Source: Ureibacillus massiliensis 4400831 = CIP 108448 = CCUG 49529 (GTDB taxonomy: Bacteria; Bacillota; Bacilli; Bacillales_A; Planococcaceae). Taken from it: a DNA stretch of 64,000 bases. The DNA is taken from contig NZ_JPVQ01000004.1 of assembly GCF_000772965.1 (NCBI RefSeq), forward strand, positions 1 through 64,000. The letters are read 5' to 3'. The notes under the pieces are model-generated. The model was not told the origin of the DNA, searched no databases, and was given only the letters and a program-made list of their open reading frames with translations. Below, piece after piece: positions 1 through 64,000 of this stretch; position 1 is the first letter of the stretch; the number at the start of each line of letters is the position of its first letter. The position numbers and the translations under genes are program-made.

Positions 1-61
1 AAGGGTTTGGGAGAAGGGGGGAGTTACCGTTTATTTTTGACAACTACATTTATCAAGTACT

Positions 62-97
62 TGTTACTTCTTAGTACGAGGCTAGCAAGAAGTAACA
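62..97. repeat. 11-bp perfect inverted repeat
   Basis: TGTTACTTCTT at 62-72 is matched by AAGAAGTAACA at 87-97 with a 14-base loop. There is no U-run on either side, so it is not a typical intrinsic terminator. It may be an operator or an RNA hairpin; function unknown. Confidence 0.45.
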
Positions 98-151
98 GGA
101 TATGTTCATAAATCCTTATAAGCTTCGTTTTAAATACAAATATTTACATTA

Positions 152-180
152 AATCCATAATATATTTATATATATGGATT
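152..180. repeat. AT-rich palindrome
   Basis: AATCCATA (152-159) and TATGGATT (173-180) flank an alternating TA tract. It could form a cruciform or hairpin. No adjacent gene explains it. Confidence 0.35.
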
Positions 181-411
181 ACAATTTAAATAACTCCAAT
201 AAGGAATATATTGGTACCAGTCCTAGAAAAGAGGTCTTCCCTATGTTAATATTTTGTGTTATGTACACGCTGTACCGGAGAATCTGCTCAATTTATTGTT
301 GTTGAATCTCTTTATTTAGCATGTTACCACCATCTTTTCTTATTATAAACGTAGACGAAAAAGCCACCTAGAACGGTGATATTATTTTCAATATCTTTTT
401 ATTCAATAAAT

Positions 412-693
412 GAGGGGCTGTCCAAAAAGTCCCAAAATTATAAACAGGTGAATGGGAAATTTGTTTTTCTCATTCACCTGTTTTCTATTTTCTTCAATTG
501 ATAGTGGTAGGCTTTCTTGTTTTGTGATTTTATTTATGTACATAAAAATCGTCTCACCTTTCTTATTGTTGGTTTGGTCACTTACAATTATAGAAAAGGG
601 GACGATTTTTTCATTAATAATTTTTTTTGAATTTTTATACAAACGAGGCTGCCTATAGTGGAAAAATCACCACTTATGGGATAGCCCCTTCTC
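412..693. mobile_element. MITE-like element with imperfect terminal inverted repeats
   Basis: The left end (413-423, AGGGGCTGTCC, followed by AAAAAGTCCC) and right end (679-689, the complement of AGGGGCTATCC) match at 10 of 11 bases. Ends of the form GGGCTGTCC(C)AAAAAGTC are common at insertion-sequence termini in Bacillales (family knowledge). Inside lie two strong inverted repeats: AAACAGGTGAATG (442-454) with CATTCACCTGTTT (471-483), and AAAAATCGTC (544-553) with its complement near 601-611. Frames of 60-80 codons run through it in both directions but have no family features. At about 280 bp without a transposase it is best read as a non-autonomous miniature element or a deletion remnant. 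Target-site duplications were not clear. Confidence 0.5.
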
Positions 694-704
694 TTGAAGA
701 TAAA

Positions 705-1922
705 TTAATACCTAGACTTGTAATTTCTAAAGGTCTGTCCTCTCCATAAAATGGCAAGAGCGATAATTAATCCAACAATAGAAAAGGACAGAATGATTAA
801 TTGAATATCAAATCCTCTAGAAACGAGTAAAGTTACACTTGCATAGGCAAGCGGATCAAACCCGTTCATTGCTAAGAAGACAATACTCATGACTCTTCCC
901 ATAATGCGGGGATCAGTATCTTCTTGTGCTGAAGTGAAAAATGGGATTGAAACAAATGTCATGGTAAATCCAATTAAGAACGCTAATGCTGTCAAAATAT
1001 ACAAATTAGGGATTTGACTAAATGCTATAGCCACGATTAATGTTGCAATTAATCCAGCAATCGAGGTTAATCCCCTACGGCGTATTTTGATCATACCGAT
1101 TATTACTGTACTTACTAGCATCCCAACCCCTAAAGCAGCATCAATATAACTAAGGTTAATGGGTGTCCCTCCATACGTTTCCACTAAAATTGGGATTGCA
1201 ATGGATATCGCTCCGAAGGCAAAGAAGTTTAACGTAATTAAAATAAGGATACCTGTAATTAAAAATTTACTTGCTTTTACATAAGAAAACCCTTCTATGA
1301 AATCTTTAAGCGGTGTTTGTTTAATGGTATTGTCTACGGGACCTTCTTTTAAGAAAGGTGGAAACATGAAAAAGGCAGACAAAAGAACAATAATAGCCGA
1401 GACTAAATAACCAGTTGTTACACCACCGAATTCCATTACACTTCCAGATATCATAGGTCCAATAACAAAACCAATCTGACCCAATCCCTGAATAACGGCA
1501 TTTGCTTGATGTATTTGGTTTTTCTGTACTATTTTCGGGATTAATGAGGTCCCAGCCGGTCCAGAAAACGCATCTAATGTTCCAAAAATGAGTCCCAAAA
1601 TGATAAGGTATACAAATGTTAATTGATTTGCATTATTCAATAAAAATAGGATAACTAGTAGAACTCCTTGGATTGAACTCGTGCTGAACATAATTGTCGT
1701 CTTCTTAAATTTATCAGCGAGAACCCCACCAAATGCCATCATGAGAATACGTGGCACAGTAATGGCAATAAGTATAATACCCAATGAACTAGCAGAACCT
1801 AAATCAGAGATGACAAACCAAGTTGTTGTCATGAAAAACATGCTAAAACCAATAATCGCTAAAAAACTACCGATAAATAAAAATAGAAAAGAGCGATTTC
1901 GAAATAATGATTGTTGTTCCAT
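705..1922 (-). CDS. MFS drug-efflux-type transporter
   Basis: A 405-residue polytopic membrane protein with about 12 hydrophobic segments and the major-facilitator motif A, GGVLADKFKK (about residues 65-74), after the second helix. The family (DHA3, MefA/TetV-like) exports drugs by proton antiport. The start at 1922 is preferred over an upstream in-frame start at 1961 because AGGAAGG sits just before it; the longer form has no ribosome site. It is divergent from a MerR regulator (2108-2884), and its promoter has the long 19-bp spacer typical of MerR activation, so inducible efflux of the regulator's ligand is the likely role. Substrate unknown. Confidence 0.85.
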   Translation of the reverse strand: MEQQSLFRNRSFLFLFIGSFLAIIGFSMFFMTTTWFVISDLGSASSLGIILIAITVPRILMMAFGGVLADKFKKTTIMFSTSSIQGVLLVILFLLNNANQLTFVYLIILGLIFGTLDAFSGPAGTSLIPKIVQKNQIHQANAVIQGLGQIGFVIGPMISGSVMEFGGVTTGYLVSAIIVLLSAFFMFPPFLKEGPVDNTIKQTPLKDFIEGFSYVKASKFLITGILILITLNFFAFGAISIAIPILVETYGGTPINLSYIDAALGVGMLVSTVIIGMIKIRRRGLTSIAGLIATLIVAIAFSQIPNLYILTALAFLIGFTMTFVSIPFFTSAQEDTDPRIMGRVMSIVFLAMNGFDPLAYASVTLLVSRGFDIQLIILSFSIVGLIIALAILWRGQTFRNYKSRY

Positions 1923-1956
1923 ACATAACCTTCCTCTCAAACTTAATCTAGAACCA

Positions 1957-1987
1957 ATCATAGATTGTTACGTTATGTCGTAAGCAA
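1957..1987 (-). promoter_or_regulatory. MerR-type promoter of the MFS gene
   Basis: On the minus strand TTGCTT (1987-1982) and TATGAT (1962-1957) are 19 bp apart. The spacer carries the dyad TTACG-N6-CGTAA (1968-1983). Over-long spacers with a central dyad are the hallmark of promoters twisted open by MerR-family activators (established). The same TTACG/CGTAA half-sites recur in the regulator's own promoter. Confidence 0.65.
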
Positions 1988-2057
1988 ATTTTTTTTAATA
2001 AAAAATATTCTGTTTTAGTTTCGTTAATTTATATTAGTGAATCTATTAATAAGTGTA

Positions 2058-2088
2058 TTGATTGTGACCTTACGTAACAGTATATAAT
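2058..2088 (+). promoter_or_regulatory. MerR-type promoter of the MerR gene
   Basis: TTGATT (2058-2063) and TATAAT (2083-2088) are separated by 19 bp. The palindrome TTACGTAA (2070-2077) lies inside the spacer. The half-sites match those in the divergent MFS promoter, which suggests that one regulator acts on both and autoregulates. Confidence 0.65.
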
Positions 2089-2107
2089 TTAGTAGGGTGG
2101 TGTTAAC

Positions 2108-2884
2108 ATGGAAGTAACAATTGGTCAGTTTGCAAAATTAGTAGGTTCAACGGTGAGAACATTACGGTACTACGATAAAATTGGGTTACTTACCCCGAAA
2201 AATTTAAATCAAAATGGTCGAAAAGTATATACACGATTAGACTGGGAGATTTTTCAGAAAATAGTGATTTTCAAAAATCTGGGTCTCTCTTTAAGTGAAA
2301 TAAAAGAGCAATTGACTAATGAGAAGTTAAGTAATCGAGAGTTATTGCTGGTACAGAAGCAGTTAATTACGAGAAAACAAGAAGAGCTAAATGATATTTT
2401 AGAAGTAATTACAAGAATGGATCGGTTGTATAACCTTGAAGGTATTTCTGAGGAAGAATTAGATGAATTTGCTTTTATTATGCTTGATTTATTTATGCGG
2501 GAAAAAAGACAAATCCAAGCATTAGAAGAATATTTTATAGCTGACAAGCAGCTCATGAAAGAAATAAAGTTGCTTCATGATCCAGAATATAAGATGAAGA
2601 TGGATAGAGAAACATGGCATTTAATTCAAGCGATTAAAAATGCTATTCAGTATAATGATTCTACAAGCAGAAAAAAAGTACGAGATATTCTGAACAATAT
2701 GGATAACATATTTCCAGCGAGTAGAAACTTTTTAAGTCTTATTAATGATGATATTTTTTTTGCCAAGTACAATCAGGAGTTTAATAATTATTTTCCTGAA
2801 AACATAGCTAGATATATATATAATGAGTTGAAAACGTATTATGATGATAAAGAAAATAGTGAAGGTAAAGATAATAATGAGTAA
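2108..2884 (+). CDS. MerR family transcriptional regulator
   Basis: 258 residues. The N-terminal winged HTH is clear: IGQFAKLVGSTVRTLRYYD near residues 5-23, then the IGLLTP segment and the wing. It is followed by a dimerisation coiled coil (about 75-115) and a roughly 140-residue C-terminal domain that I do not recognise, presumably the ligand sensor. The length is that of drug-sensing members (BmrR/TipA type) rather than short metal sensors, and no metal-binding Cys pair is visible. GGGTGG precedes the start. It is divergent from the MFS pump with paired 19-bp-spacer promoters, so it is inferred to activate the pump. Confidence 0.88.
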   Translation: MEVTIGQFAKLVGSTVRTLRYYDKIGLLTPKNLNQNGRKVYTRLDWEIFQKIVIFKNLGLSLSEIKEQLTNEKLSNRELLLVQKQLITRKQEELNDILEVITRMDRLYNLEGISEEELDEFAFIMLDLFMREKRQIQALEEYFIADKQLMKEIKLLHDPEYKMKMDRETWHLIQAIKNAIQYNDSTSRKKVRDILNNMDNIFPASRNFLSLINDDIFFAKYNQEFNNYFPENIARYIYNELKTYYDDKENSEGKDNNE

Positions 2885-3399
2885 GATAAAACACTAATTG
2901 AAAAGTAATGACTCTCAAGAGTCTTTGCACCACTAAACTGAGGGTTAGTTTGATCGATTATAGAAAATAATTAAGCTTTATTTCAAAGCGACATATGAGT
3001 AATTACTAATGCTATTATAAATTTTAAATTAAATTTGTCATTAATAATTTATAAGATTTAGTGATATAAAAACCTTGATGTTCAGGGTTTTTTATTTTTA
3101 TAATTTTCTGCAAATTGGTATGTTATGAATAATTGCTGTTAATTTCTAATTGATTAAACTAAATTTTAATACTGACACTTATTTACGCCTTAATTTTACC
3201 GGGAAATTAGATATTAAAAATCACTGTTACTGTTCTATGTGTTTAATGTAAGAGCCTAATTCTTTAAGTTATTTCTATATCAAGTATACTTACATTAGAA
3301 AGTATTTCCAGAAATAGAATTCCTATGGATTTAAAATTAGGTTTCTAACTTTGGGGAAGCGGGTTATTATATAAAATTTATAAAAATGTCAGTGAAAGT
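2885..3399. other. Intergenic stretch between merR and an ABC remnant
   Basis: About 515 bp, very AT-rich. The only clear element is a U-tailed hairpin at 3069-3099. No coding frame with a ribosome site was found. Together with the decayed ABC fragment that follows, it looks like eroded accessory DNA. Confidence 0.5.
3069..3099 (+). terminator. Intrinsic terminator
   Basis: AAAACCTTGA (3069-3078) pairs with TCAGGGTTTT (3082-3091) with one mismatch across a 3-base loop, followed by a U-rich tail. It lies about 185 bp past the merR stop. Confidence 0.6.
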
Positions 3400-3636
3400 G
3401 TGGATAGAATGGCATTAATAATAATAGAAAACTTATTGAAACAGGAAGGGAACCGTACTGTTTTAAAAAATATAGATTTGATTATAGAAGAAAAATCTAA
3501 GATCGGTGTTAAAATGTCCAGCGAAGAAAGTAAAGTACTTTTTGAACTGATATTGGGGAATTTAATTCCTTCTAGTGGTCATATTCGAAAAGAAACAAAT
3601 TCGATATTAGTTGAAAACAAAGATGATGACTTATAA
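3400..3636 (+). pseudogene. Remnant of an ABC transporter ATPase (N-terminal fragment)
   Basis: The 78-codon frame resembles the first 75 residues of an ABC ATPase: a strand-helix opening, then RTVLKNIDLIIEEKSKIGV where the Walker A loop should start, then LFELILGNLIPSSGHI, the usual helix and strand after Walker A. The glycine-rich GxSGSGKST loop itself is replaced by KMSSEESKV, so nucleotide binding is lost. There is no Q-loop, signature or Walker B, and the frame stops early. I read it as a decayed gene, not a functional small protein; an in-frame Met at 3409 would be the alternative start. The parent family (BcrA-type or ABC-F) cannot be told from so little. Confidence 0.6.
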
Positions 3637-3704
3637 TCTTTTCCCCTGAATGTTTCTCTCTGTTCGAAACAACTTTTTAAATATTATTTAATAGCAACTG
3701 GGAG

Positions 3705-4064
3705 GTGGTAATAATAAAGGTTAAACGAATTGTTGCCAATGTAGAGACGCAGGACATTTCTAAAGCAAAGCAATTCTACGAGGAAATACTTGGACTTGAT
3801 CAATTAATGAATCACGGATTTATTGCAACCTACGGTACTCATGAGAAAATGGCCATTGAAATCAGTTTCCTTTCTGAGGGAGGATCTGGAACAGTAGCAC
3901 CTGACTTGTCAATTGAAGTTGATGATCTTGATACAGCACTCACCCGCATAAAAGAAGCTGGGATTCCTATTGAGTATGGACCAGTTGATGAGCCTTGGGG
4001 GGTTCGTCGCTTTTATGTAAGAGATCCATTCGGAAAGTTAGTCAATATTCTTACCCATCTATAA
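3705..4064 (+). CDS. VOC (glyoxalase/bleomycin-resistance) family protein
   Basis: 119 residues with the paired beta-alpha-beta-beta-beta modules of the vicinal oxygen chelate fold: KAKQFYEEILGL near 17-28, LSIEVDDLDTALTRIKEAG mid-protein and the closing FYVRDPFGKLVNIL. Members bind small molecules or catalyse metal-dependent reactions; the substrate here is unknown. The start is odd. GGAGGTGG (3701-3708) overlaps the GTG at 3705, so that GTG cannot use it. A start 5-8 bases downstream would have to be AUA at 3711 or 3714, giving the family-typical opening (M)KVKRIVAN. Expression level is therefore uncertain. Monocistronic, followed by a terminator. Confidence 0.8.
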   Translation: MVIIKVKRIVANVETQDISKAKQFYEEILGLDQLMNHGFIATYGTHEKMAIEISFLSEGGSGTVAPDLSIEVDDLDTALTRIKEAGIPIEYGPVDEPWGVRRFYVRDPFGKLVNILTHL

Positions 4065-4702
4065 ACAAATGATATTTCAGACTTGTTGAATCTTCCTCAA
4101 AAAGGTGCATTGTGGTGTAACACAAATAGCAAATGATCAAACTTTTTTATAAAAATCAAAACTTAATCTGCTGGATAAGAGTCCATTTTGATCAATCTTT
4201 TTTTCAAAATGGATTCTTTTTATTTGTCGTAAAATATTGGTCTGAGATGTGTTTTGGATCAAACTTTATTTCAAAGCTACAGGTTGTTGAATGACAACAA
4301 AGTCGGGAACTAACATTAAAAAACTCAATCCAAAATTTTAGTTTGAGTGTTTAGTTATTTGAAAAAGGATTATCCAATTATTTGGAAAATATGATATTGT
4401 AAGATTAAGGTAATATTTTTGTATTAAAAGCTACAATTCTTCAACTAAAGCTAAGGGGCAAAAAAGTGCAATAAGTAATTGGGGATTAATGTTTAAAACT
4501 TACTATGTTTTTTTATTATGGTTCACGTTTGGTAATGAGGTTATTAGACATCAGATACTTAGATATGGTCTTCATTAAAAGTTCTTATTAATTCAAGGGT
4601 AGCGTTTTCTGAAATAGTCAGGAACACTTTTTACTAACGTCTCTGGTTATTTCGACAAAGATATTGAGAAAATAGTGGTGTTCATGGGAAGTAGGGGTAA
4701 AA
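4065..4702. other. Intergenic stretch of about 640 bp
   Basis: It contains a good terminator (4177-4222) and a weak inverted repeat around 4318-4355 (ACTCAA/TTGAGT). No coding frame with a ribosome site is visible. The segment near 4430-4480 has a slightly gene-like composition but is interrupted in all frames. Confidence 0.5.
4177..4222 (+). terminator. Intrinsic terminator after the VOC gene
   Basis: AAGAGTCCATTTTGA (4177-4191) pairs with TCAAAATGGATTCTT (4204-4218) at 14 of 15 positions, followed by a T-rich tail. Confidence 0.7.
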
Positions 4703-5257
4703 ATGAAAGTAAAAAGATTAATAATTGTCGGGCTGATTTTATCAATCTTTCTCAATTTATATTTCTTTCAACAAGTTAATAAAAGTGATGAAGAGTCGAA
4801 GTTAGCGATGTTTGAAAAAGTTCATGATGGAATTACTTATTCATATAATTTCGGTAAGACTTTGCAAAGTAAATATAACGATATTTCTATAAAGGAACAA
4901 GCGGAATATTTAACTGCTATGTCTTGGAGTTTGCAATTATCTACTCATACATTAGAAATTGTTGAACCAAAAGATGAAAGATATAGAGAACTAGCTAACT
5001 TATTCAGTGTTTATAGTCACATTCCTTCATACGAATTAGGGGCTGAAAATGTATCAGATGAAGAAGTCTTGGAATTACTTGATATTTGGTTAACTGACGT
5101 GAAGTTTCTTGATGAAAAGCTGGATTACAATCAATTAGCTAAGATGAATTACACGGAACTAAGTGCATATTGGGAAACGTTACTACCCGATTTAAAATAC
5201 CAGAATGATGATTTAATTAAATACAAACAATCATTCAAGATGAAGGTTGATTATTGA
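4703..5257 (+). CDS. Hypothetical membrane-anchored protein
   Basis: 184 residues of no recognised family. Residues 4-22 form one hydrophobic helix after a Lys/Arg-rich start (MKVKRL), typical of an uncleaved N-terminal anchor with the rest outside the membrane. The remainder is charged and helical, with no Cys. It precedes two lipoprotein genes on the same strand, but the gaps (about 160 and 240 bp) argue against one operon. AGTAGGGG (4690-4697) precedes the start. Function unknown. Confidence 0.65.
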   Translation: MKVKRLIIVGLILSIFLNLYFFQQVNKSDEESKLAMFEKVHDGITYSYNFGKTLQSKYNDISIKEQAEYLTAMSWSLQLSTHTLEIVEPKDERYRELANLFSVYSHIPSYELGAENVSDEEVLELLDIWLTDVKFLDEKLDYNQLAKMNYTELSAYWETLLPDLKYQNDDLIKYKQSFKMKVDY

Positions 5258-5418
5258 TGTCCAAGAAGGTTACTCGCTCCTATTTTGTTATCGAGTATTA
5301 TTTTAACAGCTTATAATTTTTTATTATAGTAATGTTTGTAAATTGTTTAAAAGAACAACCTGTATTAATTCACCAATTTTATGATTTAAAATTAGTAGAA
5401 TTGTCTGGAGGGAATAAT

Positions 5419-5853
5419 ATGAATAGGTTCCTATTGGCAACAATTATTATTTTGACTTTATTTAGCGCTACTGGTTGTTCAAGTGGAGCATATTCTTATG
5501 ATGAAGCGATTAAAAGAGGGGATATTGTTTATCAAGTGCAAGTTGAAAACTTCGAAAGGTTCGAATTGTTTTTAAATAACCTTTCTATTAAAAAAGAAGA
5601 CAATATTCGTATTACAGGATTTACTCACGAGGGGGATCCTATATTCCAAGACTTAGAATATGATGGAAAAGTTATTCATTATACTCGTGACAATTCGTTT
5701 GATGAATATGCTGGAGAAGGAAAAGGGGTAGAAAGAGATGTATGTACAAAAATAATAGAAAAGGAGTCGGAGCAAGGCGATATAGATTATTTATTAAGTG
5801 GCTGTACAAAAGGCTACGATCTATTTCTTATAAATCTAGATAAAGATAATTAA
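5419..5853 (+). CDS. DUF4362-like lipoprotein
   Basis: 144 residues from the ATG at 5419, which follows GGAGGG. The frame is open upstream to 5332, but that part has no ribosome site and would bury the signal peptide. A lipoprotein signal is visible (hydrophobic 4-16, then SATGC). The mature part resembles DUF4362 proteins of Bacillus: GDIVYQVQ..N..RFELFLNN, IRITGFTHEGDPIFQDLEY and a closing Cys pair (CTKIIEKE...LSGC). These are surface lipoproteins of unknown function. Family assignment is from memory of the motif pattern. Confidence 0.75.
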   Translation: MNRFLLATIIILTLFSATGCSSGAYSYDEAIKRGDIVYQVQVENFERFELFLNNLSIKKEDNIRITGFTHEGDPIFQDLEYDGKVIHYTRDNSFDEYAGEGKGVERDVCTKIIEKESEQGDIDYLLSGCTKGYDLFLINLDKDN

Positions 5854-6091
5854 AAATGAAATTTAGTTAACCTGTATTAAGGCTTTAACACGTGCTCGGT
5901 TACCATCTTTTTTGTAAGGTTGATAAATCAGAAAAGTTACCAACCTAAAATGCTGTGAATATTTTTATTAACGTATATGTGGAATTTAAGTGAGATTGTA
6001 AACGAATGTACTTCCATAAACGATGCAGCTTACTCTTAGAAGAACTTGAAACTTTAGTATCTATTAATGGACGAATATACGAGGGGGATTT

Positions 6092-6994
6092 ATGAAAAAA
6101 ATATATGTTTTATTTATCGTAATTAGTTTTGCATTGGTTGGATGTTCTCAAGAACAAAAATCCCAATCCGTTACAACAAATAGTTCACTTCACAACTATG
6201 ATTTCGAGATGATAAATGAAGCTTTAAAAAATCATCCTGAGTTTCCAAAATTAAATGCAAATGATTCTATAACAAAAGAATTTGAAAACGGAGATAATAC
6301 CTTTAAAGTAACATACACATCAAAAACAGATGCAAATTTACACGGACCAACAGTTACCACTGATCCAAAGAATAGAGTTTCAGAAGTGTGGACAGAGGAA
6401 TCATCAGCTGATTATTATATAACTCTGATACAAGAATTGGAAACGGATGGAGATAATGTGAAAAGTTACTGGAAGTATAAGTACATGCCTCAAACCAAAG
6501 AGCTTGGATTAGTCGAAAGTGAAGATAACAGTAACGTAATTAGTACCACTACTCGAAGCATGCCAAAAGAAATGCCAACTGATTTTGATTTTTCTATTAA
6601 ATTCGGTGTTCAAAAAAAGAATGAGATTACTACCTTTGAAGGCACAGTGACCAAAGATTTAATAGCGGATGGTACTGTAAGTACTGAGTTAACCTTAACA
6701 GAAGAAGAAATGAAAGATATTTATATGAAAATGAAAGAAATTAATATAGCCGAACAGAAAGTTCTTACACCTGAACCTATAAACGGAGCTGTTTGTCTAC
6801 AAAAACCGTACGAAGAAGAAGCGTGGAAAATTATGATCAACGGCGAAACGATAACGCATTTTATTTCAGGGGAATACTGCGAACCAACGAATGATGCAAA
6901 ACAATTAATTGATTTGAGAAAATATGTTTTTAATATAATTAAAAATAAGGATACGTTTAAATCACTTCCAGAGTCCAAAGGTTGGTACGAATAG
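6092..6994 (+). CDS. Lipoprotein of unknown function
   Basis: 300 residues beginning with a textbook lipoprotein signal (MKKIYVLF.., lipobox ALVGC with Cys 18) after GAGGGGG. The mature region has no domain I can name. Its C-terminal third, LTEEEMKDIYMKMKEINI then a segment with two Cys, resembles Bacillus exported proteins of unknown function. It is probably anchored on the outer face of the membrane. It follows another lipoprotein gene on the same strand but with its own 240-bp upstream region. Confidence 0.75.
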   Translation: MKKIYVLFIVISFALVGCSQEQKSQSVTTNSSLHNYDFEMINEALKNHPEFPKLNANDSITKEFENGDNTFKVTYTSKTDANLHGPTVTTDPKNRVSEVWTEESSADYYITLIQELETDGDNVKSYWKYKYMPQTKELGLVESEDNSNVISTTTRSMPKEMPTDFDFSIKFGVQKKNEITTFEGTVTKDLIADGTVSTELTLTEEEMKDIYMKMKEINIAEQKVLTPEPINGAVCLQKPYEEEAWKIMINGETITHFISGEYCEPTNDAKQLIDLRKYVFNIIKNKDTFKSLPESKGWYE

Positions 6995-7039
6995 TTATTC
7001 AACTAAAAGGACGGCTATTTTTGAAATGAGGTAGTATCA

Positions 7040-7384
7040 ATGAATATGAATGAGATTATAAAACATTGTTTATCATATCCGCATTCTTTTGAAGATCACC
7101 CATTTGGAGAAGGATGGACCGCAATTCGGCATAGGGAAAATAAGAAGATTTTTGCTCTTATTTTTAATCGTAATGGTCATCTGTGTGTAAATTTGAAATG
7201 CGATCCCGATTATGCCGGCACTTTACGAAACACATTTGCAGATGTTCAACCAGGTTACCACATGAATAAAGACCACTGGAATACTGTGATTCTTGATGGG
7301 GATTTACCTAAAGCTGAAATTTATGATATGGTGAAGCATAGCTTTGAAATAACAAAACCAAAAAGTAAAAAAGCGTATATTTGA
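7040..7384 (+). CDS. MmcQ/YjbR family protein
   Basis: 114 residues matching the small MmcQ/YjbR (double-wing) family: a start like CLSYPHSFEDHPFGEGWTA, then KIFALIFNRNGHLCVNLKCDP, PGYHMNKDHWNTVILDGDLP and a final helix. The family is widespread and DNA-binding has been suggested from structure, but the cellular role is not established. The start at 7040 has GAGGTAG upstream; an in-frame ATG two codons later is an alternative. Full length. Confidence 0.85.
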   Translation: MNMNEIIKHCLSYPHSFEDHPFGEGWTAIRHRENKKIFALIFNRNGHLCVNLKCDPDYAGTLRNTFADVQPGYHMNKDHWNTVILDGDLPKAEIYDMVKHSFEITKPKSKKAYI

Positions 7385-7407
7385 ATTGACGGATAGAACC
7401 GAGCGAG

Positions 7408-7659
7408 ATGATATATAGTACAGTAATACTCTCATATCTTATCATGTTATTTGTTTTCATTGCAGGTTACATAACAAAAACAAATATTAATGAAATAAGT
7501 TATCGTATTAGCTTGAAGAATATAATTATTACGCTATCGGGATATAATGTTTTACTAGCAAATGGCAGTAAATACTATCTTAATAATCGGGCATTTTCCT
7601 TGAATAAGGAAAGTGTTTTTTTATATGGGATCCATTATGAAATAAGATGTGATATGTAA
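7408..7659 (+). CDS. Small hypothetical membrane protein
   Basis: 83 residues, not recognised. Residues 3-22 form a hydrophobic helix; the rest is polar, with a repeating beta-strand-like pattern (LSGYNVLLANGSKYYLNN). It begins 23 bp after the MmcQ stop and could be co-transcribed. The ribosome site (GAGCGAG) is weak, so the call is tentative. Confidence 0.4.
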   Translation: MIYSTVILSYLIMLFVFIAGYITKTNINEISYRISLKNIIITLSGYNVLLANGSKYYLNNRAFSLNKESVFLYGIHYEIRCDM

Positions 7660-7805
7660 TGAGGGAATAAAATTTGTATAAAAGATGATTCGTCTCGATT
7701 TTCTTTCTCAATATTGCAGCAAACTTAACAATATTATATTGTTGTGTTCAGTCATATGGTTCGTCAACTTAAACGATTCGACTAACTATGGGAGGTTTTC
7801 ATTGA

Positions 7806-8141
7806 ATGGATAAAAAGAGCCAACTAAATCGTATTAAAGATGATTTTATAAATTCTCAAAAAGTATTACAGGCAATTGGTGATGAAACCCGTCAATCAAT
7901 CTTGTTAGTTCTAATGGCAACGGATTGTCAAACAGGATTGCGTGTAGGGGAAATCACTGAGCAAACACATCTATCCCGGCCTGCTGTTTCTCATCATCTT
8001 AAGATTTTACAAGAAGCCGGTGTTATTTTAAGACGTAAGGAAGGGACAATGAACTTTTATTTTATTAATATACGTTCAAAAATAGGTTTACTAAAAAATC
8101 TTGTGACGGATATAGATAAGTTTTTGGAAGATTTTTATTAA
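7806..8141 (+). CDS. ArsR family HTH regulator
   Basis: 111 residues with a winged HTH: LQAIGDETRQSILLVL (about 19-34), RVGEITEQTHLSRPAVSHHLKIL as helix-turn-helix, then the wing AGVILRRKEGTMNFYF. No Cys-based metal site (CxC or similar) is evident, and the single Cys in CQTGLR is not the ArsR alpha-3 motif, so a redox or organic signal is more likely than a metal. GGGAGG precedes the start. An oxidoreductase gene starts 41 bp downstream on the same strand, and the regulator probably controls this two-gene unit. Confidence 0.85.
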   Translation: MDKKSQLNRIKDDFINSQKVLQAIGDETRQSILLVLMATDCQTGLRVGEITEQTHLSRPAVSHHLKILQEAGVILRRKEGTMNFYFINIRSKIGLLKNLVTDIDKFLEDFY

Positions 8142-8182
8142 ATTTAAGGGGATATAAAAACACATTATTGGAGGAACACGCA

Positions 8183-9181
8183 ATGAGAGCGATGGTTATA
8201 GATAAATATGGGAAGGTCACAATGCGTTTAGCTGAAATTCTAACACCTGAAATAGGTGAGTATGAGGTGCTCGCAGAAATTCATGCAGCGAGTATTAATC
8301 CTATAGATTTTAAGATACGTGATGGAAAAGTGAAGTTGTTGCTTAAATATAAAATGCCTCTTATTCTTGGGAATGATTTTTCTGGTGTCGTATCAAAAGT
8401 TGGCGCAAAAGTAACTCGGTTTAAAGTTGGTGACGAAATATACGCACGTCCACGAAAGAATAAAATTGGTACTTTTGCTGAATATATTGCTGTTAATGAA
8501 GATGATATTGCCTTAAAGCCTAAAAATTTAACCTTTGAGGAAGCAGCATCGATTCCATTAGTTGGGTTAACTACATATCAAGCGTTTAAAGACATCTTAC
8601 AATTACAAAAAGGACAAAAGATATTAATTCAAGCTGGAGCTGGTGGTGTCGGTACTTTTGCAATTCAACTGGCAAAATTAATGGGGGCAACTGTTACAAC
8701 GACAGCAAGTGTTGCAGGTATGGAACTAGTAAAGTCTCTTGGTGCAGATGAAATGATTAATTACAAAACAGAAAAATTTGAAGATATATTAAAAAATTAT
8801 GATGCAGTATTTGATACAGTTGGGGGCGAAATACTAGAAAAATCTTTTAAAGTTGTCAAAAACGGAGGGAAAATTGTTTCCGTTTCGGGATTGCCGAATG
8901 CCCGCTTTGCAAAAGAATATGGTTCTGGATTTTTTAAAACATTGTTGTTTTCATTAGCAAGTAGTAAAATTACTGCACTTGAAAAAAAGCATAATGTCCA
9001 ATATACATTTTTGTTTATGGAGCCAAGTGGAGAACAATTAAGTAGTATTGCAAACTATATTGAATCAGGTAATATCAAACCTGTAATAGATAAAGTCTTT
9101 ACTTTTGATGATGCTCAAAAGGCGATGGAATATGTTGAGTCTGGCAGGGCTAAAGGGAAAGTAATATTAAAGCTTAAATGA
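8183..9181 (+). CDS. NADP-dependent quinone-oxidoreductase-like MDR enzyme
   Basis: 332 residues of the zinc-free medium-chain reductase family (quinone oxidoreductase type). An N-terminal GroES-like barrel carries AASINPIDFKIRDG. The Rossmann part carries AGAGGVGTFAIQLAK (about 150-164), and the end AMEYVESGRAKGKVILK is typical. Members reduce quinones or enone-type electrophiles with NADPH in the cytosol. The catalytic Cys/His zinc ligands are absent, as in the family. ATG 8183 has TTGGAGGA upstream; a TTG at 8168 overlaps that ribosome site and is rejected. Coupling with the ArsR gene suggests induction by an electrophile or quinone. Confidence 0.88.
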   Translation: MRAMVIDKYGKVTMRLAEILTPEIGEYEVLAEIHAASINPIDFKIRDGKVKLLLKYKMPLILGNDFSGVVSKVGAKVTRFKVGDEIYARPRKNKIGTFAEYIAVNEDDIALKPKNLTFEEAASIPLVGLTTYQAFKDILQLQKGQKILIQAGAGGVGTFAIQLAKLMGATVTTTASVAGMELVKSLGADEMINYKTEKFEDILKNYDAVFDTVGGEILEKSFKVVKNGGKIVSVSGLPNARFAKEYGSGFFKTLLFSLASSKITALEKKHNVQYTFLFMEPSGEQLSSIANYIESGNIKPVIDKVFTFDDAQKAMEYVESGRAKGKVILKLK

Positions 9182-9333
9182 CTTTGAATAGTCATTTAAG
9201 TTACAAAATAAAAGTAAGTAACTTTATTAAATAACATTTTTTGAATAGTTATATATTTGTATTACATTTAGGTGTATTTAATAATAAATGTATAATGTAT
9301 TTAAATAAACGGTGAAGTTAAAGGCGGGTTAAA

Positions 9334-9667
9334 ATGCCAAATCATGATGAAAGAACTAATAAACCTTTTAATGATGCAATGGAATATTTAAATAAATAGA
9401 GGGCTATCCGATTAGCAAAGGTGGAAACCTCCCATTACCGATAAAGATAATAGGCTATATTATGTTCGGTGGAATTTTCGGTGGAACAGCTCTATTAATT
9501 GTAATAAGTTTAATAATAAAGATTTTTAACTAACGAGCATTATAGCTAGTCCAATATTCGCTATTTTGTTTGCCTTTATACTTCCGTTAATTCCTCAAAT
9601 AACAAAAAAGGCTGGAAACAGTTCATATCCAACCTTAGTAATAATTCTACCTATGACTGTAGACTAA
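9334..9667 (+). pseudogene. Frameshifted small membrane-protein gene
   Basis: A ribosome site (AAAGGCGGG) leads into ATG 9334 (frame a, 21 codons, stop 9397). The sense then continues in frame b (9396-9533: GYPISKGGNLPLPIKIIG and a Gly-rich hydrophobic helix, ending ISLIIKIFN-stop) and again in frame c (about 9539-9667: ASPIFAILFAFILPLIP and a polar tail). Joined, these give a protein of about 110 residues with an N-terminal polar part and two membrane helices. Two shifts in so short a gene point to decay. Sequencing error or programmed slippage cannot be excluded. Confidence 0.45.
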
Positions 9668-9840
9668 GATTTGATGCTTTTTTCCATTGCATCTTCCCAG
9701 CTTGGAAAATAATACAATGCATTTTTCATTAACTCTGGATTTGACTTCTTTACCTGTTTCTTTCGTAGTGGCTGTCCTTCTTTTTTTACTAACTCAGCAA
9801 TTTTACTCACAACTTCTTCAACACTCATATTTGCTTCCAT
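9664..9840 (-). CDS. Small HNH-associated-repeat-like protein
   Basis: 58 residues from the ATG at 9840, which follows AGGGAGGATTGCAA. The frame is open upstream to 9882 without a ribosome site. The C-terminal part, EGQPLRKKQVKKSNPELM followed by KNALYYFPSWEDAMEKS, fits the short homing-endonuclease-associated repeat (G-x-P-L..K..P.L...A...F.SW..A), which in other proteins binds DNA in several copies. Here a single copy stands alone after a helical N-terminus, with no nuclease nearby. It may be a small DNA-associated protein; function unknown. Confidence 0.6.
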   Translation of the reverse strand: MEANMSVEEVVSKIAELVKKEGQPLRKKQVKKSNPELMKNALYYFPSWEDAMEKSIKS

Positions 9841-10216
9841 TTGCAATCCTCCCTTTTCGTTTTCAGTATTATTTTTTCCCAATTAATAAAAAAAGATACA
9901 ATTCTGCTTCAATTAAATAAAAAGAAATATAATGGAATATAAAAGTTTTGTAATTCATAGAGAAGAACTGATGAAGTCAAATGGTAAAAGAAGCGTGTAA
10001 TAAATTTTAGTGAAATAAGTACCACCACAAACATTAGGGACTATAATAAAGTTTTCACATATTCGTTTTCATTTCGTTTTAATTTTCATATTTTTATATT
10101 TACTGTTAAAATGAAACTGTAATATATTTTCCTTAATAGTTAAAAAATTACATATTATTTTAAACTAGCATATTGAAAGAGCGTAAATATAGAAAAATAG
10201 GTGAGGGGATTGACGG
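9841..10216. other. AT-rich intergenic stretch
   Basis: About 375 bp with T-rich runs (10070-10110). It must hold the promoters for the small minus-strand gene and for the plus-strand gene at 10217. No clear -35/-10 pair, repeat or coding frame could be assigned. Confidence 0.4.
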
Positions 10217-10492
10217 ATGAATAAGAATTTTGTATCACTAGCTCTTGTTTTTTTTGGAATCTGTTTTGTTTTCGGTTCGTTTTATATTTCTGAAGCTTTA
10301 ACAAAAATTTCATATAATTTACAATCAGATACCATTTCTTATACAGAAAACCCCAATGACTGGGAACTTATAGTGGTTAATGAAAGAGACTTAATTTTAT
10401 TTAATTCGGAAAACGGGCAATACTGGATTAAAGATATAGAAAAAAATGGAGCATCAATAGATTGGGAAAAAGGGATCTTACCAGAATTTTGA
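10217..10492 (+). CDS. Small hypothetical membrane protein
   Basis: 91 residues, family unknown. Residues 4-26 form one hydrophobic helix, followed by a polar, probably extracytoplasmic domain with WELIVVNERDLILFN and QYWIKDI strands. The ribosome site GTGAGGGG is good and a terminator follows directly, so it looks like a complete monocistronic gene. Confidence 0.6.
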   Translation: MNKNFVSLALVFFGICFVFGSFYISEALTKISYNLQSDTISYTENPNDWELIVVNERDLILFNSENGQYWIKDIEKNGASIDWEKGILPEF

Positions 10493-10965
10493 GCAAAATT
10501 ATAAACTTAATGTTCAGACGTATTTCTATCAATTAGAAATGTGTCTTTTTTTCATTCAAGTACAAGTTGGTTAATAAAGTAATCTTTAACATCGCATTTG
10601 TAAGAGCTTTCATAGATTAATTGCCCCTATCTACTAGAATCCAACGTTCACCAATAACAGTCTATTCGAATGTAATTTGTAATATAATCCACGAAATTTA
10701 TAAACTCTTCCACCTACTTTCATTTCAATTTTCTAACTGCTTTAAAGCACTGGATACTTTGAATAACTCGATTCTGAATGTATTAGAAGCTTCATTTGAA
10801 TAATTTAATGTGAAGTGAAGTTAGTAAATTAGTAGATGAAGCATAAATTTAAAATTAGATTAATACTTTAGAAGAAAAAGAACTATTAATAAATACTATG
10901 TCTTTGGATTATCTCTTTTTTACACATTGTTTTGAAAATGTAGAGAAAGTACAAGGGGGAAATAT
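10493..10965. other. Intergenic stretch before the Fe-ADH operon
   Basis: It holds a terminator (10516-10552) and a short dyad ACATT-N8-AATGT at 10923-10940, close to the start of the dehydrogenase operon. A 60-codon open frame at 10621-10803 starts with TTG, lacks a ribosome site and has no protein-like features, so it is not called. Confidence 0.45.
10516..10552 (+). terminator. Intrinsic terminator
   Basis: AGACGTATTTCTA pairs with TAGAAATGTGTCT over 11 of 13 positions with a 5-base loop, followed by a run of T. Confidence 0.75.
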
Positions 10966-12168
10966 ATGAAATCATATTCGGAGTTTTCTATACCGAATTC
11001 CGTTTTTTATGGGAAAAATGCTTTATCCCAGCTAGGGGAACAAGTGAAAGCTTATGGAAAGAAAGTACTTTTAATTAGTGATCGTATTATCGAAAAAATA
11101 GGCCATGTAAAAACATGCCAGAACATTTTAAAGGAGATTGAGGTATCTTACGTTTCATATCTAGATGTTAATACTGAGCCGACAGATTTACATGTCGACC
11201 GTGCACTTCAACTTTGTTTAGCAGAACAATGTGACGTGATTGTTGCTATAGGTGGAGGTAGTTGTATTGATGCTGCTAAAGCAGTTGCAGTGTTAACAAC
11301 AAATGGAGGTTATATTGGGGATTATATAGGGGGGAAATCTCCAATTAAACAGAGACCTATTCCACTTATTGCGATTCCAACAACTGCTGGCACTGGCTCT
11401 GAAGTCACAAACGTTACAGTCATTACAAATACGAGTGAAGATATAAAAATGATGATTAAACATTCAGCATTTTTACCAAAAGTAGCAATCGTGGATCCGA
11501 TGCTTACGACATCTTCTCCACCGACTGTTACGGCAGCAACTGGAGTTGATGCACTTTGCCATGCAATAGAAGCCTATATCTCACGTCGTGCACAACCGCT
11601 AACAGATACGCTTGCTCTTTCTGCGATAGAAGCAATTTTAAGTAATTTAAAGGTAGCCTATGATGACGGGGAAAATACTGACGCAAGAGAAAAAATGGCA
11701 ATTGCTTCTATGCAGGCGGGTATCGCATTTAGTAATGCTTCCGTCACACTTGTTCATGGAATGTCACGTCCGATAGGGGCATTGTTCCATGTACCACACG
11801 GTGTTTCAAATGCGATGTTGCTTCCTGGAGTGCTTGAATATACGAAGGATTCAGCTATTGAGAAATTAGCATCAATCGGACGGATAATCTCTCCAGAATC
11901 AACAACATTAACGGATACAGAATTAGCTGATCTTACGATTAATAAAATCAAACAGCTTTGTAGTGACTTAAATATCCCTAATTTAAAAACATGGGGAATT
12001 GATGAACAAAAATTTCAACAAGTGCTCGATAAAATGGCAACGGATGCAATTGCAAGTGGTAGCCCAGCAAACAATCCGAAAGTGCCAACGAAGCAAGAAA
12101 TTATTGACCTATACAACTACTGTTATCACTATAATTTTTCAGGAAAACCAAACACGCTTACTTCTTGA
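10966..12168 (+). CDS. Iron-containing alcohol dehydrogenase
   Basis: 400 residues of the group III (iron-type) dehydrogenases. The NAD-binding signature is GGGSCIDAAKA (about 97-107), followed by TTAGTGSEVTNVTV. The metal ligands are the expected Asp and His in TGVDALCHAIEAY and two His in HGMSRPIGALFHVPHG. It oxidises or reduces a primary alcohol/hydroxyacid-aldehyde pair with NAD(P) in the cytosol. An aldehyde dehydrogenase of the methylmalonate-semialdehyde type starts 35 bp downstream. The inferred role is converting a hydroxyacid such as 3-hydroxypropionate or 3-hydroxyisobutyrate to its semialdehyde for that partner; the true substrate is not shown by sequence. RBS CAAGGGGG. Confidence 0.9.
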   Translation: MKSYSEFSIPNSVFYGKNALSQLGEQVKAYGKKVLLISDRIIEKIGHVKTCQNILKEIEVSYVSYLDVNTEPTDLHVDRALQLCLAEQCDVIVAIGGGSCIDAAKAVAVLTTNGGYIGDYIGGKSPIKQRPIPLIAIPTTAGTGSEVTNVTVITNTSEDIKMMIKHSAFLPKVAIVDPMLTTSSPPTVTAATGVDALCHAIEAYISRRAQPLTDTLALSAIEAILSNLKVAYDDGENTDAREKMAIASMQAGIAFSNASVTLVHGMSRPIGALFHVPHGVSNAMLLPGVLEYTKDSAIEKLASIGRIISPESTTLTDTELADLTINKIKQLCSDLNIPNLKTWGIDEQKFQQVLDKMATDAIASGSPANNPKVPTKQEIIDLYNYCYHYNFSGKPNTLTS

Positions 12169-12203
12169 TGACCTACCATATTAATTAAAAAGGAGAATGT
12201 AAA

Positions 12204-13664
12204 ATGACAAGCACAACGAATACAAACGTAATGAAAAACTATATTGCTGGAGAATGGGTGGAATCATCTACAAGTCGTACAGAGCCAGTCTATAACCCTG
12301 CAACGGGAGAAGTCATTGCAGAAGTACCTCTATCAACAAAAGAAGATGTTGATAGAGCTGTCCAAGCGGCGAATGAAGCATTTAAAGGCTGGTCCAAAAC
12401 ACCAGTCCCACAACGTGCTCGTATCCTGTTTAAATATCAACAATTATTAGTAGATAATTGGGATGAACTCGCAAAATTAGTGACGATTGAAAACGGGAAA
12501 AACTTTAACGAAGCATACGGGGAAGTACAGCGCGGAATCGAATGCGTTGAATTTGCAGCAGGTGCTCCGACGTTAATGATGGGTAAACAACTTCCCGACA
12601 TTGCTACAGGAATAGAATCTGGCATGTATCGTTATCCAATTGGTGTTATTGGGGGTATTACGCCTTTCAATTTCCCAATGATGGTGCCTTGCTGGATGTT
12701 CCCGCTTGCCATTAGTTGTGGTAACACATTTGTTCTGAAACCATCTGAACGTACGCCACTTTTAGCTGCGAGATTAGTAGAATTATTTGAAAAGGCTGGA
12801 TTGCCAAAGGGAGTATTAAATATCGTCAACGGTGCGCACGATGTTGTAAACGGTCTTTTAGAACACAAACTTGTGAAAGCTATATCCTTTGTCGGTTCTC
12901 AGCCAGTAGCTGAGTACGTGTACAAAAAAGGAACTGAAAATTTAAAACGCGTTCAAGCTTTAGCTGGTGCAAAAAACCACTCAATAGTATTAAATGACGC
13001 AGATTTAGACAACGCAACAAAACAAATTATCGGGGCGGCTTTTGGTTCAGCTGGTGAACGTTGTATGGCAGCCTCAGTAGTGACTGTACAAGAAGAAATT
13101 GCAGATGAATTGATTGAGCGCTTAGTCGATGAAGCAAATAACATCGTCATTGGAAACGGATTAGAAGAGAACGTATTTTTAGGTCCTGTCATTCGTGAAA
13201 GTAACAAAGTACGTACACTTCGATACATCGAATTAGGTGTGGAAGAGGGAGCACATTTAGTTCGTGATGGGCGTAAAGACGAACAGGTAAATGGAAATGG
13301 CTACTTTGTAGGGCCAACAATTTTTGACAATGTCACGCAAGAGATGAAAATTTGGCAAGATGAAATTTTCGCGCCAGTACTTTCCATTATCCGTGTAAAA
13401 ACTTTAGCTGAAGCAATCGATATAGCAAATAGTTCTCGCTTCGCAAATGGGGCTTGCATATACACAGATAGTAGTGCTAGTGTGCGTGAATTCCGTGAAA
13501 ATATCGAGTCTGGTATGTTAGGAGTTAACATAGGTGTACCAGCACCAATGGCGTTCTTCCCATTCTCAGGCTGGAAAGACTCTTTCTACGGTGATCTTCA
13601 TGCAAATGGGACAGATGGGATTGAATTTTATACAAGAAAGAAAATGGTAACAGCTCGTTATTAA
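12204..13664 (+). CDS. mmsA: CoA-acylating methylmalonate-semialdehyde dehydrogenase
   Basis: 486 residues, full length for MmsA/IolA. Family-specific stretches are [20 protein letters not shown] (about 147-166) and [10 protein letters not shown] with catalytic Cys 287. The general-base Glu of ordinary aldehyde dehydrogenases is replaced in ALAGAKNH, which is characteristic of the CoA-dependent branch (established). It converts methylmalonate or malonate semialdehyde to propionyl-CoA or acetyl-CoA with CO2 release. It is the second gene of an operon with the iron alcohol dehydrogenase. There is no inositol or valine catabolic gene nearby, so the pathway context is restricted to the pair. AAAGGAG precedes the start and a strong terminator follows. 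Confidence 0.92.
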
Positions 13665-13739
13665 GTATGTATTTTCGGAAGTAACTCAAAAGCCATAAAT
13701 TCATAAATTATAAGTTCAATATAATAAAAATTGCGCAGA

Positions 13740-13772
13740 GAAAAGAGTAAACAGGTATTACTCTTTTCTTTG
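13740..13772 (+). terminator. Intrinsic terminator of the Fe-ADH/mmsA operon
   Basis: GAAAAGAGTAA (13740-13750) pairs perfectly with TTACTCTTTTC (13758-13768), followed by T-rich sequence. Confidence 0.8.
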
Positions 13773-13963
13773 TCTTTTATCTTAAATTAACTATTGACCA
13801 TTTGTGCGACATACCACTTTCACGAATAAATCCTTAATCAAATGAAGGATTACAAAAAATATGGTCACTTGAATGCCATTTAATGATTACATAGTTGAAG
13901 AGTTATAAAATTCATATTGTAAAAAATCTATTTATGGGAAAATGATTATAGAAGATTACAAGT

Positions 13964-13990
13964 AAAGCATCTTTAATGGATGCTTTTTTA
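13964..13990 (+). terminator. Orphan intrinsic terminator
   Basis: AAAGCATC (13964-13971) pairs with GATGCTTT (13979-13986), followed by T residues. It lies almost 300 bp after mmsA, beyond that operon's own terminator. Confidence 0.6.
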
Positions 13991-14060
13991 TATGTTTTAG
14001 ATAAATCATTCCTAATATAGTTGCTAAAAAGAATATCCTTGTAAATTATTTTTTTAAAAT

Positions 14061-14087
14061 TGAACCTATTATAATTTGGTAATCGTC
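14061..14087 (+). promoter_or_regulatory. ECF-type promoter (probable autoregulation)
   Basis: TGAACC (14061-14066), a 17-bp spacer and CGTC (14084-14087) resemble the TGAAC/CGTC core of extracytoplasmic-function sigma promoters. It lies 43 bp upstream of the ECF sigma gene. Self-transcription by an ECF sigma is common (established); the match here is inference. Confidence 0.55.
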
Positions 14088-14129
14088 TAATAGCAGAATT
14101 TGAAGTAGGTTGAAAGAGAGGGTAGCAGA

Positions 14130-14657
14130 ATGGACAAGTCAGAAAAGGATTACATATTAGAAATAATAATGATTGAATACGGTAATGAGTTGGTACGATT
14201 GGCATTTTCTTATGTGAAAGATGCGGAGATTGCAAAAGATATGGTACAGAATACGTTTATCAAATGCTACAAAAGCCTTGATTCGTTTCGTTATGACGCA
14301 CAGATTAAAACATGGCTCTATCGTATCACCATTAACGAATGTAAAGATTATTTAAAAAGTTGGAATTACAAAATGGTTCAAGTAAAAAGTTTTATCAATG
14401 AAACGGCAAAATCAGTATTTCCATCCGTAGAGAAATCCATTATTGATCAATACAATAACGAACAAATGAATGAGACGATTATTTCTCTTCCGAAAAAGTA
14501 TAGAGAAGTAGTTTATCTATACTACCATGATTCATTAAAAACAGATGAAATTGCTGATATTTTAGATATTCCAGTTAATACAGTGAAAACACGATTAAGA
14601 AGAGCAAAACAAAGATTAGAGTCGATGTTAAAGGAGGCTGAACTTAGTGAAAGATAA
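14130..14657 (+). CDS. ECF-type RNA polymerase sigma factor
   Basis: 175 residues with the two ECF domains. Sigma region 2 spans about residues 20-85 (LVRLAFSYVKDAEIAKDMVQ with the KTWLYRITINECKDYL end). Region 4 spans about 115-165 (LPKKYREVVYLYYHDSLKTD then an HTH ending NTVKTRLRRAKQRL). The small size and absence of region 3 are typical. It directs RNA polymerase to stress promoters, usually after release from a membrane anti-sigma. Its stop overlaps the next gene by 11 bp, which indicates translational coupling to that partner. GAGAGGG precedes the start, and an ECF-like promoter lies just upstream. Confidence 0.92.
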   Translation: MDKSEKDYILEIIMIEYGNELVRLAFSYVKDAEIAKDMVQNTFIKCYKSLDSFRYDAQIKTWLYRITINECKDYLKSWNYKMVQVKSFINETAKSVFPSVEKSIIDQYNNEQMNETIISLPKKYREVVYLYYHDSLKTDEIADILDIPVNTVKTRLRRAKQRLESMLKEAELSER

Positions 14658-15669
14658 AAGTTTGAAAAACACATTTAGCCATATGTCCAATCAGGAACTA
14701 ACATTTACGAAAGAAGATCGCAATGAGGTGTTCGAACAACTTCATAAAATGGAATCGAATAATAATCAAAAGAAATCTTTAATATCAATTTCGAAAAAGC
14801 TCGCTCCATTGACAGTTTCATTGTTAGCAGTAGGCTTGTGTTTATTTTTCTTTATGCCAACGATCCTTCAAGGGAACGTTAATAATGAAATATTCGAAAG
14901 TAATGGAAATAACGGTACTGATTCAAATGGAGTAGTAGCACAAATAGATAAAGATTTTACCGCATTATTTACGTTAAAGGATGAGAATAATAGAACACCT
15001 ATCAATCTTTTGCTTACTTATAGTAAAGAAAAAAATATAATGAAAGTTGTTTCTATCCCTCGTGATACTTATGCTCCTATATTGGAAAATGATGATGGAA
15101 CTACTTCATATGATAAATTGACGCATGCTTATGCTTATGGTTCAGGAGAAGCTGAAGATATAAGAACAACAGTATCTAAGCTATTTAATTTAACAATTGA
15201 TTATTATGCTGTAATGGATTTAGAAACTTTTTCATCAATGATTGATTCAGTGAATGGGATAGACTACGACTTGGAAGAAGATGTTCAAGTACGAGCTATC
15301 TCTCAAGTGGCATTTGAATTCGAAAAGGGCACTAATCGTTTGAATGGAGAAGAGGTTGTAGCATTACTAATGGAAGCGACAGTAGGAAGAAGAAGCTTGG
15401 ATGAAGAAGACCAACTAAACCTCATTAATGCAGTTATACATCAAACGATAAAGGTATTACCGCAAACACAATTAAAACAATTTACTACTAATATAGAAGG
15501 CAATATTCCATTTGAACAATTGCTTGAAAATAAAATGAAATTCCCTTTAATACAAGTAGTATCACTAATCGATGGAATGACGGATACGCAGATAAATGGA
15601 GCTTACTTTATTAAATTTGAAAAAGATTTTTTAAACTCAGTTTCAGAAGAGTTAACGACATTTAACTAA
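14647..15669 (+). CDS. Membrane LCP-domain protein, probable anti-sigma partner
   Basis: 340 residues starting at a GTG after AAAGGAGG. There is a 50-residue cytosolic N-terminus, one membrane helix (about 52-73) and an outer LytR-CpsA-Psr-like domain (about 100-300) with SIPRDTYAPI, DKLTHAYAYG and the IDYYAVMDLETFSSMIDSVNG core. LCP enzymes move wall polymers onto peptidoglycan. Here the usual second arginine motif (YSRMR..DFGRxxRQ) is degraded to LLMEATVGRRSLDEEDQLNL, so catalysis is doubtful. Coupling to the ECF sigma and the cytosolic N-terminus suggest an anti-sigma that senses the wall or its lipid-linked precursors (inference). Confidence 0.8.
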   Translation: MKDKSLKNTFSHMSNQELTFTKEDRNEVFEQLHKMESNNNQKKSLISISKKLAPLTVSLLAVGLCLFFFMPTILQGNVNNEIFESNGNNGTDSNGVVAQIDKDFTALFTLKDENNRTPINLLLTYSKEKNIMKVVSIPRDTYAPILENDDGTTSYDKLTHAYAYGSGEAEDIRTTVSKLFNLTIDYYAVMDLETFSSMIDSVNGIDYDLEEDVQVRAISQVAFEFEKGTNRLNGEEVVALLMEATVGRRSLDEEDQLNLINAVIHQTIKVLPQTQLKQFTTNIEGNIPFEQLLENKMKFPLIQVVSLIDGMTDTQINGAYFIKFEKDFLNSVSEELTTFN

Positions 15670-15692
15670 ATGGGAATTAAAATAGCCTTCCT

Positions 15693-15726
15693 AAAACCAC
15701 TAAACTAAATAGTGGTTTTATTTTTT
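15693..15726 (+). terminator. Intrinsic terminator of the sigma operon
   Basis: AAAACCACTA (15693-15702) pairs perfectly with TAGTGGTTTT (15710-15719), followed by ATTTTTT. Confidence 0.8.
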
Positions 15727-15819
15727 ACTATCATCATTTGTATATAAATTGGTAAAATTATACTATTCCGACTTGGTATTTTATATGTTGTAGTTAAATT
15801 AGAGATTTGAATTCTTAAA

Positions 15820-16323
15820 ATGTTCGTATTGTTAATGTCTGTTTTATTAACGTTATTTGGGTGTTCCAAGTTAGATGAAAGTGTAGAGACAGAAATATAT
15901 ACCGGAAAAGCACTGCATATTGGAATTATTGGTGAAGTACCAAGGATTAGAGAAGATAACATTAAGTTTACAAAAATAGATTTTAATATTTTGCAAGATA
16001 TAGATAACTTATCAAATTTTGATGCGATTTTTATTGCCACGGAATATTTAAAAGAAGCAGGCAAACCACAATATACAAGTGTATATAACGGCAGTCACAC
16101 ACCCTTCTTATTTATCGGAACAGGTTCGTATGTTCCGTTTGCATATGAAGATATTGATTTCGATGACTCCTTAGATTCAGAATTATCCTATGCAGTTCTT
16201 TATGATAAAGATAGTGAACATTATTGGGAATATGGTTTATATAATGATGAATTAAATGAGAAAAATATTCGAAGTACATATTCGGAAATTTTTAGAACAG
16301 TGGAAGAAATCTCAAATAATTAA
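15820..16323 (+). CDS. Putative lipoprotein of unknown function
   Basis: 167 residues. The N-terminus (MFVLLMSVLLTLFGCSKLDE) has a hydrophobic run and a lipobox-like LFGC. It lacks the usual early Lys/Arg, and no good ribosome site precedes ATG 15820, so the true start may be a non-ATG codon upstream. The mature part has an alternating fold (HIGIIGEVP, FDAIFIATEYLKEAG, TPFLFIGTG) like small Bacillus lipoproteins of unknown role. It is separated from the sigma operon by a terminator and followed by another. Confidence 0.6.
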   Translation: MFVLLMSVLLTLFGCSKLDESVETEIYTGKALHIGIIGEVPRIREDNIKFTKIDFNILQDIDNLSNFDAIFIATEYLKEAGKPQYTSVYNGSHTPFLFIGTGSYVPFAYEDIDFDDSLDSELSYAVLYDKDSEHYWEYGLYNDELNEKNIRSTYSEIFRTVEEISNN

Positions 16324-16433
16324 ATAAATCATAAAGCGAATAAAAGACTAAGAGTTTCCTTTTCAAATTAAAAGCAGTTCCAATTACCAACTTTTTAGAT
16401 AGTCACAGTGATTTTTGAAAAAAGATTATAAAG

Positions 16434-16463
16434 ACTCGATCCGAAACTGGATCGAGTTTTTTT
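16434..16463 (+). terminator. Intrinsic terminator
   Basis: ACTCGATCC (16434-16442) pairs perfectly with GGATCGAGT (16449-16457), followed by seven T. Confidence 0.85.
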
Positions 16464-16561
16464 GAATCCATTAATCGAAGCCTTCGTTTATTTATCTTAG
16501 TTAAAAGCAGTCTAAATACCTCAATTAATTTATTGAATTTAAATGAAAATATTTATTTAGG

Positions 16562-16616
16562 TTGAAATTGATAATCATTTTCACCTATAATCAGATTAGT
16601 TGAGAATTATTATCAG
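16562..16616 (+). promoter_or_regulatory. Promoter with Fur boxes
   Basis: TTGAAA (16562-16567) and TATAAT (16586-16591) are 18 bp apart. Between and overlapping them, GAAATTGATAATCATTTTC (16564-16582) matches the 19-bp Fur consensus at 16 positions. A second, weaker 7-1-7 site, TGAGAATTATTATCA, lies at about 16601-16615. Iron-loaded Fur binding here would block the polymerase. Confidence 0.85.
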
Positions 16617-16647
16617 TGGTTTTGAGGATAATTTTAAGGAGGATTAC

Positions 16648-17706
16648 ATGGAATTATTTGATGTTACGATTGTCGGCGGAGGTCCTGCGGGTTTATATAG
16701 TGCTTTTTATAGTGGTTTACGAAATATGAAAACGAAAATTTTAGAGGTGCAGCCTGTACTAGGTGGCAAAGTGAATATTTATCCTGAGAAAATCCTATGG
16801 GATGTTGGTGGTCAACCACCAATGCAGGCACAGCTTTTTGTTCAAAATTTGGTTAATCAAGCAAATACTTTTTCACCAACAATTTGTTTAAATACGAAAG
16901 TGGAACAAATAGAGAAAATAAACGATATTTTTGTTATTACAACGAATTCGGGTGAAGTACATTATTCAAAAACAATTATTGTAGCTGTAGGTGGAGGCAT
17001 TTTAAGTCCGATTAAGCTTGAGGTAGAGGGCGCGGAAAAGTACGAAATGACGAACTTACACTATACGATTTTAGGGTTGGAGCGTTTCCGAGATAAAAAA
17101 GTTCTTGTATCAGGTGGCGGAAATGGCGCGATTGACTGGGCTGTAGAGCTATTATTTGTGGCAAAAGAAGTTGTTGTTATTTATCGAAAGGAACAATTGA
17201 CTGCCCATGAATCTCAAGTGGAAAAGCTTAAAAAACACGGTGTGCAAATTATGCTTAATGCTGAAATTCAGTCTGTAGTATCAAATGACAGTAAAACGGC
17301 AATTGAAAAAGTAGTTATTTCACAAAATGGAGATACCTATGAATTACAAGTGGACGATGTTCTAATAAGTCATGGCTATAACCGGGAAAAATCATTAACA
17401 TTTGCTGATGATATTCAACCTTTACGAAAAGACGATTATTATTTAGTTAGTCAAGGTCAATGTAAAACATCAGTCCCTGGGATTTTTGGTGCTGGAGATA
17501 TTATTTCATATGATGACAAAGTTAATTTACTCATTGGAACTTTTCAAGATGCGGTGCTTGCTGTAAATAATGCGAAAAAGTATATCGATCCTCAGGCCAA
17601 CGAATATGGAATGGTATCATCACATAATGAAAAATTCGCAGAAAAAAATAAGGAACTTTTAGAAGAACTATTTTGTAAAACTGAAACATCTACAAATTCA
17701 AAATAA
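16648..17706 (+). CDS. Ferredoxin/flavodoxin-NADP reductase-like flavoprotein
   Basis: 353 residues from the ATG at 16648 after AAGGAGG; an open frame back to 16600 has no ribosome site. It carries the FAD-binding GGGPAGLYSAFYSG at about 10-23 and the NADPH-binding SGGGNGAIDWAVEL mid-protein, then the second FAD contact GIFGAGDIISYDDK. It lacks the CxxC of thioredoxin reductases, which places it with the TrxR-like ferredoxin-NADP reductases (YumC/YcgT type). B. subtilis YcgT is Fur-repressed, and this copy also sits behind Fur boxes and ahead of a siderophore importer. It probably supplies electrons for intracellular release of iron from ferric siderophore (inference). Confidence 0.88.
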   Translation: MELFDVTIVGGGPAGLYSAFYSGLRNMKTKILEVQPVLGGKVNIYPEKILWDVGGQPPMQAQLFVQNLVNQANTFSPTICLNTKVEQIEKINDIFVITTNSGEVHYSKTIIVAVGGGILSPIKLEVEGAEKYEMTNLHYTILGLERFRDKKVLVSGGGNGAIDWAVELLFVAKEVVVIYRKEQLTAHESQVEKLKKHGVQIMLNAEIQSVVSNDSKTAIEKVVISQNGDTYELQVDDVLISHGYNREKSLTFADDIQPLRKDDYYLVSQGQCKTSVPGIFGAGDIISYDDKVNLLIGTFQDAVLAVNNAKKYIDPQANEYGMVSSHNEKFAEKNKELLEELFCKTETSTNSK

Positions 17707-17708
17707 TA

Positions 17709-17759
17709 TTGACAGTAGGGAAATCATGGCATACATTTATGATAATGAGAATCATTCTC
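17709..17759 (+). promoter_or_regulatory. Promoter and Fur box of the siderophore importer
   Basis: TTGACA (17709-17714), a 17-bp spacer and TACATT (17732-17737) form a promoter. Directly after it, GATAATGAGAATCATTCTC (17741-17759) matches the Fur consensus at 17 of 19 positions. Iron repression of the following four genes is therefore very likely. Confidence 0.9.
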
Positions 17760-17827
17760 GATTGGTTCGTGAGATAGAACTTACCAATCGACGAATGGTT
17801 TAAAAAACTAGATTGGTAGGGATACAT

Positions 17828-18892
17828 ATGCAAAACAAAAAGTCGTTTTTATTAATGCTGACTCTGTCTATTATTGCAATCTTTGCATTAGTTGGTTGTT
17901 CTAGTCAGTCCTCATCAAAACCGGAAGAAAATGAACAAGCAACACCTTCGACAGAAACTGAAAAAGAAACAGATTCACAATATCCAATTACAATAAAGCA
18001 TGCTCTAGGTGATGCGGTAATTAAAAGTAAACCGGAAAGAATTGTAACAATTCAATGGGCTAATCATGATATCGCTTTAGCACTTGGTGTAGTGCCTGTT
18101 GGCTTTTCAGCTGCAAACTTCGGTGTTCAAGATGATAGTGGCTTATTACCATGGACAAAAGAAAAGCTGGATGAGCTTGGCGTAACAGATCCAAATGTTT
18201 TCCAAGATACGGATGGATTAGATTTTGAAGCAATCTCAGATGCCAATCCTGATGTCATACTTGCTGCTTACTCTGGCATCACGGCAGAAGATTACGAACT
18301 TTTAAGTCAAATTGCACCTGTTGTTGCATATCCGACTGCACCATGGGCGACTACATGGCGTGAGCAAGTTTTATTAAATGCAACAGGTATGGGTATGAAA
18401 GAAGAAGGAGAGCAATTAATTAAAGATACAGAGAATTTAATCGAAGAAAAATTAAGTGCTTACCCTCAAATTAAAGGGAAAAAAGTAGTATGGGTTAACT
18501 TCTCAGCAAAAGATTTATCCCAATTACACATTTATACACCTATTGATTCACGTGGGGCCTTCTTAAAAGAATTAGGATTGACATATCCAGAAAGTATTAC
18601 AGAGCTTATTACAGACCCAACAAGCTACTCGTTAAAATTAAGTGCTGAAAATGTAGAAGCTTTATTTGACGCAGATATAATCGTTGGTTATGGTGATGAA
18701 GCACTTTACGAAACAATTAAAGCAGATCCTTTACTTGGCAAAATTCCAGCAGTTAAAAGAGGTTCTGTGGCGTTTATTACAAGTGATACGCCGTTAGTAG
18801 CAGCGGGAACGCCAAACCCACTTTCCATCGCTTACACAATGGATGAATATTTAGAATTAATTGGTGGGGCAATTGATAAAATTGAAGAATAA
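17828..18892 (+). CDS. Iron-siderophore ABC transporter binding lipoprotein
   Basis: 355 residues. The start at ATG 17828 gives a clean lipoprotein signal (MQNKKSFLL.., lipobox ALVGC). A TTG at 17813 is an alternative, and the ribosome site (GGTAGGG) is modest for both. The mature part is a type III periplasmic-binding fold with KPERIVTIQWANHD, the DPNVFQDTDGLDFEAISDANPDVILAAYSG core and a long rigid helix between lobes. It captures ferric siderophore outside the membrane and delivers it to the two permeases encoded next. The family (FecB/YfiY-like) suggests hydroxamate siderophores, but the ligand is not certain. Confidence 0.92.
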   Translation: MQNKKSFLLMLTLSIIAIFALVGCSSQSSSKPEENEQATPSTETEKETDSQYPITIKHALGDAVIKSKPERIVTIQWANHDIALALGVVPVGFSAANFGVQDDSGLLPWTKEKLDELGVTDPNVFQDTDGLDFEAISDANPDVILAAYSGITAEDYELLSQIAPVVAYPTAPWATTWREQVLLNATGMGMKEEGEQLIKDTENLIEEKLSAYPQIKGKKVVWVNFSAKDLSQLHIYTPIDSRGAFLKELGLTYPESITELITDPTSYSLKLSAENVEALFDADIIVGYGDEALYETIKADPLLGKIPAVKRGSVAFITSDTPLVAAGTPNPLSIAYTMDEYLELIGGAIDKIEE

Positions 18893-19925
18893 CACTTCAG
18901 CCTCTAAAATTAAGCAACTAGATTTACATGTACCGAAGCATTTTTCATTAATAGTAGTGGTGGGACTAATTTTATTACTCCTTACCATCGTTGCTTCAAT
19001 AGTATTAGGAGCTAGAGTGGTCAGTATCCAAGAGTTAATGGATGGGTTATTTTATCACAACCAAGATTCCTACGGTGCAAACGTTGTACAAAAACGTATT
19101 TCCCGGACAATTTTTAGTTTATGTTGTGGCGCAGCGTTAGGGATTGCGGGTGTTCTTATGCAATCTGTAACACGTAACCCATTAGCTGACCCGAGTATTT
19201 TAGGTGTTAATACAGGTGCGGCCTTGTTTGTAGTAAGTGGTATTACATTTTTTAATATTACAACAGCAAGCCAGTATATTTGGTTAGCTTTAATTGGAGC
19301 TGCTATCACAACAATTGTCGTTTTTGGAATAGGCTCTATGGGGCGCGGTGGGGCAACACCGATTAAATTAGTATTAGCCGGAGCTGCAACCACTGCAGCT
19401 CTTTCTTCACTTGTAACGGCTATTATGATTCCAAGTCAATATGCGATGGATCAGTTTAGATTTTGGCAAGTAGGAAGTGTGGGAGTAGGATCTTGGGAAT
19501 CTATCACTATTTTCATTCCTTTTTTATTAGTTGGCATTATTATCGCGTTTGTAACGGCACCAGCATTAAATGCTTTAGCATTAGGTGATGATGTTGCAAC
19601 AGGTCTTGGTGTTCGACCGGGTATTCTACGTCTTTTTGCGATTTGCGCGGGCGTAATTTTATGTGCAATAACTACCGCTTTGGCAGGTCCTATAGGTTTT
19701 ATTGGACTATTAGCAACTCATGCGATGCGTTTAGTTATTGGACCAGATTTCCGCTTTTTAATTCCTATGTCAGCTTTAGCAGGAGCGATTATTTTAACAT
19801 TTTCTGATGTAGTAGGCAGACTCATTGGAAGTCCTGGAGAACTTGAAGTAGGGATTATTACAGCTTTTATAGGTGCACCAATCCTCATCTTGCTAGCTAA
19901 GAGATCGAAGGTGAGGTCATTATGA
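18882..19925 (+). CDS. FecCD-type siderophore permease, first subunit
   Basis: About 347 residues with ten or so hydrophobic helices and the family motifs GAALGIAGVLMQSVTRNPLAD and GPIGFIGLLATHAMRLVIGP. The start is placed at TTG 18882, overlapping the binding-protein stop by 11 bp, with GGTGGGG upstream. An in-frame TTG at 18861 would add seven residues. It forms a heterodimeric membrane channel with the next gene product for ferric siderophore import. It is within the Fur-controlled operon and translationally coupled on both sides. Confidence 0.9.
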   Translation: MKNNTSASKIKQLDLHVPKHFSLIVVVGLILLLLTIVASIVLGARVVSIQELMDGLFYHNQDSYGANVVQKRISRTIFSLCCGAALGIAGVLMQSVTRNPLADPSILGVNTGAALFVVSGITFFNITTASQYIWLALIGAAITTIVVFGIGSMGRGGATPIKLVLAGAATTAALSSLVTAIMIPSQYAMDQFRFWQVGSVGVGSWESITIFIPFLLVGIIIAFVTAPALNALALGDDVATGLGVRPGILRLFAICAGVILCAITTALAGPIGFIGLLATHAMRLVIGPDFRFLIPMSALAGAIILTFSDVVGRLIGSPGELEVGIITAFIGAPILILLAKRSKVRSL

Positions 19926-20959
19926 GAAATCCATCAAGTGAAAGTAATTTTATAAAAGTGGGAATCCAAAAAAGAAAAAGACGCTGGATTTTTGTTACTT
20001 CTCTATTAATCGTTTTTGCAGTTGCTCTATGTTGGGCCATGCTGTTATTAGGAAATACGATTTATCCAGTGAATGTGGTGATTCGATCATTAATGGGTGA
20101 GGAAATTTCAGGAGCCAATTTTGCGATTAATACGATTCGATTCCCACGGATGATTACAGGACTCTTTTCAGGTTTTGCTTTTGGTGTTGCAGGCTATATT
20201 TTTCAGACGATGCTACGAAACCCATTAGCGAATCCGAATATTTTAGGGATTACATCAGGTTCTAGTGCAGCCGCTGTATTTTGTATTGTTATACTACATT
20301 CAAGTAATGCCGTTGTTTCCATTGCAGCAATCATTGGGGGATTAATAACGGTAATCATTATGTATTTATTATCTCGTGGTCGCTCATTTTCAATTGGTCG
20401 ATTGATTATCATTGGAATAGGTATGCAAGCAATGTTGGATGCGGTCATTTCATTTTTGATTCTTAAAAGCTCAGAGCAGGATATTGCAGGAGCCTTGCGA
20501 TGGTTAAGTGGTAGTTTAAACGGTTCAAGTATGAGTGAAGCCATTCCTTTAATCATCATCGTCATTGTATTAACTCCTGTTATGCTAATGCTAGGTAAAG
20601 AGTTAAGCATGTTAGAATTAGGTGACCAAATGGCAACATCGCTTGGTGTAGCCACTGATAAAATGCGAATTACTTTAATTATAAGCTCAGTAGTGATGAT
20701 TGCCATTGCTACAGCCACGACTGGACCAATAGCCTTTGTTTCATTTTTAGCAGGCCCAATTGCGAATCGACTCGTAGGTATTAGCTCTTCAAATATTCTC
20801 CCAGCAGGATTAATCGGCGCTATTCTCGTATTATTTGCAGATTTAATAGGCCAGTTTGCATTTGAATACCGGTTCCCAGTTGGGGTTATTACGGGAATAC
20901 TCGGAGCACCGTATTTAATTTATCTATTAATCCGAATGAACCAAAAAGGAGAATTATAA
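19922..20959 (+). CDS. FecCD-type siderophore permease, second subunit
   Basis: 345 residues, overlapping the previous gene by 4 bp (ATGA). The same fold is shown by GFAFGVAGYIFQTMLRNPLANP, then a coupling-helix region and TTGPIAFVSFLAGPIANRLVG near the end. It pairs with the preceding permease; the two are paralogues, as is usual in this transporter class. The N-terminal KKRKRRW stretch fits a cytosolic start. Confidence 0.92.
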   Translation: MRNPSSESNFIKVGIQKRKRRWIFVTSLLIVFAVALCWAMLLLGNTIYPVNVVIRSLMGEEISGANFAINTIRFPRMITGLFSGFAFGVAGYIFQTMLRNPLANPNILGITSGSSAAAVFCIVILHSSNAVVSIAAIIGGLITVIIMYLLSRGRSFSIGRLIIIGIGMQAMLDAVISFLILKSSEQDIAGALRWLSGSLNGSSMSEAIPLIIIVIVLTPVMLMLGKELSMLELGDQMATSLGVATDKMRITLIISSVVMIAIATATTGPIAFVSFLAGPIANRLVGISSSNILPAGLIGAILVLFADLIGQFAFEYRFPVGVITGILGAPYLIYLLIRMNQKGEL

Positions 20960-21762
20960 TGAGTACGACGTATGATTTTCGAGTAAACAAATTAGTTTCT
21001 GGCTATGAAAATAAAACGATCATTCATGGAATTGATCTTGAAGTCCCAAAAAATAAAATTAGTGTCATTATTGGAGCTAATGGTTGTGGGAAATCAACTC
21101 TATTAAAAACGATGGCGAAACTAATCAAGCCTACAGAGGGTGATGTTACTCTCGATGGAAAAGCGATAAATAAATATCCCCCAAAGCAATTAGCGCGTAT
21201 TTTAGGGCTTCTTCCACAGTCTCCTGTCGTTCCGGCTGGAATTACTGTTGCGGATTTAGTAGGTCGAGGGAGATTTCCGCACCAATCTTTGTTTAGTGGA
21301 TGGTCTAAAAAAGATTACGAAGCAGTAGAAGAAGCAATGGAATTTATGAACATTACTGAATTTGCAAATCATGATATTGATGAGCTTTCAGGAGGACAAA
21401 GGCAGCGTGTATGGATTGCAATGGCCCTTGCACAACAAACAGACATCTTATTTCTCGATGAGCCTACTACCTTTTTAGATATAACGTATCAGGTGGAAAT
21501 ATTAGACCTGCTTACAAATTTAAACCGTAAGTATGGCACAACAATTGTGATGGTATTGCACGATATTAATTTATCAGCACGCTATGCAGATTATATTTTT
21601 GCCGTAAAGAGTGGAAAGCTTATAGCAGAAGGGGCACCTACAGAAGTCCTAACTGTGGACCTTGTAAAATCAGTTTTTGACTTAGATTGTGTCGTCATTC
21701 CAGATCCTATTTCGGATACTCCATTAATCATTCCAAAAGGGCGGTATCATGTAAAGGAATAA
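20959..21762 (+). CDS. Siderophore ABC transporter ATPase
   Basis: 267 residues, overlapping the second permease by one base (TAATG). It has a complete nucleotide-binding domain: Walker A GANGCGKSTLL (about 37-47), Q-loop LPQSPVVP, signature LSGGQRQRVWIAMA, Walker B ILFLDEPTTFLD and the switch His in VLHDINLSARYAD. It hydrolyses ATP at the cytosolic face to drive siderophore import. Gene order binding protein-permease-permease-ATPase is complete, so the importer should be functional. Confidence 0.93.
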   Translation: MSTTYDFRVNKLVSGYENKTIIHGIDLEVPKNKISVIIGANGCGKSTLLKTMAKLIKPTEGDVTLDGKAINKYPPKQLARILGLLPQSPVVPAGITVADLVGRGRFPHQSLFSGWSKKDYEAVEEAMEFMNITEFANHDIDELSGGQRQRVWIAMALAQQTDILFLDEPTTFLDITYQVEILDLLTNLNRKYGTTIVMVLHDINLSARYADYIFAVKSGKLIAEGAPTEVLTVDLVKSVFDLDCVVIPDPISDTPLIIPKGRYHVKE

Positions 21763-21866
21763 AAGATTATAGACTTATAGAAGTATTATGGGGCGATACA
21801 AATGGTAAATCAATTAAATGTCATTTCTTAATTGAATCATTAAAGTAAGTAAATTAAATCACATTT

Positions 21867-21898
21867 GAGCGCTTAATAAAAATAAGCGCTCATTTTTT
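21867..21898 (+). terminator. Intrinsic terminator of the siderophore operon
   Basis: GAGCGCTTA (21867-21875) pairs perfectly with TAAGCGCTC (21883-21891), followed by seven T. Confidence 0.85.
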
Positions 21899-21910
21899 TA
21901 ATTTCAGAGC

Positions 21911-21945
21911 TAAAAAAGATACGATAGACCTTCGTCTACCGTATC
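21911..21945 (-). terminator. Intrinsic terminator of the DJ-1/PfpI gene
   Basis: GATACGATAGAC (21918-21929) and GTCTACCGTATC (21934-21945) form a stem. Read on the minus strand it is followed by TTTTTT, so it ends the gene at 21961-22470. Confidence 0.75.
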
Positions 21946-21960
21946 GTTTAATCTATTATA

Positions 21961-22470
21961 TTATGCTAATTTTGCTAGAATTTCACGAATGAAAGCAGGT
22001 TCGTCATTAGGAGTACGAGATGTTACCAAGTTTTCACTAACTACTACTTCTTCGTCTTTATAATCTGCGCCAGCTAATTTTACGTCATCGCGAATTCCGA
22101 TATAACATGTTGCAGCTTTCCCTTTTAAGATATCGGCACTAATCATTACTTGAGGTCCATGACAAATACCAGAAATAAGCTTCCCTTGTTCATTTAGCTC
22201 TTTTACAAAACGCACAACATCATCATTTACTCGTAAAGCTTCTGGAGCTGATCCTCCTGGGATAACTACTGCATCAAAGTCACTTGCTTTTGCTTCTGAT
22301 GAAGCTAATTCAGCAGTGTAGGATACTGTTCCTTTTTTCCCTTTACATTCAGCACCTTTTTCTAGACCGATGATTGTTGTCTCATGACCAGCCTCTTTAA
22401 TTGCCTCATAAGGATTTTTCATTTCAGAATCTTCAAATCCGCCTGCTAAAAGAAATGCAACCTTTGCCAT
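21961..22470 (-). CDS. DJ-1/PfpI family stress protein (GSP18/YfkM-like)
   Basis: 169 residues, full length for the PfpI group. It has the nucleophile elbow GICHGPQ with Cys 103, an adjacent His, and Glu 14 in AGGFEDSE that tunes the thiol. Relatives act as glyoxalase or deglycase-like enzymes or general stress proteins in the cytosol. It lies upstream (same strand) of adhR and near adhA; in B. subtilis the adhA region also contains a PfpI-family gene (yraA), supporting a role in aldehyde stress. GGAGGGAAA precedes the ATG. Confidence 0.9.
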   Translation of the reverse strand: MAKVAFLLAGGFEDSEMKNPYEAIKEAGHETTIIGLEKGAECKGKKGTVSYTAELASSEAKASDFDAVVIPGGSAPEALRVNDDVVRFVKELNEQGKLISGICHGPQVMISADILKGKAATCYIGIRDDVKLAGADYKDEEVVVSENLVTSRTPNDEPAFIREILAKLA

Positions 22471-22586
22471 AAAATTTTCCCTCCAATAAATAATTTATTA
22501 CAAGTTTACTATAATTGGCTCGCATACCAATTTCAAGAATGGTGCTTGTTGTCCTACTAATTCTAGAAAAATGAAGTATCCATTTG

Positions 22587-22997
22587 TTAATTATTAATCT
22601 CTATTTTTTGTTCTTTATGAACATCTTCTGTTCCTGCCTCCAATGCAGTCTTGTAATAAAAGCATTTATGCTCGATGACTTTCATTGTCTTTTTTAACTC
22701 TTCCATCTGCGCTTCAACAGTGGCTTTTCGTTCTAAAAACATATCATACCTTTGTTGTAGTGTTGAATCCCCCTTAGAGCACCAATCAATGAAATTTTTA
22801 ATCTCCTTAATAGGCATCCCAGTAGCCTTTAGACATTCAATGATTCTTAAAGCATCGATATCGGATTCTTTAAATATTCGAATGCCACTAGAAGAACGCT
22901 CTACAAAAGGAATAAGCCCTTCTTTATCATAATAACGCAATGTGTATACTGTAAGATTTAATTCCTTTGCAACTTCACTTATAGAATATGTTTTCAT
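22587..22997 (-). CDS. adhR: MerR family regulator, AdhR-like
   Basis: 136 residues from the ATG at 22997 (AGGAGG seven bases upstream; an in-frame GTG at 23000 is too close). The winged HTH ISEVAKELNLTVYTLRYYDK is followed by GLIPFVERSSSGIRIF, the ALRIIECLKATGMPIKEIKNF segment with its conserved Cys, and a coiled coil. Aldehyde-sensing AdhR of B. subtilis has this size and a single conserved Cys. It is divergent from an alcohol dehydrogenase, and both promoter regions carry the same 14-bp sequence ACCTCGAGTTARCT. Regulation of adhA in response to reactive aldehydes is the likely role. Confidence 0.85.
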   Translation of the reverse strand: MKTYSISEVAKELNLTVYTLRYYDKEGLIPFVERSSSGIRIFKESDIDALRIIECLKATGMPIKEIKNFIDWCSKGDSTLQQRYDMFLERKATVEAQMEELKKTMKVIEHKCFYYKTALEAGTEDVHKEQKIEINN

Positions 22998-23024
22998 CAC
23001 TTATCCTCCTGCTCAAGGCTATGT

Positions 23025-23038
23025 ACCTCGAGTTAGCT
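23025..23038. promoter_or_regulatory. Candidate AdhR site in its own leader
   Basis: ACCTCGAGTTAGCT differs by one base from the sequence inside the adhA promoter. It lies between the adhR promoter and the adhR start, where binding would repress rather than activate. Confidence 0.5.
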
Positions 23039-23053
23039 CTATTGTTGGGAGAG

Positions 23054-23082
23054 ATTCTATCACGCTATTTACGAAAAGTCAA
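23054..23082 (-). promoter_or_regulatory. Promoter of adhR
   Basis: On the minus strand TTGACT (23082-23077), a 17-bp spacer and TAGAAT (23059-23054) form an ordinary housekeeping promoter. Confidence 0.65.
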
Positions 23083-23135
23083 AGTTGCTTGAAGTGGAGA
23101 CTTTAGGAGAATTTCAAAAAGAAAAAACTAATAAC

Positions 23136-23166
23136 TTGACCTCGAGTTAACTATAAGGAGTAACAT
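23136..23166 (+). promoter_or_regulatory. MerR-type promoter of adhA
   Basis: TTGACC (23136-23141) and TAACAT (23161-23166) are separated by 19 bp. ACCTCGAGTTAACT (23139-23152) overlaps the -35 and enters the spacer. The long spacer and shared sequence with the adhR leader fit activation by AdhR. Confidence 0.65.
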
Positions 23167-23271
23167 TATTTTAGAAGAGAGTGTGTGAAGAAAAAGATGA
23201 GGTCGAATTTAGATATTCCTTTTTTCGTATAGGCGCATTCTCTAGAACATATAAGTTATAGGAGGTTTTTT

Positions 23272-24312
23272 ATGATAACAGCAAAAGCGAGAGCAGTCGA
23301 TGGTCCAGACAAACCATTTCGAGCTGCTGAAATTAAAAGACGTGACCTAGATTTAAACGATGTATTAATTGAGATTAAGTTTGCAGGCATCTGTCATTCA
23401 GATATCCATACAGCACATGGGGAATGGGGTCCTGTGAATTATCCACTCGTTCCAGGGCATGAAATTGCAGGAATTGTTACGGCAGTAGGACCTAACGTTA
23501 CAAAATACAAAATAGGTGACCGAGTAGGAGTCGGATGTATGGTAGACTCTTGCGGTGAATGTGAAAATTGCCGTAAAGGGGAAGAACAGTTCTGTCATAA
23601 AGGAAATATTCCTACCTATGCAGGGGTTGATAAATATGGTGAACCAACTCAAGGTGGCTATTCAACTCACATTGTTGTAACCGAAGACTTCGTATTGGGA
23701 ATTCCAGATAGTATTGAGCTGGACAAGGCAGCACCACTACTTTGTGCAGGGATTACGACATACTCACCATTAAACCATTGGGGAGCTGGTCCAGGTAAAA
23801 AGGTAGCTATTATTGGAATGGGTGGTCTTGGCCATATGGCAGTGCAAATTGCCCATGCAATGGGGGCTGAAGTCACGGTTCTATCTCAGTCGTTAAAGAA
23901 AAAAGATGATGGATTGGAGCTTGGAGCAGATCATTATTATGCAACAAGCGATCCAGAAACCTTTGAAAAACTTGCGAGCACATTTGATTTAATTATTAAT
24001 ACAGTAAGTGCAAAAATTAATCTGGATGCCTATTTAGGATTACTAACACTTGATGGAACACTTGTGAATGTCGGTGCTCCTGCAGAACCATTATCACTTA
24101 GAGTAATGAATTTAATTGGACATCGCCGTTCATTTGCAGGTTCTTTGATTGGCGGTATTCGCGAAACGCAAGAAATGTTGGATTTCTGTGCGAAACATAA
24201 CATTTTTCCTAAGATTGAAGTCATTTCTGCAGATCAAATTGACGAAGCATACGAGCGTGTATTAGCCTCGGATGTGAAGTATCGATTCGTAATTGATATT
24301 AGTACTATGTGA
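23272..24312 (+). CDS. adhA: Zinc-dependent NAD(P) alcohol dehydrogenase
   Basis: 346 residues of the YahK/AdhA branch of zinc MDR enzymes. Catalytic zinc ligands are Cys in AGICHSD, His-Glu in PGHEIAG and Cys in [11 protein letters not shown]. The four structural-zinc Cys are in [17 protein letters not shown]. The NADP site is [18 protein letters not shown]. It reduces reactive aldehydes to alcohols in the cytosol. Behind a MerR-type promoter and divergent from adhR, it matches the B. subtilis formaldehyde/methylglyoxal response. TAGGAGG precedes the start. Confidence 0.92.
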
Positions 24313-24390
24313 TTGCTTAATAGGTATTGCTTAAGGAACTTAATAATCTGAAGGAACCATGTTGCTTATTAATTTACTAATATAAAAAAT

Positions 24391-24430
24391 AAAACAGGTG
24401 GAGAACCATTGTTCCTCACCTGTTTTATCG
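24391..24430. terminator. Bidirectional terminator between adhA and the ABC exporter
   Basis: AAAACAGGTG..GAAC (24391-24406) pairs with GTTC..CACCTGTTTT (24411-24426). T-rich tails lie on both sides, so it can serve adhA (plus) and the ABC exporter gene (minus). Confidence 0.8.
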
Positions 24431-24493
24431 TGTTAAAAAAATTAGTTTTTGAAGGTTATTAGAGAAGCATTGTTTCCTTCATAACATTTAAGC

Positions 24494-26206
24494 CTACTTA
24501 AACTGAATATGGTGGAGCTTTGCAAAAATTCCATCAGCTGCAACTAGATCATCGTATGTTCCTCGTTCTTCTATCCCATTTGAAGTAACGACGAGCACTT
24601 GATCGGCATCGCGAACGGTTGATAGACGATGGGCGATGATTAATGTTGTGCGATTTTGAGCGAGCTCACTTAAAGAAGTTTGAATGATTTTTTCTGTCTC
24701 TGTATCAAGTGCAGAAGTGGCTTCATCCAATATTAAAATTGGTGGGTTTTTCAGGAACATACGAGCAATGGCTAATCGTTGCTTTTGTCCACCTGATAGC
24801 TTTAATCCTCTTTCCCCAATTTCTGTTTCAAATCCATCTGGTAATCCTTCTATAAATTCTTTTAAATGGGCTTTTTCTGCAGCTTCTTGTATTTCCTCAA
24901 AGCTTGCGTCTAAACGTCCATAGGCAATATTTTCTCGGATTGTACCAGTGAATAAAAAGACATCTTGTTGGACAATCCCAATTTGTTTACGTAAGGATTG
25001 TTGCGTCATATCTCGTATATCAAGGTCATCAATCGTTATAGCTCCACTTTCCACATCGTAAAAACGTGGGATGAGAGAGCAAATGGTTGTTTTACCTGCA
25101 CCAGACGGACCAACAAGGGCAATGGTTTCCCCCGCCTTTACATGGAAGGAAATATTATCTAGCACCTTTTTATTGTTTTCATAGCTAAATGATACGTTTT
25201 GAAAAGCAATATCGCCGTTAAGTTTATCAACTGTTACTGCATTAGGTCGATCTGCAACCTCAGGACTTTTATCTAACATTTCAGTAAAACGTTTAAAGCC
25301 CGCCATCCCTTTTGGATACAACTCGAGTAATGCACTAATTTTATCAATTGGTTTGATCAATACATTGGTATACAAAATAAAGCTTATAAATTCACCATCT
25401 GTTAGTTGTCCATTAAAGCAGAGCCAAGCACCAACAATTAGCACAACAAGTGTTAAAAGGCGAGTCATCATATAAATGCTAGAATGGGTTCCAGCCATTA
25501 TTTTATATGCATATAGTTTGGCTTGACGGAAAAAACCATTTTGCGTTTTAAAACGCTTAGATTCAAACTCTTCATTAGTAAAAGACTTTACGACGCGAAT
25601 ACCTGCAATACTATCCTCTACACGACTATTCACATCCGCAACTTTCCCGTACATTTCTTTCCACGCGTGATTCATTTTTTTATTACTAAATGTAATCAGC
25701 CAAATTAAAAATGGTACCATTACTAGAACAATTAAGGCCAACATCGGGTTTATTGTAAATAAAATGATGAATGTTCCAACAAAGGTCATGATAGCGATAA
25801 AGAAATCTTCTGGTCCATGGTGAGCAAACTCTCCGATATCAAATAAATCATTCGTAATGCGGCTCATCACATGCCCCGTTTTCATATTATCGAAAAATGA
25901 AAAGGACTGCTTTTGAAAATGGTTAAACAATTGCTGACGCATATCAGTTTCAATATTAATACCAAGCTTATGTCCTAAATAATTCACGACAAAATTAAGC
26001 ACCGTACTAAGGATATAAGTTAATAATAATAAAATACTGACCTTCACAATCATGTCCCATTCACGTGTAGGGAGAAGCTCATCAATAAACCATTGCACTG
26101 CTAATGGGAAAGCGAGTTCTAAAATAGCAACGATTATGGCACTAGTAAAATCAATTAAAAATAACCGTTTATGTGGTTTGTAATATGTAAAAAAACGAGA
26201 TATCAT
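24494..26206 (-). CDS. ABC exporter, fused membrane and ATPase domains
   Basis: 570 residues: six membrane helices over about 1-310 and a nucleotide-binding domain from about 335 (Walker A GPSGAGKTT, signature LSGGQKQRLAIARM, Walker B ILILDEATSALD, switch His in IIAHRLSTV). All catalytic motifs are intact. It is a half-transporter of the MsbA/BmrA class working as a homodimer, or with a partner encoded elsewhere. Exported substrates in this class are lipids, drugs or peptides; the specific one is unknown. A Fur-like sequence about 70 bp upstream raises the possibility of iron regulation, for example siderophore export (inference). Confidence 0.88.
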   Translation of the reverse strand: MISRFFTYYKPHKRLFLIDFTSAIIVAILELAFPLAVQWFIDELLPTREWDMIVKVSILLLLTYILSTVLNFVVNYLGHKLGINIETDMRQQLFNHFQKQSFSFFDNMKTGHVMSRITNDLFDIGEFAHHGPEDFFIAIMTFVGTFIILFTINPMLALIVLVMVPFLIWLITFSNKKMNHAWKEMYGKVADVNSRVEDSIAGIRVVKSFTNEEFESKRFKTQNGFFRQAKLYAYKIMAGTHSSIYMMTRLLTLVVLIVGAWLCFNGQLTDGEFISFILYTNVLIKPIDKISALLELYPKGMAGFKRFTEMLDKSPEVADRPNAVTVDKLNGDIAFQNVSFSYENNKKVLDNISFHVKAGETIALVGPSGAGKTTICSLIPRFYDVESGAITIDDLDIRDMTQQSLRKQIGIVQQDVFLFTGTIRENIAYGRLDASFEEIQEAAEKAHLKEFIEGLPDGFETEIGERGLKLSGGQKQRLAIARMFLKNPPILILDEATSALDTETEKIIQTSLSELAQNRTTLIIAHRLSTVRDADQVLVVTSNGIEERGTYDDLVAADGIFAKLHHIQFK

Positions 26207-26271
26207 ACTTGGTCCTCTTATTCTTTCTTACCTATTTTTTAAATGAAAGCATAAATAATATTTTATTACAA

Positions 26272-26292
26272 TTAAGAATGATTATCAATCAC
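26272..26292 (-). promoter_or_regulatory. Possible Fur box upstream of the ABC exporter
   Basis: On the minus strand GTGATTGATAATCATTCTTAA carries the full central TGATAATCATT of the Fur consensus, but the outer arms are poor. It lies about 66-86 bp before the exporter start. Confidence 0.4.
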
Positions 26293-26355
26293 TCTATTTC
26301 ACATGTGACTTAATGGATATATATTCTGCTTTATTATTTATTCCTGTGTGGAGGA

Positions 26356-26793
26356 TTATTCTTCAAAATTATTAAACAACAAAGGCTTCCTTACATATTC
26401 AGATAATACAATATTTGTTGAAGGCGTTCCGTATGGCATAGCCTGGTCGATAAATTGTTCTAACGTTTCGACTGAGGATGTTGCAACTTTTACAATATAA
26501 CTAATTTCTCCGGCTACTCTATAGCATTCAAGTACATCTGGATGTGAATTGCAAAATTTCGATAACTTCTTACAATCCGTAGATTTAAAAAGAATTAATG
26601 CAACAATTGTGCGGTTAAGCGATTTTAAATTGAGCTCAGTGTAGTAACCCTCAATAATATTTTGCTCTTCTAGCTTTTTGACTCGTTCAGTGACAGCAGG
26701 GGCTGATAAGTGTACATAAGATGCAAGCTCCTTCATCGAAATTTTAGCATTCAGTTGTAAATGTTTTATGATTTCATAATCAATAGTGTCCAT
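26356..26793 (-). CDS. Lrp/AsnC family transcriptional regulator
   Basis: 145 residues. The N-terminal HTH is IIKHLQLNAKISMKELASYV then LSAPAVTERVKKLEEQNII. The C-terminal ligand domain (RAM/ACT-like) carries VLECYRVAGEISYIVKVATSSVETLEQF. Such proteins form octamers and respond to amino acids. It is divergent from a DJ-1/PfpI gene with 137 bp between starts, so it probably controls that gene and itself. GGTAGGATT precedes the start. Confidence 0.88.
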   Translation of the reverse strand: MDTIDYEIIKHLQLNAKISMKELASYVHLSAPAVTERVKKLEEQNIIEGYYTELNLKSLNRTIVALILFKSTDCKKLSKFCNSHPDVLECYRVAGEISYIVKVATSSVETLEQFIDQAMPYGTPSTNIVLSEYVRKPLLFNNFEE

Positions 26794-26930
26794 GGAATCC
26801 TACCTTTTTTTAAAAAGTATTATAAGGTTTTTTAAAGGGAAAATTAAGAAAAATTGTAAAAAATCCTTTTTGATATTATGTAAAGCATAGAAGCTTTTCA
26901 ATAAACTATACAAAAAAAGGGGGTTTTACG

Positions 26931-27515
26931 ATGAAGAAAACCTTATTATTATTAGCAAATGGATTTGAAGCAGTAGAAGCAAGTGTTTTTACTGATGTGC
27001 TTGGATGGAATAAATGGGAAGGGGATGGCTCTACTGAAGTAGTAACTGTAGGGATGTGGCCACAGCTTCAATGTACATGGAATTTTTCGGTAACACCTGA
27101 GATGCTGCTAGAAGATATTGATCTTGACGATTTCGATGCATTAGCCATTCCAGGAGGATTTGAAGAAGCGGGATTTTATAAAGACGCTTTTAGTGAAAAA
27201 TTTCAACAAGTTATCCAGTATTTTAATGATCGCAAAAAACCAATCGCAGCGATTTGTGTTGCCTCACTTATGATTGCCCATAGCGGAGTTTTAAAAAATA
27301 GAAGAGCCACAACATACAATCATCCAACAAGTAAACGGCTTAAACAATTAGAACAATACGATGTTGAAGTTGTCAATGAACGAATTGTTGTCGATGATAA
27401 CATTATTACATCATCAAACCCAGGAACAGGATTTGATGTCGCATTTAAATTGTTAGAAACGCTAACTTCATCTGATAATACGAACCGTGTAAAAGAATTA
27501 ATGGGATTCGAATAA
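26931..27515 (+). CDS. DJ-1/PfpI family protein
   Basis: 194 residues with the DJ-1 fold: LLLLANGFEAVEAS at the start (Glu 16 near the thiol), DDFDALAIPGGFEEAG, and the nucleophile elbow AAICVASL with Cys 109. It is closer to the DJ-1/ThiJ branch than to the GSP18-like protein at 21961. The substrate is unknown; relatives detoxify glyoxals or act as thiol stress proteins. AAAAGGGGG precedes the start, an Lrp-type regulator is divergent and a strong terminator follows. Confidence 0.88.
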   Translation: MKKTLLLLANGFEAVEASVFTDVLGWNKWEGDGSTEVVTVGMWPQLQCTWNFSVTPEMLLEDIDLDDFDALAIPGGFEEAGFYKDAFSEKFQQVIQYFNDRKKPIAAICVASLMIAHSGVLKNRRATTYNHPTSKRLKQLEQYDVEVVNERIVVDDNIITSSNPGTGFDVAFKLLETLTSSDNTNRVKELMGFE

Positions 27516-27540
27516 ATAAATAGTATATCAAAATGTTTGG

Positions 27541-27583
27541 AGGCTGTCGGAGAAAGTTCAATTTCTCTAAGCAGCCTTTTTTA
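27541..27583 (+). terminator. Intrinsic terminator after the DJ-1 gene
   Basis: Nested pairs AGGCTG/CAGCCT and GAGAAA/TTTCTC form a long hairpin followed by TTTTTT. It also shows that the open frame running through it into the MarR gene is not translated. Confidence 0.85.
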
Positions 27584-27689
27584 TATTGGATTAGTATATT
27601 TTATTGCATTTGCAATAAATTGGATTTACACTAAATACAAGCGAAATATTGTTGTAATTGCAATAAAAATCTTGTATAAGGAGATAAAT

Positions 27690-28142
27690 ATGAAGGAAAT
27701 TCTACGTGAAATCGGTATGATCGCAAGGGCACTAGATTCTATTAGTAATATTGAATTTAAAGAATATGACCTTACAAAAGGACAGTATTTGTATCTTGTA
27801 AGAGTATGTGAAAATCCTGGAATCATTCAAGAAAAGTTAGCCGAAATGATAAAAGTAGATCGAACAACGGCTGCTCGTGCAATTAAAAAGCTTGTAATTA
27901 ATGGATTTATAGAAAAAAGAGAAGATCCACATAACAAAAAAATTAAAAAACTCTTTCCTACAGAAGAGGGGGAAAAAGTTTTCCCATTTTTAAAAAGAGA
28001 AAATGATCATTCAAATAGTGTCGCGCTAGCTGGACTTTCCGAAACAGAGGTTGAAACTTTATTTAAGCTTCTTCAAAAAGTAAGAAAAAATGTTGAGAAA
28101 GATTGGGAATATGTAAAAAAGGGAAATAAGAGAATTTATTGA
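27690..28142 (+). CDS. MarR family transcriptional regulator
   Basis: 150 residues from the ATG at 27690 after AAGGAG; the frame is open back to 27537 but crosses a terminator. It has a winged HTH: LTKGQYLYLVRVCENPGI, QEKLAEMIKVDRTTAARAI as recognition helices, then the wing GFIEKREDPHNKKIKKLFPT. Terminal helices give dimerisation. The next two genes are paiA and paiB, 26 bp downstream, so it is inferred to regulate that operon. In B. subtilis paiAB is not preceded by a MarR gene as far as I recall. Confidence 0.88.
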   Translation: MKEILREIGMIARALDSISNIEFKEYDLTKGQYLYLVRVCENPGIIQEKLAEMIKVDRTTAARAIKKLVINGFIEKREDPHNKKIKKLFPTEEGEKVFPFLKRENDHSNSVALAGLSETEVETLFKLLQKVRKNVEKDWEYVKKGNKRIY

Positions 28143-28165
28143 TACACCATAAAGGAGCTGTATAA

Positions 28166-28687
<522 letters not shown>

Positions 28688-28707
28688 CCTTCGAAAGGAT
28701 GAGTAAT

Positions 28708-29331
28708 ATGTATATTCCAAAATATTATAAAGTCACAAATGCGGATGAAATTTGGGATTTTGTTCAGAAAAACTCTTTTGGCACGATTGTTACAACAAAA
28801 CAAGGGAAACCCATTGCCACTCATTTACCATTGCAGTTAGTGAAAGAAGGAGAAAGTTATTACCTCACAGGTCATATGGCTTATGGGAACCCCCAATGGA
28901 GGACCTTTGAAACCTGTGAAGATGTATTGGTCATGTTTCAAGGACCTCATGCTTATATCTCTTCCTCTTGGTATGAAAAGGAAAATGTACCAACATGGAA
29001 TTATCAAGCAGTACATATTTATGGTACAGTTAGCATTTTGAAAAATGAAGAGTTAGTGCAGGACTTAACAATGTTGCTACAAAAATATGAAAAACACCGA
29101 GAAAATCCAGTTTTATGGGAGAAGCTATCACCAGAAATTTTAGAGAAAGAGCTTAAAGGTATTGTAGGATTTAAGATGAAAGTAGAAGAAATTCAAGCTG
29201 CCAATAAGCTAAGTCAAAATCGTAATGAAAAAGATTATCAGAATATTATAAATAAACTTTATGAAGAAGGAGATTTACATTCGCAACAAATAGCGCAATT
29301 GATGGAGAGGAAGGTTAAAAAGAATCAATAA
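28708..29331 (+). CDS. paiB: PaiB FMN-binding negative regulator
   Basis: 207 residues from the ATG at 28708, the same length as B. subtilis PaiB; an ATG at 28699 is closer to the ribosome site (AAAGG) and less likely. The N-terminus MYIPKYYKVTNADEIWDFVQ and the split-barrel FMN-binding core (GKPIATHLPLQL, AYGNPQWRTFE, HAYISSSWYEKENVPTWNYQ) identify the family. It is linked to repression of sporulation and protease genes in B. subtilis. Third gene of the MarR-paiA-paiB unit. Confidence 0.92.
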   Translation: MYIPKYYKVTNADEIWDFVQKNSFGTIVTTKQGKPIATHLPLQLVKEGESYYLTGHMAYGNPQWRTFETCEDVLVMFQGPHAYISSSWYEKENVPTWNYQAVHIYGTVSILKNEELVQDLTMLLQKYEKHRENPVLWEKLSPEILEKELKGIVGFKMKVEEIQAANKLSQNRNEKDYQNIINKLYEEGDLHSQQIAQLMERKVKKNQ

Positions 29332-29483
29332 AGATCCAAATTTCAAGAAAAGTATGTTCAAGCATGGATACTTAAAATTTTTTAACTAAAGAACAGATAG
29401 CAAATAACACCTTTAATTGATTTGTTATTAGTTGTAAAATAATATGTGTACTATAAAAAATATTTAATTTATGAACTAGAAAA

Positions 29484-29584
29484 TTGCAGCTAGGGTTCCG
29501 CTATTTTGATAGGTCTTGTGACCGAGGGCTGCATCTTTTACAATTTAGTAAAAGGCACCTATTGACACAAAAGGTCCGAGGGGA
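29484..29584 (+). promoter_or_regulatory. ykkC-class riboswitch aptamer before a Nudix gene
   Basis: Class hallmarks are visible: GCTAGGGTTCCG (29489-29500), a small hairpin CTAT-TTTG-ATAG, GTCTTGTGACCGAGGG (29513-29528), and closing GCAGC (29486-29490) with GCTGC (29528-29532). A hairpin CTTTTAC/GTAAAAG follows, then a second half GACACAAAAGGTCCGAGGGG like the GGGAcAAAAgCCCGGGAG part of ykkC RNAs. The second half is diverged from the guanidine type. ykkC subtype 2 variants bind ppGpp, PRPP or nucleoside diphosphates, and the diphosphate-binding subtype is associated with Nudix genes (established), so it is the leading guess here. Confidence 0.7.
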
Positions 29585-29637
29585 AAGGTTCAGCGTATTT
29601 GTTATGCGTTGAAATCTTTCTTTTCGGACCTTTTTTA
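29569..29637 (+). terminator. Riboswitch-controlled terminator
   Basis: AAAGGTCCGA (29570-29579) pairs with TCGGACCTTT (29624-29633); inner GAAAG/CTTTC and GCG/CGT pairs extend the stem, and a T-run follows. Its 5' arm is the same segment as the 3' half of the aptamer, so a ligand-bound aptamer should prevent terminator formation (an ON switch, inferred). Confidence 0.75.
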
Positions 29638-29656
29638 TATGAAGGAGGACTATCGT

Positions 29657-30097
29657 ATGAAAAGAATTGATGCGTTGAAAGCTGCTGTTGCAGTGATTAT
29701 TTTGAATGAGAAGAACCAAGTTTTATTACAAAAAAGGTCGGATGTTCAACTTTGGGGTATTCCTTCAGGTCATATAGAAGTGGGGGAAACTGTTTCCGAA
29801 GCTGCAATCAGAGAAGTAAAAGAAGAGACCGATTTAGATATACGTATAAAAAAACTAATTGGCGTATACTCAGACCCTACTTCGCAGGTATTTGAATATC
29901 CCAACGGTCAAGTAGTACATTTTATAACAACTTGTTTCCTCGCTGAAATGATAGGAGGAGAACTTAAGTGCAATTCGAATGAATCATTGGATATCAAGTT
30001 TTTTTCAGAGGAAAACCTACCATCAGATCTATTAAAAATGCATCCTAGATGGTTAAAAGATGCATTATCTAATAAAGAATGGGCGTTCATTCGGTAA
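29657..30097 (+). CDS. Nudix hydrolase
   Basis: 146 residues from the ATG at 29657 after GAAGGAGG; the open frame upstream (from 29609) lies inside the terminator. The Nudix box is complete: G(x5)E(x7)REVKEETDL, in GHIEVGETVSEAAIREVKEE. A Nudix enzyme cleaves nucleoside diphosphates linked to another group, or nucleotides, with Mg2+ in the cytosol; this one is MutT-sized and its substrate is unknown. The ykkC-class RNA in its leader suggests a substrate or product that the RNA senses, such as a nucleoside diphosphate. Confidence 0.9.
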   Translation: MKRIDALKAAVAVIILNEKNQVLLQKRSDVQLWGIPSGHIEVGETVSEAAIREVKEETDLDIRIKKLIGVYSDPTSQVFEYPNGQVVHFITTCFLAEMIGGELKCNSNESLDIKFFSEENLPSDLLKMHPRWLKDALSNKEWAFIR

Positions 30098-30254
30098 AAA
30101 GAAGTTAATGCGATAAGAAGGATTAATGGCATTTTTGTTGAAATAACGATGAAAGTCATTGTATAAATAATTTCTGTTTTCCGATTAAATTAAGGAAAGA
30201 GATTGTTAAAGTTATTTAAATAGTATTTTATAAATAAAGGAAATGAGGATGGCT

Positions 30255-30800
30255 ATGGTTTATATTGCTCTTCTTAGGGGGATAAATGTTGGTGGAAATA
30301 ATAAAATTGATATGAAATTACTTAAGCAATCCTTTGAACAAGTAGGAATGACGGATGTAGTGACATACATTAATACAGGAAACATCATTTTCACTTCTAA
30401 AAACTTATCAAAAAATGAGCTGTCAAAAATTTTGGAAGAAGCGATCCATAATGACTTCGGATTGCAAATTAAAGTAGTAGTTCGCAGTATCGATGATGTA
30501 GCAATAATCGTAAATGCTTTACCTGAAACATGGAAAAATGATAAAGACATGAAAAGTGATGTACTGTTTTTATGGGATGAAATCGATGACGAGACTATAC
30601 TTGAACAACTCATTATTAAACCGGATATTGACACAGTAAAATATGTCCCTGGTGCAATTTTATGGTCAGTAGACAAGAAAAATGTAACAAAGAGTGGCAT
30701 GTCAAAGATAATTGGTTCAAAAATATACAAACAAGTTACAGTAAGAAATGTTAACACCACTCGTAAAATATATGAACTAATGCAAGTGCAAAATAGCTAA
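30255..30800 (+). CDS. DUF1697 family protein
   Basis: About 181 residues starting MVYIALLRGINVGGNNKIDM, the invariant opening of DUF1697, then FEQVGMTDVVTYINTGNIIF and a C-terminal KSGMSKIIGSKIYKQVTVRNVNT signature. GAGG six bases before ATG 30255 favours that start over in-frame ATGs at 30243 and 30249. The family is widespread in soil bacteria with no established function; the fold suggests a two-domain alpha/beta protein. Confidence 0.85.
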   Translation: MVYIALLRGINVGGNNKIDMKLLKQSFEQVGMTDVVTYINTGNIIFTSKNLSKNELSKILEEAIHNDFGLQIKVVVRSIDDVAIIVNALPETWKNDKDMKSDVLFLWDEIDDETILEQLIIKPDIDTVKYVPGAILWSVDKKNVTKSGMSKIIGSKIYKQVTVRNVNTTRKIYELMQVQNS

Positions 30801-30874
30801 TTTACTAATTACTACTATATAATTTTACTCATAATTTAAATCGATCATAAATAATTCTAATCTTGGAGGAAAAT

Positions 30875-31246
30875 ATGGAAGTATTTGCAGACTATTTAAC
30901 GAAAATTGAGAACCTCGAACATCGAGCAAGGACTGAGGAGATTTTGATGTGGATTGCTAATAAATTTCCTAATTTAAAGCCAGAAATCAAGTGGAATACA
31001 CCAATGTTTTCTGATCATGGCACATTTATTATCGGCCTTTCAACGGCGAAGAATCATATGAGTGTATCACCGGAAGAAGTGGTTATGGAGCATTTTGCTG
31101 ATGATATTGCACAAGCGGGTTATAGCGCTACGAAAGGTTTGTTTCGAATTGGTTGGAATGAGCCCGTAAATTATGAATTGCTTCAGAAGCTAATTGAGTT
31201 TAATATTTGGGATAAGGCAGACTACACAACATTTTGGCGGAAATAA
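30875..31246 (+). CDS. fra: Frataxin-like iron chaperone (YdhG/Fra)
   Basis: 123 residues from ATG 30875 after TTGGAGG; the TTG at 30863 is part of that ribosome site. The DUF1801 core [20 protein letters not shown] then [17 protein letters not shown] and the invariant end [11 protein letters not shown] match B. subtilis YdhG (Fra), which has the same length and has been shown to bind iron and support Fe-S assembly. It is probably a cytosolic iron donor. Monocistronic or loosely linked to its neighbours. Confidence 0.85.
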
Positions 31247-31274
31247 TAGATATGAATGATTATGGAGGAATAAA

Positions 31275-31976
31275 ATGGACGGTTTAAACCAAGTCATTTG
31301 TGAGAAAAGATCCTATTCTAAAGAGTTTAAATCTCACCAGCATGAGTTTGGGCAATTTCTTTTTCCACTACAAGGCTCCTTAGAACTACAAACGAAGTGG
31401 CAAGAGATAAATCTTGACCCTGATCATTGCTTGTATATTCCTCCCAAGTGTGATCATAATTATCGATCAGTTGATAGGAATGAATTTTTAATTTTAGATA
31501 TTCCTTCGCAATATTTACCAGAGGACACAAGCAATATGTATATTCAGGTGGATGAACAGTGGGCTTCTATTCGATATTTACTATTAGAAGAGTCAAGAAA
31601 TAAGGCGAGTACAGCCGCCTTAGTGGATTTAACGAGGTATGTAACGAACAAACTTCAAATCTCTAATCCACCATCAATAGAATATATTCATAAACATTTT
31701 AGAGAGCCCATTACATTAGAAACTTTGGCAAATATAGAGCATTATCACCCAGTATATTATTCTTCATGGTTTAAGAAACAAACAGGGAAATCCCCAAAGG
31801 TATACATAAACGAACTTCGCTTGAAAGAGGCAAAGCATTTATTGATTTCAACAGAGTGGTCGATATCAAAAATTAGTGAAGAAGTAGGTTTTATGAATTC
31901 TTCATCCTTTACAAGATGGTTTGTTAATTGTGAGGGAATTACTCCACAAAAATATAGAGTCCTTAATAATAGATAA
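31275..31976 (+). CDS. AraC family transcriptional regulator
   Basis: 233 residues. An N-terminal cupin (SHQHEFGQFLFPLQGSLELQ, CLYIPPKCDHNYRSVDRNEF) is followed by a C-terminal double HTH (about 135-233) ending in the AraC signature: LRLKEAKHLLISTEWSISKI then GFMNSSSFTRWFVNCEGITP. It binds DNA in response to a small ligand in the cupin. A DMT transporter gene lies 90 bp downstream on the same strand; transporter-regulator pairs of this kind are usually linked. GGAGGAA precedes the start. Confidence 0.88.
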   Translation: MDGLNQVICEKRSYSKEFKSHQHEFGQFLFPLQGSLELQTKWQEINLDPDHCLYIPPKCDHNYRSVDRNEFLILDIPSQYLPEDTSNMYIQVDEQWASIRYLLLEESRNKASTAALVDLTRYVTNKLQISNPPSIEYIHKHFREPITLETLANIEHYHPVYYSSWFKKQTGKSPKVYINELRLKEAKHLLISTEWSISKISEEVGFMNSSSFTRWFVNCEGITPQKYRVLNNR

Positions 31977-32066
31977 AAAGAATATTAAATTTGGTAAAGA
32001 AAGCTTTTAAGTAATTTTCTATTATCAAATGTATATTCTTTTTATTTTTTATCGAGGTGAACAAAA

Positions 32067-32966
32067 TTGAAGGATAAATTATCTCCTTTTTTAATATTAT
32101 TAGCGGCTATTCTTTGGGGAACGACCGGTACAACACAAGCCTTTGCACCTGAAACAGCGCACCCGATTGCAATTGGAGCCACTCGTTTAGCTGTAGGAGG
32201 TTTATTTTTAATAGTCGTTGTGTTAATTATAGGTAAGTTCGATTTTAAAAATTGGCCTATCAAGACTACGATTTTAGCTTCTTTAAGTATGGCTTTGTAC
32301 CAGCCGTTATTTTTCTCAGCTGTTTCGATTACGGGAGTAGCTGTTGGAACTGTTGTAGCTATCGGAAGTGCACCTATTTTATCTGGGATTATTGAATGGC
32401 TCTATTTAAAAGTTCGTCCTTCTAAGGTGTGGTGGTGTTCCACGTTTCTTTCAATTTTAGGGTGTCTAATGCTTTTTAGTAATAAAGAGTCGGTAAACGT
32501 TGATCCATTTGGAATCTTGATGGCGCTTGGAGCTGGATTATCCTTCGCAGGGTACACTTTAATAAGCAGAACTTTAGTTGAAAAGCATTCATCTATATCT
32601 GTTGTGGCGATTGTATTCACGCTTAGTGCAATCTGGTTATCTCCATTATTATTTATATTTGATATGTCATGGATTATGAGCTTGCAAGGTGTGGGTGTAA
32701 GCCTTCAATTAGGAATTATGGCAACGGGGATAGCGTATCTCCTTTTTGCAAGAGGACTTAAGAACGTTTCTTCATCAACAGCAGTTACGCTTGCGTTAGC
32801 GGAGCCATTAACAGCTGCATTGTTAGGTGTATTCTTATTAGAGGAAACATTGAACATCACTTCATGGATAGGGATATTCCTCTTATTGCTTGGAATTGGA
32901 ATATTAATGTGGACGCCCAAAAAATCGGATAGTGAAAATGAAATTATGCTAGCTCAAAAGGAGTAG
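32067..32966 (+). CDS. EamA/DMT family transporter
   Basis: 299 residues with ten hydrophobic helices in two EamA repeats. ILWGTTGTTQAF in helix 1 and ALAEPLTAALLGVFLLEETLN near the end are typical of RhaT/YdcZ-like drug/metabolite exporters. The start is a TTG with GAGGTG upstream. The substrate is unknown; amino acids or metabolites are common. It probably works under the AraC regulator encoded just upstream. Confidence 0.88.
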   Translation: MKDKLSPFLILLAAILWGTTGTTQAFAPETAHPIAIGATRLAVGGLFLIVVVLIIGKFDFKNWPIKTTILASLSMALYQPLFFSAVSITGVAVGTVVAIGSAPILSGIIEWLYLKVRPSKVWWCSTFLSILGCLMLFSNKESVNVDPFGILMALGAGLSFAGYTLISRTLVEKHSSISVVAIVFTLSAIWLSPLLFIFDMSWIMSLQGVGVSLQLGIMATGIAYLLFARGLKNVSSSTAVTLALAEPLTAALLGVFLLEETLNITSWIGIFLLLLGIGILMWTPKKSDSENEIMLAQKE

Positions 32967-33132
32967 CATTGATTAATGGGGTGAGTATTTTGATGATTAA
33001 ATTCTAGTGGGAAATTGGTGGGAGAATAATAAAGGTATTTCTAAACGAAAGTTTCCATTAGTTACAGTATATCTTTAGTGAAATTAATGTTACAGTTAGT
33101 TAAGAAAATTCAAAAGTGAGTAGGAGAACAAC

Positions 33133-33516
33133 ATGATCGAAATCAGAACATCTACTGTAAGTGATGGCGAATTCAATAGAGGGGTATTTGCAACATGTGA
33201 TATTAAAAAGGGAGAGCTAATCCATGAAGCGCCAGTCATAGCTTATCCAAACGATCAGCATCAACACATTGAGAAAACATTACTTGCTGACTATGCCTTT
33301 GAGTATGGTATAAATCATACTGCAATACTTTTAGGATATGGAATGTTGTTTAACCATTCATATGAACCAAATGCGACTTATGAAATAAACTTTAATAATC
33401 ACACATTTGACTTTTATGCATACAAAGATATAAAAGCAGGGGAAGAAATTCTAATCAATTATAATGGCGATGTAGATGATAAAGAACTACTATGGTTTGA
33501 TCAAGAAGAAAAATAA
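33133..33516 (+). CDS. SET domain protein
   Basis: 127 residues forming a minimal SET fold: RGVFATCDIKKGELIHEAPV at the start, LFNHSYEPNATYE (the knot, like NHSxxPNA) and FYAYKDIKAGEEILINYNGD with the catalytic-region Tyr. SET proteins transfer methyl groups from S-adenosylmethionine to lysines, mostly in eukaryotes; stand-alone bacterial versions occur and their targets are mostly unknown. There are no flanking pre/post-SET Cys clusters. GTAGGAG precedes the start. Possibly acquired by transfer, but its base composition is like its neighbours. Confidence 0.85.
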   Translation: MIEIRTSTVSDGEFNRGVFATCDIKKGELIHEAPVIAYPNDQHQHIEKTLLADYAFEYGINHTAILLGYGMLFNHSYEPNATYEINFNNHTFDFYAYKDIKAGEEILINYNGDVDDKELLWFDQEEK

Positions 33517-33546
33517 CTAACCATTATAAAAGTGTTTAAGTAATCA

Positions 33547-33574
33547 CAAAAAGCATTTCTAATATAGAAATGCT
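33547..33574 (-). terminator. Intrinsic terminator of the LytTR-DUF3021 unit
   Basis: AGCATTTCTA (33552-33561) and TAGAAATGCT (33565-33574) form a perfect stem. On the minus strand it runs into TTTTT, downstream of the DUF3021 gene. Confidence 0.65.
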
Positions 33575-33696
33575 CCATAAATAAGAGATGGATATAACCT
33601 TTATCCATTTCTTATTTATTTTTTGCTTATATATCCAAATCGAACTCACTGTTAATACAATTGCTGAGATGGTAATGAACCCGATAAATTCACCCT

Positions 33697-34119
33697 TTAT
33701 TTTCGATTTTGTAATTGCCTATTTATTGCTTTCAATTGCTTTAGGTCCATTAAATAAATCCCAACTAGGATTACGAGATAAATAAAGAGTTGTAAAAAAA
33801 TGAAGAAGATAAATTGAATAGGATCTTCCATTGGTGATTCGTACCAATCACCAAACGCGCCACAAATAAGTACCAAGAGCAAAGTGACAACGTAATGAAT
33901 TGCAAGTTTAGCTAAATAAGGTAATGTTTCAACAGTGAAAATAAGTGAGACAAGACCACAGGCTATCCCTAATAACAAAGCTAAACTTAGTTGTAATAAA
34001 AGCTCTTCCCCTGTTAGTGATAATGTGGAGTCACCTAATAGCACAAATGTCATCACGATATACGAGGTACTTAATCCGATAAGTGCTCCTATTAAAATAA
34101 ATTGAATTACTTTTTTCAT
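33697..34119 (-). CDS. DUF3021 membrane protein
   Basis: 140 residues with four hydrophobic helices: about 5-25, 43-65, 70-90 and 100-125. The pattern GIACGLVSLIFTVETLPYLA and the charged C-terminal QLKAINRQLQNRK fit DUF3021. These small membrane proteins are almost always encoded right after a LytTR regulator, as here (start and stop overlap by one base), and are thought to hold or inhibit it at the membrane. Confidence 0.82.
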   Translation of the reverse strand: MKKVIQFILIGALIGLSTSYIVMTFVLLGDSTLSLTGEELLLQLSLALLLGIACGLVSLIFTVETLPYLAKLAIHYVVTLLLVLICGAFGDWYESPMEDPIQFIFFIFLQLFIYLVILVGIYLMDLKQLKAINRQLQNRK

Positions 34120-34568
34120 TACTGCTCCCTCCCGATACCAAGTCGCTTTTTTAATCCTTTTAAGTAATTGCGACTAACATGAGCTGTCGTCTCATTTTTC
34201 ATCACAAGCTGCATCCTCCCGATTCCTTCCATTTTCAAAAAGGATATTTTTGATACATTTACAAGCGTGGATTTATTTATACGGACAAACTCTTTTTCTA
34301 GCAATTCTTCTAGCTCATACAATTTCCGTTTTGACTCGTATTCATCTTCATCTGTTTGAAAATAAATTTTAGCCCCTTCAGAATAAACGAAATAAATATC
34401 CGAAATTTTTAGCATGTGAATCTGCTGATCCGCATAGCCATCTATTACTTCAGTCGTAGAAGACTTTAGTGTTTTCATCAGCTGTTCAATCTCAGGTGTA
34501 TAGGCCTTTGTATGAATATGGATTTCAGTTTCATCATATCGATCATCGATAATTAACTTAATTTGCAT
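34119..34568 (-). CDS. LytTR family DNA-binding regulator
   Basis: 149 residues from the ATG at 34568, six bases after GGAGG; an ATG at 34574 abuts that site. The N-terminal half (about 1-45) is not a receiver domain. The C-terminal LytTR domain carries HMLKISDIYFVYSEGAKIYF, RKLYELEELLEKEFVRINKS and LVNVSKISFL. With the membrane DUF3021 partner it forms a two-gene regulatory unit that usually controls a nearby or distant transporter; the target here is not obvious. Confidence 0.87.
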   Translation of the reverse strand: MQIKLIIDDRYDETEIHIHTKAYTPEIEQLMKTLKSSTTEVIDGYADQQIHMLKISDIYFVYSEGAKIYFQTDEDEYESKRKLYELEELLEKEFVRINKSTLVNVSKISFLKMEGIGRMQLVMKNETTAHVSRNYLKGLKKRLGIGREQ

Positions 34569-34826
34569 ATGCATCCTCCATTTCCTAAAACAACTATAAC
34601 ATGGGTAAAACTTACATATTGTATTTTTTAAGTAAGTGGATTATTTTGAAACATAAGTGGTGGGAAATAAAAGATGAGTATGGATTGTAAATAAAACAAC
34701 CGTCTGATTCGAAGAGACTGGTATTTATGTAGTTTAATGTAAATTAAAAGTAAAATAGTCCCATTCCAAAACTATTTTAGTGAGTAATAATTGTAATCAA
34801 ATGATTTTATAGAAAGAAGGCTCGGA

Positions 34827-35813
34827 ATGTTAGAGCAAATAAATAGTAGGCTTCAAAAGTTAATGCCGGTTTTGACGCCATTAAGTCTTGTTATAGGGGT
34901 TTTTTTAGAAGAAGTAGGTAGTCAAGTGATGTTTTTAGTTCCTTGGATCTTCGCATTTATGACACTTGCTAGTAGTCTAAGTCTAAACCTCCAAGGATTA
35001 AAAAGTTTTATAAAATATCCATGGGTTATTTTAGCATCTATTGCCTTTTTACATATTTTAATGCCTTTATGGGCGTATTTGGTGTCTAGTTTCTTTTTTC
35101 ATGATCAATTTTTAACATTAGGGTTTATTTTGTCTGTTGCTGTGCCTACAGGAGTTACCAGTTTTATATGGATTAGTATATGTAAAGGACATTTAACTCT
35201 AGGTCTGTCCATCATTTTAATCGATACACTTATTGCGCCACTTGTGATGCCAACGCTAGTACATATAGTGGTAGGTCAAGCAGTTGAAATTGATACTTTA
35301 TCACTGATGGTTGATTTATTGTGGATGATTGTATTACCTTCGATTGTCGGCTTGATTCTTAATGAATATACAAAAGGACGTATCGAAAAAACATTGGGGA
35401 AAACATTGGCGCCATTTCAGAAAATCAGTCTATTTTTAATCGTCATGATAAATAGTAGTGTTATTGCACCATACTTAAAAAATATTACGTGGGATATTAT
35501 CGCGATTATATTGGTTGTATTGTTTATTTCTATATCGGGATATGTTTTTTGTTTAGTCACAGGCCATTTTCTATGGAGAGAGGAAAGTATTGTAACATCT
35601 TTTGTATTCGCTGGAGGAATGCGAAACATTGCGGTAGGAGTTGTTATTGCAAGTACTTATTTCCCCGCTAAGGTCGCTATGCCTGTGGTCTTTGGGATGA
35701 TGTTCCAACAAGTATTAGCAGCTCAATTTAGTAGAGTTATAGAAATCTATAAAGAGAAGTATACAAGAACAAGTGTTGAAGCAATGGAATCAAGTACGAT
35801 ACATAAAGGGTAA
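34827..35813 (+). CDS. BASS family transporter (bile acid:sodium symporter type)
   Basis: 328 residues with about nine or ten hydrophobic helices. The family pattern is seen in LASSLSLNLQGLKSFIKYPW, SVAVPTGVTSFIWISICKGH (the Na+-binding crossover region) and FVFAGGMRNIAVGVVIAS. Members import organic acids, pantoate or bile acids with Na+; the ligand is not predictable. It lies alone, with AGAAGGCTCGG before the start. Confidence 0.85.
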   Translation: MLEQINSRLQKLMPVLTPLSLVIGVFLEEVGSQVMFLVPWIFAFMTLASSLSLNLQGLKSFIKYPWVILASIAFLHILMPLWAYLVSSFFFHDQFLTLGFILSVAVPTGVTSFIWISICKGHLTLGLSIILIDTLIAPLVMPTLVHIVVGQAVEIDTLSLMVDLLWMIVLPSIVGLILNEYTKGRIEKTLGKTLAPFQKISLFLIVMINSSVIAPYLKNITWDIIAIILVVLFISISGYVFCLVTGHFLWREESIVTSFVFAGGMRNIAVGVVIASTYFPAKVAMPVVFGMMFQQVLAAQFSRVIEIYKEKYTRTSVEAMESSTIHKG

Positions 35814-35896
35814 AATTTCTAAAGCCATCTACTATGAAATATCGTATACTACTCTTAAAGGATAGTAGAAAACTCGATTAAATTGAGGTGTACAAC

Positions 35897-36466
35897 ATGG
35901 GTAAACTAATTGTATTAACAGGTCTTGATGGTAGCGGTACAAGTACTGTAGCTGAACATTTACATATGGCAGATTCAGGTTCTACTAAGCTCAAATCACC
36001 ACCTTTTCCATTCTCGACAAATCGCCATGAGTTGGATGAAAAATTGTATAGTGTATCACCAGCATCCCATTATTTATACTATTTAGCTTCAAATGTCTAT
36101 TTATCAGAGCTTATCAATGACACAATGAGTAAAAAAGATGGCAACGTCTATTGTGTGCGATACTTTATTGATACAGTCGTATCACATCGTGCAAAAGGTG
36201 TGGATGTGGCTTACGAATATGAGACAAATTTATATTCCATTCGTAAACCAGACTACATTTTCTATCTGGATGTTGAGGAAGAAGAGCGTCAAAAACGTTT
36301 AAATTTAAGAGGAAGAGGCTTCTTAGATAATCAATTAGACGACAAAGAACTATTAAATCGTTTCTTAAAAGAATTTAATAGTTTGGAAGGCGAGTTTATC
36401 CGTATTTCAACAACAAATCGAAATATTGATGAAATCGTGCAAGAAATACAAAGCTACATAAAATAA
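35897..36466 (+). CDS. Thymidylate-kinase-like P-loop kinase
   Basis: 189 residues from the ATG at 35897 after TTGAGGTG; a GTG at 35888 overlaps that site. The P-loop is GLDGSGTST (about 8-16). Later come CVRYFIDTVVSHRAKG (an R-Y-x-D segment like the DRY/DRF of dTMP kinases), YIFYLDVEEEERQKRL and a lid RGRGFLDNQ. It probably phosphorylates a (deoxy)nucleoside or its monophosphate. It is not the housekeeping Tmk, which has a longer, different start, so it is likely a paralogue. Confidence 0.8.
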   Translation: MGKLIVLTGLDGSGTSTVAEHLHMADSGSTKLKSPPFPFSTNRHELDEKLYSVSPASHYLYYLASNVYLSELINDTMSKKDGNVYCVRYFIDTVVSHRAKGVDVAYEYETNLYSIRKPDYIFYLDVEEEERQKRLNLRGRGFLDNQLDDKELLNRFLKEFNSLEGEFIRISTTNRNIDEIVQEIQSYIK

Positions 36467-36483
36467 TTTAATACAACACCAAT

Positions 36484-36515
36484 GATGCTCCCTGAACTTT
36501 AGGTGAGCATTTTTA
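36484..36515 (+). terminator. Intrinsic terminator of the kinase-like gene
   Basis: TGCTC..CCT and AGG..GAGCA pair across ACTTT, followed by TTTTTATTT. Confidence 0.7.
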
Positions 36516-36705
36516 TTTATTTTCATTACTTCGAACAATTCTGGCATAACAAATTACAAAACGAAAATATGTTGTTGAAAAGGACACATTAAATAAACAA
36601 TAAACAAAAAATCATCTACAGAAAATTGATTTTTTCCTATTATCGAAAAGTTTTTTATTATGTTAGAAAAATAAAGCGAATTGTTTAATAGTTTATAAAC
36701 TTGAT

Positions 36706-36767
36706 AATTTTCAGAAATTGATGTATCATAGATGACTATAAATTGGGAGCTCATTTTTCTGAAAATT
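36706..36767. repeat. 12-bp perfect inverted repeat upstream of the betaine importer
   Basis: AATTTTCAGAAA (36706-36717) and TTTCTGAAAATT (36756-36767) are perfect complements with 38 bases between. It could be a bipartite operator (betaine importers are often under MarR/GbsR-type repressors) or a leader hairpin. No regulator gene is adjacent. Confidence 0.5.
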
Positions 36768-36880
36768 GCATCTAAGTGAATTTTGCTCAAAAGTGCAGCA
36801 TTATTCTAGAAAACATAATGAAAGAGAGGTGTTATAGGAGCATCTAATTTAAAAAAATGAATAAAGGGGATCAAAAGTTT

Positions 36881-37879
36881 ATGAAAAAAATTATTTTTAC
36901 GTGTTTATTATTTGCGGTATTTCTCATAACCGCCTGTGGTAATAGCGAGGAGAACGCAAATAGCATTGATGTAATTAAGTTTGCAGATGCCGGGTGGGAT
37001 AGTATAAGAGTCCATAATAGTATTGCACAAACTATTATTGAGGAAGGCTATGGCTACGAGACTGAGGTTACAAATGGTACAACCGCCGCTACAATGCAGG
37101 CACTTCAGCAAGGAGATATCAATGTTTATATGGAAGTATGGACAGATAATGTAAAAGATATCTATGAAGAGATGCTTGAAAAAGGCGATATTGTTACATT
37201 AGCAACAAATTTTGCTGATAATACACAAGGATTATATGTTCCAACTTACGTGATAGAAGGCGATGCAGAAAGAGGTATTGAACCAGTTGCACCAGACTTA
37301 AAAACGGTTCAAGACCTAGAAAAGTATCCGCAAATTTTCCAAGACCCAGAAGATAGCAGTAAAGGGCGTGTAATCGGTGCGCCATCGAGTTGGGCAGTTA
37401 GTGAACACTTGGAGACGAAACTTGAAACATATGGACTTGACGAATATTACAATTACTTAGCACCGGGTTCGGATGCTGCCATCGTTGCAGAATTAGCTGG
37501 TGCATACCAAAAAGGAGAGCCATGGGTAGGTTATTATTGGTCGCCGACATGGGTTACGGCTTCTTACGATTTAACATTGCTTGAAGACAATCCTTACGAA
37601 GCAGAAACATGGGAAAGTACAAAAGGAACTGAATTCCCGCCAAACGATGTTGTCATTTCTGTTCATAAGGATTTTCCTAATCAAGCTAGTGAAGTAGCAG
37701 AGTTTTTAAGCAACTATAAATCTAGTAACGCAGCAACAGAAGAAATGCTGAAGTATATGGGTGAAAATGAGTTAGACCCTGATGAGACGGCCGAGTGGTG
37801 GTTAAAGGAGAATGAAGCTATTTGGACTGAATGGGTACCAGAGGAAGTAGCTGAAAAAGTGAAAGCTTCTCTTCAATAA
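36881..37879 (+). CDS. Glycine betaine/proline ABC importer binding lipoprotein
   Basis: 332 residues from ATG 36881 with a lipoprotein signal (MKKIIFTCLL.., lipobox ITAC). An upstream in-frame ATG at 36857 would place eight extra residues before the signal. It is an OpuAC/ProX-type fold: FADAGWDSIRVHNSIAQTII, MEVWTDNV, GYYWSPTWVTASYDL, with several Trp and Tyr able to form the aromatic cage for a quaternary amine. It captures betaine, proline betaine or choline outside the cell. Order binding protein-permease-ATPase is the reverse of B. subtilis opuAA-AB-AC. Confidence 0.9.
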   Translation: MKKIIFTCLLFAVFLITACGNSEENANSIDVIKFADAGWDSIRVHNSIAQTIIEEGYGYETEVTNGTTAATMQALQQGDINVYMEVWTDNVKDIYEEMLEKGDIVTLATNFADNTQGLYVPTYVIEGDAERGIEPVAPDLKTVQDLEKYPQIFQDPEDSSKGRVIGAPSSWAVSEHLETKLETYGLDEYYNYLAPGSDAAIVAELAGAYQKGEPWVGYYWSPTWVTASYDLTLLEDNPYEAETWESTKGTEFPPNDVVISVHKDFPNQASEVAEFLSNYKSSNAATEEMLKYMGENELDPDETAEWWLKENEAIWTEWVPEEVAEKVKASLQ

Positions 37880-37911
37880 TAGTTAACCAAACTCCAAAAT
37901 GTGAGGTGAAT

Positions 37912-37932
37912 AGACTGCGATAAAGGCAGTCT
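37912..37932 (+). other. Intercistronic hairpin before the permease start
   Basis: AGACTGC (37912-37918) and GCAGTCT (37926-37932) form a perfect 7-bp stem that ends six bases before the permease ATG. A good ribosome site (GAGGTG, 37903-37908) lies on the far side of the hairpin; folding would bring it closer to the start. Confidence 0.45.
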
Positions 37933-37938
37933 GTAAAA

Positions 37939-38799
37939 ATGGACGATTTTTTTAATATTCGAATACCAATCGGAGATGGTGTTGCAGCATTTATTGATTT
38001 TTTAGCAAATAATTTTGAACGTTTCTTTGATTTCATATTTGTCATCGCATCTTCGTTAATTAAGTGGTTAGAATCTGGACTATTAGCAATACCATGGTGG
38101 ATTTTTATTGTAATTGTCTTTGCCATAGGCTGGTATTTTAAAAGTTTATATAGTGGGGTACTCTATGCCTTTTTCATGTTTTTAATAGGGACCTTTGAAC
38201 TTTGGCCGGAAACCATTACGACCATATCCGTTGTTTTAATATCTGTAGTGTTGTCTCTTTTAATAGGGATTCCATTAGGGATCGGTATGGCCTTTAGCAA
38301 AGCTATGTCAGTTATAATGCGGCCAATTCTTGACGCAATGCAAACAATGCCAAGTTTTGTATATCTTATTCCTGTCATCTTTTTCTTCCCATTAGGAAAT
38401 GTCCCAGCAGTAATTGCTACGATCATTTATGCACTTCCTCCTGTCATCCGTTTAACAGAGCTAGGATTACGCAATGTTGATAAGGAAGTAATTGAATCAG
38501 CTCAATCTTTTGGATCTTCTCATTTCCAAATGCTTATGAAAGTTCAACTGCCACAAGCATTGCCGACAATTATGGCAGGGGTCAATCAAACTACTATGAT
38601 GGCCTTAGCAATGGCTGTTGTCGGGTCTATGGTTGGGGCGCAAGGATTAGGAGAGCGGGTATTATACGCTATTAACCGAATTGATATATCTTTAGGTTTT
38701 GAAGCAGGGATTAGTATTGTATTTTTAGCAATCATTATTGATCGAGTTACAGATGGCATTGCGGATCGTCTTCAAAGACAAAGGAGGAATTTCGCATGA
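37939..38799 (+). CDS. Glycine betaine/proline ABC importer permease
   Basis: 286 residues with about seven hydrophobic helices and the binding-protein-dependent permease signature IESAQSFGSSHFQMLMKVQLPQ (EAA loop), plus DAMQTMPSFVYLIPVIFFF. It matches OpuAB/ProW. The channel is a homodimer in the membrane, driven by the ATPase encoded next (overlap of 4 bp). There is no normal ribosome site directly before the ATG; see the hairpin at 37912. Confidence 0.92.
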   Translation: MDDFFNIRIPIGDGVAAFIDFLANNFERFFDFIFVIASSLIKWLESGLLAIPWWIFIVIVFAIGWYFKSLYSGVLYAFFMFLIGTFELWPETITTISVVLISVVLSLLIGIPLGIGMAFSKAMSVIMRPILDAMQTMPSFVYLIPVIFFFPLGNVPAVIATIIYALPPVIRLTELGLRNVDKEVIESAQSFGSSHFQMLMKVQLPQALPTIMAGVNQTTMMALAMAVVGSMVGAQGLGERVLYAINRIDISLGFEAGISIVFLAIIIDRVTDGIADRLQRQRRNFA

Positions 38800-40028
38800 C
38801 ATTAAAAATAAAGATTGATAGTGTCACTAAAATATTCGGCCCAAGACCAAAAAAGGTAATTCCTTTAGTAGAAAAAGGAATGCCTAAAGACGAAATCTTG
38901 AAAAAGACAGGTCATACAGTGGGGGTTTTCAATGCCTCAATGGAGGTTATGGAAGGTGAAACCTTTGTCATTATGGGGCTGTCGGGAAGTGGTAAGTCTA
39001 CCTTAATTCGCTGCTTGAATTTATTAAATAAGCCAACTTCAGGTGCCATCTATGTTGATGGAGAAAATATTGTTGAGTATAACCGCACTCAATTAAAAGA
39101 ATTCCGTCAGAAAAAAATCGCTATGGTATTTCAGCATTTTGGTTTATTTAGTCATCGTACAGTATTAGAGAACATTGCATATGGCCTTGAAATTCGCGGT
39201 TTAACGAAAGAAGAGCGCTATAACATTGCTCAAAAACAGCTGGAAATTGTCGGGCTCAAGGGTTATGAGCATAAGTTTCCAGACGAACTTTCTGGTGGTA
39301 TGAGACAACGAGTTGGTATTGCAAGGGCTCTTGCAAATGATCCAGACATATTACTAATGGATGAGCCGTTTAGTGCCCTTGACCCGCTGATTCGTAGAGA
39401 AATGCAATTGGAATTACTCGACCTACAAAATCGTCTTAAAAAAACGATTATCTTTATTACCCATGATGTAAACGAAGCGTTTAGAATCGGCGATCGAGTT
39501 GCCGTTATGAAGGATGGAATGGTTGAACAAATTGGAACCCCTGAAGAAATTTTAGAGGAACCTGCAAATGACTATATTACAGACTTCATACGTGATATTG
39601 ATCGATCCAAGATTTTAAAGGCAGAAAATATCATGGTGAATCCATACGGGCTTGTATCGCTAGAAGAAGGTCTAAATGTTGCCGTAAAAGTCATGCGCGA
39701 GAATGGCATTTCCAGTGCCTTTGTCACAAATCGAAATCGACAGCTACAAGGAATGATTACGATAGACAGAGCCATTGATGGAATAAAACAGAAAAAAGCA
39801 CTGGTGGACGTGTTATCTACAAACGTTAAAACTGTCCGTCCAGAAGACTATGTACAAGACATTATTCAATATGCGTTAGAGTCAAAATATCCTCTAGTGG
39901 TCGTAAATGAAGAGGAAGAGATACAGGGCATTATCTTAAGAGTACATGTACTTGCAAGTTTAATTAGTGATAACACGGTGGAAAATGAAGAAATAGAAGC
40001 CGTTAAGGAAGTTGAAGTAATCAATTAA
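38796..40028 (+). CDS. Glycine betaine/proline ABC importer ATPase with CBS domains
   Basis: 410 residues of the OpuAA/ProV type: an extended N-terminus, Walker A GLSGSGKSTLIRCLN (about 60-74), Q-loop MVFQHFGLF, signature LSGGMRQRVGIARAL, Walker B ILLMDEPFSALDP and switch His in ITHDVNEAF. Two CBS motifs follow (about 280-395). In OpuA-type importers these C-terminal CBS domains sense ionic strength or c-di-AMP and gate transport (established for the family). It completes the osmoprotectant importer; a terminator follows. Confidence 0.93.
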   Translation: MTLKIKIDSVTKIFGPRPKKVIPLVEKGMPKDEILKKTGHTVGVFNASMEVMEGETFVIMGLSGSGKSTLIRCLNLLNKPTSGAIYVDGENIVEYNRTQLKEFRQKKIAMVFQHFGLFSHRTVLENIAYGLEIRGLTKEERYNIAQKQLEIVGLKGYEHKFPDELSGGMRQRVGIARALANDPDILLMDEPFSALDPLIRREMQLELLDLQNRLKKTIIFITHDVNEAFRIGDRVAVMKDGMVEQIGTPEEILEEPANDYITDFIRDIDRSKILKAENIMVNPYGLVSLEEGLNVAVKVMRENGISSAFVTNRNRQLQGMITIDRAIDGIKQKKALVDVLSTNVKTVRPEDYVQDIIQYALESKYPLVVVNEEEEIQGIILRVHVLASLISDNTVENEEIEAVKEVEVIN

Positions 40029-40048
40029 AAGTCTTAGTTAGTCAAAAT

Positions 40049-40092
40049 AAAAGAGTATCAAAAACCTCATATGGAATTTGATACTCTTTTAT
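40049..40092 (+). terminator. Intrinsic terminator of the betaine importer operon
   Basis: AAAAGAGTATCAAA (40049-40062) pairs perfectly with TTTGATACTCTTTT (40077-40090). Confidence 0.85.
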
Positions 40093-40198
40093 TGATTCTA
40101 AGAGTTGTCCAAATAATTGATGCGTAAAAGACACCTCTTCAACAAATAATAAGCTTTATAAGAATTGAAATAATTATAAAAAAGAAGGAAGTAAAATT

Positions 40199-41161
40199 AT
40201 GATCAATTTCATTGGTATAACAAATGAAGATCATCTTGAAAAAAACACGTTCACCACAAACATCGACTTAATGTCCTTTAAATGGTATTGGGTGGATTTT
40301 AGTGAACCAACAGAGGATGAAATTAAGCTTTTATCTGATACTTTTCATTTTCATCCATTAGCCATCGAGGACTGTGTACAAGAATTTCAACGCTCAAAAT
40401 TAGATTACTACAGGGAGTATACATTTTTTGTCACACATACGGTTCATGAAGAAGAAAACGATATAATTAAAGATGAAGTAGACTTTTTTATAAGCGAAAA
40501 ATACATCGTTACATTTCATAAAAATCCTTCTATTGAAGTGAATAAAGTTTGGAGTATGTTATTAGCTCAAGAAAGGCTTGAAAAATGGGATCCATATTAT
40601 GTATTTTATGAAGTACTGGATAAAATCGTCGATAATTATTTCCCAATCGTCTATAAAATAGAAGATGAGTTAGAATCCATGATAAAAAGAACTGAAAATA
40701 AATCAATGAATCAATTAATGGATGAATTATTCGAGACGAGAAATATGCTTTTAAATCTACTGCATATCGTTAATCCGATGCGTGATTTGCTTTATCGGAT
40801 GTTAAATTCGCATCATTTGAATTTGAACCGAATTGAAGAAAGAAAAGAATACTTTAATGATATATATGACCATTTGCTAAAGCTATCTGAGATGGTCATG
40901 ACAAATCGAGAGGTAACGGCAGATATTCGAGATAGTTATTTATCTTTAAACTCTCATCAAACGAACAATGTGATGAAAATGCTAACGATTATTACATCTA
41001 TTTTTGCACCCTTAACATTTATCGCCGGTATTTACGGAATGAATTTTGAAAACATCCCAGAGTTAACATGGGAATACGGCTACTTTTTATCACTAGGTTT
41101 AATGGGGTTTATAGGTGTAGCGATGCTGCTTTGGTTTTGGCGTAGAGGTTGGTTTAAGTGA
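40199..41161 (+). CDS. corA: CorA family divalent cation transporter
   Basis: 320 residues: a large cytosolic N-terminal domain, a long stalk helix, and two C-terminal membrane helices joined by the diagnostic GMN motif (IYGMNFENIPEL, near 280). The end WFWRRGWFK is the usual basic C-terminus. It forms a pentameric Mg2+ (or Co2+/Ni2+) channel. GAAGGAAG precedes the start. There is no M-box riboswitch upstream. Confidence 0.92.
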   Translation: MINFIGITNEDHLEKNTFTTNIDLMSFKWYWVDFSEPTEDEIKLLSDTFHFHPLAIEDCVQEFQRSKLDYYREYTFFVTHTVHEEENDIIKDEVDFFISEKYIVTFHKNPSIEVNKVWSMLLAQERLEKWDPYYVFYEVLDKIVDNYFPIVYKIEDELESMIKRTENKSMNQLMDELFETRNMLLNLLHIVNPMRDLLYRMLNSHHLNLNRIEERKEYFNDIYDHLLKLSEMVMTNREVTADIRDSYLSLNSHQTNNVMKMLTIITSIFAPLTFIAGIYGMNFENIPELTWEYGYFLSLGLMGFIGVAMLLWFWRRGWFK

Positions 41162-41274
41162 TTGATATTATTGGCGAATGAATGTTAGCTTTGGAAGACT
41201 TAGGTCGCACAGTATTTTGCCGAAATCGAACATAAAATCACGAATCCAACACATAAATCTAAAATTATACAAAA

Positions 41275-41538
41275 TTACTTCATTCGCATACTGATTAAAA
41301 TTAGAACAATACCACTAAATAAACAAATAATTTTCCCGAGGGATATACGATCACCTAGTCCTGCTACACCTATACTTGTTGTAATAATCATTGCTGTAGG
41401 TCCGACTAAAGCAAGCATCGTATTAATTGTTAAAGCCTTTTCTAAGCTCTGAAATTTATACATGAGTCCTGCAGCTGCAATATCAATACTTCCTGATAAA
41501 ATACGTAATAATACCATATATAACAATGCACTTCCCAA
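41275..41538 (-). CDS. YqhV-like DUF2619 membrane protein
   Basis: About 87 residues with three hydrophobic helices. LRILSGSIDIAAAGLMYKFQ then TINTMLALVGPTAMIITTSIG and a C-terminal LFSGIVLILIS resemble B. subtilis YqhV (DUF2619), which lies in a sporulation region there but has no defined role. A TTG at 41538 lies eight bases after GGAGG and is the preferred start; a GTG at 41553 overlaps that ribosome site. Confidence 0.75.
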   Translation of the reverse strand: MGSALLYMVLLRILSGSIDIAAAGLMYKFQSLEKALTINTMLALVGPTAMIITTSIGVAGLGDRISLGKIICLFSGIVLILISMRMK

Positions 41539-41876
41539 AGGATTAACCTCCACTTTCTCAGTTTAAACTTAACAAAGTGTATGATTGTCCAATAGAAATT
41601 ATTATATAAAATGGGAATTTACAATATAACCTTAATAAACCATTTATACAAAGACAAAACGCCAGTTGTAGAATGTCTAAACGGCCATTACAATAGAGTT
41701 TTCGCTTTTAAACAACAATCAATCTGTTAGTAAAATACACTATACTCACAATCTTGTTTACTTTGTTCCTTTTGTTTTCCCATTTATATAGAGAAAATAG
41801 GCCATATAGAATACTTTTTACAGAATAAAACCTTTAACTCCTGAAATGAAAAGTTAAAGGTTTTTATATGACGATA
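41539..41876. other. Intergenic stretch between yqhV-like and a flavin reductase gene
   Basis: About 340 bp. It holds a bidirectional terminator hairpin (41827-41864). The rest must contain the minus-strand promoter for the yqhV-like gene, but no confident -35/-10 pair was found. Confidence 0.4.
41827..41864 (-). terminator. Intrinsic terminator of the flavin reductase gene
   Basis: AAAACCTTTAACT (41827-41839) pairs perfectly with AGTTAAAGGTTTT (41852-41864). It is just downstream of the minus-strand gene at 41877 and U-rich in that direction. Confidence 0.75.
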
Positions 41877-42443
41877 TTAACTTTGCTCCCTAGATTGTAT
41901 GAGCTTCTTAATTTGCTCATTCATTAATCGAGCTTGGGATAAAGCGACTTTATCCTGCAAAATTTCCTTGGGCTTACTCGCTCTTCCTATTACATATCCC
42001 GTAAAAGGCATATTTAAAAAATCAAACGTATATTTAAACTGCTGAATCAATGGTAAACCTTTAATTCGGGGATTATCTCCACCAACTGCAACGACAAACG
42101 TCTCAACTGTTTTAAGATGTTCCTTTAAATTTGGATACCGTTGATCTCGAATGGCTTGACTAATACGGTCAATCATATTTTTCATCAGGCCTGTTGCACT
42201 ATACCAATAAATTGGCGTAGAAAAAACAAGCATATCGCTTTCCAAAATCGCATCTAGGATTAAATCATAATCATCATCTACAATAGGAAACCCTTCTTCT
42301 GTATGACGCATATCCTCAATAGGTTTAATCGTTAAATCCTTTAAATATACCTTTCTAACATTTATGTTTTCTAAAAGCACATCCGTTAAAACTTCCGTAT
42401 TTCCATTTGGCCGAGAGCTACCAATAAATGCAACAATCTTCAT
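41877..42443 (-). CDS. NADPH-dependent FMN reductase-like flavoprotein (YwqN-like)
   Basis: 188 residues with a flavodoxin-like fold. The phosphate-binding loop is GSSRPNGNTEVL (about 8-19), followed by FSTPIYWYSATGLMKNMIDR around the flavin. The typical Cys pair of iron-sulfur flavoproteins is absent, so it is a simple NAD(P)H:FMN or quinone reductase (YwqN group). Cytosolic. GGAGGGTAAT precedes the ATG. Confidence 0.85.
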   Translation of the reverse strand: MKIVAFIGSSRPNGNTEVLTDVLLENINVRKVYLKDLTIKPIEDMRHTEEGFPIVDDDYDLILDAILESDMLVFSTPIYWYSATGLMKNMIDRISQAIRDQRYPNLKEHLKTVETFVVAVGGDNPRIKGLPLIQQFKYTFDFLNMPFTGYVIGRASKPKEILQDKVALSQARLMNEQIKKLIQSREQS

Positions 42444-42484
42444 ATTACCCTCCTTTTTCAGTTATGAAATAGGTTAGATTAGAA

Positions 42485-42523
42485 AAAAAGATGTACATAT
42501 ATAAAATCTATGTACATCTTTTT
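42485..42523. terminator. Bidirectional intrinsic terminator
   Basis: AAAAAGATGTACATA (42485-42499) pairs perfectly with TATGTACATCTTTTT (42509-42523). It ends the small minus-strand gene at 42537. Confidence 0.85.
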
Positions 42524-42536
42524 CGATTAAGTAATC

Positions 42537-42764
42537 TTAAATTTTGTTAACTAATGCATGTAATGTTTCTTTTAAGTCTGCATCATGATCAGAAAGTTCA
42601 ATTAAATTTGCTACACGTTCTTTAACAATGTGGCGTTCTAAAACTTGTTTTTCATCTAGAACATTAATAATTAACTGAAGAATTAAACGATCACGAATAA
42701 CTAAAGCTTCTTCTAAACGCTCTGGCACTACTTTTGCATCTAATTTTTGTACTTTGCTTCCCAT
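42537..42764 (-). CDS. Small conserved-looking helical protein
   Basis: 75 residues, predicted mostly helical and charged (ERLEEALVIRDRLILQLIIN, VLERHIVKERVANLIELSDH), with no Cys and no membrane segment. I do not recognise the family. A good ribosome site (GGGGGTTAGG) and a dedicated terminator support a real gene. Confidence 0.7.
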   Translation of the reverse strand: MGSKVQKLDAKVVPERLEEALVIRDRLILQLIINVLDEKQVLERHIVKERVANLIELSDHDADLKETLHALVNKI

Positions 42765-42920
42765 TAACCTAACCCCCTACAATTAATCAAGACAATTTTA
42801 TCATAATTTAAGAAATTTAGAAATATCAACAACCAACATATGTAAATGAAAAAATTTCGAAAATAGAAAGGAAATTAAAAGATGTATTTAGAATATATAT
42901 TTATAAAGGAGATGGGATTT

Positions 42921-43421
42921 ATGAAAGGGATAATGAACAATAAAAAAAGAGAATTCTCAGTAGAAGATACAGAGCATTTTTTAATGAAGGCGCAAGTGGC
43001 ACATGTTGCAAGTGTCGGGGAAGACGGATATCCATATGTTATTCCGTTTGTATACGTATATGAAGGTGGATCTAAACTATATATACATATAGGGAACTTG
43101 AGAGAAAGTCACTTTTGGACAAACGTTAAAAATAATCAAAAAGTATCTGTTGAAGTTTGTGAAATGGGGCAAATCATTCCGGGGAAAAAATATGCTTGTC
43201 AATCTGCATTAGCATATACGAGTGTCGTCATTTTTGGGACGATTCAACATATAACAGAGGATTCAAAGAAAGAATGGTTCTATGATCAGCTTTGGAAAAA
43301 ATATGGAGACCCTAATTGGCAATTCGAAAAGGGTGGCTATCCAGCACTTCCGAAAACAGAACTCTTTGAAATTGAAATTGAAAAAATGACTGGAAAATAT
43401 AGTGAAGCTTTTAGCCATTAA
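42921..43421 (+). CDS. Pyridoxamine 5'-phosphate oxidase family flavoprotein
   Basis: 166 residues from ATG 42921 after AAAGGAGATGGG; earlier in-frame ATGs (42882, 42912) have poorer spacing. The split beta-barrel is seen in VAHVASVGEDGYPYVIPFVYVYEG, LYIHIGNLRESHFWTNVKNN and KVSVEVCEMG. This is the NimA/HugZ-like branch (FMN or haem binding) rather than true PdxH. It may reduce nitro compounds or bind a flavin cofactor; the substrate is unknown. Confidence 0.85.
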   Translation: MKGIMNNKKREFSVEDTEHFLMKAQVAHVASVGEDGYPYVIPFVYVYEGGSKLYIHIGNLRESHFWTNVKNNQKVSVEVCEMGQIIPGKKYACQSALAYTSVVIFGTIQHITEDSKKEWFYDQLWKKYGDPNWQFEKGGYPALPKTELFEIEIEKMTGKYSEAFSH

Positions 43422-43791
43422 AAGTTAGAGATGAGAGGGTTCAACTGTTACCTAGCAGTTAAGCGCTCTCATTTTATATGTTATTTTAAAATAATGAGGG
43501 CTAGAATTTTGAATATTTATCCATCGCAGTATAATATCAGTTAGTAAGATAAATTTTAATGGGTGAAATGATGTTTGGTGAATGGTACACTTATAAAAAA
43601 GTACTATACTTAAAATGCATTTATCACATATAATAAAGAATTATAAGATGCATTTACCTTTATTTTGAAAATAGGGGGTAGTTTTGCAAATCTTAATCTT
43701 AAACTTAATGTTTATTTTATAATTGGTTAATAATTGCAATGTATTCTTTTATAGATATATATTTTAACGAAGGTGATAAAAGGTGACAAAC
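43422..43791. other. Intergenic stretch before ugtP
   Basis: It contains a terminator (43431-43475) and a near-repeat of ATGCATTTA at about 43616 and 43650. A 22-codon frame starting at 43571 has only a weak ribosome site and is not called. The ugtP promoter must lie here but could not be assigned. Confidence 0.4.
43431..43475 (+). terminator. Intrinsic terminator
   Basis: ATGAGAG (43431-43437) pairs with CTCTCAT (43466-43472), with an inner AACTG/CAGTT stem and a short T tail. Confidence 0.65.
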
Positions 43792-44943
43792 ATGACATGG
43801 AACCCGAAGATCTTGTTATTAACAGGTAGCTATGGCAATGGTCATTTAAAGGTGACAAAAACCTTAAAAGATATGTTCTTGAAACTAGGGGTGGATCAAG
43901 ACAATATAGTGGAGTCCGATTTATACTTAGCCTCCCATCCTATCCTAACGAAGGCTTCCAAATATTTATATATTAAAAGTTTTACTTATGGTAAAAAGAT
44001 TTACGGTTTCCTTTATTATGGAGGAAGTAAAAATAAGAGGATTGTATCGTATGATTTCCTAAATAAATACGGTATGAGTACCATGAAACAACTCGTTGAT
44101 GAAGTAAAGCCTGATATTATTGTCAATACGTTTCCGATGTTAGTTGTACCTGAATTCAGAAAGAGAACAGGTGCACAAATCCCGATTGTTCATGTAGTTA
44201 CTGATTACTATGCACATAAAAATTGGATTCACGAAGAGGTTGACCGATATTATGTAGCAACGGAACAGTTGAAATGTGACTTAATGAATCAAGGTTTTTC
44301 ATGTGAACAAATAAAGGTTTCGGGTATTCCAATCGACTCGATTTTTGAGGAAGAGTACGATAAACAAGCGTTATTTGATGCATATCAATTAGATAGCAGT
44401 CGTCCCGTTGTATTAATTGCTGCTGGTGCTTATGGTGTTTTAAAAGATTTTGATGAAACAATGAATAAATTGTTAGATGGAAATCGAAATCAGATAATGG
44501 TTGTTTGTGGTAAGAACGAAGAGTTGAAAAATACTTTGGAAACAAGGTTTGCCGGAAATAAAAACGTAGTGATTTTTGGCTATACGAATAAAATGGATGA
44601 GTTAATGAAAATGGCTACTGTGATGGTGACAAAGCCAGGTGGCATTACTTTAAGTGAAGCATTGGCTGTTCAGGTGCCATTAATTCTGTATCGTCCAGTT
44701 CCTGGTCAGGAAAAAGAAAATGCTCTTTTCTTTGAAAGTAAAGGCGCAGCAATCCAAGTAGAGCGTCCATCACTCTTACTAGGAAGTATCCTAAATTTAT
44801 TAGAAGATGAAAAGTTACGTCTCAGCATGAAAAAGAGTATGAAAGCTCTATACAACGAAAATTCTTCAGAGGTAATATGTCAGGATGTTTTAGACATCGC
44901 TTTATACTCTGATAAAGAAAAAATGAACAGGATAATTGTGTAA
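43792..44943 (+). CDS. ugtP: Diacylglycerol glucosyltransferase (UgtP/YpfP)
   Basis: About 383 residues of the GT28/MGDG-synthase family. The N-terminal LLLTGSYGNGHLKVTKTL carries the Gly-rich loop with the conserved His; VHVVTDYYAHKNWIHEEVDR is the acceptor region; and the C-terminal nucleotide-sugar site is TKPGGITLSEALAVQVPLIL. It adds glucose from UDP-glucose to diacylglycerol at the inner membrane face, making the anchor for lipoteichoic acid. ATG 43792 follows AAAAGGTG; a GTG at 43783 is also possible. A flippase-like gene follows after 3 bp, as in the staphylococcal ypfP-ltaA pair. Confidence 0.9.
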   Translation: MTWNPKILLLTGSYGNGHLKVTKTLKDMFLKLGVDQDNIVESDLYLASHPILTKASKYLYIKSFTYGKKIYGFLYYGGSKNKRIVSYDFLNKYGMSTMKQLVDEVKPDIIVNTFPMLVVPEFRKRTGAQIPIVHVVTDYYAHKNWIHEEVDRYYVATEQLKCDLMNQGFSCEQIKVSGIPIDSIFEEEYDKQALFDAYQLDSSRPVVLIAAGAYGVLKDFDETMNKLLDGNRNQIMVVCGKNEELKNTLETRFAGNKNVVIFGYTNKMDELMKMATVMVTKPGGITLSEALAVQVPLILYRPVPGQEKENALFFESKGAAIQVERPSLLLGSILNLLEDEKLRLSMKKSMKALYNENSSEVICQDVLDIALYSDKEKMNRIIV

Positions 44944-44946
44944 TTT

Positions 44947-46119
44947 ATGAAATCTATTAAATATGAATTCTATCTACTAATTATTCCATTAGTATTAGTT
45001 GAATTTGTTAGAGGTGCTTATGTAATAAGTTATCTTCCAAGTTTAACCATTAATCCAATTGGAATATCATTAGCGATTGTCGGAGTAGCAATTTCAATTC
45101 ACTTTATAGGTGATACATTTGCAAATTTTGTCATGGGATATATTATAGAAAACTTAGGTAGTAATCGGGTACTCCATTTAAGCTTTTTTGTATTAACAGC
45201 AAGTTTAAGCATGTTTACTTTATGGCCTAATAGCTTTACATTGATTATCAGTGCTCTATTTTCAGGTATTGCGTCATGTCCGATATGGATTTACTTGCTA
45301 ACGAAAGCAGCAGGAGAAAAAAGAGGGCAACGAATTAGTGTCGTTTATCTTGGTTGGTTGCTTGGTCTAGGCTCGGGCTACGTTACGTTGAACTATTTAA
45401 TGCAGTTTAATATAGATAATTTATTATGGTTACTTCCAGGGTTAACAATAGTAGCGTGGCTCATGTATACTATCGTGAATACTGGAAATATTTGTGTGGA
45501 AAAGATAGACGTTAAAAAACAGTGGAATATTACAAAAGAGCTAGTAAGTAAAAGTAAAGTCGTTGTACCAGGTATCCTTTTCCAAGGGATTGGAATGGGG
45601 ATGCTAATACCGATTCTCCCTGTTTTTGCAAAGAATGATTTACATCTTACAACAAATCAGTACACATTATTAATATTAATAGGTGGAGCGAGCCTAGTAG
45701 TAGCGCTGTTTCCACTTGGTAAATTGGTTGATAATATTCAGAATAAGATCATTCTGTGTATCATTGGATTTGTCATTTTTGCTACTGCATTATTTGCGCT
45801 TGGAACAAAGCCAGGTTTAGCAGTGATTATTACAGTTGTAGTTGTTTTAGGGGTGTTTTACGCGCTATTTTTACCAGCTTGGAATTCCTTTGTTGCAGCA
45901 TATATCCCAGAATCATTAAAAGCGGTGGGATGGGGTATTTTCTCAAGCATCCAAGGTCTGGGTGTAATGATTGGTCCTGCAATTGGAAGTGTCCTAGCTG
46001 ACTCTTATCAAACATTAACAACGATTCAAGGTAGTGCTACTATTTTTGGAATAGCTGCTTTATTCTACTTCTTTTATTTGTTAAAAAACCAAAAGAAAGA
46101 GATTAAGGCAAACGGATAA
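44947..46119 (+). CDS. ltaA: MFS glycolipid flippase (LtaA-like)
   Basis: 390 residues and about 12 hydrophobic helices of the MFS fold (ILIGGASLVVALFPLGKLVD as the second-half motif A). It directly follows ugtP with a 3-bp gap, the arrangement of ypfP-ltaA in staphylococci, where LtaA flips the anchor glycolipid across the membrane. The pairing, more than any single motif, gives the call. The ribosome site lies inside the end of ugtP. A terminator follows. Confidence 0.82.
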   Translation: MKSIKYEFYLLIIPLVLVEFVRGAYVISYLPSLTINPIGISLAIVGVAISIHFIGDTFANFVMGYIIENLGSNRVLHLSFFVLTASLSMFTLWPNSFTLIISALFSGIASCPIWIYLLTKAAGEKRGQRISVVYLGWLLGLGSGYVTLNYLMQFNIDNLLWLLPGLTIVAWLMYTIVNTGNICVEKIDVKKQWNITKELVSKSKVVVPGILFQGIGMGMLIPILPVFAKNDLHLTTNQYTLLILIGGASLVVALFPLGKLVDNIQNKIILCIIGFVIFATALFALGTKPGLAVIITVVVVLGVFYALFLPAWNSFVAAYIPESLKAVGWGIFSSIQGLGVMIGPAIGSVLADSYQTLTTIQGSATIFGIAALFYFFYLLKNQKKEIKANG

Positions 46120-46120
46120 T

Positions 46121-46160
46121 AAAACTAGCTTGTTGAAAAATACAAGCTAGTTTTATTTTT
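46121..46160 (+). terminator. Intrinsic terminator of ugtP-ltaA
   Basis: AAAACTAGCTTGT (46121-46133) pairs perfectly with ACAAGCTAGTTTT (46142-46154), followed by ATTTTTC. Confidence 0.85.
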
Positions 46161-46281
46161 CTCAAAGATAATAACGTTATGCATGATAAATGATATATTC
46201 TTTACGTTGGATTTTAAATTAAGATGAATAAGTTAGTATTGATTACTCATACTAAAATCGGTTTCACAAAGGAATCCAATA

Positions 46282-46455
46282 ATGATGAGAGGTGAGCTGC
46301 ACTTGAGTGGTCCAGGAGATTTCAATCCAAAAGCTCAAAAGCTAAGCCGAAACTGGTCTAAGCCGAAGCTGCAAAAATCTCTAGTAAATGGTAAAACAGA
46401 GGTTCCTCTGAATACCCAAATACTGAGAATAAATGCGAAAGCAAGACACTGGTAA
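46282..46455 (+). CDS. Possible 57-residue basic peptide
   Basis: Two tandem ATGs follow AAAGGA. The product is polar and basic (GDFNPKAQKLSRNWSKPKLQ in the middle, ending AKARHW), with no membrane helix or Cys. It overlaps the candidate structured RNA, and the frame may be chance. Offered as an alternative reading only. Confidence 0.25.
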   Translation: MMRGELHLSGPGDFNPKAQKLSRNWSKPKLQKSLVNGKTEVPLNTQILRINAKARHW

Positions 46456-46519
46456 CATCATTTAGGATTTTGTGAATCACTAATTCACTTTATCCGATAT
46501 GAATTCAGGAGGGATTGTC

Positions 46520-46567
46520 ATGAACTACCCGCCGAAGCACCTTCAAGAAAAGCATACATCTCACTAA
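46520..46567 (+). CDS. Possible 15-residue leader peptide
   Basis: ATG 46520 follows AGGAGGGATTGTC, a strong ribosome site with good spacing, and encodes MNYPPKHLQEKHTSH. It lies about 70 bp before the terminator at 46635, a position typical of attenuator peptides. No downstream gene is close (406 codons of MFS start at 46927), so a regulatory role is uncertain. Confidence 0.3.
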   Translation: MNYPPKHLQEKHTSH

Positions 46568-46634
46568 TTCAAAAAATTGAATCTTGAGACTTTGTAAATT
46601 GAGGGTGAGGTAATCATGGAGGATGAGTGAGAAT

Positions 46635-46670
46635 GGCCCGGAATTTATTTTCCGGGTCTTTTAAATTTTT
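46635..46670 (+). terminator. Strong intrinsic terminator
   Basis: GGCCCGGAA (46635-46643) pairs with TTCCGGGTC (46650-46658; one G-U pair), followed by TTTT and a second T-run. It ends the structured block, not a recognised gene. Confidence 0.8.
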
Positions 46671-46766
46671 CATTGAGGGAAATATCTCTACATATGGATA
46701 ATATTTTTTGCACTTATTATTTCGTAGGAAATAATTTTAGAAGCGAAATAAACTTTACACGAAAAG

Positions 46767-46792
46767 TGAAACTTAATCGTCTATATAACGTA
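46767..46792 (+). promoter_or_regulatory. ECF-type (sigma W-like) promoter
   Basis: TGAAAC (46767-46772), exactly 16 bp, then CGTA (46789-46792) is the consensus of sigma W and related ECF promoters in Bacillus (established). It lies 135 bp before the MFS gene start and after the preceding terminator, so it is well placed to drive that gene. Confidence 0.6.
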
Positions 46793-46926
46793 CTAATATT
46801 GGTTGGAAGCTCATTAACGTTTAAATGAGTTGTGTTTTATTGTTTTTTATATTCTTCTTTGGTATCACTAGATTAGTAAAAAAAGAGAGTATTTAAGCAT
46901 ATCAAGAATATCATTTGGAGGTCTCA

Positions 46927-48147
46927 ATGCTAACAGAACAGCAATCAAGGAAAATCTTTGCTAACCGAATAGTGTTAGCCATAATGGCGTCAAACGTTTT
47001 GCTACAGCTCGGTATTTGGATTAGAAACTTTGCAATCCTACTGTATGTTACGGAAATAACAAACAATGACCCTATTTATATATCCTTAATATCCGTAGCG
47101 GAATTTGCGCCAATTTTTATCTTTTCGTTTATTGGAGGGACGTTTGCAGATAGATGGAAACCAAAGCTCACAATGGTTTGGTGTGACTTCCTATCCGCTG
47201 TATCAATTTTTGTTGTACTCATAACTTTATTTTATGGATCTTGGTATATGATTTTCCTTGCGACATTGGTTTCTGCAATTTTATCTCAATTCTCTATGCC
47301 GTCAGCAATGAGGTTGTTTAAACAGCATGTTCCAGGAAGTGAACTTCAATCAGTTATGGCGATGTTCCAATCGTTAATGGCCATCTTTATGGTAATTGGT
47401 CCGGTAATTGGAACACTAATATATCAAAAATACGGTATTTATATTTCCATCGGTATTATGGGCGTAATGTTTTTATGTTCAGCACTTGTCTTATTATTTT
47501 TACCGAAGGATATTGAAAATGAGAAAAATGTTCAAGCTAATTTTAAACAAGAGCTTATTGACGGGTTCAAGTATGTATTATCTAGTAGAATTTTAAAAGC
47601 AATGGGAATAATCTTTGCAGTTTGTGGTTTGGCAGTAGGGATTGTTCAACCATTGGCTATTTTTATAGCGATTGAAAACTTAGGGATGACAAAAGAGTTT
47701 TTACAATGGTTGCTAATGGCAAGTGGTATCGGAATGTTGCTTGGTGGTGCAATTATTTTTTCTTTATCAAAGAAAATTTCGCCACAAGTACTATTAATGA
47801 TCGGGATTTCAGTCAGTATGATAGGTACTATCATTATTGGTTACTCAACTAATGTTGTGTTAACGATTATTTTACAGTTTATCAATGGTTTGTTCCTACC
47901 TTGTATTCAAATTGGGATTAATACTTTAATTTTAAAAAATACAGAAACTGCATTTATTGGTCGGGTAAATGGAGTACTGTCACCAATGTTTATGGGAACT
48001 ATGGTTATTGGTATGTCCATTTCAGGAATGCTTAAAATTCCACTAACACTTTCTGGAATATATCTTTTATCTGGAGTATTATTCCTAATTGGTGTATTAT
48101 TTATTATTCCGATATTAAAGTTAAAAGAAGAACCAAAACTTGAGTGA
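46927..48147 (+). CDS. MFS transporter, macrolide-efflux-like
   Basis: 406 residues from ATG 46927, six bases after GGAGG; a TTG at 46915 overlaps that site. It has 12 hydrophobic helices and motif A GGTFADRWKPK (about 70-80), like the DHA3 (MefA-type) drug pumps and similar to the pumps at 705 and 57548. The substrate is unknown. An ECF-type promoter upstream suggests induction by envelope stress or an antimicrobial. A terminator follows. Confidence 0.85.
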   Translation: MLTEQQSRKIFANRIVLAIMASNVLLQLGIWIRNFAILLYVTEITNNDPIYISLISVAEFAPIFIFSFIGGTFADRWKPKLTMVWCDFLSAVSIFVVLITLFYGSWYMIFLATLVSAILSQFSMPSAMRLFKQHVPGSELQSVMAMFQSLMAIFMVIGPVIGTLIYQKYGIYISIGIMGVMFLCSALVLLFLPKDIENEKNVQANFKQELIDGFKYVLSSRILKAMGIIFAVCGLAVGIVQPLAIFIAIENLGMTKEFLQWLLMASGIGMLLGGAIIFSLSKKISPQVLLMIGISVSMIGTIIIGYSTNVVLTIILQFINGLFLPCIQIGINTLILKNTETAFIGRVNGVLSPMFMGTMVIGMSISGMLKIPLTLSGIYLLSGVLFLIGVLFIIPILKLKEEPKLE

Positions 48148-48192
48148 ACGATTGATGAATTTTAGTATGTTATAATTATTTGTCAACAACAG

Positions 48193-48225
48193 GAGCCTGG
48201 GCTTTAATTACTGGGCTCTTTTTTT
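48193..48225 (+). terminator. Intrinsic terminator
   Basis: GAGCCTGG (48193-48200) pairs with CTGGGCTC (48211-48218; one mismatched or wobble pair), followed by seven T. Confidence 0.75.
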
Positions 48226-48311
48226 ACATATCCCACATAACAATTTTTCTTACGCATGATAATGAATGGAATAGTAAAATATAAACTTAAGTTATGTTAG
48301 GAGTGTATGAA

Positions 48312-49868
48312 GTGAAGAATATCTTGAAAAATCCTGTATTTTCCGTATCGGCAATAGTCATCGCAATTTTAGTTGCAATAGGAGCAATTGTTCCTAAAAA
48401 ATTCGGTGAAGTCGCAACATATGTATTTAATTTAACCACGACTTATTTCTCTTGGTTTTACTTACTTACCGTATTTATTATCATTTTATTTTTACTATTT
48501 TTAGCTATTAGTAAATTTGGTTCAATCCGTTTGGGAGGCAACGAAGCAAGACCTGAGTTTTCTTTTATTACATGGATTTCTATGTTGTTCTCAGCAGGTC
48601 TAGGAGTAGGGCTTGTCTTTTGGGGTGTTGCAGAACCAATGAGTCATTTCTTTACTGCACCTACAGAAAATGTTGAGCCATTAACAGCAGAGGGTGCACG
48701 TCTTGCGATGGGGTATTCATTTTTCCATTGGGGCATTAGTCAATGGTCCGTTTACACGTTAATGGGTCTCGTAATGTGTTATATGCAATTTAATAAAAAG
48801 AAGGATTTATTAATCTCTACATCATTAGAACCGATTACAGGATCGAAAAAAGGCATAAAAAATACGATTGATATTTTTGCTGTTATAGCAACTGTAATGG
48901 GTGTAGCGACTTCTATTGGACTAGGTGTTCTCCAAACGAATGGCGGTTTAAATGCAGTTTTCGGCTTACCAGTCCATTTTGGAGTACAAATAGCAATTAT
49001 TGCGGTTATGTTTGTTGGTTACATGCTTTCATCAACAACTGGTTTACAGAAAGGGATAAAAATTCTCAGTAACGTAAATATGGGTTTAGCCATTCTTTTA
49101 TTAGCCTTTGTATTTATCATGGGGCCAACTGTGTTTATTCTCGAATCCTTTACATTAGCAATTGGCGATTATATTACTCATTTTGTGGAATACAGCTTGA
49201 GACTGGAACCGTATAGACATGGATCATGGGTAAAGGATTGGACAGTCTTTTATTGGGCATGGGCAATCGCCTGGTCACCTTTCGTTGGGGCTTTTATTGC
49301 ACGAGTATCGAGGGGAAGAACAATACGAGAATTTATTATCGGGGTTCTGATAGTCCCACCTGTTATTTCGTGTTTTTGGATTGCGACATTCGGTGGAACA
49401 GCTATTTGGTTAGATTTATATAAAGAAACAGATATTGCAACATTAGTGAATAAAGACATTACTGTGGCACTTTTTGAAACCTTAAATAATTTACCGCTAG
49501 CAACAATTGCATCTATCATAGGAATTGTATTAATTTTCACATTCCTAGTTACTTCAGCGGATTCAGCAACATTTATCATGGCAAGTATGACGTCAAAAGG
49601 CTCCATGTCCCCTACAGTTGTTACAAAGCTAACTTGGGGGGTATTGATGGCAGCAATTTCAGCAGTGTTACTATATGCTGGTGGTTTAGATGCATTACAA
49701 ACAGCATCATTAATAGCAGCCCTACCATTTGCGATCATTTTATTATTGCTTGGAATTACAATGTGGAAGATGCTAAAACATGAAATAATCCCAATAAAGA
49801 AAAGTGATATTAAGCGACTTAAGAGAATGCGGGAAGTTATTGAAAAGGAAAATAACAATAAACAATAA
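48312..49868 (+). CDS. BCCT family glycine betaine transporter
   Basis: 518 residues from a GTG at 48312, eight bases after TTAGGAG; an ATG at 48294 lies before that ribosome site. It has 12 hydrophobic helices and BCCT signatures GLGVGLVFWGVAEPMSHF, HWGISQWSVYTLMGLVM and WAIAWSPFVGAFIARVSRG with the Trp residues of the substrate cage. It imports glycine betaine or a related compound with Na+ (OpuD-like) and complements the ABC importer at 36.9-40 kb in osmoprotection. A GntR regulator lies downstream on the opposite strand. Confidence 0.92.
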   Translation: MKNILKNPVFSVSAIVIAILVAIGAIVPKKFGEVATYVFNLTTTYFSWFYLLTVFIIILFLLFLAISKFGSIRLGGNEARPEFSFITWISMLFSAGLGVGLVFWGVAEPMSHFFTAPTENVEPLTAEGARLAMGYSFFHWGISQWSVYTLMGLVMCYMQFNKKKDLLISTSLEPITGSKKGIKNTIDIFAVIATVMGVATSIGLGVLQTNGGLNAVFGLPVHFGVQIAIIAVMFVGYMLSSTTGLQKGIKILSNVNMGLAILLLAFVFIMGPTVFILESFTLAIGDYITHFVEYSLRLEPYRHGSWVKDWTVFYWAWAIAWSPFVGAFIARVSRGRTIREFIIGVLIVPPVISCFWIATFGGTAIWLDLYKETDIATLVNKDITVALFETLNNLPLATIASIIGIVLIFTFLVTSADSATFIMASMTSKGSMSPTVVTKLTWGVLMAAISAVLLYAGGLDALQTASLIAALPFAIILLLLGITMWKMLKHEIIPIKKSDIKRLKRMREVIEKENNNKQ

Positions 49869-49870
49869 TG

Positions 49871-49910
49871 AAAGAAGGAGCAGTTTATGAACTATGCTCC
49901 TTCTTTGTTT
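49871..49910 (+). terminator. Intrinsic terminator of the BCCT gene
   Basis: AAAGAAGGAGCA (49871-49882) pairs perfectly with TGCTCCTTCTTT (49894-49905), followed by GTTTTTG. Confidence 0.85.
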
Positions 49911-50007
49911 TTGTACCATTTATTTTAACTATAAACTAGCCGTTTTGAATCCGATTTACTAAACAATTTCGAGATACTAAAATTTGATTAAACAACAAGA
50001 TTATAAG

Positions 50008-50649
50008 TTACATTAAAAGATTATAATTTGACACGATTGTTTTTCGAATATTCGCTATGTGTGTTTGAATGGCTATTTTAGCAGCAGAAGGGTCACGGTT
50101 TTGAATTGCACTTAAAATTGCTTTATGCTCATGGCAAGAACTTTCATTTCTACCCGGTATTAAAATTGTACGTAAATGATACTTTTGTAGCTGGGATTTA
50201 ATCATATTTACCATTTCAACAGCTTGTTTATTTGAGCTTAAGGAGTAAATGATATTGTGGAATTGTTTGTTTAATGTGGGGTATTCAACAAATTTCACTT
50301 CATTTAAGGTGGATTCCATTTTATTATAAATTTCTTCTAATTTTAAAATGTCGTGATCGGTTATATTTTTGATAGCACTATCTATAATTAGAGCCTCAAG
50401 CACCTCCCGTATTTCGAAATAATTTATCACTTCTTCAAGTGTATAGGCTTTTACCGTGGCTCCTTTATTATCCTCAGTCACGACGAGATGCTCTTTTTCT
50501 AACTTTAACAGAACCTTTTTAATTGTATTTCGACTCACACCAATTTCTTTAGAAAGGTCGATTTCGTTTAGCTTTTGAGAGGGAAGAAAAGTGCCATTTA
50601 ATATTTTTTCTTTTAAATATTCATAGGTGATATCCATTGGTCTTTTCAT
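50008..50649 (-). CDS. GntR family (FadR-type) regulator
   Basis: 213 residues. The N-terminal winged HTH is ITYEYLKEKILNGTFLPSQK, EIDLSKEIGVSRNTIKKVLL, then the wing. The all-helical C-terminal FCD domain carries EVINYFEIREVLEALIIDSA and three His positions (QFHNI, CHEH, THIANI) that usually bind a metal next to the ligand, a carboxylic acid in most members. AAAGGACGAAG precedes the start. The target is unknown; the adjacent BCCT transporter and GATase genes are candidates. Confidence 0.87.
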   Translation of the reverse strand: MKRPMDITYEYLKEKILNGTFLPSQKLNEIDLSKEIGVSRNTIKKVLLKLEKEHLVVTEDNKGATVKAYTLEEVINYFEIREVLEALIIDSAIKNITDHDILKLEEIYNKMESTLNEVKFVEYPTLNKQFHNIIYSLSSNKQAVEMVNMIKSQLQKYHLRTILIPGRNESSCHEHKAILSAIQNRDPSAAKIAIQTHIANIRKTIVSNYNLLM

Positions 50650-51008
50650 AATTCTTCGTCCTTTATTTAGTATGTTAAAAAAGCTTACTTCAAATTATAT
50701 CATGTAATATTCTAGCCTTTGTTTACAACTAGCTTAATTAACTTAAAAATTGCTGAATATGAGCGAATCCTGAAAATTACTTTTATTAGAATGAAATAAT
50801 TTGTAGTCTTAAAAATAAAAGGTTCGTGTTAATGTTAAATTCTGAAAATTTAGATAGATTATTGCGGATTTGAAGGATTTTTTCATTACTTAATAGAAGT
50901 GTTTATAGATGGAATAAAATAAGTCTTTAGTTGACATCTTCCAATAAATAAATAGGAATATTATAATAGGTAGAATAGGACTAATGATATAGCTTAGGAG
51001 CGATAACT
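50650..51008. other. Intergenic stretch between divergent gntR and a GATase gene
   Basis: About 360 bp, AT-rich. TTGACA at about 50933 starts a possible promoter for the plus-strand gene, but the -10 spacing is not convincing. No repeat or coding frame is supported. Confidence 0.4.
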
Positions 51009-51677
51009 ATGAAAACATATATTATTCAACATGTTCCATTCGAAACGCCAGGAATTTTAGAAAACTTATCTAACTATGAAATCATTAAGATGTTTGAAAA
51101 ATATACATTTCCTAATGTTGAAGAGGTTGATTTATTAATCGTTTTAGGTGGCCCAATGGGAGCTTATGATCCGTATAATTGGCTAAAAGAAGAAAAAGCA
51201 TTTATTAAAAATGTGATCAATCAAAATAAGCCCGTACTAGGGATTTGCTTGGGAGCGCAGTTAATTGCAGAAGTCATTGGTGGAGAAGTTATGGAAAATC
51301 GAGCTGGCAAAGAGGTTGGTTGGTGGCCTATTCATAAAACATCTAATGAAACGCCATTTAATTTCTTGCCAGATACATTAGAGGTATTGCATTGGCATGG
51401 CGATACATTTACATTACCAAAGGAAGCAATTACTTTCTACTCAACAGAAATATGCAAAAATCAGGCATTTCTTTATAAGGAGAATGTGATTGGTCTTCAA
51501 TTTCATTTTGAATCAACAGTTGAAACATTAAAGGCTCTAGTTGAAGCAGATGAAGATTATTTAGATGGCGGAGAATTTGTCCAAACAAAAGAAGAAATAT
51601 TGGAAAAGAATCCACCGAAAGAAAATGCAATTATTTTGCTAAAGCTTGTTGATTACTTATTAGAACATTCCAAGTAA
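51009..51677 (+). CDS. Class I glutamine amidotransferase-like protein
   Basis: 222 residues with the triad of class I amidotransferases: Cys in LGICLGAQLIAEVIGG (about 80-95), His and Glu in VIGLQFHFESTVE. LIVLGGPMGAYDP precedes the nucleophile. Stand-alone proteins of this kind (GuaA-domain-like, YfeJ group) lack a synthetase partner; the substrate is unknown, and some degrade gamma-glutamyl compounds. AGGAGCG precedes the start. A BstA-like gene follows after about 55 bp and may be co-transcribed. Confidence 0.87.
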   Translation: MKTYIIQHVPFETPGILENLSNYEIIKMFEKYTFPNVEEVDLLIVLGGPMGAYDPYNWLKEEKAFIKNVINQNKPVLGICLGAQLIAEVIGGEVMENRAGKEVGWWPIHKTSNETPFNFLPDTLEVLHWHGDTFTLPKEAITFYSTEICKNQAFLYKENVIGLQFHFESTVETLKALVEADEDYLDGGEFVQTKEEILEKNPPKENAIILLKLVDYLLEHSK

Positions 51678-51731
51678 GCATGAATGTATGTCTATATGAA
51701 TAATTTAAAGCAAAGAACAGGGGGAGTAAGA

Positions 51732-52253
51732 ATGGACGAAAGATATCCGATTGGAAAAATGGAAATTCCAGAAACAATTACATCCGAAGATATTCAAGGG
51801 TGGCTTAAAGAGATTGAAACGTTACCTACTAGATTACGACAAGCTGTTAGCTCTTTAAGTGATGAGGCACTTCAAAGTACTTATCGAGAAGGAAGCTGGA
51901 CTGTGAAACAACTTGTACATCATATAGCAGATGCTCAATTGAATTTATATCAGCGGATAAAATTGGCTTTAACCGTTGATGCTCCTTCAATTTCTGCATT
52001 CGACCAGCAAAAGTGGGCTATACTACCAGATACTGAAATGCCTTTAGAGAGTTCCTTAAAAATGATGGAAGGAATTAATGAACGTATCGTGCATTTAGGA
52101 GGAGATTTATCAGAGGTGGAATTAAATAGAGGATTCATCCATTCAGTAGATGGTAAAGTCACAGTAGCTGAAACTTTGTTAAAATGTGCATGGCACGCAA
52201 ATCATCATTTAGCACATATAAAAATTGCGATAGAAAAATATAACTCTAATTAG
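51732..52253 (+). CDS. DinB-superfamily metal-dependent protein (YfiT/BstA-like)
   Basis: 173 residues from ATG 51732 after GGGGGAG; the open frame back to 51684 has no ribosome site. It is a four-helix bundle with the metal-binding His set (LVHHIADAQ, then CAWHANHHLAHI) and the opening YPIGKMEIPETITSEDIQGW of YfiT. The DinB/YfiT group includes bacillithiol S-transferases that conjugate electrophiles and antibiotics, and YfiT itself has a known structure with bound nickel. A detoxification role is inferred. Confidence 0.85.
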   Translation: MDERYPIGKMEIPETITSEDIQGWLKEIETLPTRLRQAVSSLSDEALQSTYREGSWTVKQLVHHIADAQLNLYQRIKLALTVDAPSISAFDQQKWAILPDTEMPLESSLKMMEGINERIVHLGGDLSEVELNRGFIHSVDGKVTVAETLLKCAWHANHHLAHIKIAIEKYNSN

Positions 52254-52350
52254 TGAATGGTGAAGTTTCATTTTACCAATCATGGTGGAAAGAATAGAAC
52301 TATTCGATAAATCTGTGGTACAATGATGCCAACTACGAAATGAAGGGAAG

Positions 52351-52395
52351 ATGGGTGGACAATGGACAAATAATCTTATTTTAGTTCTGAGATAA
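52351..52395 (+). CDS. Putative vmlR leader peptide
   Basis: A 14-codon frame MGGQWTNNLILVLR starts at ATG 52351 just after GAAGGGAAG and stops at 52393. It lies upstream of an antiterminator/terminator pair before the ABC-F gene, the arrangement of ribosome-sensing attenuators. An internal ATG (52362) in another frame reads only MDK. Which one is translated is not shown by the sequence. Confidence 0.5.
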   Translation: MGGQWTNNLILVLR

Positions 52396-52419
52396 ATAAA
52401 ATGTTTATTTCAACAAAAT

Positions 52420-52530
52420 AGGATTAGTCTGCCCATTTTCATTATAAATTCAAGTTATCTGTAATTAAAGATAGCTTTTTTAGAGATGTAAAAAGACTAA
52501 TCCTTCCGAAAAAAACGGGAGGATTTTTTT
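52420..52530 (+). promoter_or_regulatory. Transcription attenuator of vmlR
   Basis: AGGATTAGTCT (52420-52430) is the exact complement of AGACTAATCCT (52494-52504). The second segment is also the 5' arm of the terminator AATCCTTCCG (52499-52508) / CGGGAGGATT (52516-52525) followed by TTTTTT. The two pairings exclude each other: an antiterminator. A second hairpin, AGTTATCT/AGATAGCT (about 52454-52477) with T-run, lies between them. A stalled ribosome on the leader peptide would favour read-through. Confidence 0.75.
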
Positions 52531-52555
52531 CTCCCTTAAGAAGGGTAGAGATATT

Positions 52556-54187
52556 ATGAAAGAGATTTGTAAATTACAGGATATTCAATTTGAAATAAAG
52601 GATAATAGACTATTTGAAAATGTAAGTTGTTCAATTCATCAGGGAGACGTTATTGGTATTATCGGCAAAAATGGTGCTGGTAAATCAACCTTGCTTCAAA
52701 TGATAAAGGGTGAAATACAGCCAACGAAAGGCCACATTCAATGGCTACAGGATAATATAACCACTTCCTTTGTTGAACAGGAGAAGGAGCATTTTACTCC
52801 GAATGAACTGAATACAGAGGAGGCGGCACTTTTATCCAAATGGCATGTTCCAGCAAATGAGTATGTCCATCTCAGTGGTGGTGAAAAGCTAAAGGCAAGA
52901 CTAGCGAAAGGTTTTACTACTAATGCGAATTTGTTATTACTTGACGAACCAACGAATCATTTAGATGAAGAAGGTGCTCAGTTACTAATTGAGGAAATAA
53001 AGCAATATAAAGGTACCGTTATTTTAGTATCCCATGATCGTTATTTTTTAGATAAAGTAGTCACTAAAATATGGTCTATTGAGAACAAGAAATTAATTGA
53101 ACATACTGGACACTACACGAGTTATATGAAAGAAAGAGAGCAAAAACGATTATCTCAAAAAAGGGCCTTCGAAAAACAGCAGAAAATGATTGCAGAAATT
53201 GAGTCTCAAATAAATGAATTATCAAGCTGGTCAGAAAAGGCACATCGAGAATCGACGAAAAAAGAGGGATTTAAAGAATTTTATCGCGTAAAAGCAAAAA
53301 GAATGGATACTCAAATAAAATCAAAAAGAAAACGACTCGAAAAAGAGCTAGAAAAAGAAAAAATAGAACGTGTTGATGATGAATATGAAGTTCACTTCAC
53401 ATTAAAAGCCAATGAAAAGCGCGGGAAACGTTTTTTTGAAGTAAAGAGTCTGAAAAAGACTTTTGGAAAGAGAACTTTATTTGAAGATGTTAATTTTACG
53501 ATTTTACACGGAGAGAAGATTGCTTTAGTCGGTTCCAATGGTAGTGGAAAAACGACACTTTTAAAAATTCTGATTGGTGAAGAACATGCTGAAGGTACAC
53601 TATGGATATCGCCATCTGCTTCAATCGGCTATTTAACACAAGAAGTATTTGATTTACCTTTAGAGAACACACCTGAGGAATTATTTCATCGTGAATCCTT
53701 TGAAGAACAAGGAAAAGTTCGAAATCTCCTGAAGCATCTTGGGTTTTCAAAATCTGCTTGGACCCAGCCCATCCAAAACATGAGTATGGGTGAACGAGTT
53801 AAATGTAAGCTCATGTTATATATATTGGAAGAAAAAGACGTTCTTATTTTGGATGAACCAACAAACCATCTGGATTTACCGTCAAGAGAGCAGCTTGAGA
53901 GAACGCTAGAAACATACAATGGTACACTAATCGTCGTTTCCCACGATCGATATTTTATAGAAAAAACGACAAATCATAAACTAGAAATAAAAAATAAAAG
54001 TGTAGTCAAAGTCATCGAAAATCCGCCCGAACCAATCGACAATAAAAAGGAACAACTTCTGAAATACGAGACAGAAAGACAGGAAGTACTGGGGAAATTG
54101 AGTTTTATGACACCAAAGGATGCACAATACTTAGAATTGGATCAACGATTTAAAGAGCTTACGAAGAAAATTAATGAACTGAAATAG
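52556..54187 (+). CDS. vmlR: ABC-F antibiotic-resistance protein VmlR
   Basis: 543 residues, close to B. subtilis VmlR (about 547) along the whole length. It has two ATPase domains: first Walker A GIIGKNGAGKSTLL (about 34-47), signature LSGGEKLKARLAKG, LLLLDEPTNHLDEEG; second VGSNGSGKTTLL, MSMGERVKCKLM and VLILDEPTNHLDLPS. They are joined by the long basic linker (about 195-275) that reaches into the ribosome. No membrane domain. It enters the exit site of stalled ribosomes and dislodges lincosamides, streptogramin A and pleuromutilins (established). Preceded by an attenuator. Confidence 0.92.
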   Translation: MKEICKLQDIQFEIKDNRLFENVSCSIHQGDVIGIIGKNGAGKSTLLQMIKGEIQPTKGHIQWLQDNITTSFVEQEKEHFTPNELNTEEAALLSKWHVPANEYVHLSGGEKLKARLAKGFTTNANLLLLDEPTNHLDEEGAQLLIEEIKQYKGTVILVSHDRYFLDKVVTKIWSIENKKLIEHTGHYTSYMKEREQKRLSQKRAFEKQQKMIAEIESQINELSSWSEKAHRESTKKEGFKEFYRVKAKRMDTQIKSKRKRLEKELEKEKIERVDDEYEVHFTLKANEKRGKRFFEVKSLKKTFGKRTLFEDVNFTILHGEKIALVGSNGSGKTTLLKILIGEEHAEGTLWISPSASIGYLTQEVFDLPLENTPEELFHRESFEEQGKVRNLLKHLGFSKSAWTQPIQNMSMGERVKCKLMLYILEEKDVLILDEPTNHLDLPSREQLERTLETYNGTLIVVSHDRYFIEKTTNHKLEIKNKSVVKVIENPPEPIDNKKEQLLKYETERQEVLGKLSFMTPKDAQYLELDQRFKELTKKINELK

Positions 54188-54310
54188 GGAATTGCATTAC
54201 TAACATATTAGCGGAATGTCTTATTTTACAAAGGTTAATGTAAGATTAATATCAAGTTAACAATAAAAGAATAGTATAGGAAATAATCCCTTTATAATTA
54301 GGAGAAAATT

Positions 54311-55168
54311 ATGAAGTCAGCCCTATATACCAAAACAAGCTCAATTAATCTTTTTTCCTATATTAAGCATATATTTAGTCGTAGACATGAAGAGCTGATA
54401 TATTTTAAGAGATATAAAGAATTGATGAAAATTATTAAGGAAGAATCCTTAGAAACTTATTTTCAACCTATCGTGAATATTAAAAACGGTGAGACCTTTG
54501 GATTTGAAGCATTAAATCGTCCCATACGGACACAACTTTTTTCAAATACCGATTTATTTTATGAGTTTGTTGGTCAAACAAATATTGTGTTTCCCTTCGA
54601 ACGTTTTTGTAGAAATCTTTCTATTAAAAGATATACAGAAAGGCTGAAGAAACAAAATTTTCAAGATGATTTTGTCTTGTTTATTAATATACATCCCTAT
54701 GTATTACTTGATAAAAACTACCATGCTGGAGAGACCTTTAAATTTATAAAAGAAATGGGTATTCAGCCAGAGCATGTAGTGTTTGAATTAACAGAAAGAA
54801 GTGCAGTAACCGACTTTAAAGAATTCGAGAGAGTGTTATCGAATTATCGAGAACAAGGATATCGAATCGCCATCGATGATGTTGGGTCGGGTTACAATAG
54901 CTTAAAAACGCTCATTTATTTAAAGCCAGAGTTTATCAAACTAGATCGCTCCCTTATTCAAAATATTGATCAAAACGTAGCTGGGCAACAGTTAGTGTCA
55001 TTAATTAATAATTTTGCTGAACAATCAAAAACAAAAATTATTGCAGAAGGCATTGAACGAGTTGAAGAATTGCATTATCTTCAATCGGTTGGTATTCAAT
55101 ATGCTCAAGGTTATGCATTGGGTAAACCTCAGCAAGAAATTTCATTTGGAAAAATCCCCAATTTTTAA
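54311..55168 (+). CDS. EAL domain c-di-GMP phosphodiesterase
   Basis: 285 residues, EAL domain about 35-280. Catalytic positions look intact: E66 of EAL, N126, E162, D189-D190 of IDDVGSGY, K210, E246 and Q266. It should cleave c-di-GMP to pGpG with Mg2+/Mn2+ in the cytosol. There is no sensor domain of its own. The next gene, 29 bp downstream, encodes a CBS-GGDEF protein; in other bacteria EAL, CBS and GGDEF occur in one chain, so the two products probably work together. RBS TTAGGAGAA. Confidence 0.9.
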   Translation: MKSALYTKTSSINLFSYIKHIFSRRHEELIYFKRYKELMKIIKEESLETYFQPIVNIKNGETFGFEALNRPIRTQLFSNTDLFYEFVGQTNIVFPFERFCRNLSIKRYTERLKKQNFQDDFVLFINIHPYVLLDKNYHAGETFKFIKEMGIQPEHVVFELTERSAVTDFKEFERVLSNYREQGYRIAIDDVGSGYNSLKTLIYLKPEFIKLDRSLIQNIDQNVAGQQLVSLINNFAEQSKTKIIAEGIERVEELHYLQSVGIQYAQGYALGKPQQEISFGKIPNF

Positions 55169-55197
55169 AATATCCCATTGAAAAATAAGGTGATCAA

Positions 55198-56175
55198 ATG
55201 GTGACGGAAATAGGAGAAGTAGAAACAAATATAGGGAAAATCGTAAAAAAGGTCCCTTATATTGATCCATCAGTGAAAAATAAAGAAGTGGATAAAATGT
55301 TTACGGCTAATCCTAATATGCGAGGCATAGTTGTCGTACATCATGAAAAGCCGATTGCACATATAACAAGAACCCATTTTTATCAAAAAATCGGGACTTT
55401 GTATGGATATAATCTTTTTATGGGACGGGAAAGTAAACTTTTAGCAAAAACGAATCCTCTGATTGTTGACTATTTTCAATCGATTACGGAAGTCAGCCGT
55501 TTAGCAATGGAACGAGAAGAAGAAGATTTATATGATGATGTCATCGTTACGAAAGACGGGAGATTTTCAGGTGTCGTAAGTATTCGTGCATTACTGATGA
55601 AATCTGTAGAAATACAGGTCGAATTAGCGAGTTTCCTTAATCCGTTAAGTAGTTTGCCAGGTAATCACTTAATCAATGAAAAACTTGTCGAAACAATATC
55701 CCTTGAACAATATAGTATTTTATATTTTGATATTGACTTCTTTAAAACCTATAACGACTTATATGGCTTTAATAGAGGAGATAAAGTACTTTTACATCTA
55801 ACCGAAATATTGAAAAGAAATGTTCTTCATTTTGGCTATTTCTTAGGACATATCGGGGGTGATGACTTTATGGCTATCATCCCCCATTACGACGTTGAAC
55901 CAATTTGCCAAAAAATTATTGAAGAATTTGATGGAACTATTCCGGAATTTTATGATTCAGACCATTTATCTGATCCAACTCTAAAAATAAAGGGAAGATC
56001 AGGGCAGATGGAGAATATTTCAATAATGTCATTATCAATAGCCGTAATAACAAATCAAGAACAACATTACGAAGTTGCTGAAGAATTATCCGATAGGGTT
56101 GCAGCGGTCAAACGTGATTGTAAAAAATACAAAGGAAGCTGCTATATAATTGATAAATGTGACTGTTCCAAATAA
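55198..56175 (+). CDS. CBS-GGDEF domain protein
   Basis: 325 residues: two CBS-like motifs (about 12-65 and 75-135) and a GGDEF-like domain (about 160-318). The signature is GGDDF (220-224), with the fourth residue changed from Glu to Asp. DIDFFKTYNDLYGFNRGDKV carries the first metal Asp. It may be a weak diguanylate cyclase or a GTP/c-di-GMP sensor for its EAL partner; CBS pairs often bind adenine nucleotides. AAGGTGATC precedes the start. It ends with a Cys-rich tail (CYIIDKCDCSK) of unknown meaning. Confidence 0.87.
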   Translation: MVTEIGEVETNIGKIVKKVPYIDPSVKNKEVDKMFTANPNMRGIVVVHHEKPIAHITRTHFYQKIGTLYGYNLFMGRESKLLAKTNPLIVDYFQSITEVSRLAMEREEEDLYDDVIVTKDGRFSGVVSIRALLMKSVEIQVELASFLNPLSSLPGNHLINEKLVETISLEQYSILYFDIDFFKTYNDLYGFNRGDKVLLHLTEILKRNVLHFGYFLGHIGGDDFMAIIPHYDVEPICQKIIEEFDGTIPEFYDSDHLSDPTLKIKGRSGQMENISIMSLSIAVITNQEQHYEVAEELSDRVAAVKRDCKKYKGSCYIIDKCDCSK

Positions 56176-56233
56176 AATATGGATATGGGATATATTTATA
56201 TTTCATTAGACTTAATTTAAAGGAAGTGACGGT

Positions 56234-56317
56234 ATGGCATTTCAAAATATTGTGCCACTTACTACAAAAACTCATGCAAAGCCTATGAATAATATGGCGA
56301 TACTTTGCATGGGGTGA
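56234..56317 (+). CDS. Possible 27-residue peptide over an inverted repeat
   Basis: GGAAGTGACGGT precedes ATG 56234; the frame encodes MAFQNIVPLTTKTHAKPMNN and ends in LCMG. It overlaps a 9-bp perfect inverted repeat (CATGCAAAG 56273-56281, CTTTGCATG 56303-56311) and a second pairing GGCGAT/ATCGCC (about 56296-56333). It could be a small peptide, or the repeat could be an RNA hairpin or operator. Low confidence. Confidence 0.3.
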   Translation: MAFQNIVPLTTKTHAKPMNNMAILCMG

Positions 56318-56400
56318 ATCCTATTCATCGCCTAAGTGAAAGTCTATTGTTCATAACGCTTTGCCCTTAACTTTAAAATATAAAGTAAGGAGAGTTTACA

Positions 56401-56682
56401 ATGCGTTATGTAAATGCAAACGATATCTTACCTAAACATCTACTTGCAGAATTGCAGCAGTATGTTCAAGGTGATTTAATTTATATTCCAAAACAAGACG
56501 AAAATAAAGTCAAATGGGGCGTTCTTTCTGGTGAGCGTCAACGATTAGAAAATAGAAATGCTGAAATAAGACAATTATTTAAAGAAGGCGTTTCTCTAGA
56601 AAGGCTTTCAAAAGAATTTGCTTTATCTGTTGAAACGATTAAAAAAATTGTTTATAAAAAATGTGAATCTAAACATTATTAG
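56401..56682 (+). CDS. CD3324 family HTH protein
   Basis: 93 residues: an N-terminal NANDILPKHLLAELQQYVQG and YIPKQ segment, then a C-terminal HTH: RNAEIRQLFKEGVSLERLSK followed by SVETIKKIVYKK. This pattern is that of the CD3324 family, small putative DNA-binding proteins of Firmicutes with no established function. TAAGGAGAG precedes the start and a terminator follows. Confidence 0.82.
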   Translation: MRYVNANDILPKHLLAELQQYVQGDLIYIPKQDENKVKWGVLSGERQRLENRNAEIRQLFKEGVSLERLSKEFALSVETIKKIVYKKCESKHY

Positions 56683-56691
56683 GGTATTAAT

Positions 56692-56732
56692 AAAGAGTGC
56701 GATTCAAAGTTGACTCGTACTCTTTTTTATGG
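56692..56732 (+). terminator. Intrinsic terminator
   Basis: AAAGAGTGCGA (56692-56702) pairs with TCGTACTCTTT (56715-56725; one G-U), followed by TTT. Confidence 0.75.
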
Positions 56733-56810
56733 CGAGTTTATTTTAAATCATTTTCCATAATTGATGTTAGAAAGCTTTTTCTGTAACCTAGAGCAGAAGG
56801 AGTGTTCAAC

Positions 56811-57446
56811 ATGACAAAATTTATGAATGTCGAGCAATATCAATTTATTAAAAAACAAGCAAAAAAAATATTAAATGCAAATACGACATCTAAAGATAAA
56901 AATGTAATCAATGCGATTTATGCTCTAGTGCAAGAGGAGATTAATGAGAAATTAACCTTCCATGACATCGAACAACAGCTTTTATTACAACCTATTTTCA
57001 ACATACAAACAAAAGAACAGTTTGAATTATTTGCGAGTGAAATAAAACAATACGTGATTCCTTTCAAGGCACCGACAGATAGTGAAATTAAAAAGCTATT
57101 TCCAAAAGATAAGAAATTAAAGCTACCAAAGACTGAAGCCATTGACTGGAGCGAAATATCCTATTTAAGTTGGATTGATTCGGGCTCCAATCGTAAGTAT
57201 GTAGTTTATTATGATGATGGGGTTTTAAAAGGTGTACGTGGCGTATTCAGTCATACTGAAAAAATGGGAATATGCTCTGTTTGTAATCAACATTCAAAAG
57301 TTGGTATGCTTATGGTCTCAAAAAATGGAACAGCTCTTGGGACTTATACGAAAAAAGGTAATTATATTTGCGAAAATAGTGAATCCTGCAATGAAGCTTT
57401 AACGGATTTAAATCGGTTCAAAGAATTTGTTAACAATTTAAGGTAA
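56811..57446 (+). CDS. EF-G-binding protein of the FusB/FusC type
   Basis: 211 residues from ATG 56811, nine bases after GAAGGAG; the GTG at 56802 is too close. A helical N-terminal half is followed by the zinc-binding C-terminal domain: CSVCNQHSKVGMLM and YICENSESCNEAL supply four Cys. FusB-type proteins bind elongation factor G and release it from fusidic-acid-stalled ribosomes (established); chromosomal homologues in Bacillales are less studied and may serve general ribosome rescue. The next gene is an MFS pump with a leader-like frame between. Confidence 0.87.
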   Translation: MTKFMNVEQYQFIKKQAKKILNANTTSKDKNVINAIYALVQEEINEKLTFHDIEQQLLLQPIFNIQTKEQFELFASEIKQYVIPFKAPTDSEIKKLFPKDKKLKLPKTEAIDWSEISYLSWIDSGSNRKYVVYYDDGVLKGVRGVFSHTEKMGICSVCNQHSKVGMLMVSKNGTALGTYTKKGNYICENSESCNEALTDLNRFKEFVNNLR

Positions 57447-57467
57447 TTAAAAAGGAGAGATCTTCAA

Positions 57468-57491
57468 ATGATGATGTTATTGTTTTATTGA
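57468..57491 (+). other. Possible mini-ORF MMMLLFY before an MFS pump
   Basis: AAAGGAGAGATC, a strong ribosome site, precedes three ATGs and a 7-codon frame. In a second frame a 17-residue hydrophobic stretch (VIVLLILLLIIIEILIQ) follows and stops at about 57530. It is either a leader peptide or a frameshifted single-helix micro-protein. Confidence 0.3.
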
Positions 57492-57547
57492 TTCTATTGC
57501 TGATTATAATTGAAATACTAATACAATAGTTACAGAAAGGAATAACA

Positions 57548-58798
57548 ATGACTATTACAGCAAATAACTCAATGGAGAATTGGAAAAAGAACATCATTCT
57601 TTTTTTGAGTAGTCAAACAATCTCATTATTTGGATCTTCGTTAGTACAGTATGCCATTATGTGGTATGTTACTCTTTCGACTCAGTCCGGTATAATGATG
57701 ACCATTTTTATATTATGTGGGTTTATCCCAACATTTCTTTTATCACCATTTGCAGGAGTCTGGGCGGATAGATACAATCGTAAAGTATTAATGATTGTAT
57801 CGGATTCTCTAATTGCCCTATCAACTTTAATATTAGCAATCATATTTTTGATGGGGTACGATTCTATGTGGCTACTATTTGTAGTAGCTGCAATTCGAGC
57901 GCTCGGAACGGGTGTCCAAACCCCTGCTGTAGGAGCTGTATTGCCACAAATTGTACCAGAAGAGCATCTCGTTAAAATAAATGGTATTAATGGTTCGATA
58001 CAAGCAATTATTATGTTTGTATCACCTATGGTTAGTGCGGCATTGCTTTCTACAACCGCAATTGAGGTGATTTTCTTTGTTGATGTAATCACTGCAGCAA
58101 TAGCTGTAGGTATCTTGCTATTGTTCATACGTATCCCAACGCATGCAAAAGCAGCACAAAGTGAAAAAGTGAGTTACTTTAAGGATTTTCAATTGGGTTT
58201 AAAATATATTAGTAATAATAGTTTCTTGAAAGTTCTATTTATAATGTTTGCGGTTTTCTTTGTATTAATGGCACCGGCAGCATTTTTAACCCCACTCCAG
58301 GTCGCCCGTAGTTTTGGTGATGATGTTTGGAGATTAACGGCCATTGAAATTGCCTTTTCTATAGGAATGATGGCTGGTGGTGGAGTAATAGCTACATGGG
58401 GTGGATTTAAAAATCGAATTCATACAATGGCGTTCTCAGGACTTATCATGGGGATTTGTACAGTAGCCCTTGGAATTGTTCCGTCATTTTGGATCTATTT
58501 ACTCTTCATGGGGATTTTCGGAATTGCGATGCCGATTTTTAATACACCAACAACTGTGTTAATTCAAGAAAAAGTGGATGGAGATTACTTAGGCCGAGTA
58601 TTTGGTGTATTTGGTATGATTTCAACATCCATGATGCCAATAGGAATGTTAATTTTTGGGCCGATTGCTGATGTGATTGCAATAGAGTGGTTATTAATTG
58701 GGACAGGGCTCGTTATGATGTTTATGTTAATTTTCCTAATTAAAAGTAAAACACTCATTGAAGCAGGGAATCCAAAGACAAGTGAAGTGCTAGAGTAA
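57548..58798 (+). CDS. MFS transporter (DHA3, drug-efflux type)
   Basis: 416 residues, 12 hydrophobic helices, motif A AGVWADRYNRK (about 69-79) and a short basic N-terminus. It is close to the MefA/TetV-type pumps, like the two other such genes here. AGAAAGGAATAAC precedes the start. It follows the FusB-like gene by 100 bp on the same strand, so the two may be expressed together against translation inhibitors (inference). Substrate unknown. Confidence 0.86.
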   Translation: MTITANNSMENWKKNIILFLSSQTISLFGSSLVQYAIMWYVTLSTQSGIMMTIFILCGFIPTFLLSPFAGVWADRYNRKVLMIVSDSLIALSTLILAIIFLMGYDSMWLLFVVAAIRALGTGVQTPAVGAVLPQIVPEEHLVKINGINGSIQAIIMFVSPMVSAALLSTTAIEVIFFVDVITAAIAVGILLLFIRIPTHAKAAQSEKVSYFKDFQLGLKYISNNSFLKVLFIMFAVFFVLMAPAAFLTPLQVARSFGDDVWRLTAIEIAFSIGMMAGGGVIATWGGFKNRIHTMAFSGLIMGICTVALGIVPSFWIYLLFMGIFGIAMPIFNTPTTVLIQEKVDGDYLGRVFGVFGMISTSMMPIGMLIFGPIADVIAIEWLLIGTGLVMMFMLIFLIKSKTLIEAGNPKTSEVLE

Positions 58799-58802
58799 AG
58801 TA

Positions 58803-58856
58803 AAAGGGCAGGAGATCAAAGTACATATGTGACTTTGTATCCCCTGCCTCTTTTGT
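58803..58856. terminator. Bidirectional terminator
   Basis: A long hairpin, AAAAGGGCAGG..GAT.CAAAGT with ACTTTG.ATC..CCTGCC..TTTT, separates the MFS gene from the opposite-strand TauE gene. Confidence 0.75.
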
Positions 58857-58927
58857 AGACTCCTCTTATTTTAAGAATTAACTAATATTCATTAGATTTC
58901 ACTACTTTGTTTAAAACTTATTTCAAT

Positions 58928-59695
58928 CTAAATAAAAAAATCATACGCATTTTTAGCAAGTAATATTATAGTAACAATGATGAAAAGACCTCGTACATAT
59001 CCACTACCACGTTTTATTGCATATTTTGACCCACAAATTGCACCAATAATTTGTGCAACCCCCATAATTAATCCATATGCATAATTGATTTGCCCTAAAA
59101 ACATAAACATGATAAGTGCACCGATGTTACTGCCAAAGTTAAGGAATTTCGCGTTACCAGCTGCTCTTAAAAAATCAAAGCCAATCATTAAAAAAGCAAA
59201 AATTAAAAACGATCCTGTTCCAGGTCCTAAAAATCCGTCGTAAAATCCTATAGCAAATACTAATAGGAAAAAGCCAAAGTATTTTATGGGCGATAGCTTT
59301 TCATAAGTGGAAATACTTCCCCAATCCTTTTTAAAAATGGTATATACTAATACACCTGCAAGCATTATAAGCATTAAAGGCTTTAATAGAGTAGGATCCA
59401 TTAAATGGACAATCCAAGCCCCGATTGCTGCAGCTATAAAGACGATGGGAAATAATTTAATGATTGTTTTTAATTCGAGTTTACCAGAACGATAAAAGGT
59501 TACTGTACTCGTAAAAGAACCCATTGTTCCTGCTAGTTTGTTTGTTGCAACCGCAGCAGATGGACTTAAGCCAGTAAACATAAGTGCTGGGAGGGAAATA
59601 AGTCCGCCTCCGCCAACAACGGAATCGATAAAGGCAGCTAAAAAACCTAAAACAAATAGTAGAATTATAGTAGATAATTCTAAATCCAAAAACAT
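58928..59695 (-). CDS. TauE/SafE family anion exporter
   Basis: 256 residues from the ATG at 59695 (GAAGG upstream), the usual length for the family; the frame is open back to 59797 without support. It has seven or eight hydrophobic helices and the repeated family motif: AAFIDSVVGGGGLISLPALM in the first half and FYDGFLGPGTGSFLIFAFLM in the second. Members export sulfite, sulfoacetate or other organosulfur anions, or import them; the substrate is unknown here. Confidence 0.87.
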   Translation of the reverse strand: MFLDLELSTIILLFVLGFLAAFIDSVVGGGGLISLPALMFTGLSPSAAVATNKLAGTMGSFTSTVTFYRSGKLELKTIIKLFPIVFIAAAIGAWIVHLMDPTLLKPLMLIMLAGVLVYTIFKKDWGSISTYEKLSPIKYFGFFLLVFAIGFYDGFLGPGTGSFLIFAFLMIGFDFLRAAGNAKFLNFGSNIGALIMFMFLGQINYAYGLIMGVAQIIGAICGSKYAIKRGSGYVRGLFIIVTIILLAKNAYDFFI

Positions 59696-59828
59696 ATGTA
59701 TGTACCTTCTTTCTAATGACGACAAACAAATGTTATATGAATTTAACATTGAAGTAAATAGAAAAATAAGAAAAATCCGACTAAGGGAAAATTCCAAGTT
59801 GAATAATAATTTTTAAGTTTATACAAAG

Positions 59829-59873
59829 AAAAAAGCAAATGCTCAAGCCTAACAAGGGCATCCATTTGCTTCC
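59829..59873 (-). terminator. Intrinsic terminator of nnr
   Basis: AGCAAATG (about 59834-59841) and CATTTGCT (about 59863-59870) form the stem; on the minus strand it runs into TTTTTTC just after the nnr stop. Confidence 0.7.
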
Positions 59874-59876
59874 TAA

Positions 59877-61397
59877 TTATAAATTTGTGGCTACATATTC
59901 AATAATATCTGATGGAGTGATACCATAGGTTGATTTTTGTAAAGACAAATTCTCCGCTGCTTTCGCATGATAATAACTAGCGGCAAGTACGGCTTGAAGA
60001 GGCTCTGCACCTTGAGCTACAAAAGAAGTAATCATTCCAGTAAGCACATCACCGCTACCACCTTTTCCTAAGCCATCATTACCGTGAGGATTAATCCAAA
60101 TATTACCTTCAGGTGTTGCGATAATTGGTCTATGGCCTTTTAAGATTAAATAAACGCCATATTTAATCGCAAATTCCTTTGCAATTTCAATGCGATTGGA
60201 TTCAATTTCGAACACCGATAACCCCGTTAAAGTGCTCATCTCACCTGGATGGGGAGTGAGTATTATATTGCCTGGATAGTCCTTTGCCCGTTGTAATTGT
60301 CTTTTGAAAAAATAAAGTCCATCCGCGTCAACGATAAGAGTTTGATTAGTTATTTTTGATAATAAACTATTCCATAATGCTTCACCGTCGACCTCTCTAC
60401 TAAGCCCTGGACCAAATGCGATTGATTTATATGGTGAAAAATCGATAGATTCAAAGGCGTTACTCGCGAGAAATCCATCTTTTGATTGTAAAGGAACTAA
60501 AAGTGATTCTGGGCATTGAGCTGCAATAAAAGGATAAATGTCATTAGGAATCGCTAAAGATACTAAGCCTACCCCTGTTTGGAACGCCGCTTTACTACTA
60601 TAAATTGGAGCTCCGACATAGTATTTCGATCCACCAATAACTAAACAATGGCCAAAGGTTCCTTTATGACCATGTTGTATTCGTTTCGGTAAAGATTGTT
60701 TTGCTTTTTGATCGTCTAAAAGATAAGGTAATTTAAGCTGTAGCTTCTCAACGGCACTTGGAGGAACAGAAATATCGACTACCTTCCACTCTCCGATAAA
60801 TTGTGGTCCCTGTCCTACAAAAAAACCTACTTTGGGCATAGCGAAGGTAATTGTATAAGTTGCTTTTACAGCGATATTTGCAACTTCTCCAGTGTTTGCG
60901 TTAAGTCCTGAAGGTATATCCACGGCGTAAACAGGTTTACCCGAATCATTGATTGCTTGTATAACGTCTTTTATAGGCTTTCGGACTTCACCCCTTGAGC
61001 CAGTGCCAAGTAATGCGTCCACGATAATATCGTACTGTGTAATTAAATTTTGTAATTCCATTTGTTTTTCATAATAATGAATAGGTAATTTTCGCATCTT
61101 ATAAACATCATAGTGAACTTTTGCATCCCCCTTTAACTTGGAATCTGGAACAGAAAGAAAGAGCTTAACAGAATAGCCGAAGTCAATAAGTCTTCTTGCA
61201 ATGACGAAACCATCGCCACCATTATTACCGCTACCTGCAAATACGATGATTTTTGTTGAACGATCTGGATACCGATTGATTATTTCTTGGACTACGGAAA
61301 AGCCGGCATTTTCCATCAGCACGATCCCTGGTAAACCTAATGTTTCGATAGTATATTGATCAAGAAGTTGCATATTATTTTGATTAGCTACATACAT
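59877..61397 (-). CDS. nnr: Bifunctional NAD(P)HX epimerase/dehydratase
   Basis: 506 residues. The N-terminal epimerase (YjeF_N, about 1-215) carries GIVLMENAGFSVVQEI, GSGNNGGDGFVIARRL and DALLGTGSRG. The C-terminal ADP-dependent dehydratase (YjeF_C, about 225-500) carries GHKGTFGHCLVIGGSKYYVG, LTPHPGEMSTL and GLGKGGSGDVLTGMI with the catalytic Asp. It repairs hydrated NADH and NADPH back to the usable cofactors. Both halves look complete. GAAAGAGGGAC precedes the ATG. Confidence 0.93.
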   Translation of the reverse strand: MYVANQNNMQLLDQYTIETLGLPGIVLMENAGFSVVQEIINRYPDRSTKIIVFAGSGNNGGDGFVIARRLIDFGYSVKLFLSVPDSKLKGDAKVHYDVYKMRKLPIHYYEKQMELQNLITQYDIIVDALLGTGSRGEVRKPIKDVIQAINDSGKPVYAVDIPSGLNANTGEVANIAVKATYTITFAMPKVGFFVGQGPQFIGEWKVVDISVPPSAVEKLQLKLPYLLDDQKAKQSLPKRIQHGHKGTFGHCLVIGGSKYYVGAPIYSSKAAFQTGVGLVSLAIPNDIYPFIAAQCPESLLVPLQSKDGFLASNAFESIDFSPYKSIAFGPGLSREVDGEALWNSLLSKITNQTLIVDADGLYFFKRQLQRAKDYPGNIILTPHPGEMSTLTGLSVFEIESNRIEIAKEFAIKYGVYLILKGHRPIIATPEGNIWINPHGNDGLGKGGSGDVLTGMITSFVAQGAEPLQAVLAASYYHAKAAENLSLQKSTYGITPSDIIEYVATNL

Positions 61398-61724
61398 AGA
61401 AAGGTCCCTCTTTCAGTAAAAGTAAATTAAAGGAATATAGTCTATACAAGAAAATTTTAACATTAAATAGAGAATGGAAAAGTAAAAAGAAAAGGAAGGT
61501 GCAAAAATTCTATTGAGCTATAACCATTTTTTAGAGAGAGAAAGTTCGTTTTTTATAATTTGAGTGTAAAAAATGTAAATTGTTACGAAAAAAAACAAGA
61601 TTACATTTACAAGCACATCATCCTAGTAAATAATTAATGGTATATATTTGATTTTTTAGTACAACTTGTGGCAAAGTCACAGTGAGTACATAGAAATAAG
61701 AACGGACAATAAGGAGCCTAATAG
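61398..61724. other. Intergenic stretch between nnr and dedA
   Basis: About 330 bp. An imperfect inverted repeat, AATGTAAAT with ATTTACA-type sequence (about 61572-61612), is the only visible structure. It must hold both divergent promoters, but no confident pair was found. Confidence 0.4.
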
Positions 61725-62342
61725 ATGGAAAATTGGATTATAAATATTATGGAAGATTTCGGATATATCGGGGTCTTTTTGTTAATTATGTTAGAAAACA
61801 TATTTCCACCTATCCCATCTGAAGTCATTTTAACATTTGGTGGCTATATGACCACTCAATCAAATCTGACGTTTATAGGAGTTGTCATTGCTTCTACTCT
61901 CGGTTCAGTTGCTGGCGCAATCGCGCTATATGATGTTGGAAAGGTTGTTGGTATTAAGCGGATTGGAAGATTTGTAGATAAGTGGGGACGCGTATTACGT
62001 TTAACCAATGAGGATATTTATAAGGCAAATGATTGGTTTAAAAAGTATGGCGTCTGGACAGTCTTCTTCTGTCGTTTCATCCCGCTAATTCGAAGTTTAA
62101 TTTCCCTTCCTGCCGGTATGTCCAATATGAACTTTTGGGTGTTTTTACTATTAACTACAATCGGAACGTTTATTTGGAATGTTATCTTGATTTACTTAGG
62201 AACTCAGGTAGGGGAAAACTGGGATACTATTGTTGAATACATGGATACTTATTCAAATATTGCCTATGCTTTATTAGCAATATTATTTATACTGTTTGTG
62301 ATTTGGATTATCCGTAGAAAATCAAAAAAAAATAAAAAGTAA
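61725..62342 (+). CDS. DedA family membrane protein
   Basis: 205 residues. The family motifs are present: ENIFPPIPSEVILTFGGYM, FVDKWGRVLRLTNEDIYKA, and FCRFIPLIRSLISLPAGMSN with the conserved Arg, plus about five hydrophobic helices. DedA/Tvp38 proteins recycle undecaprenyl phosphate or phospholipids across the membrane; members protect against antimicrobial peptides (established for some). AAGGAGCC precedes the start. Confidence 0.9.
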   Translation: MENWIINIMEDFGYIGVFLLIMLENIFPPIPSEVILTFGGYMTTQSNLTFIGVVIASTLGSVAGAIALYDVGKVVGIKRIGRFVDKWGRVLRLTNEDIYKANDWFKKYGVWTVFFCRFIPLIRSLISLPAGMSNMNFWVFLLLTTIGTFIWNVILIYLGTQVGENWDTIVEYMDTYSNIAYALLAILFILFVIWIIRRKSKKNKK

Positions 62343-62373
62343 GAAGGAGCCTATCAAACTCCTTCTTTTTTAT
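62340..62373. terminator. Bidirectional terminator of dedA and the MFS gene
   Basis: AAGAAGGAG and CTCCTTCTT pair across CCTATCAAA, followed by TTTTTT on the plus strand. It overlaps the stop region of the minus-strand MFS gene. Confidence 0.75.
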
Positions 62374-63578
62374 GCAAGCTTTTCTACTTTATCTTTAGGT
62401 AAAAGGAAAGCAACTATTAATATTAGCGGTAGGAACGATATAATTTTCATCGTCGTATCGATGCCGATGTTATCTAAAAGAAAACCGATGATTACACCAC
62501 CAATTGCACCCATACCAAAAGCAAAACCAGTCGTTAAACCAGCCATCGTTCCAATTTTCGTTGGTACTAATTCTTGTGCATAGATGACCGTAACAGAGAA
62601 GCTAATCATAATCAGAGTCCCTATAATAATCAAAACAACAGGAACTAGCCATAATGGCATGTAGGGAAGAATAAGACAAAATGGCATAGGCACAACTACT
62701 GAAAGTAATATGACATTTTTACGTCCTATACGGTCTGAAAGAGATCCTCCGAAAAAGGTACCAACAACCCCGAAAGCCATAAAGATAAATATTAAGACTT
62801 GTCCAAATTGTAAAGTTAGACCATAGTGATCCATTAAATAAAAGACGTAGAAGCTTGTTATATTTGTTGTATAAAAAGAGCGTGCAAAAATAATTATTAA
62901 TAATAAAATAATTGCAAAACTAACTTGTTTTTTCGTTAACGGTGGTAAAGAGGAAATGAGTATTTTTTTCTTTTTCTGAGATGTTCTTTCTGCCTCTAAC
63001 TGTCGAATATACCATCGAGAAATTTTTAATAAAATGGCAATTCCGATAGCAGCTAACAATAAGACAATAGCAGCACCATGTTGACCTAAAGAATCTAAAA
63101 CAAATGCACTAATTAACGGAGCAAGTGCTTGTCCAGAATTTCCTCCGACCTGATAAATGGATTGAGATAATCCTCTTTTATTTCCTGCGGCCATAAATGA
63201 TACACGAGAACCTTCAGGATGGAATATGGCAGAACCAAATCCTAAAAAGACAACAGCAATAATAATCATCCAATATTGCCCAGATAAAACAAGCATAAGA
63301 ATTCCCACAAAGGCACTCATCATGCCAATAGGAAGTGCATAGGGCATCGGTTTTTTATCACTTACAAAACCAATAACAGGCTGCAGTGCAGATGAAACCA
63401 TGTTTAAAACAAAGGTAATAACCCCGAGCTGGGTAAATGATAATCCTAAATCCCTTTCAAAAATAGGGAACATTGCTGGTACAACAGATTGCATCGTATC
63501 GTTTATCAAATGGGCTACACCAATCGCTATCATAATAGGATAAATTGGATTGTTTTGAGTAGCTTGTTTCTCGCTCAT
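62370..63578 (-). CDS. fsr: MFS transporter, fosmidomycin-resistance type
   Basis: 402 residues from ATG 63578, ten bases after AGAAGG; the GTG at 63587 is too close. It has 12 hydrophobic helices. The stretch AIGVAHLINDTMQSVVPAMF then FLGFGSAIFHPEGSRVSFM, with QVGGNSGQALAPL, is characteristic of the Fsr branch, which exports fosmidomycin and possibly other compounds. In the second half, FFGGSLSDRIGRKNVI is motif A. Naming as fsr is by family; the substrate in this species is not known. Confidence 0.87.
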   Translation of the reverse strand: MSEKQATQNNPIYPIMIAIGVAHLINDTMQSVVPAMFPIFERDLGLSFTQLGVITFVLNMVSSALQPVIGFVSDKKPMPYALPIGMMSAFVGILMLVLSGQYWMIIIAVVFLGFGSAIFHPEGSRVSFMAAGNKRGLSQSIYQVGGNSGQALAPLISAFVLDSLGQHGAAIVLLLAAIGIAILLKISRWYIRQLEAERTSQKKKKILISSLPPLTKKQVSFAIILLLIIIFARSFYTTNITSFYVFYLMDHYGLTLQFGQVLIFIFMAFGVVGTFFGGSLSDRIGRKNVILLSVVVPMPFCLILPYMPLWLVPVVLIIIGTLIMISFSVTVIYAQELVPTKIGTMAGLTTGFAFGMGAIGGVIIGFLLDNIGIDTTMKIISFLPLILIVAFLLPKDKVEKLA

Positions 63579-63662
63579 TAATCTCACACCTTCTCGTCAC
63601 TTGGATGATAGCTACTATTATAAACTTTTTCCTGTAAATTGGAAAAGTTTTGATTTTTGATA

Positions 63663-63692
63663 CAAAAAAAAGATGCTGTTGAGAACAGCATC
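63663..63692 (-). terminator. Intrinsic terminator of the NADH dehydrogenase gene
   Basis: GGATGCTGTT and AACAGCATC form the stem; on the minus strand TTTTTTTT follows. Confidence 0.85.
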
Positions 63693-63711
63693 CTATTTAA
63701 GAATAGTAAGA

Positions 63712-64000
63712 TTAATATGCTAAGCCGTATAGAGCTTTAATGTGTGATAAATAACGAACATGACTTGCTTCTTTCATTAATGAAGCAGGAAGTCCCTTTA
63801 ATGGAATGTTGTTTTTACCAACTGTTGCAACACCATCTTTACGACCAAGACTTGCTAGAGTACCAGAGTTGATCGGTGCAAATTCTTTCAGTTTTTGACC
63901 TCTAATAGATGCGAAAATATTGTATCCACAGAATTCACCCATTTGCCATGCCATTTGAGCAGTTGGTGGATATAATGGACGACCGCCACCTTCTGGAAGG
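63712..64000 (-). CDS. Type II NADH dehydrogenase, C-terminal part (cut by window)
   Basis: The last 95 residues of a protein whose start lies beyond the window. GGGRPLYPPTAQMAWQMGEF then CGYNIFASIRGQKLKEFAPI, GTLASLGRKDGVATVG and the closing RYLSHIKALYGLAY match the C-terminal membrane-associating domain of NDH-2 (YumB/YutJ type). It oxidises NADH and reduces menaquinone without pumping protons. The stop at 63712 and a terminator are inside the window. Confidence 0.88.
   Translation of the reverse strand, partial: LPEGGGRPLYPPTAQMAWQMGEFCGYNIFASIRGQKLKEFAPINSGTLASLGRKDGVATVGKNNIPLKGLPASLMKEASHVRYLSHIKALYGLAY

Follow-up and report, generated by a model that had tools for sequence, protein, structure and literature searches.

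A Nudix-linked ykkC RNA of Ureibacillus massiliensis that probably belongs to riboswitch subtype 2c

Subtype 2c of the ykkC RNAs, the ADP/dADP/CDP/dCDP or "NDP" riboswitch class, was reportedly described in 2019 by Sherlock, Sadeeshkumar and Breaker. According to a review by its discoverers, the genes under 2c control code for NUDIX and HAD-like hydrolases, and its ligands are the diphosphates of adenosine and cytidine, with either ribose or deoxyribose; the same authors call its true ligand somewhat unclear (PMC7266159). A second review lists 2c as an ADP class (PMC9971707). RNAs are sorted into subtype 2 by a base other than A at the position of guanidine-I A46, and the related PRPP and ppGpp riboswitches have been reported to be ON switches (PMC6031431).

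We analysed a 64,000-nt stretch of the U. massiliensis genome, referred to here as the window. A ykkC-scaffold riboswitch with an overlapping intrinsic terminator was located at positions 29472-29634 of its forward strand, directly 5′ of a Nudix hydrolase gene. An earlier note made from the sequence had placed such an element at 29484-29656. Its presence was borne out, but the true start lies 12 nt earlier, at 29472, where the 5′ strand of helix P0 begins. The features of the locus are as follows.

29472..29592, + strand: aptamer, ykkC scaffold of the Nudix-linked type assigned here to 2c (RF00442, 41.5 bits; Nudix-leader model R1, 135.7 bits; pairs formed in 98.5% of cells in 33 leaders)
29472..29476, + strand: 5′ strand (TGAAC) of the add-on helix P0, pairing with 29588-29592
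29477..29485, + strand: conserved linker J0/1, CYRGRA-like in the alignments
29486..29532, + strand: P1/P1a/P1b arm with CTAGGGTTCCG and GACCGAGGG
29534..29555, + strand: P2 hairpin, double-sided changes in 5/8 pairs
29556..29587, + strand: J2/3 and P3 with the 2c-type sequence GCACCUAUUGACACAAAAGGUCCGAGGGGAAAG, nearly invariant in 33/33 leaders and different from the PRPP and ppGpp types
29564-29566/29574-29576, + strand: P3 stem, with loop ACAAAAG at 29567-29573
29588..29592, + strand: 3′ strand of P0 (GTTCA) and 3′ end of the aptamer, the switching strand common to the terminator 5′ arm
29569..29634, + strand: intrinsic terminator made of a 30-bp hairpin followed by a U-run, with P3 and P0 partly inside it (−40.7 kcal/mol; 97.1% of pair cells kept)
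29644..29648, + strand: Shine-Dalgarno sequence GGAGG, from the sequence
29657..30097, + strand: Nudix hydrolase gene, 146 aa (PF00293, 81.4 bits)

Positions 1-107 of the Rfam family RF00442 (Guanidine-I), the whole model, aligned to 29479-29582, scoring 41.5 bits (E = 2.4e-6 for 301 nt; genome-wide E = 7.6e-6). In the whole 4.0-Mb genome this family matched only twice, at the Nudix leader and at an SMR-linked switch. The leader scores below the RF00442 gathering score of 63 bits and is therefore missed by a default Rfam scan; cmscan at gathering thresholds gave no match in this region. The fold z-score in the window was −6.5, and none of 200 shuffles was equally stable. The hallmarks of a ykkC RNA named in the earlier note were present at 29490-29500 (CTAGGGTTCCG) and 29520-29528 (GACCGAGGG), its closing stem corresponds to P1 (29486-29490/29528-29532), and both the overlapping terminator and the downstream Nudix gene that it described were recovered.

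When the Nudix protein was used as a query against 84,980 species genomes, 31 relatives with 60-85% identity were retrieved, and 30 of them carried the ykkC motif 163-196 nt 5′ of the start codon. A covariance model built from the Nudix leaders (R1) confirmed the leaders of these relatives at 113-149 bits, and it found no aptamer at the exceptional locus from Paenibacillus fonticola (L030) or at 49 loci of more distant Nudix homologues. An alignment of 33 leaders, from hosts ranging from Bacillales to Clostridia and Desulfotruncus, had a mean column identity of 87%. Double-sided changes were seen in 10 aptamer pairs, compared with 1.9 in shuffles and at most two when the partner strand was slid. 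Given this column identity and covariation, the ykkC-type observation at the Nudix leader is confirmed as far beyond chance. Of the 250 genomes in the family sample, no more than about a dozen carried the element. The 3′ half, which the earlier note had described as deviating from guanidine-type sequence, was nearly invariant in the 33 leaders; the deviation is a conserved subtype signature and not decay.

The order P0, J0/1, P1, P2 and P3 matches the layout of the PRPP riboswitch (PMC6031431). P0 is formed by alternative pairs in the wider set of relatives (GAAC/GUUC, GAGC/GCUC and CGAAC/GUUCG). At the position of guanidine-I A46 and PRPP C49, the marker base is G29527. We asked whether a conserved hairpin after P0 (CAGCGUAUUUGUUAUGCGUUG) might be a further helix of the aptamer and rejected this: its length and sequence change in distant members (L104, L136, L138 and L144), and it is therefore better taken as the apical part of the terminator. 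Upstream of P0, no convincing promoter was found in the window; in many relatives, a TAAAAT-like −10 element lies immediately 5′ of P0.

Subtype was assessed by running R1 on draws of 398 and 399 genomes. Scores fell into an upper group (92-150 bits) and a body (≤62 bits), with one relative between them at 70.9 bits. The genes following members of the upper group were nearly all Nudix genes. The body was found mostly in contexts reading as purB and purE (purine) and as ilvE and ilvD (amino-acid), names taken from the translations as read, without a family search; it is in such contexts that PRPP and ppGpp riboswitches would be expected. The Nudix leader scored 135.7 bits with R1, whose training set includes it and many relatives, and members outside that set (L102, L103, L130 and others) also scored within 92-150 bits. 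One element of the upper group (L135) precedes the N-terminal part of a HAD gene (PF13344). The published description of 2c can be followed through the locus. The ykkC scaffold is evident from the full-length RF00442 alignment and from the structure kept in 33 leaders, the sorting base is a non-A (G29527), the extensions before P1 and after P3 are present as P0 (TGAAC/GTTCA, conserved), and a Nudix gene adjoins the element on its 3′ side here and in 30/31 relatives, with a HAD gene in L135. Set beside the published descriptions, the scaffold, marker base, P0 and gene association thus point to subtype 2c.

Folding of the nascent transcript indicated how the aptamer and terminator exclude each other. 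Four of the five P0 pairs had probabilities >0.99 when the 3′ end lay at 29597-29605; the probability of P0 was ~0.2-0.5 at 29613 and zero from 29620 onwards. In these growing-transcript folds, UUCA is captured by the terminator first and the P3 strand after it. As P0 forms and is then displaced, the ligand should switch the Nudix gene ON. In the alignment of the 33 leaders, the terminator 5′ arm, on the aptamer side, is nearly invariant and the 3′ arm drifts between G-C and G-U, as is typical of a strand that has to pair with two partners. Binding of the ligand would stabilise the aptamer, chiefly P3 and the add-on helix P0. The 3′ strands of both helices (29574-29592) are part of the terminator 5′ arm, so that, while they are held in the aptamer, the terminator could not form and RNA polymerase would read into the Nudix gene. 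Without ligand, P0 and P3 would be displaced by the terminator and transcription would end at the U-run near 29634. We assign a probability of roughly 85% to the reading that this RNA is a 2c riboswitch of the ON type working through transcription termination, with ADP, dADP, CDP or dCDP as its ligand by class membership. The scaffold, the subtype, the mutual exclusivity of aptamer and terminator and the tie to the Nudix gene come out of the computations. The direction of switching in the cell is what we infer from this scheme, and the Nudix enzyme would presumably clear or balance nucleotides.

The alternative that survives best retains the 2c scaffold and changes the ligand: the natural ligand would be something other than (d)ADP or (d)CDP, for instance a damaged or non-canonical nucleotide, or the RNA would represent one of two specificities within 2c. 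Nucleotides of this kind are handled by Nudix and Ham1 enzymes, and the discoverers' own reservation about the ligand (PMC7266159) leaves room for the idea. One 2c-type aptamer, the relative scoring 70.9 bits (L144:1501-2508), lies 5′ of a gene for a Ham1/RdgB-type house-cleaning pyrophosphatase (PF01725, 148.3 bits). Moreover, the marker base co-varies with the final P3-loop base as G/G versus C/A or C/U: at the positions of 29527 and 29573, 53 distinct 2c-type aptamers had G/G (46, including the window), C/A (four), C/T (two) or G/A (one). Six distinct relatives thus have a C marker, and the ligand may differ within the group. The covariation is strong by Fisher test, yet on the Nudix tree it comes down to one or two independent events, the G/C split amounting to two changes, and the G and C forms both precede the same Nudix family. 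We regard a different ligand or a split specificity for this RNA as improbable. A broader proposal is more tentative than the 2c assignment, and we hold it only as a doubtful possibility: 2c may contain two specificity subgroups, distinguished by the combined state of the P1a pocket base and the last P3-loop base (G/G, as in this RNA, versus C/A or C/U). Its signal may be an imbalance of nucleotides for which several house-cleaning hydrolases (Nudix, HAD and Ham1) are needed, and the long conserved J0/1 would form a pocket that reads the base and that PRPP and ppGpp aptamers lack. The Ham1 target of L144 falls outside the Nudix and HAD genes named in PMC7266159 and PMC9971707.

That the Nudix gene is under the control of a PRPP (2b) or ppGpp (2a) riboswitch is very unlikely. 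Both types have the P0 add-on helix and the scaffold in common with the Nudix leader, but the leader scored only 51.7 bits with the PRPP model (R2) and 51.4 bits with the ppGpp model (R3), compared with 117-126 and 93-114 bits for the members of these types themselves. The sequences of J0/1, J2/3 and P3 differ as well. J0/1 is ~9 nt long in Nudix leaders, with C-Y-R-G-R-A mostly conserved, whereas most PRPP and ppGpp types have very few bases there; a role of J0/1 as ligand contact is possible. Finally, the gene 3′ of the leader is not one for purine or amino-acid biosynthesis. The orphan subtype 2d, known by an EamA/TauE transporter gene downstream, was also considered and set aside: the adjacent gene is the Nudix gene, and an EamA gene at 32067 lies beyond three other genes. 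Among the ppGpp-type elements, one (L155:1501-1933) is followed by a T-box-like leader of 74.2 bits (cut-off 93), a possible tandem regulator.

That the leader is a guanidine-I riboswitch in front of an atypical gene is extremely improbable, even though RF00442 was the only Rfam family to match it. The 41.5 bits fall short of the cut-off of 63, and authentic guanidine-I RNAs from the same genome and from the genus reach 87.7 and 77.3 bits. The one in the same genome (L001, 87.7 bits) precedes two SMR exporter genes (PF00893, 63.0 and 100.8 bits), and no guanidine-related gene is found 3′ of the Nudix leader. The preference of the earlier note for the NDP-binding variant over guanidine is upheld by the sub-threshold RF00442 score, the G in place of A46, the presence of P0, the different and conserved 3′ half, the separation from the PRPP and ppGpp models and the association with Nudix, HAD and Ham1 hydrolase genes. 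Equally hard to credit is a vestigial ykkC remnant with only the terminator at work, since, although decay does occur (L142:1501-1619, − strand, a degenerate copy of 92.1 bits that adjoins an amidohydrolase gene, with no Nudix gene behind it), the pocket region here is near-invariant, compensatory changes occur over 33 leaders, and the identity to a congener (G125) is 95%.

The 2c-type leader and its Nudix gene form a conserved unit of ~720 bp. No other gene is common to the loci, except for a three-locus family away from the element. On the Nudix tree, Alkalibaculum, one of the Clostridia, is nested among the Bacillales, and Ammoniphilus is placed among Bacillaceae sequences, in a part of the tree whose inner branches are not strongly supported; these placements suggest horizontal spread of the leader-Nudix unit. 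We looked for an empty site and found that the DUF1697 gene neighbouring the unit sits elsewhere in other species of the genus. A stretch of 3,088 bp around the unit is identical between Halalkalibacter okhensis contig62 (L005:1-3088) and Evansella vedderi (L006:1-3088); either it was transferred very recently or one of the two assemblies is contaminated. The P. fonticola locus (L030:1676-2935) encodes a 419-aa fusion of a HAD hydrolase (PF13344) with a Nudix domain (PF00293) 60% identical to that of the window; the fusion is a natural link between two target gene families of 2c. Elsewhere in the window, at 52330-52530 (+ strand), the Bacillus sRNA family ncr1575 (RF02452) was matched with 119.8 bits (cut-off 60).

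The Nudix leader is clearly a well-supported new example of a described riboswitch class and not a new class; nothing at the locus requires a new kind of system. The 2c class is thinly annotated and its ligand is not fully settled. None of the scans made returned an Rfam family specific to the NDP class, and its members fall below the RF00442 cut-off and are thus missed by default annotation. The Nudix-leader alignment and R1 offer a way to find 2c members and to widen the gene list, to which the Ham1-linked aptamer and the HAD-Nudix fusion, linking two known target families, are additions. The self-contained, conserved riboswitch-Nudix units of Bacillales would make simple test cases for the 2c ligand.

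Of the known systems, Guanidine-I (subtype 1, RF00442) has the layout of P1, P2 and P3 and the P1 core in common with the Nudix leader, which differs in the G at A46, P0, the 3′ half and the gene context (41.5 bits versus 63). The ppGpp riboswitch (2a) has the scaffold with P0 in common with it, at 51.4 bits and in another gene context. The PRPP riboswitch (2b; PMC5912903, PMC6031431) has P0, P1, P2, P3, the terminator overlap and the ON logic in common with it; the Nudix leader has a long J0/1 and different J2/3, P3 and P0 sequences (51.7 bits). Against the reviews' description of 2c (PMC7266159, PMC9971707) we found no difference: common to both are the ykkC scaffold with a changed binding pocket, the conserved extensions 5′ of P1 and 3′ of P3, the downstream Nudix gene, and relatives in front of HAD genes.
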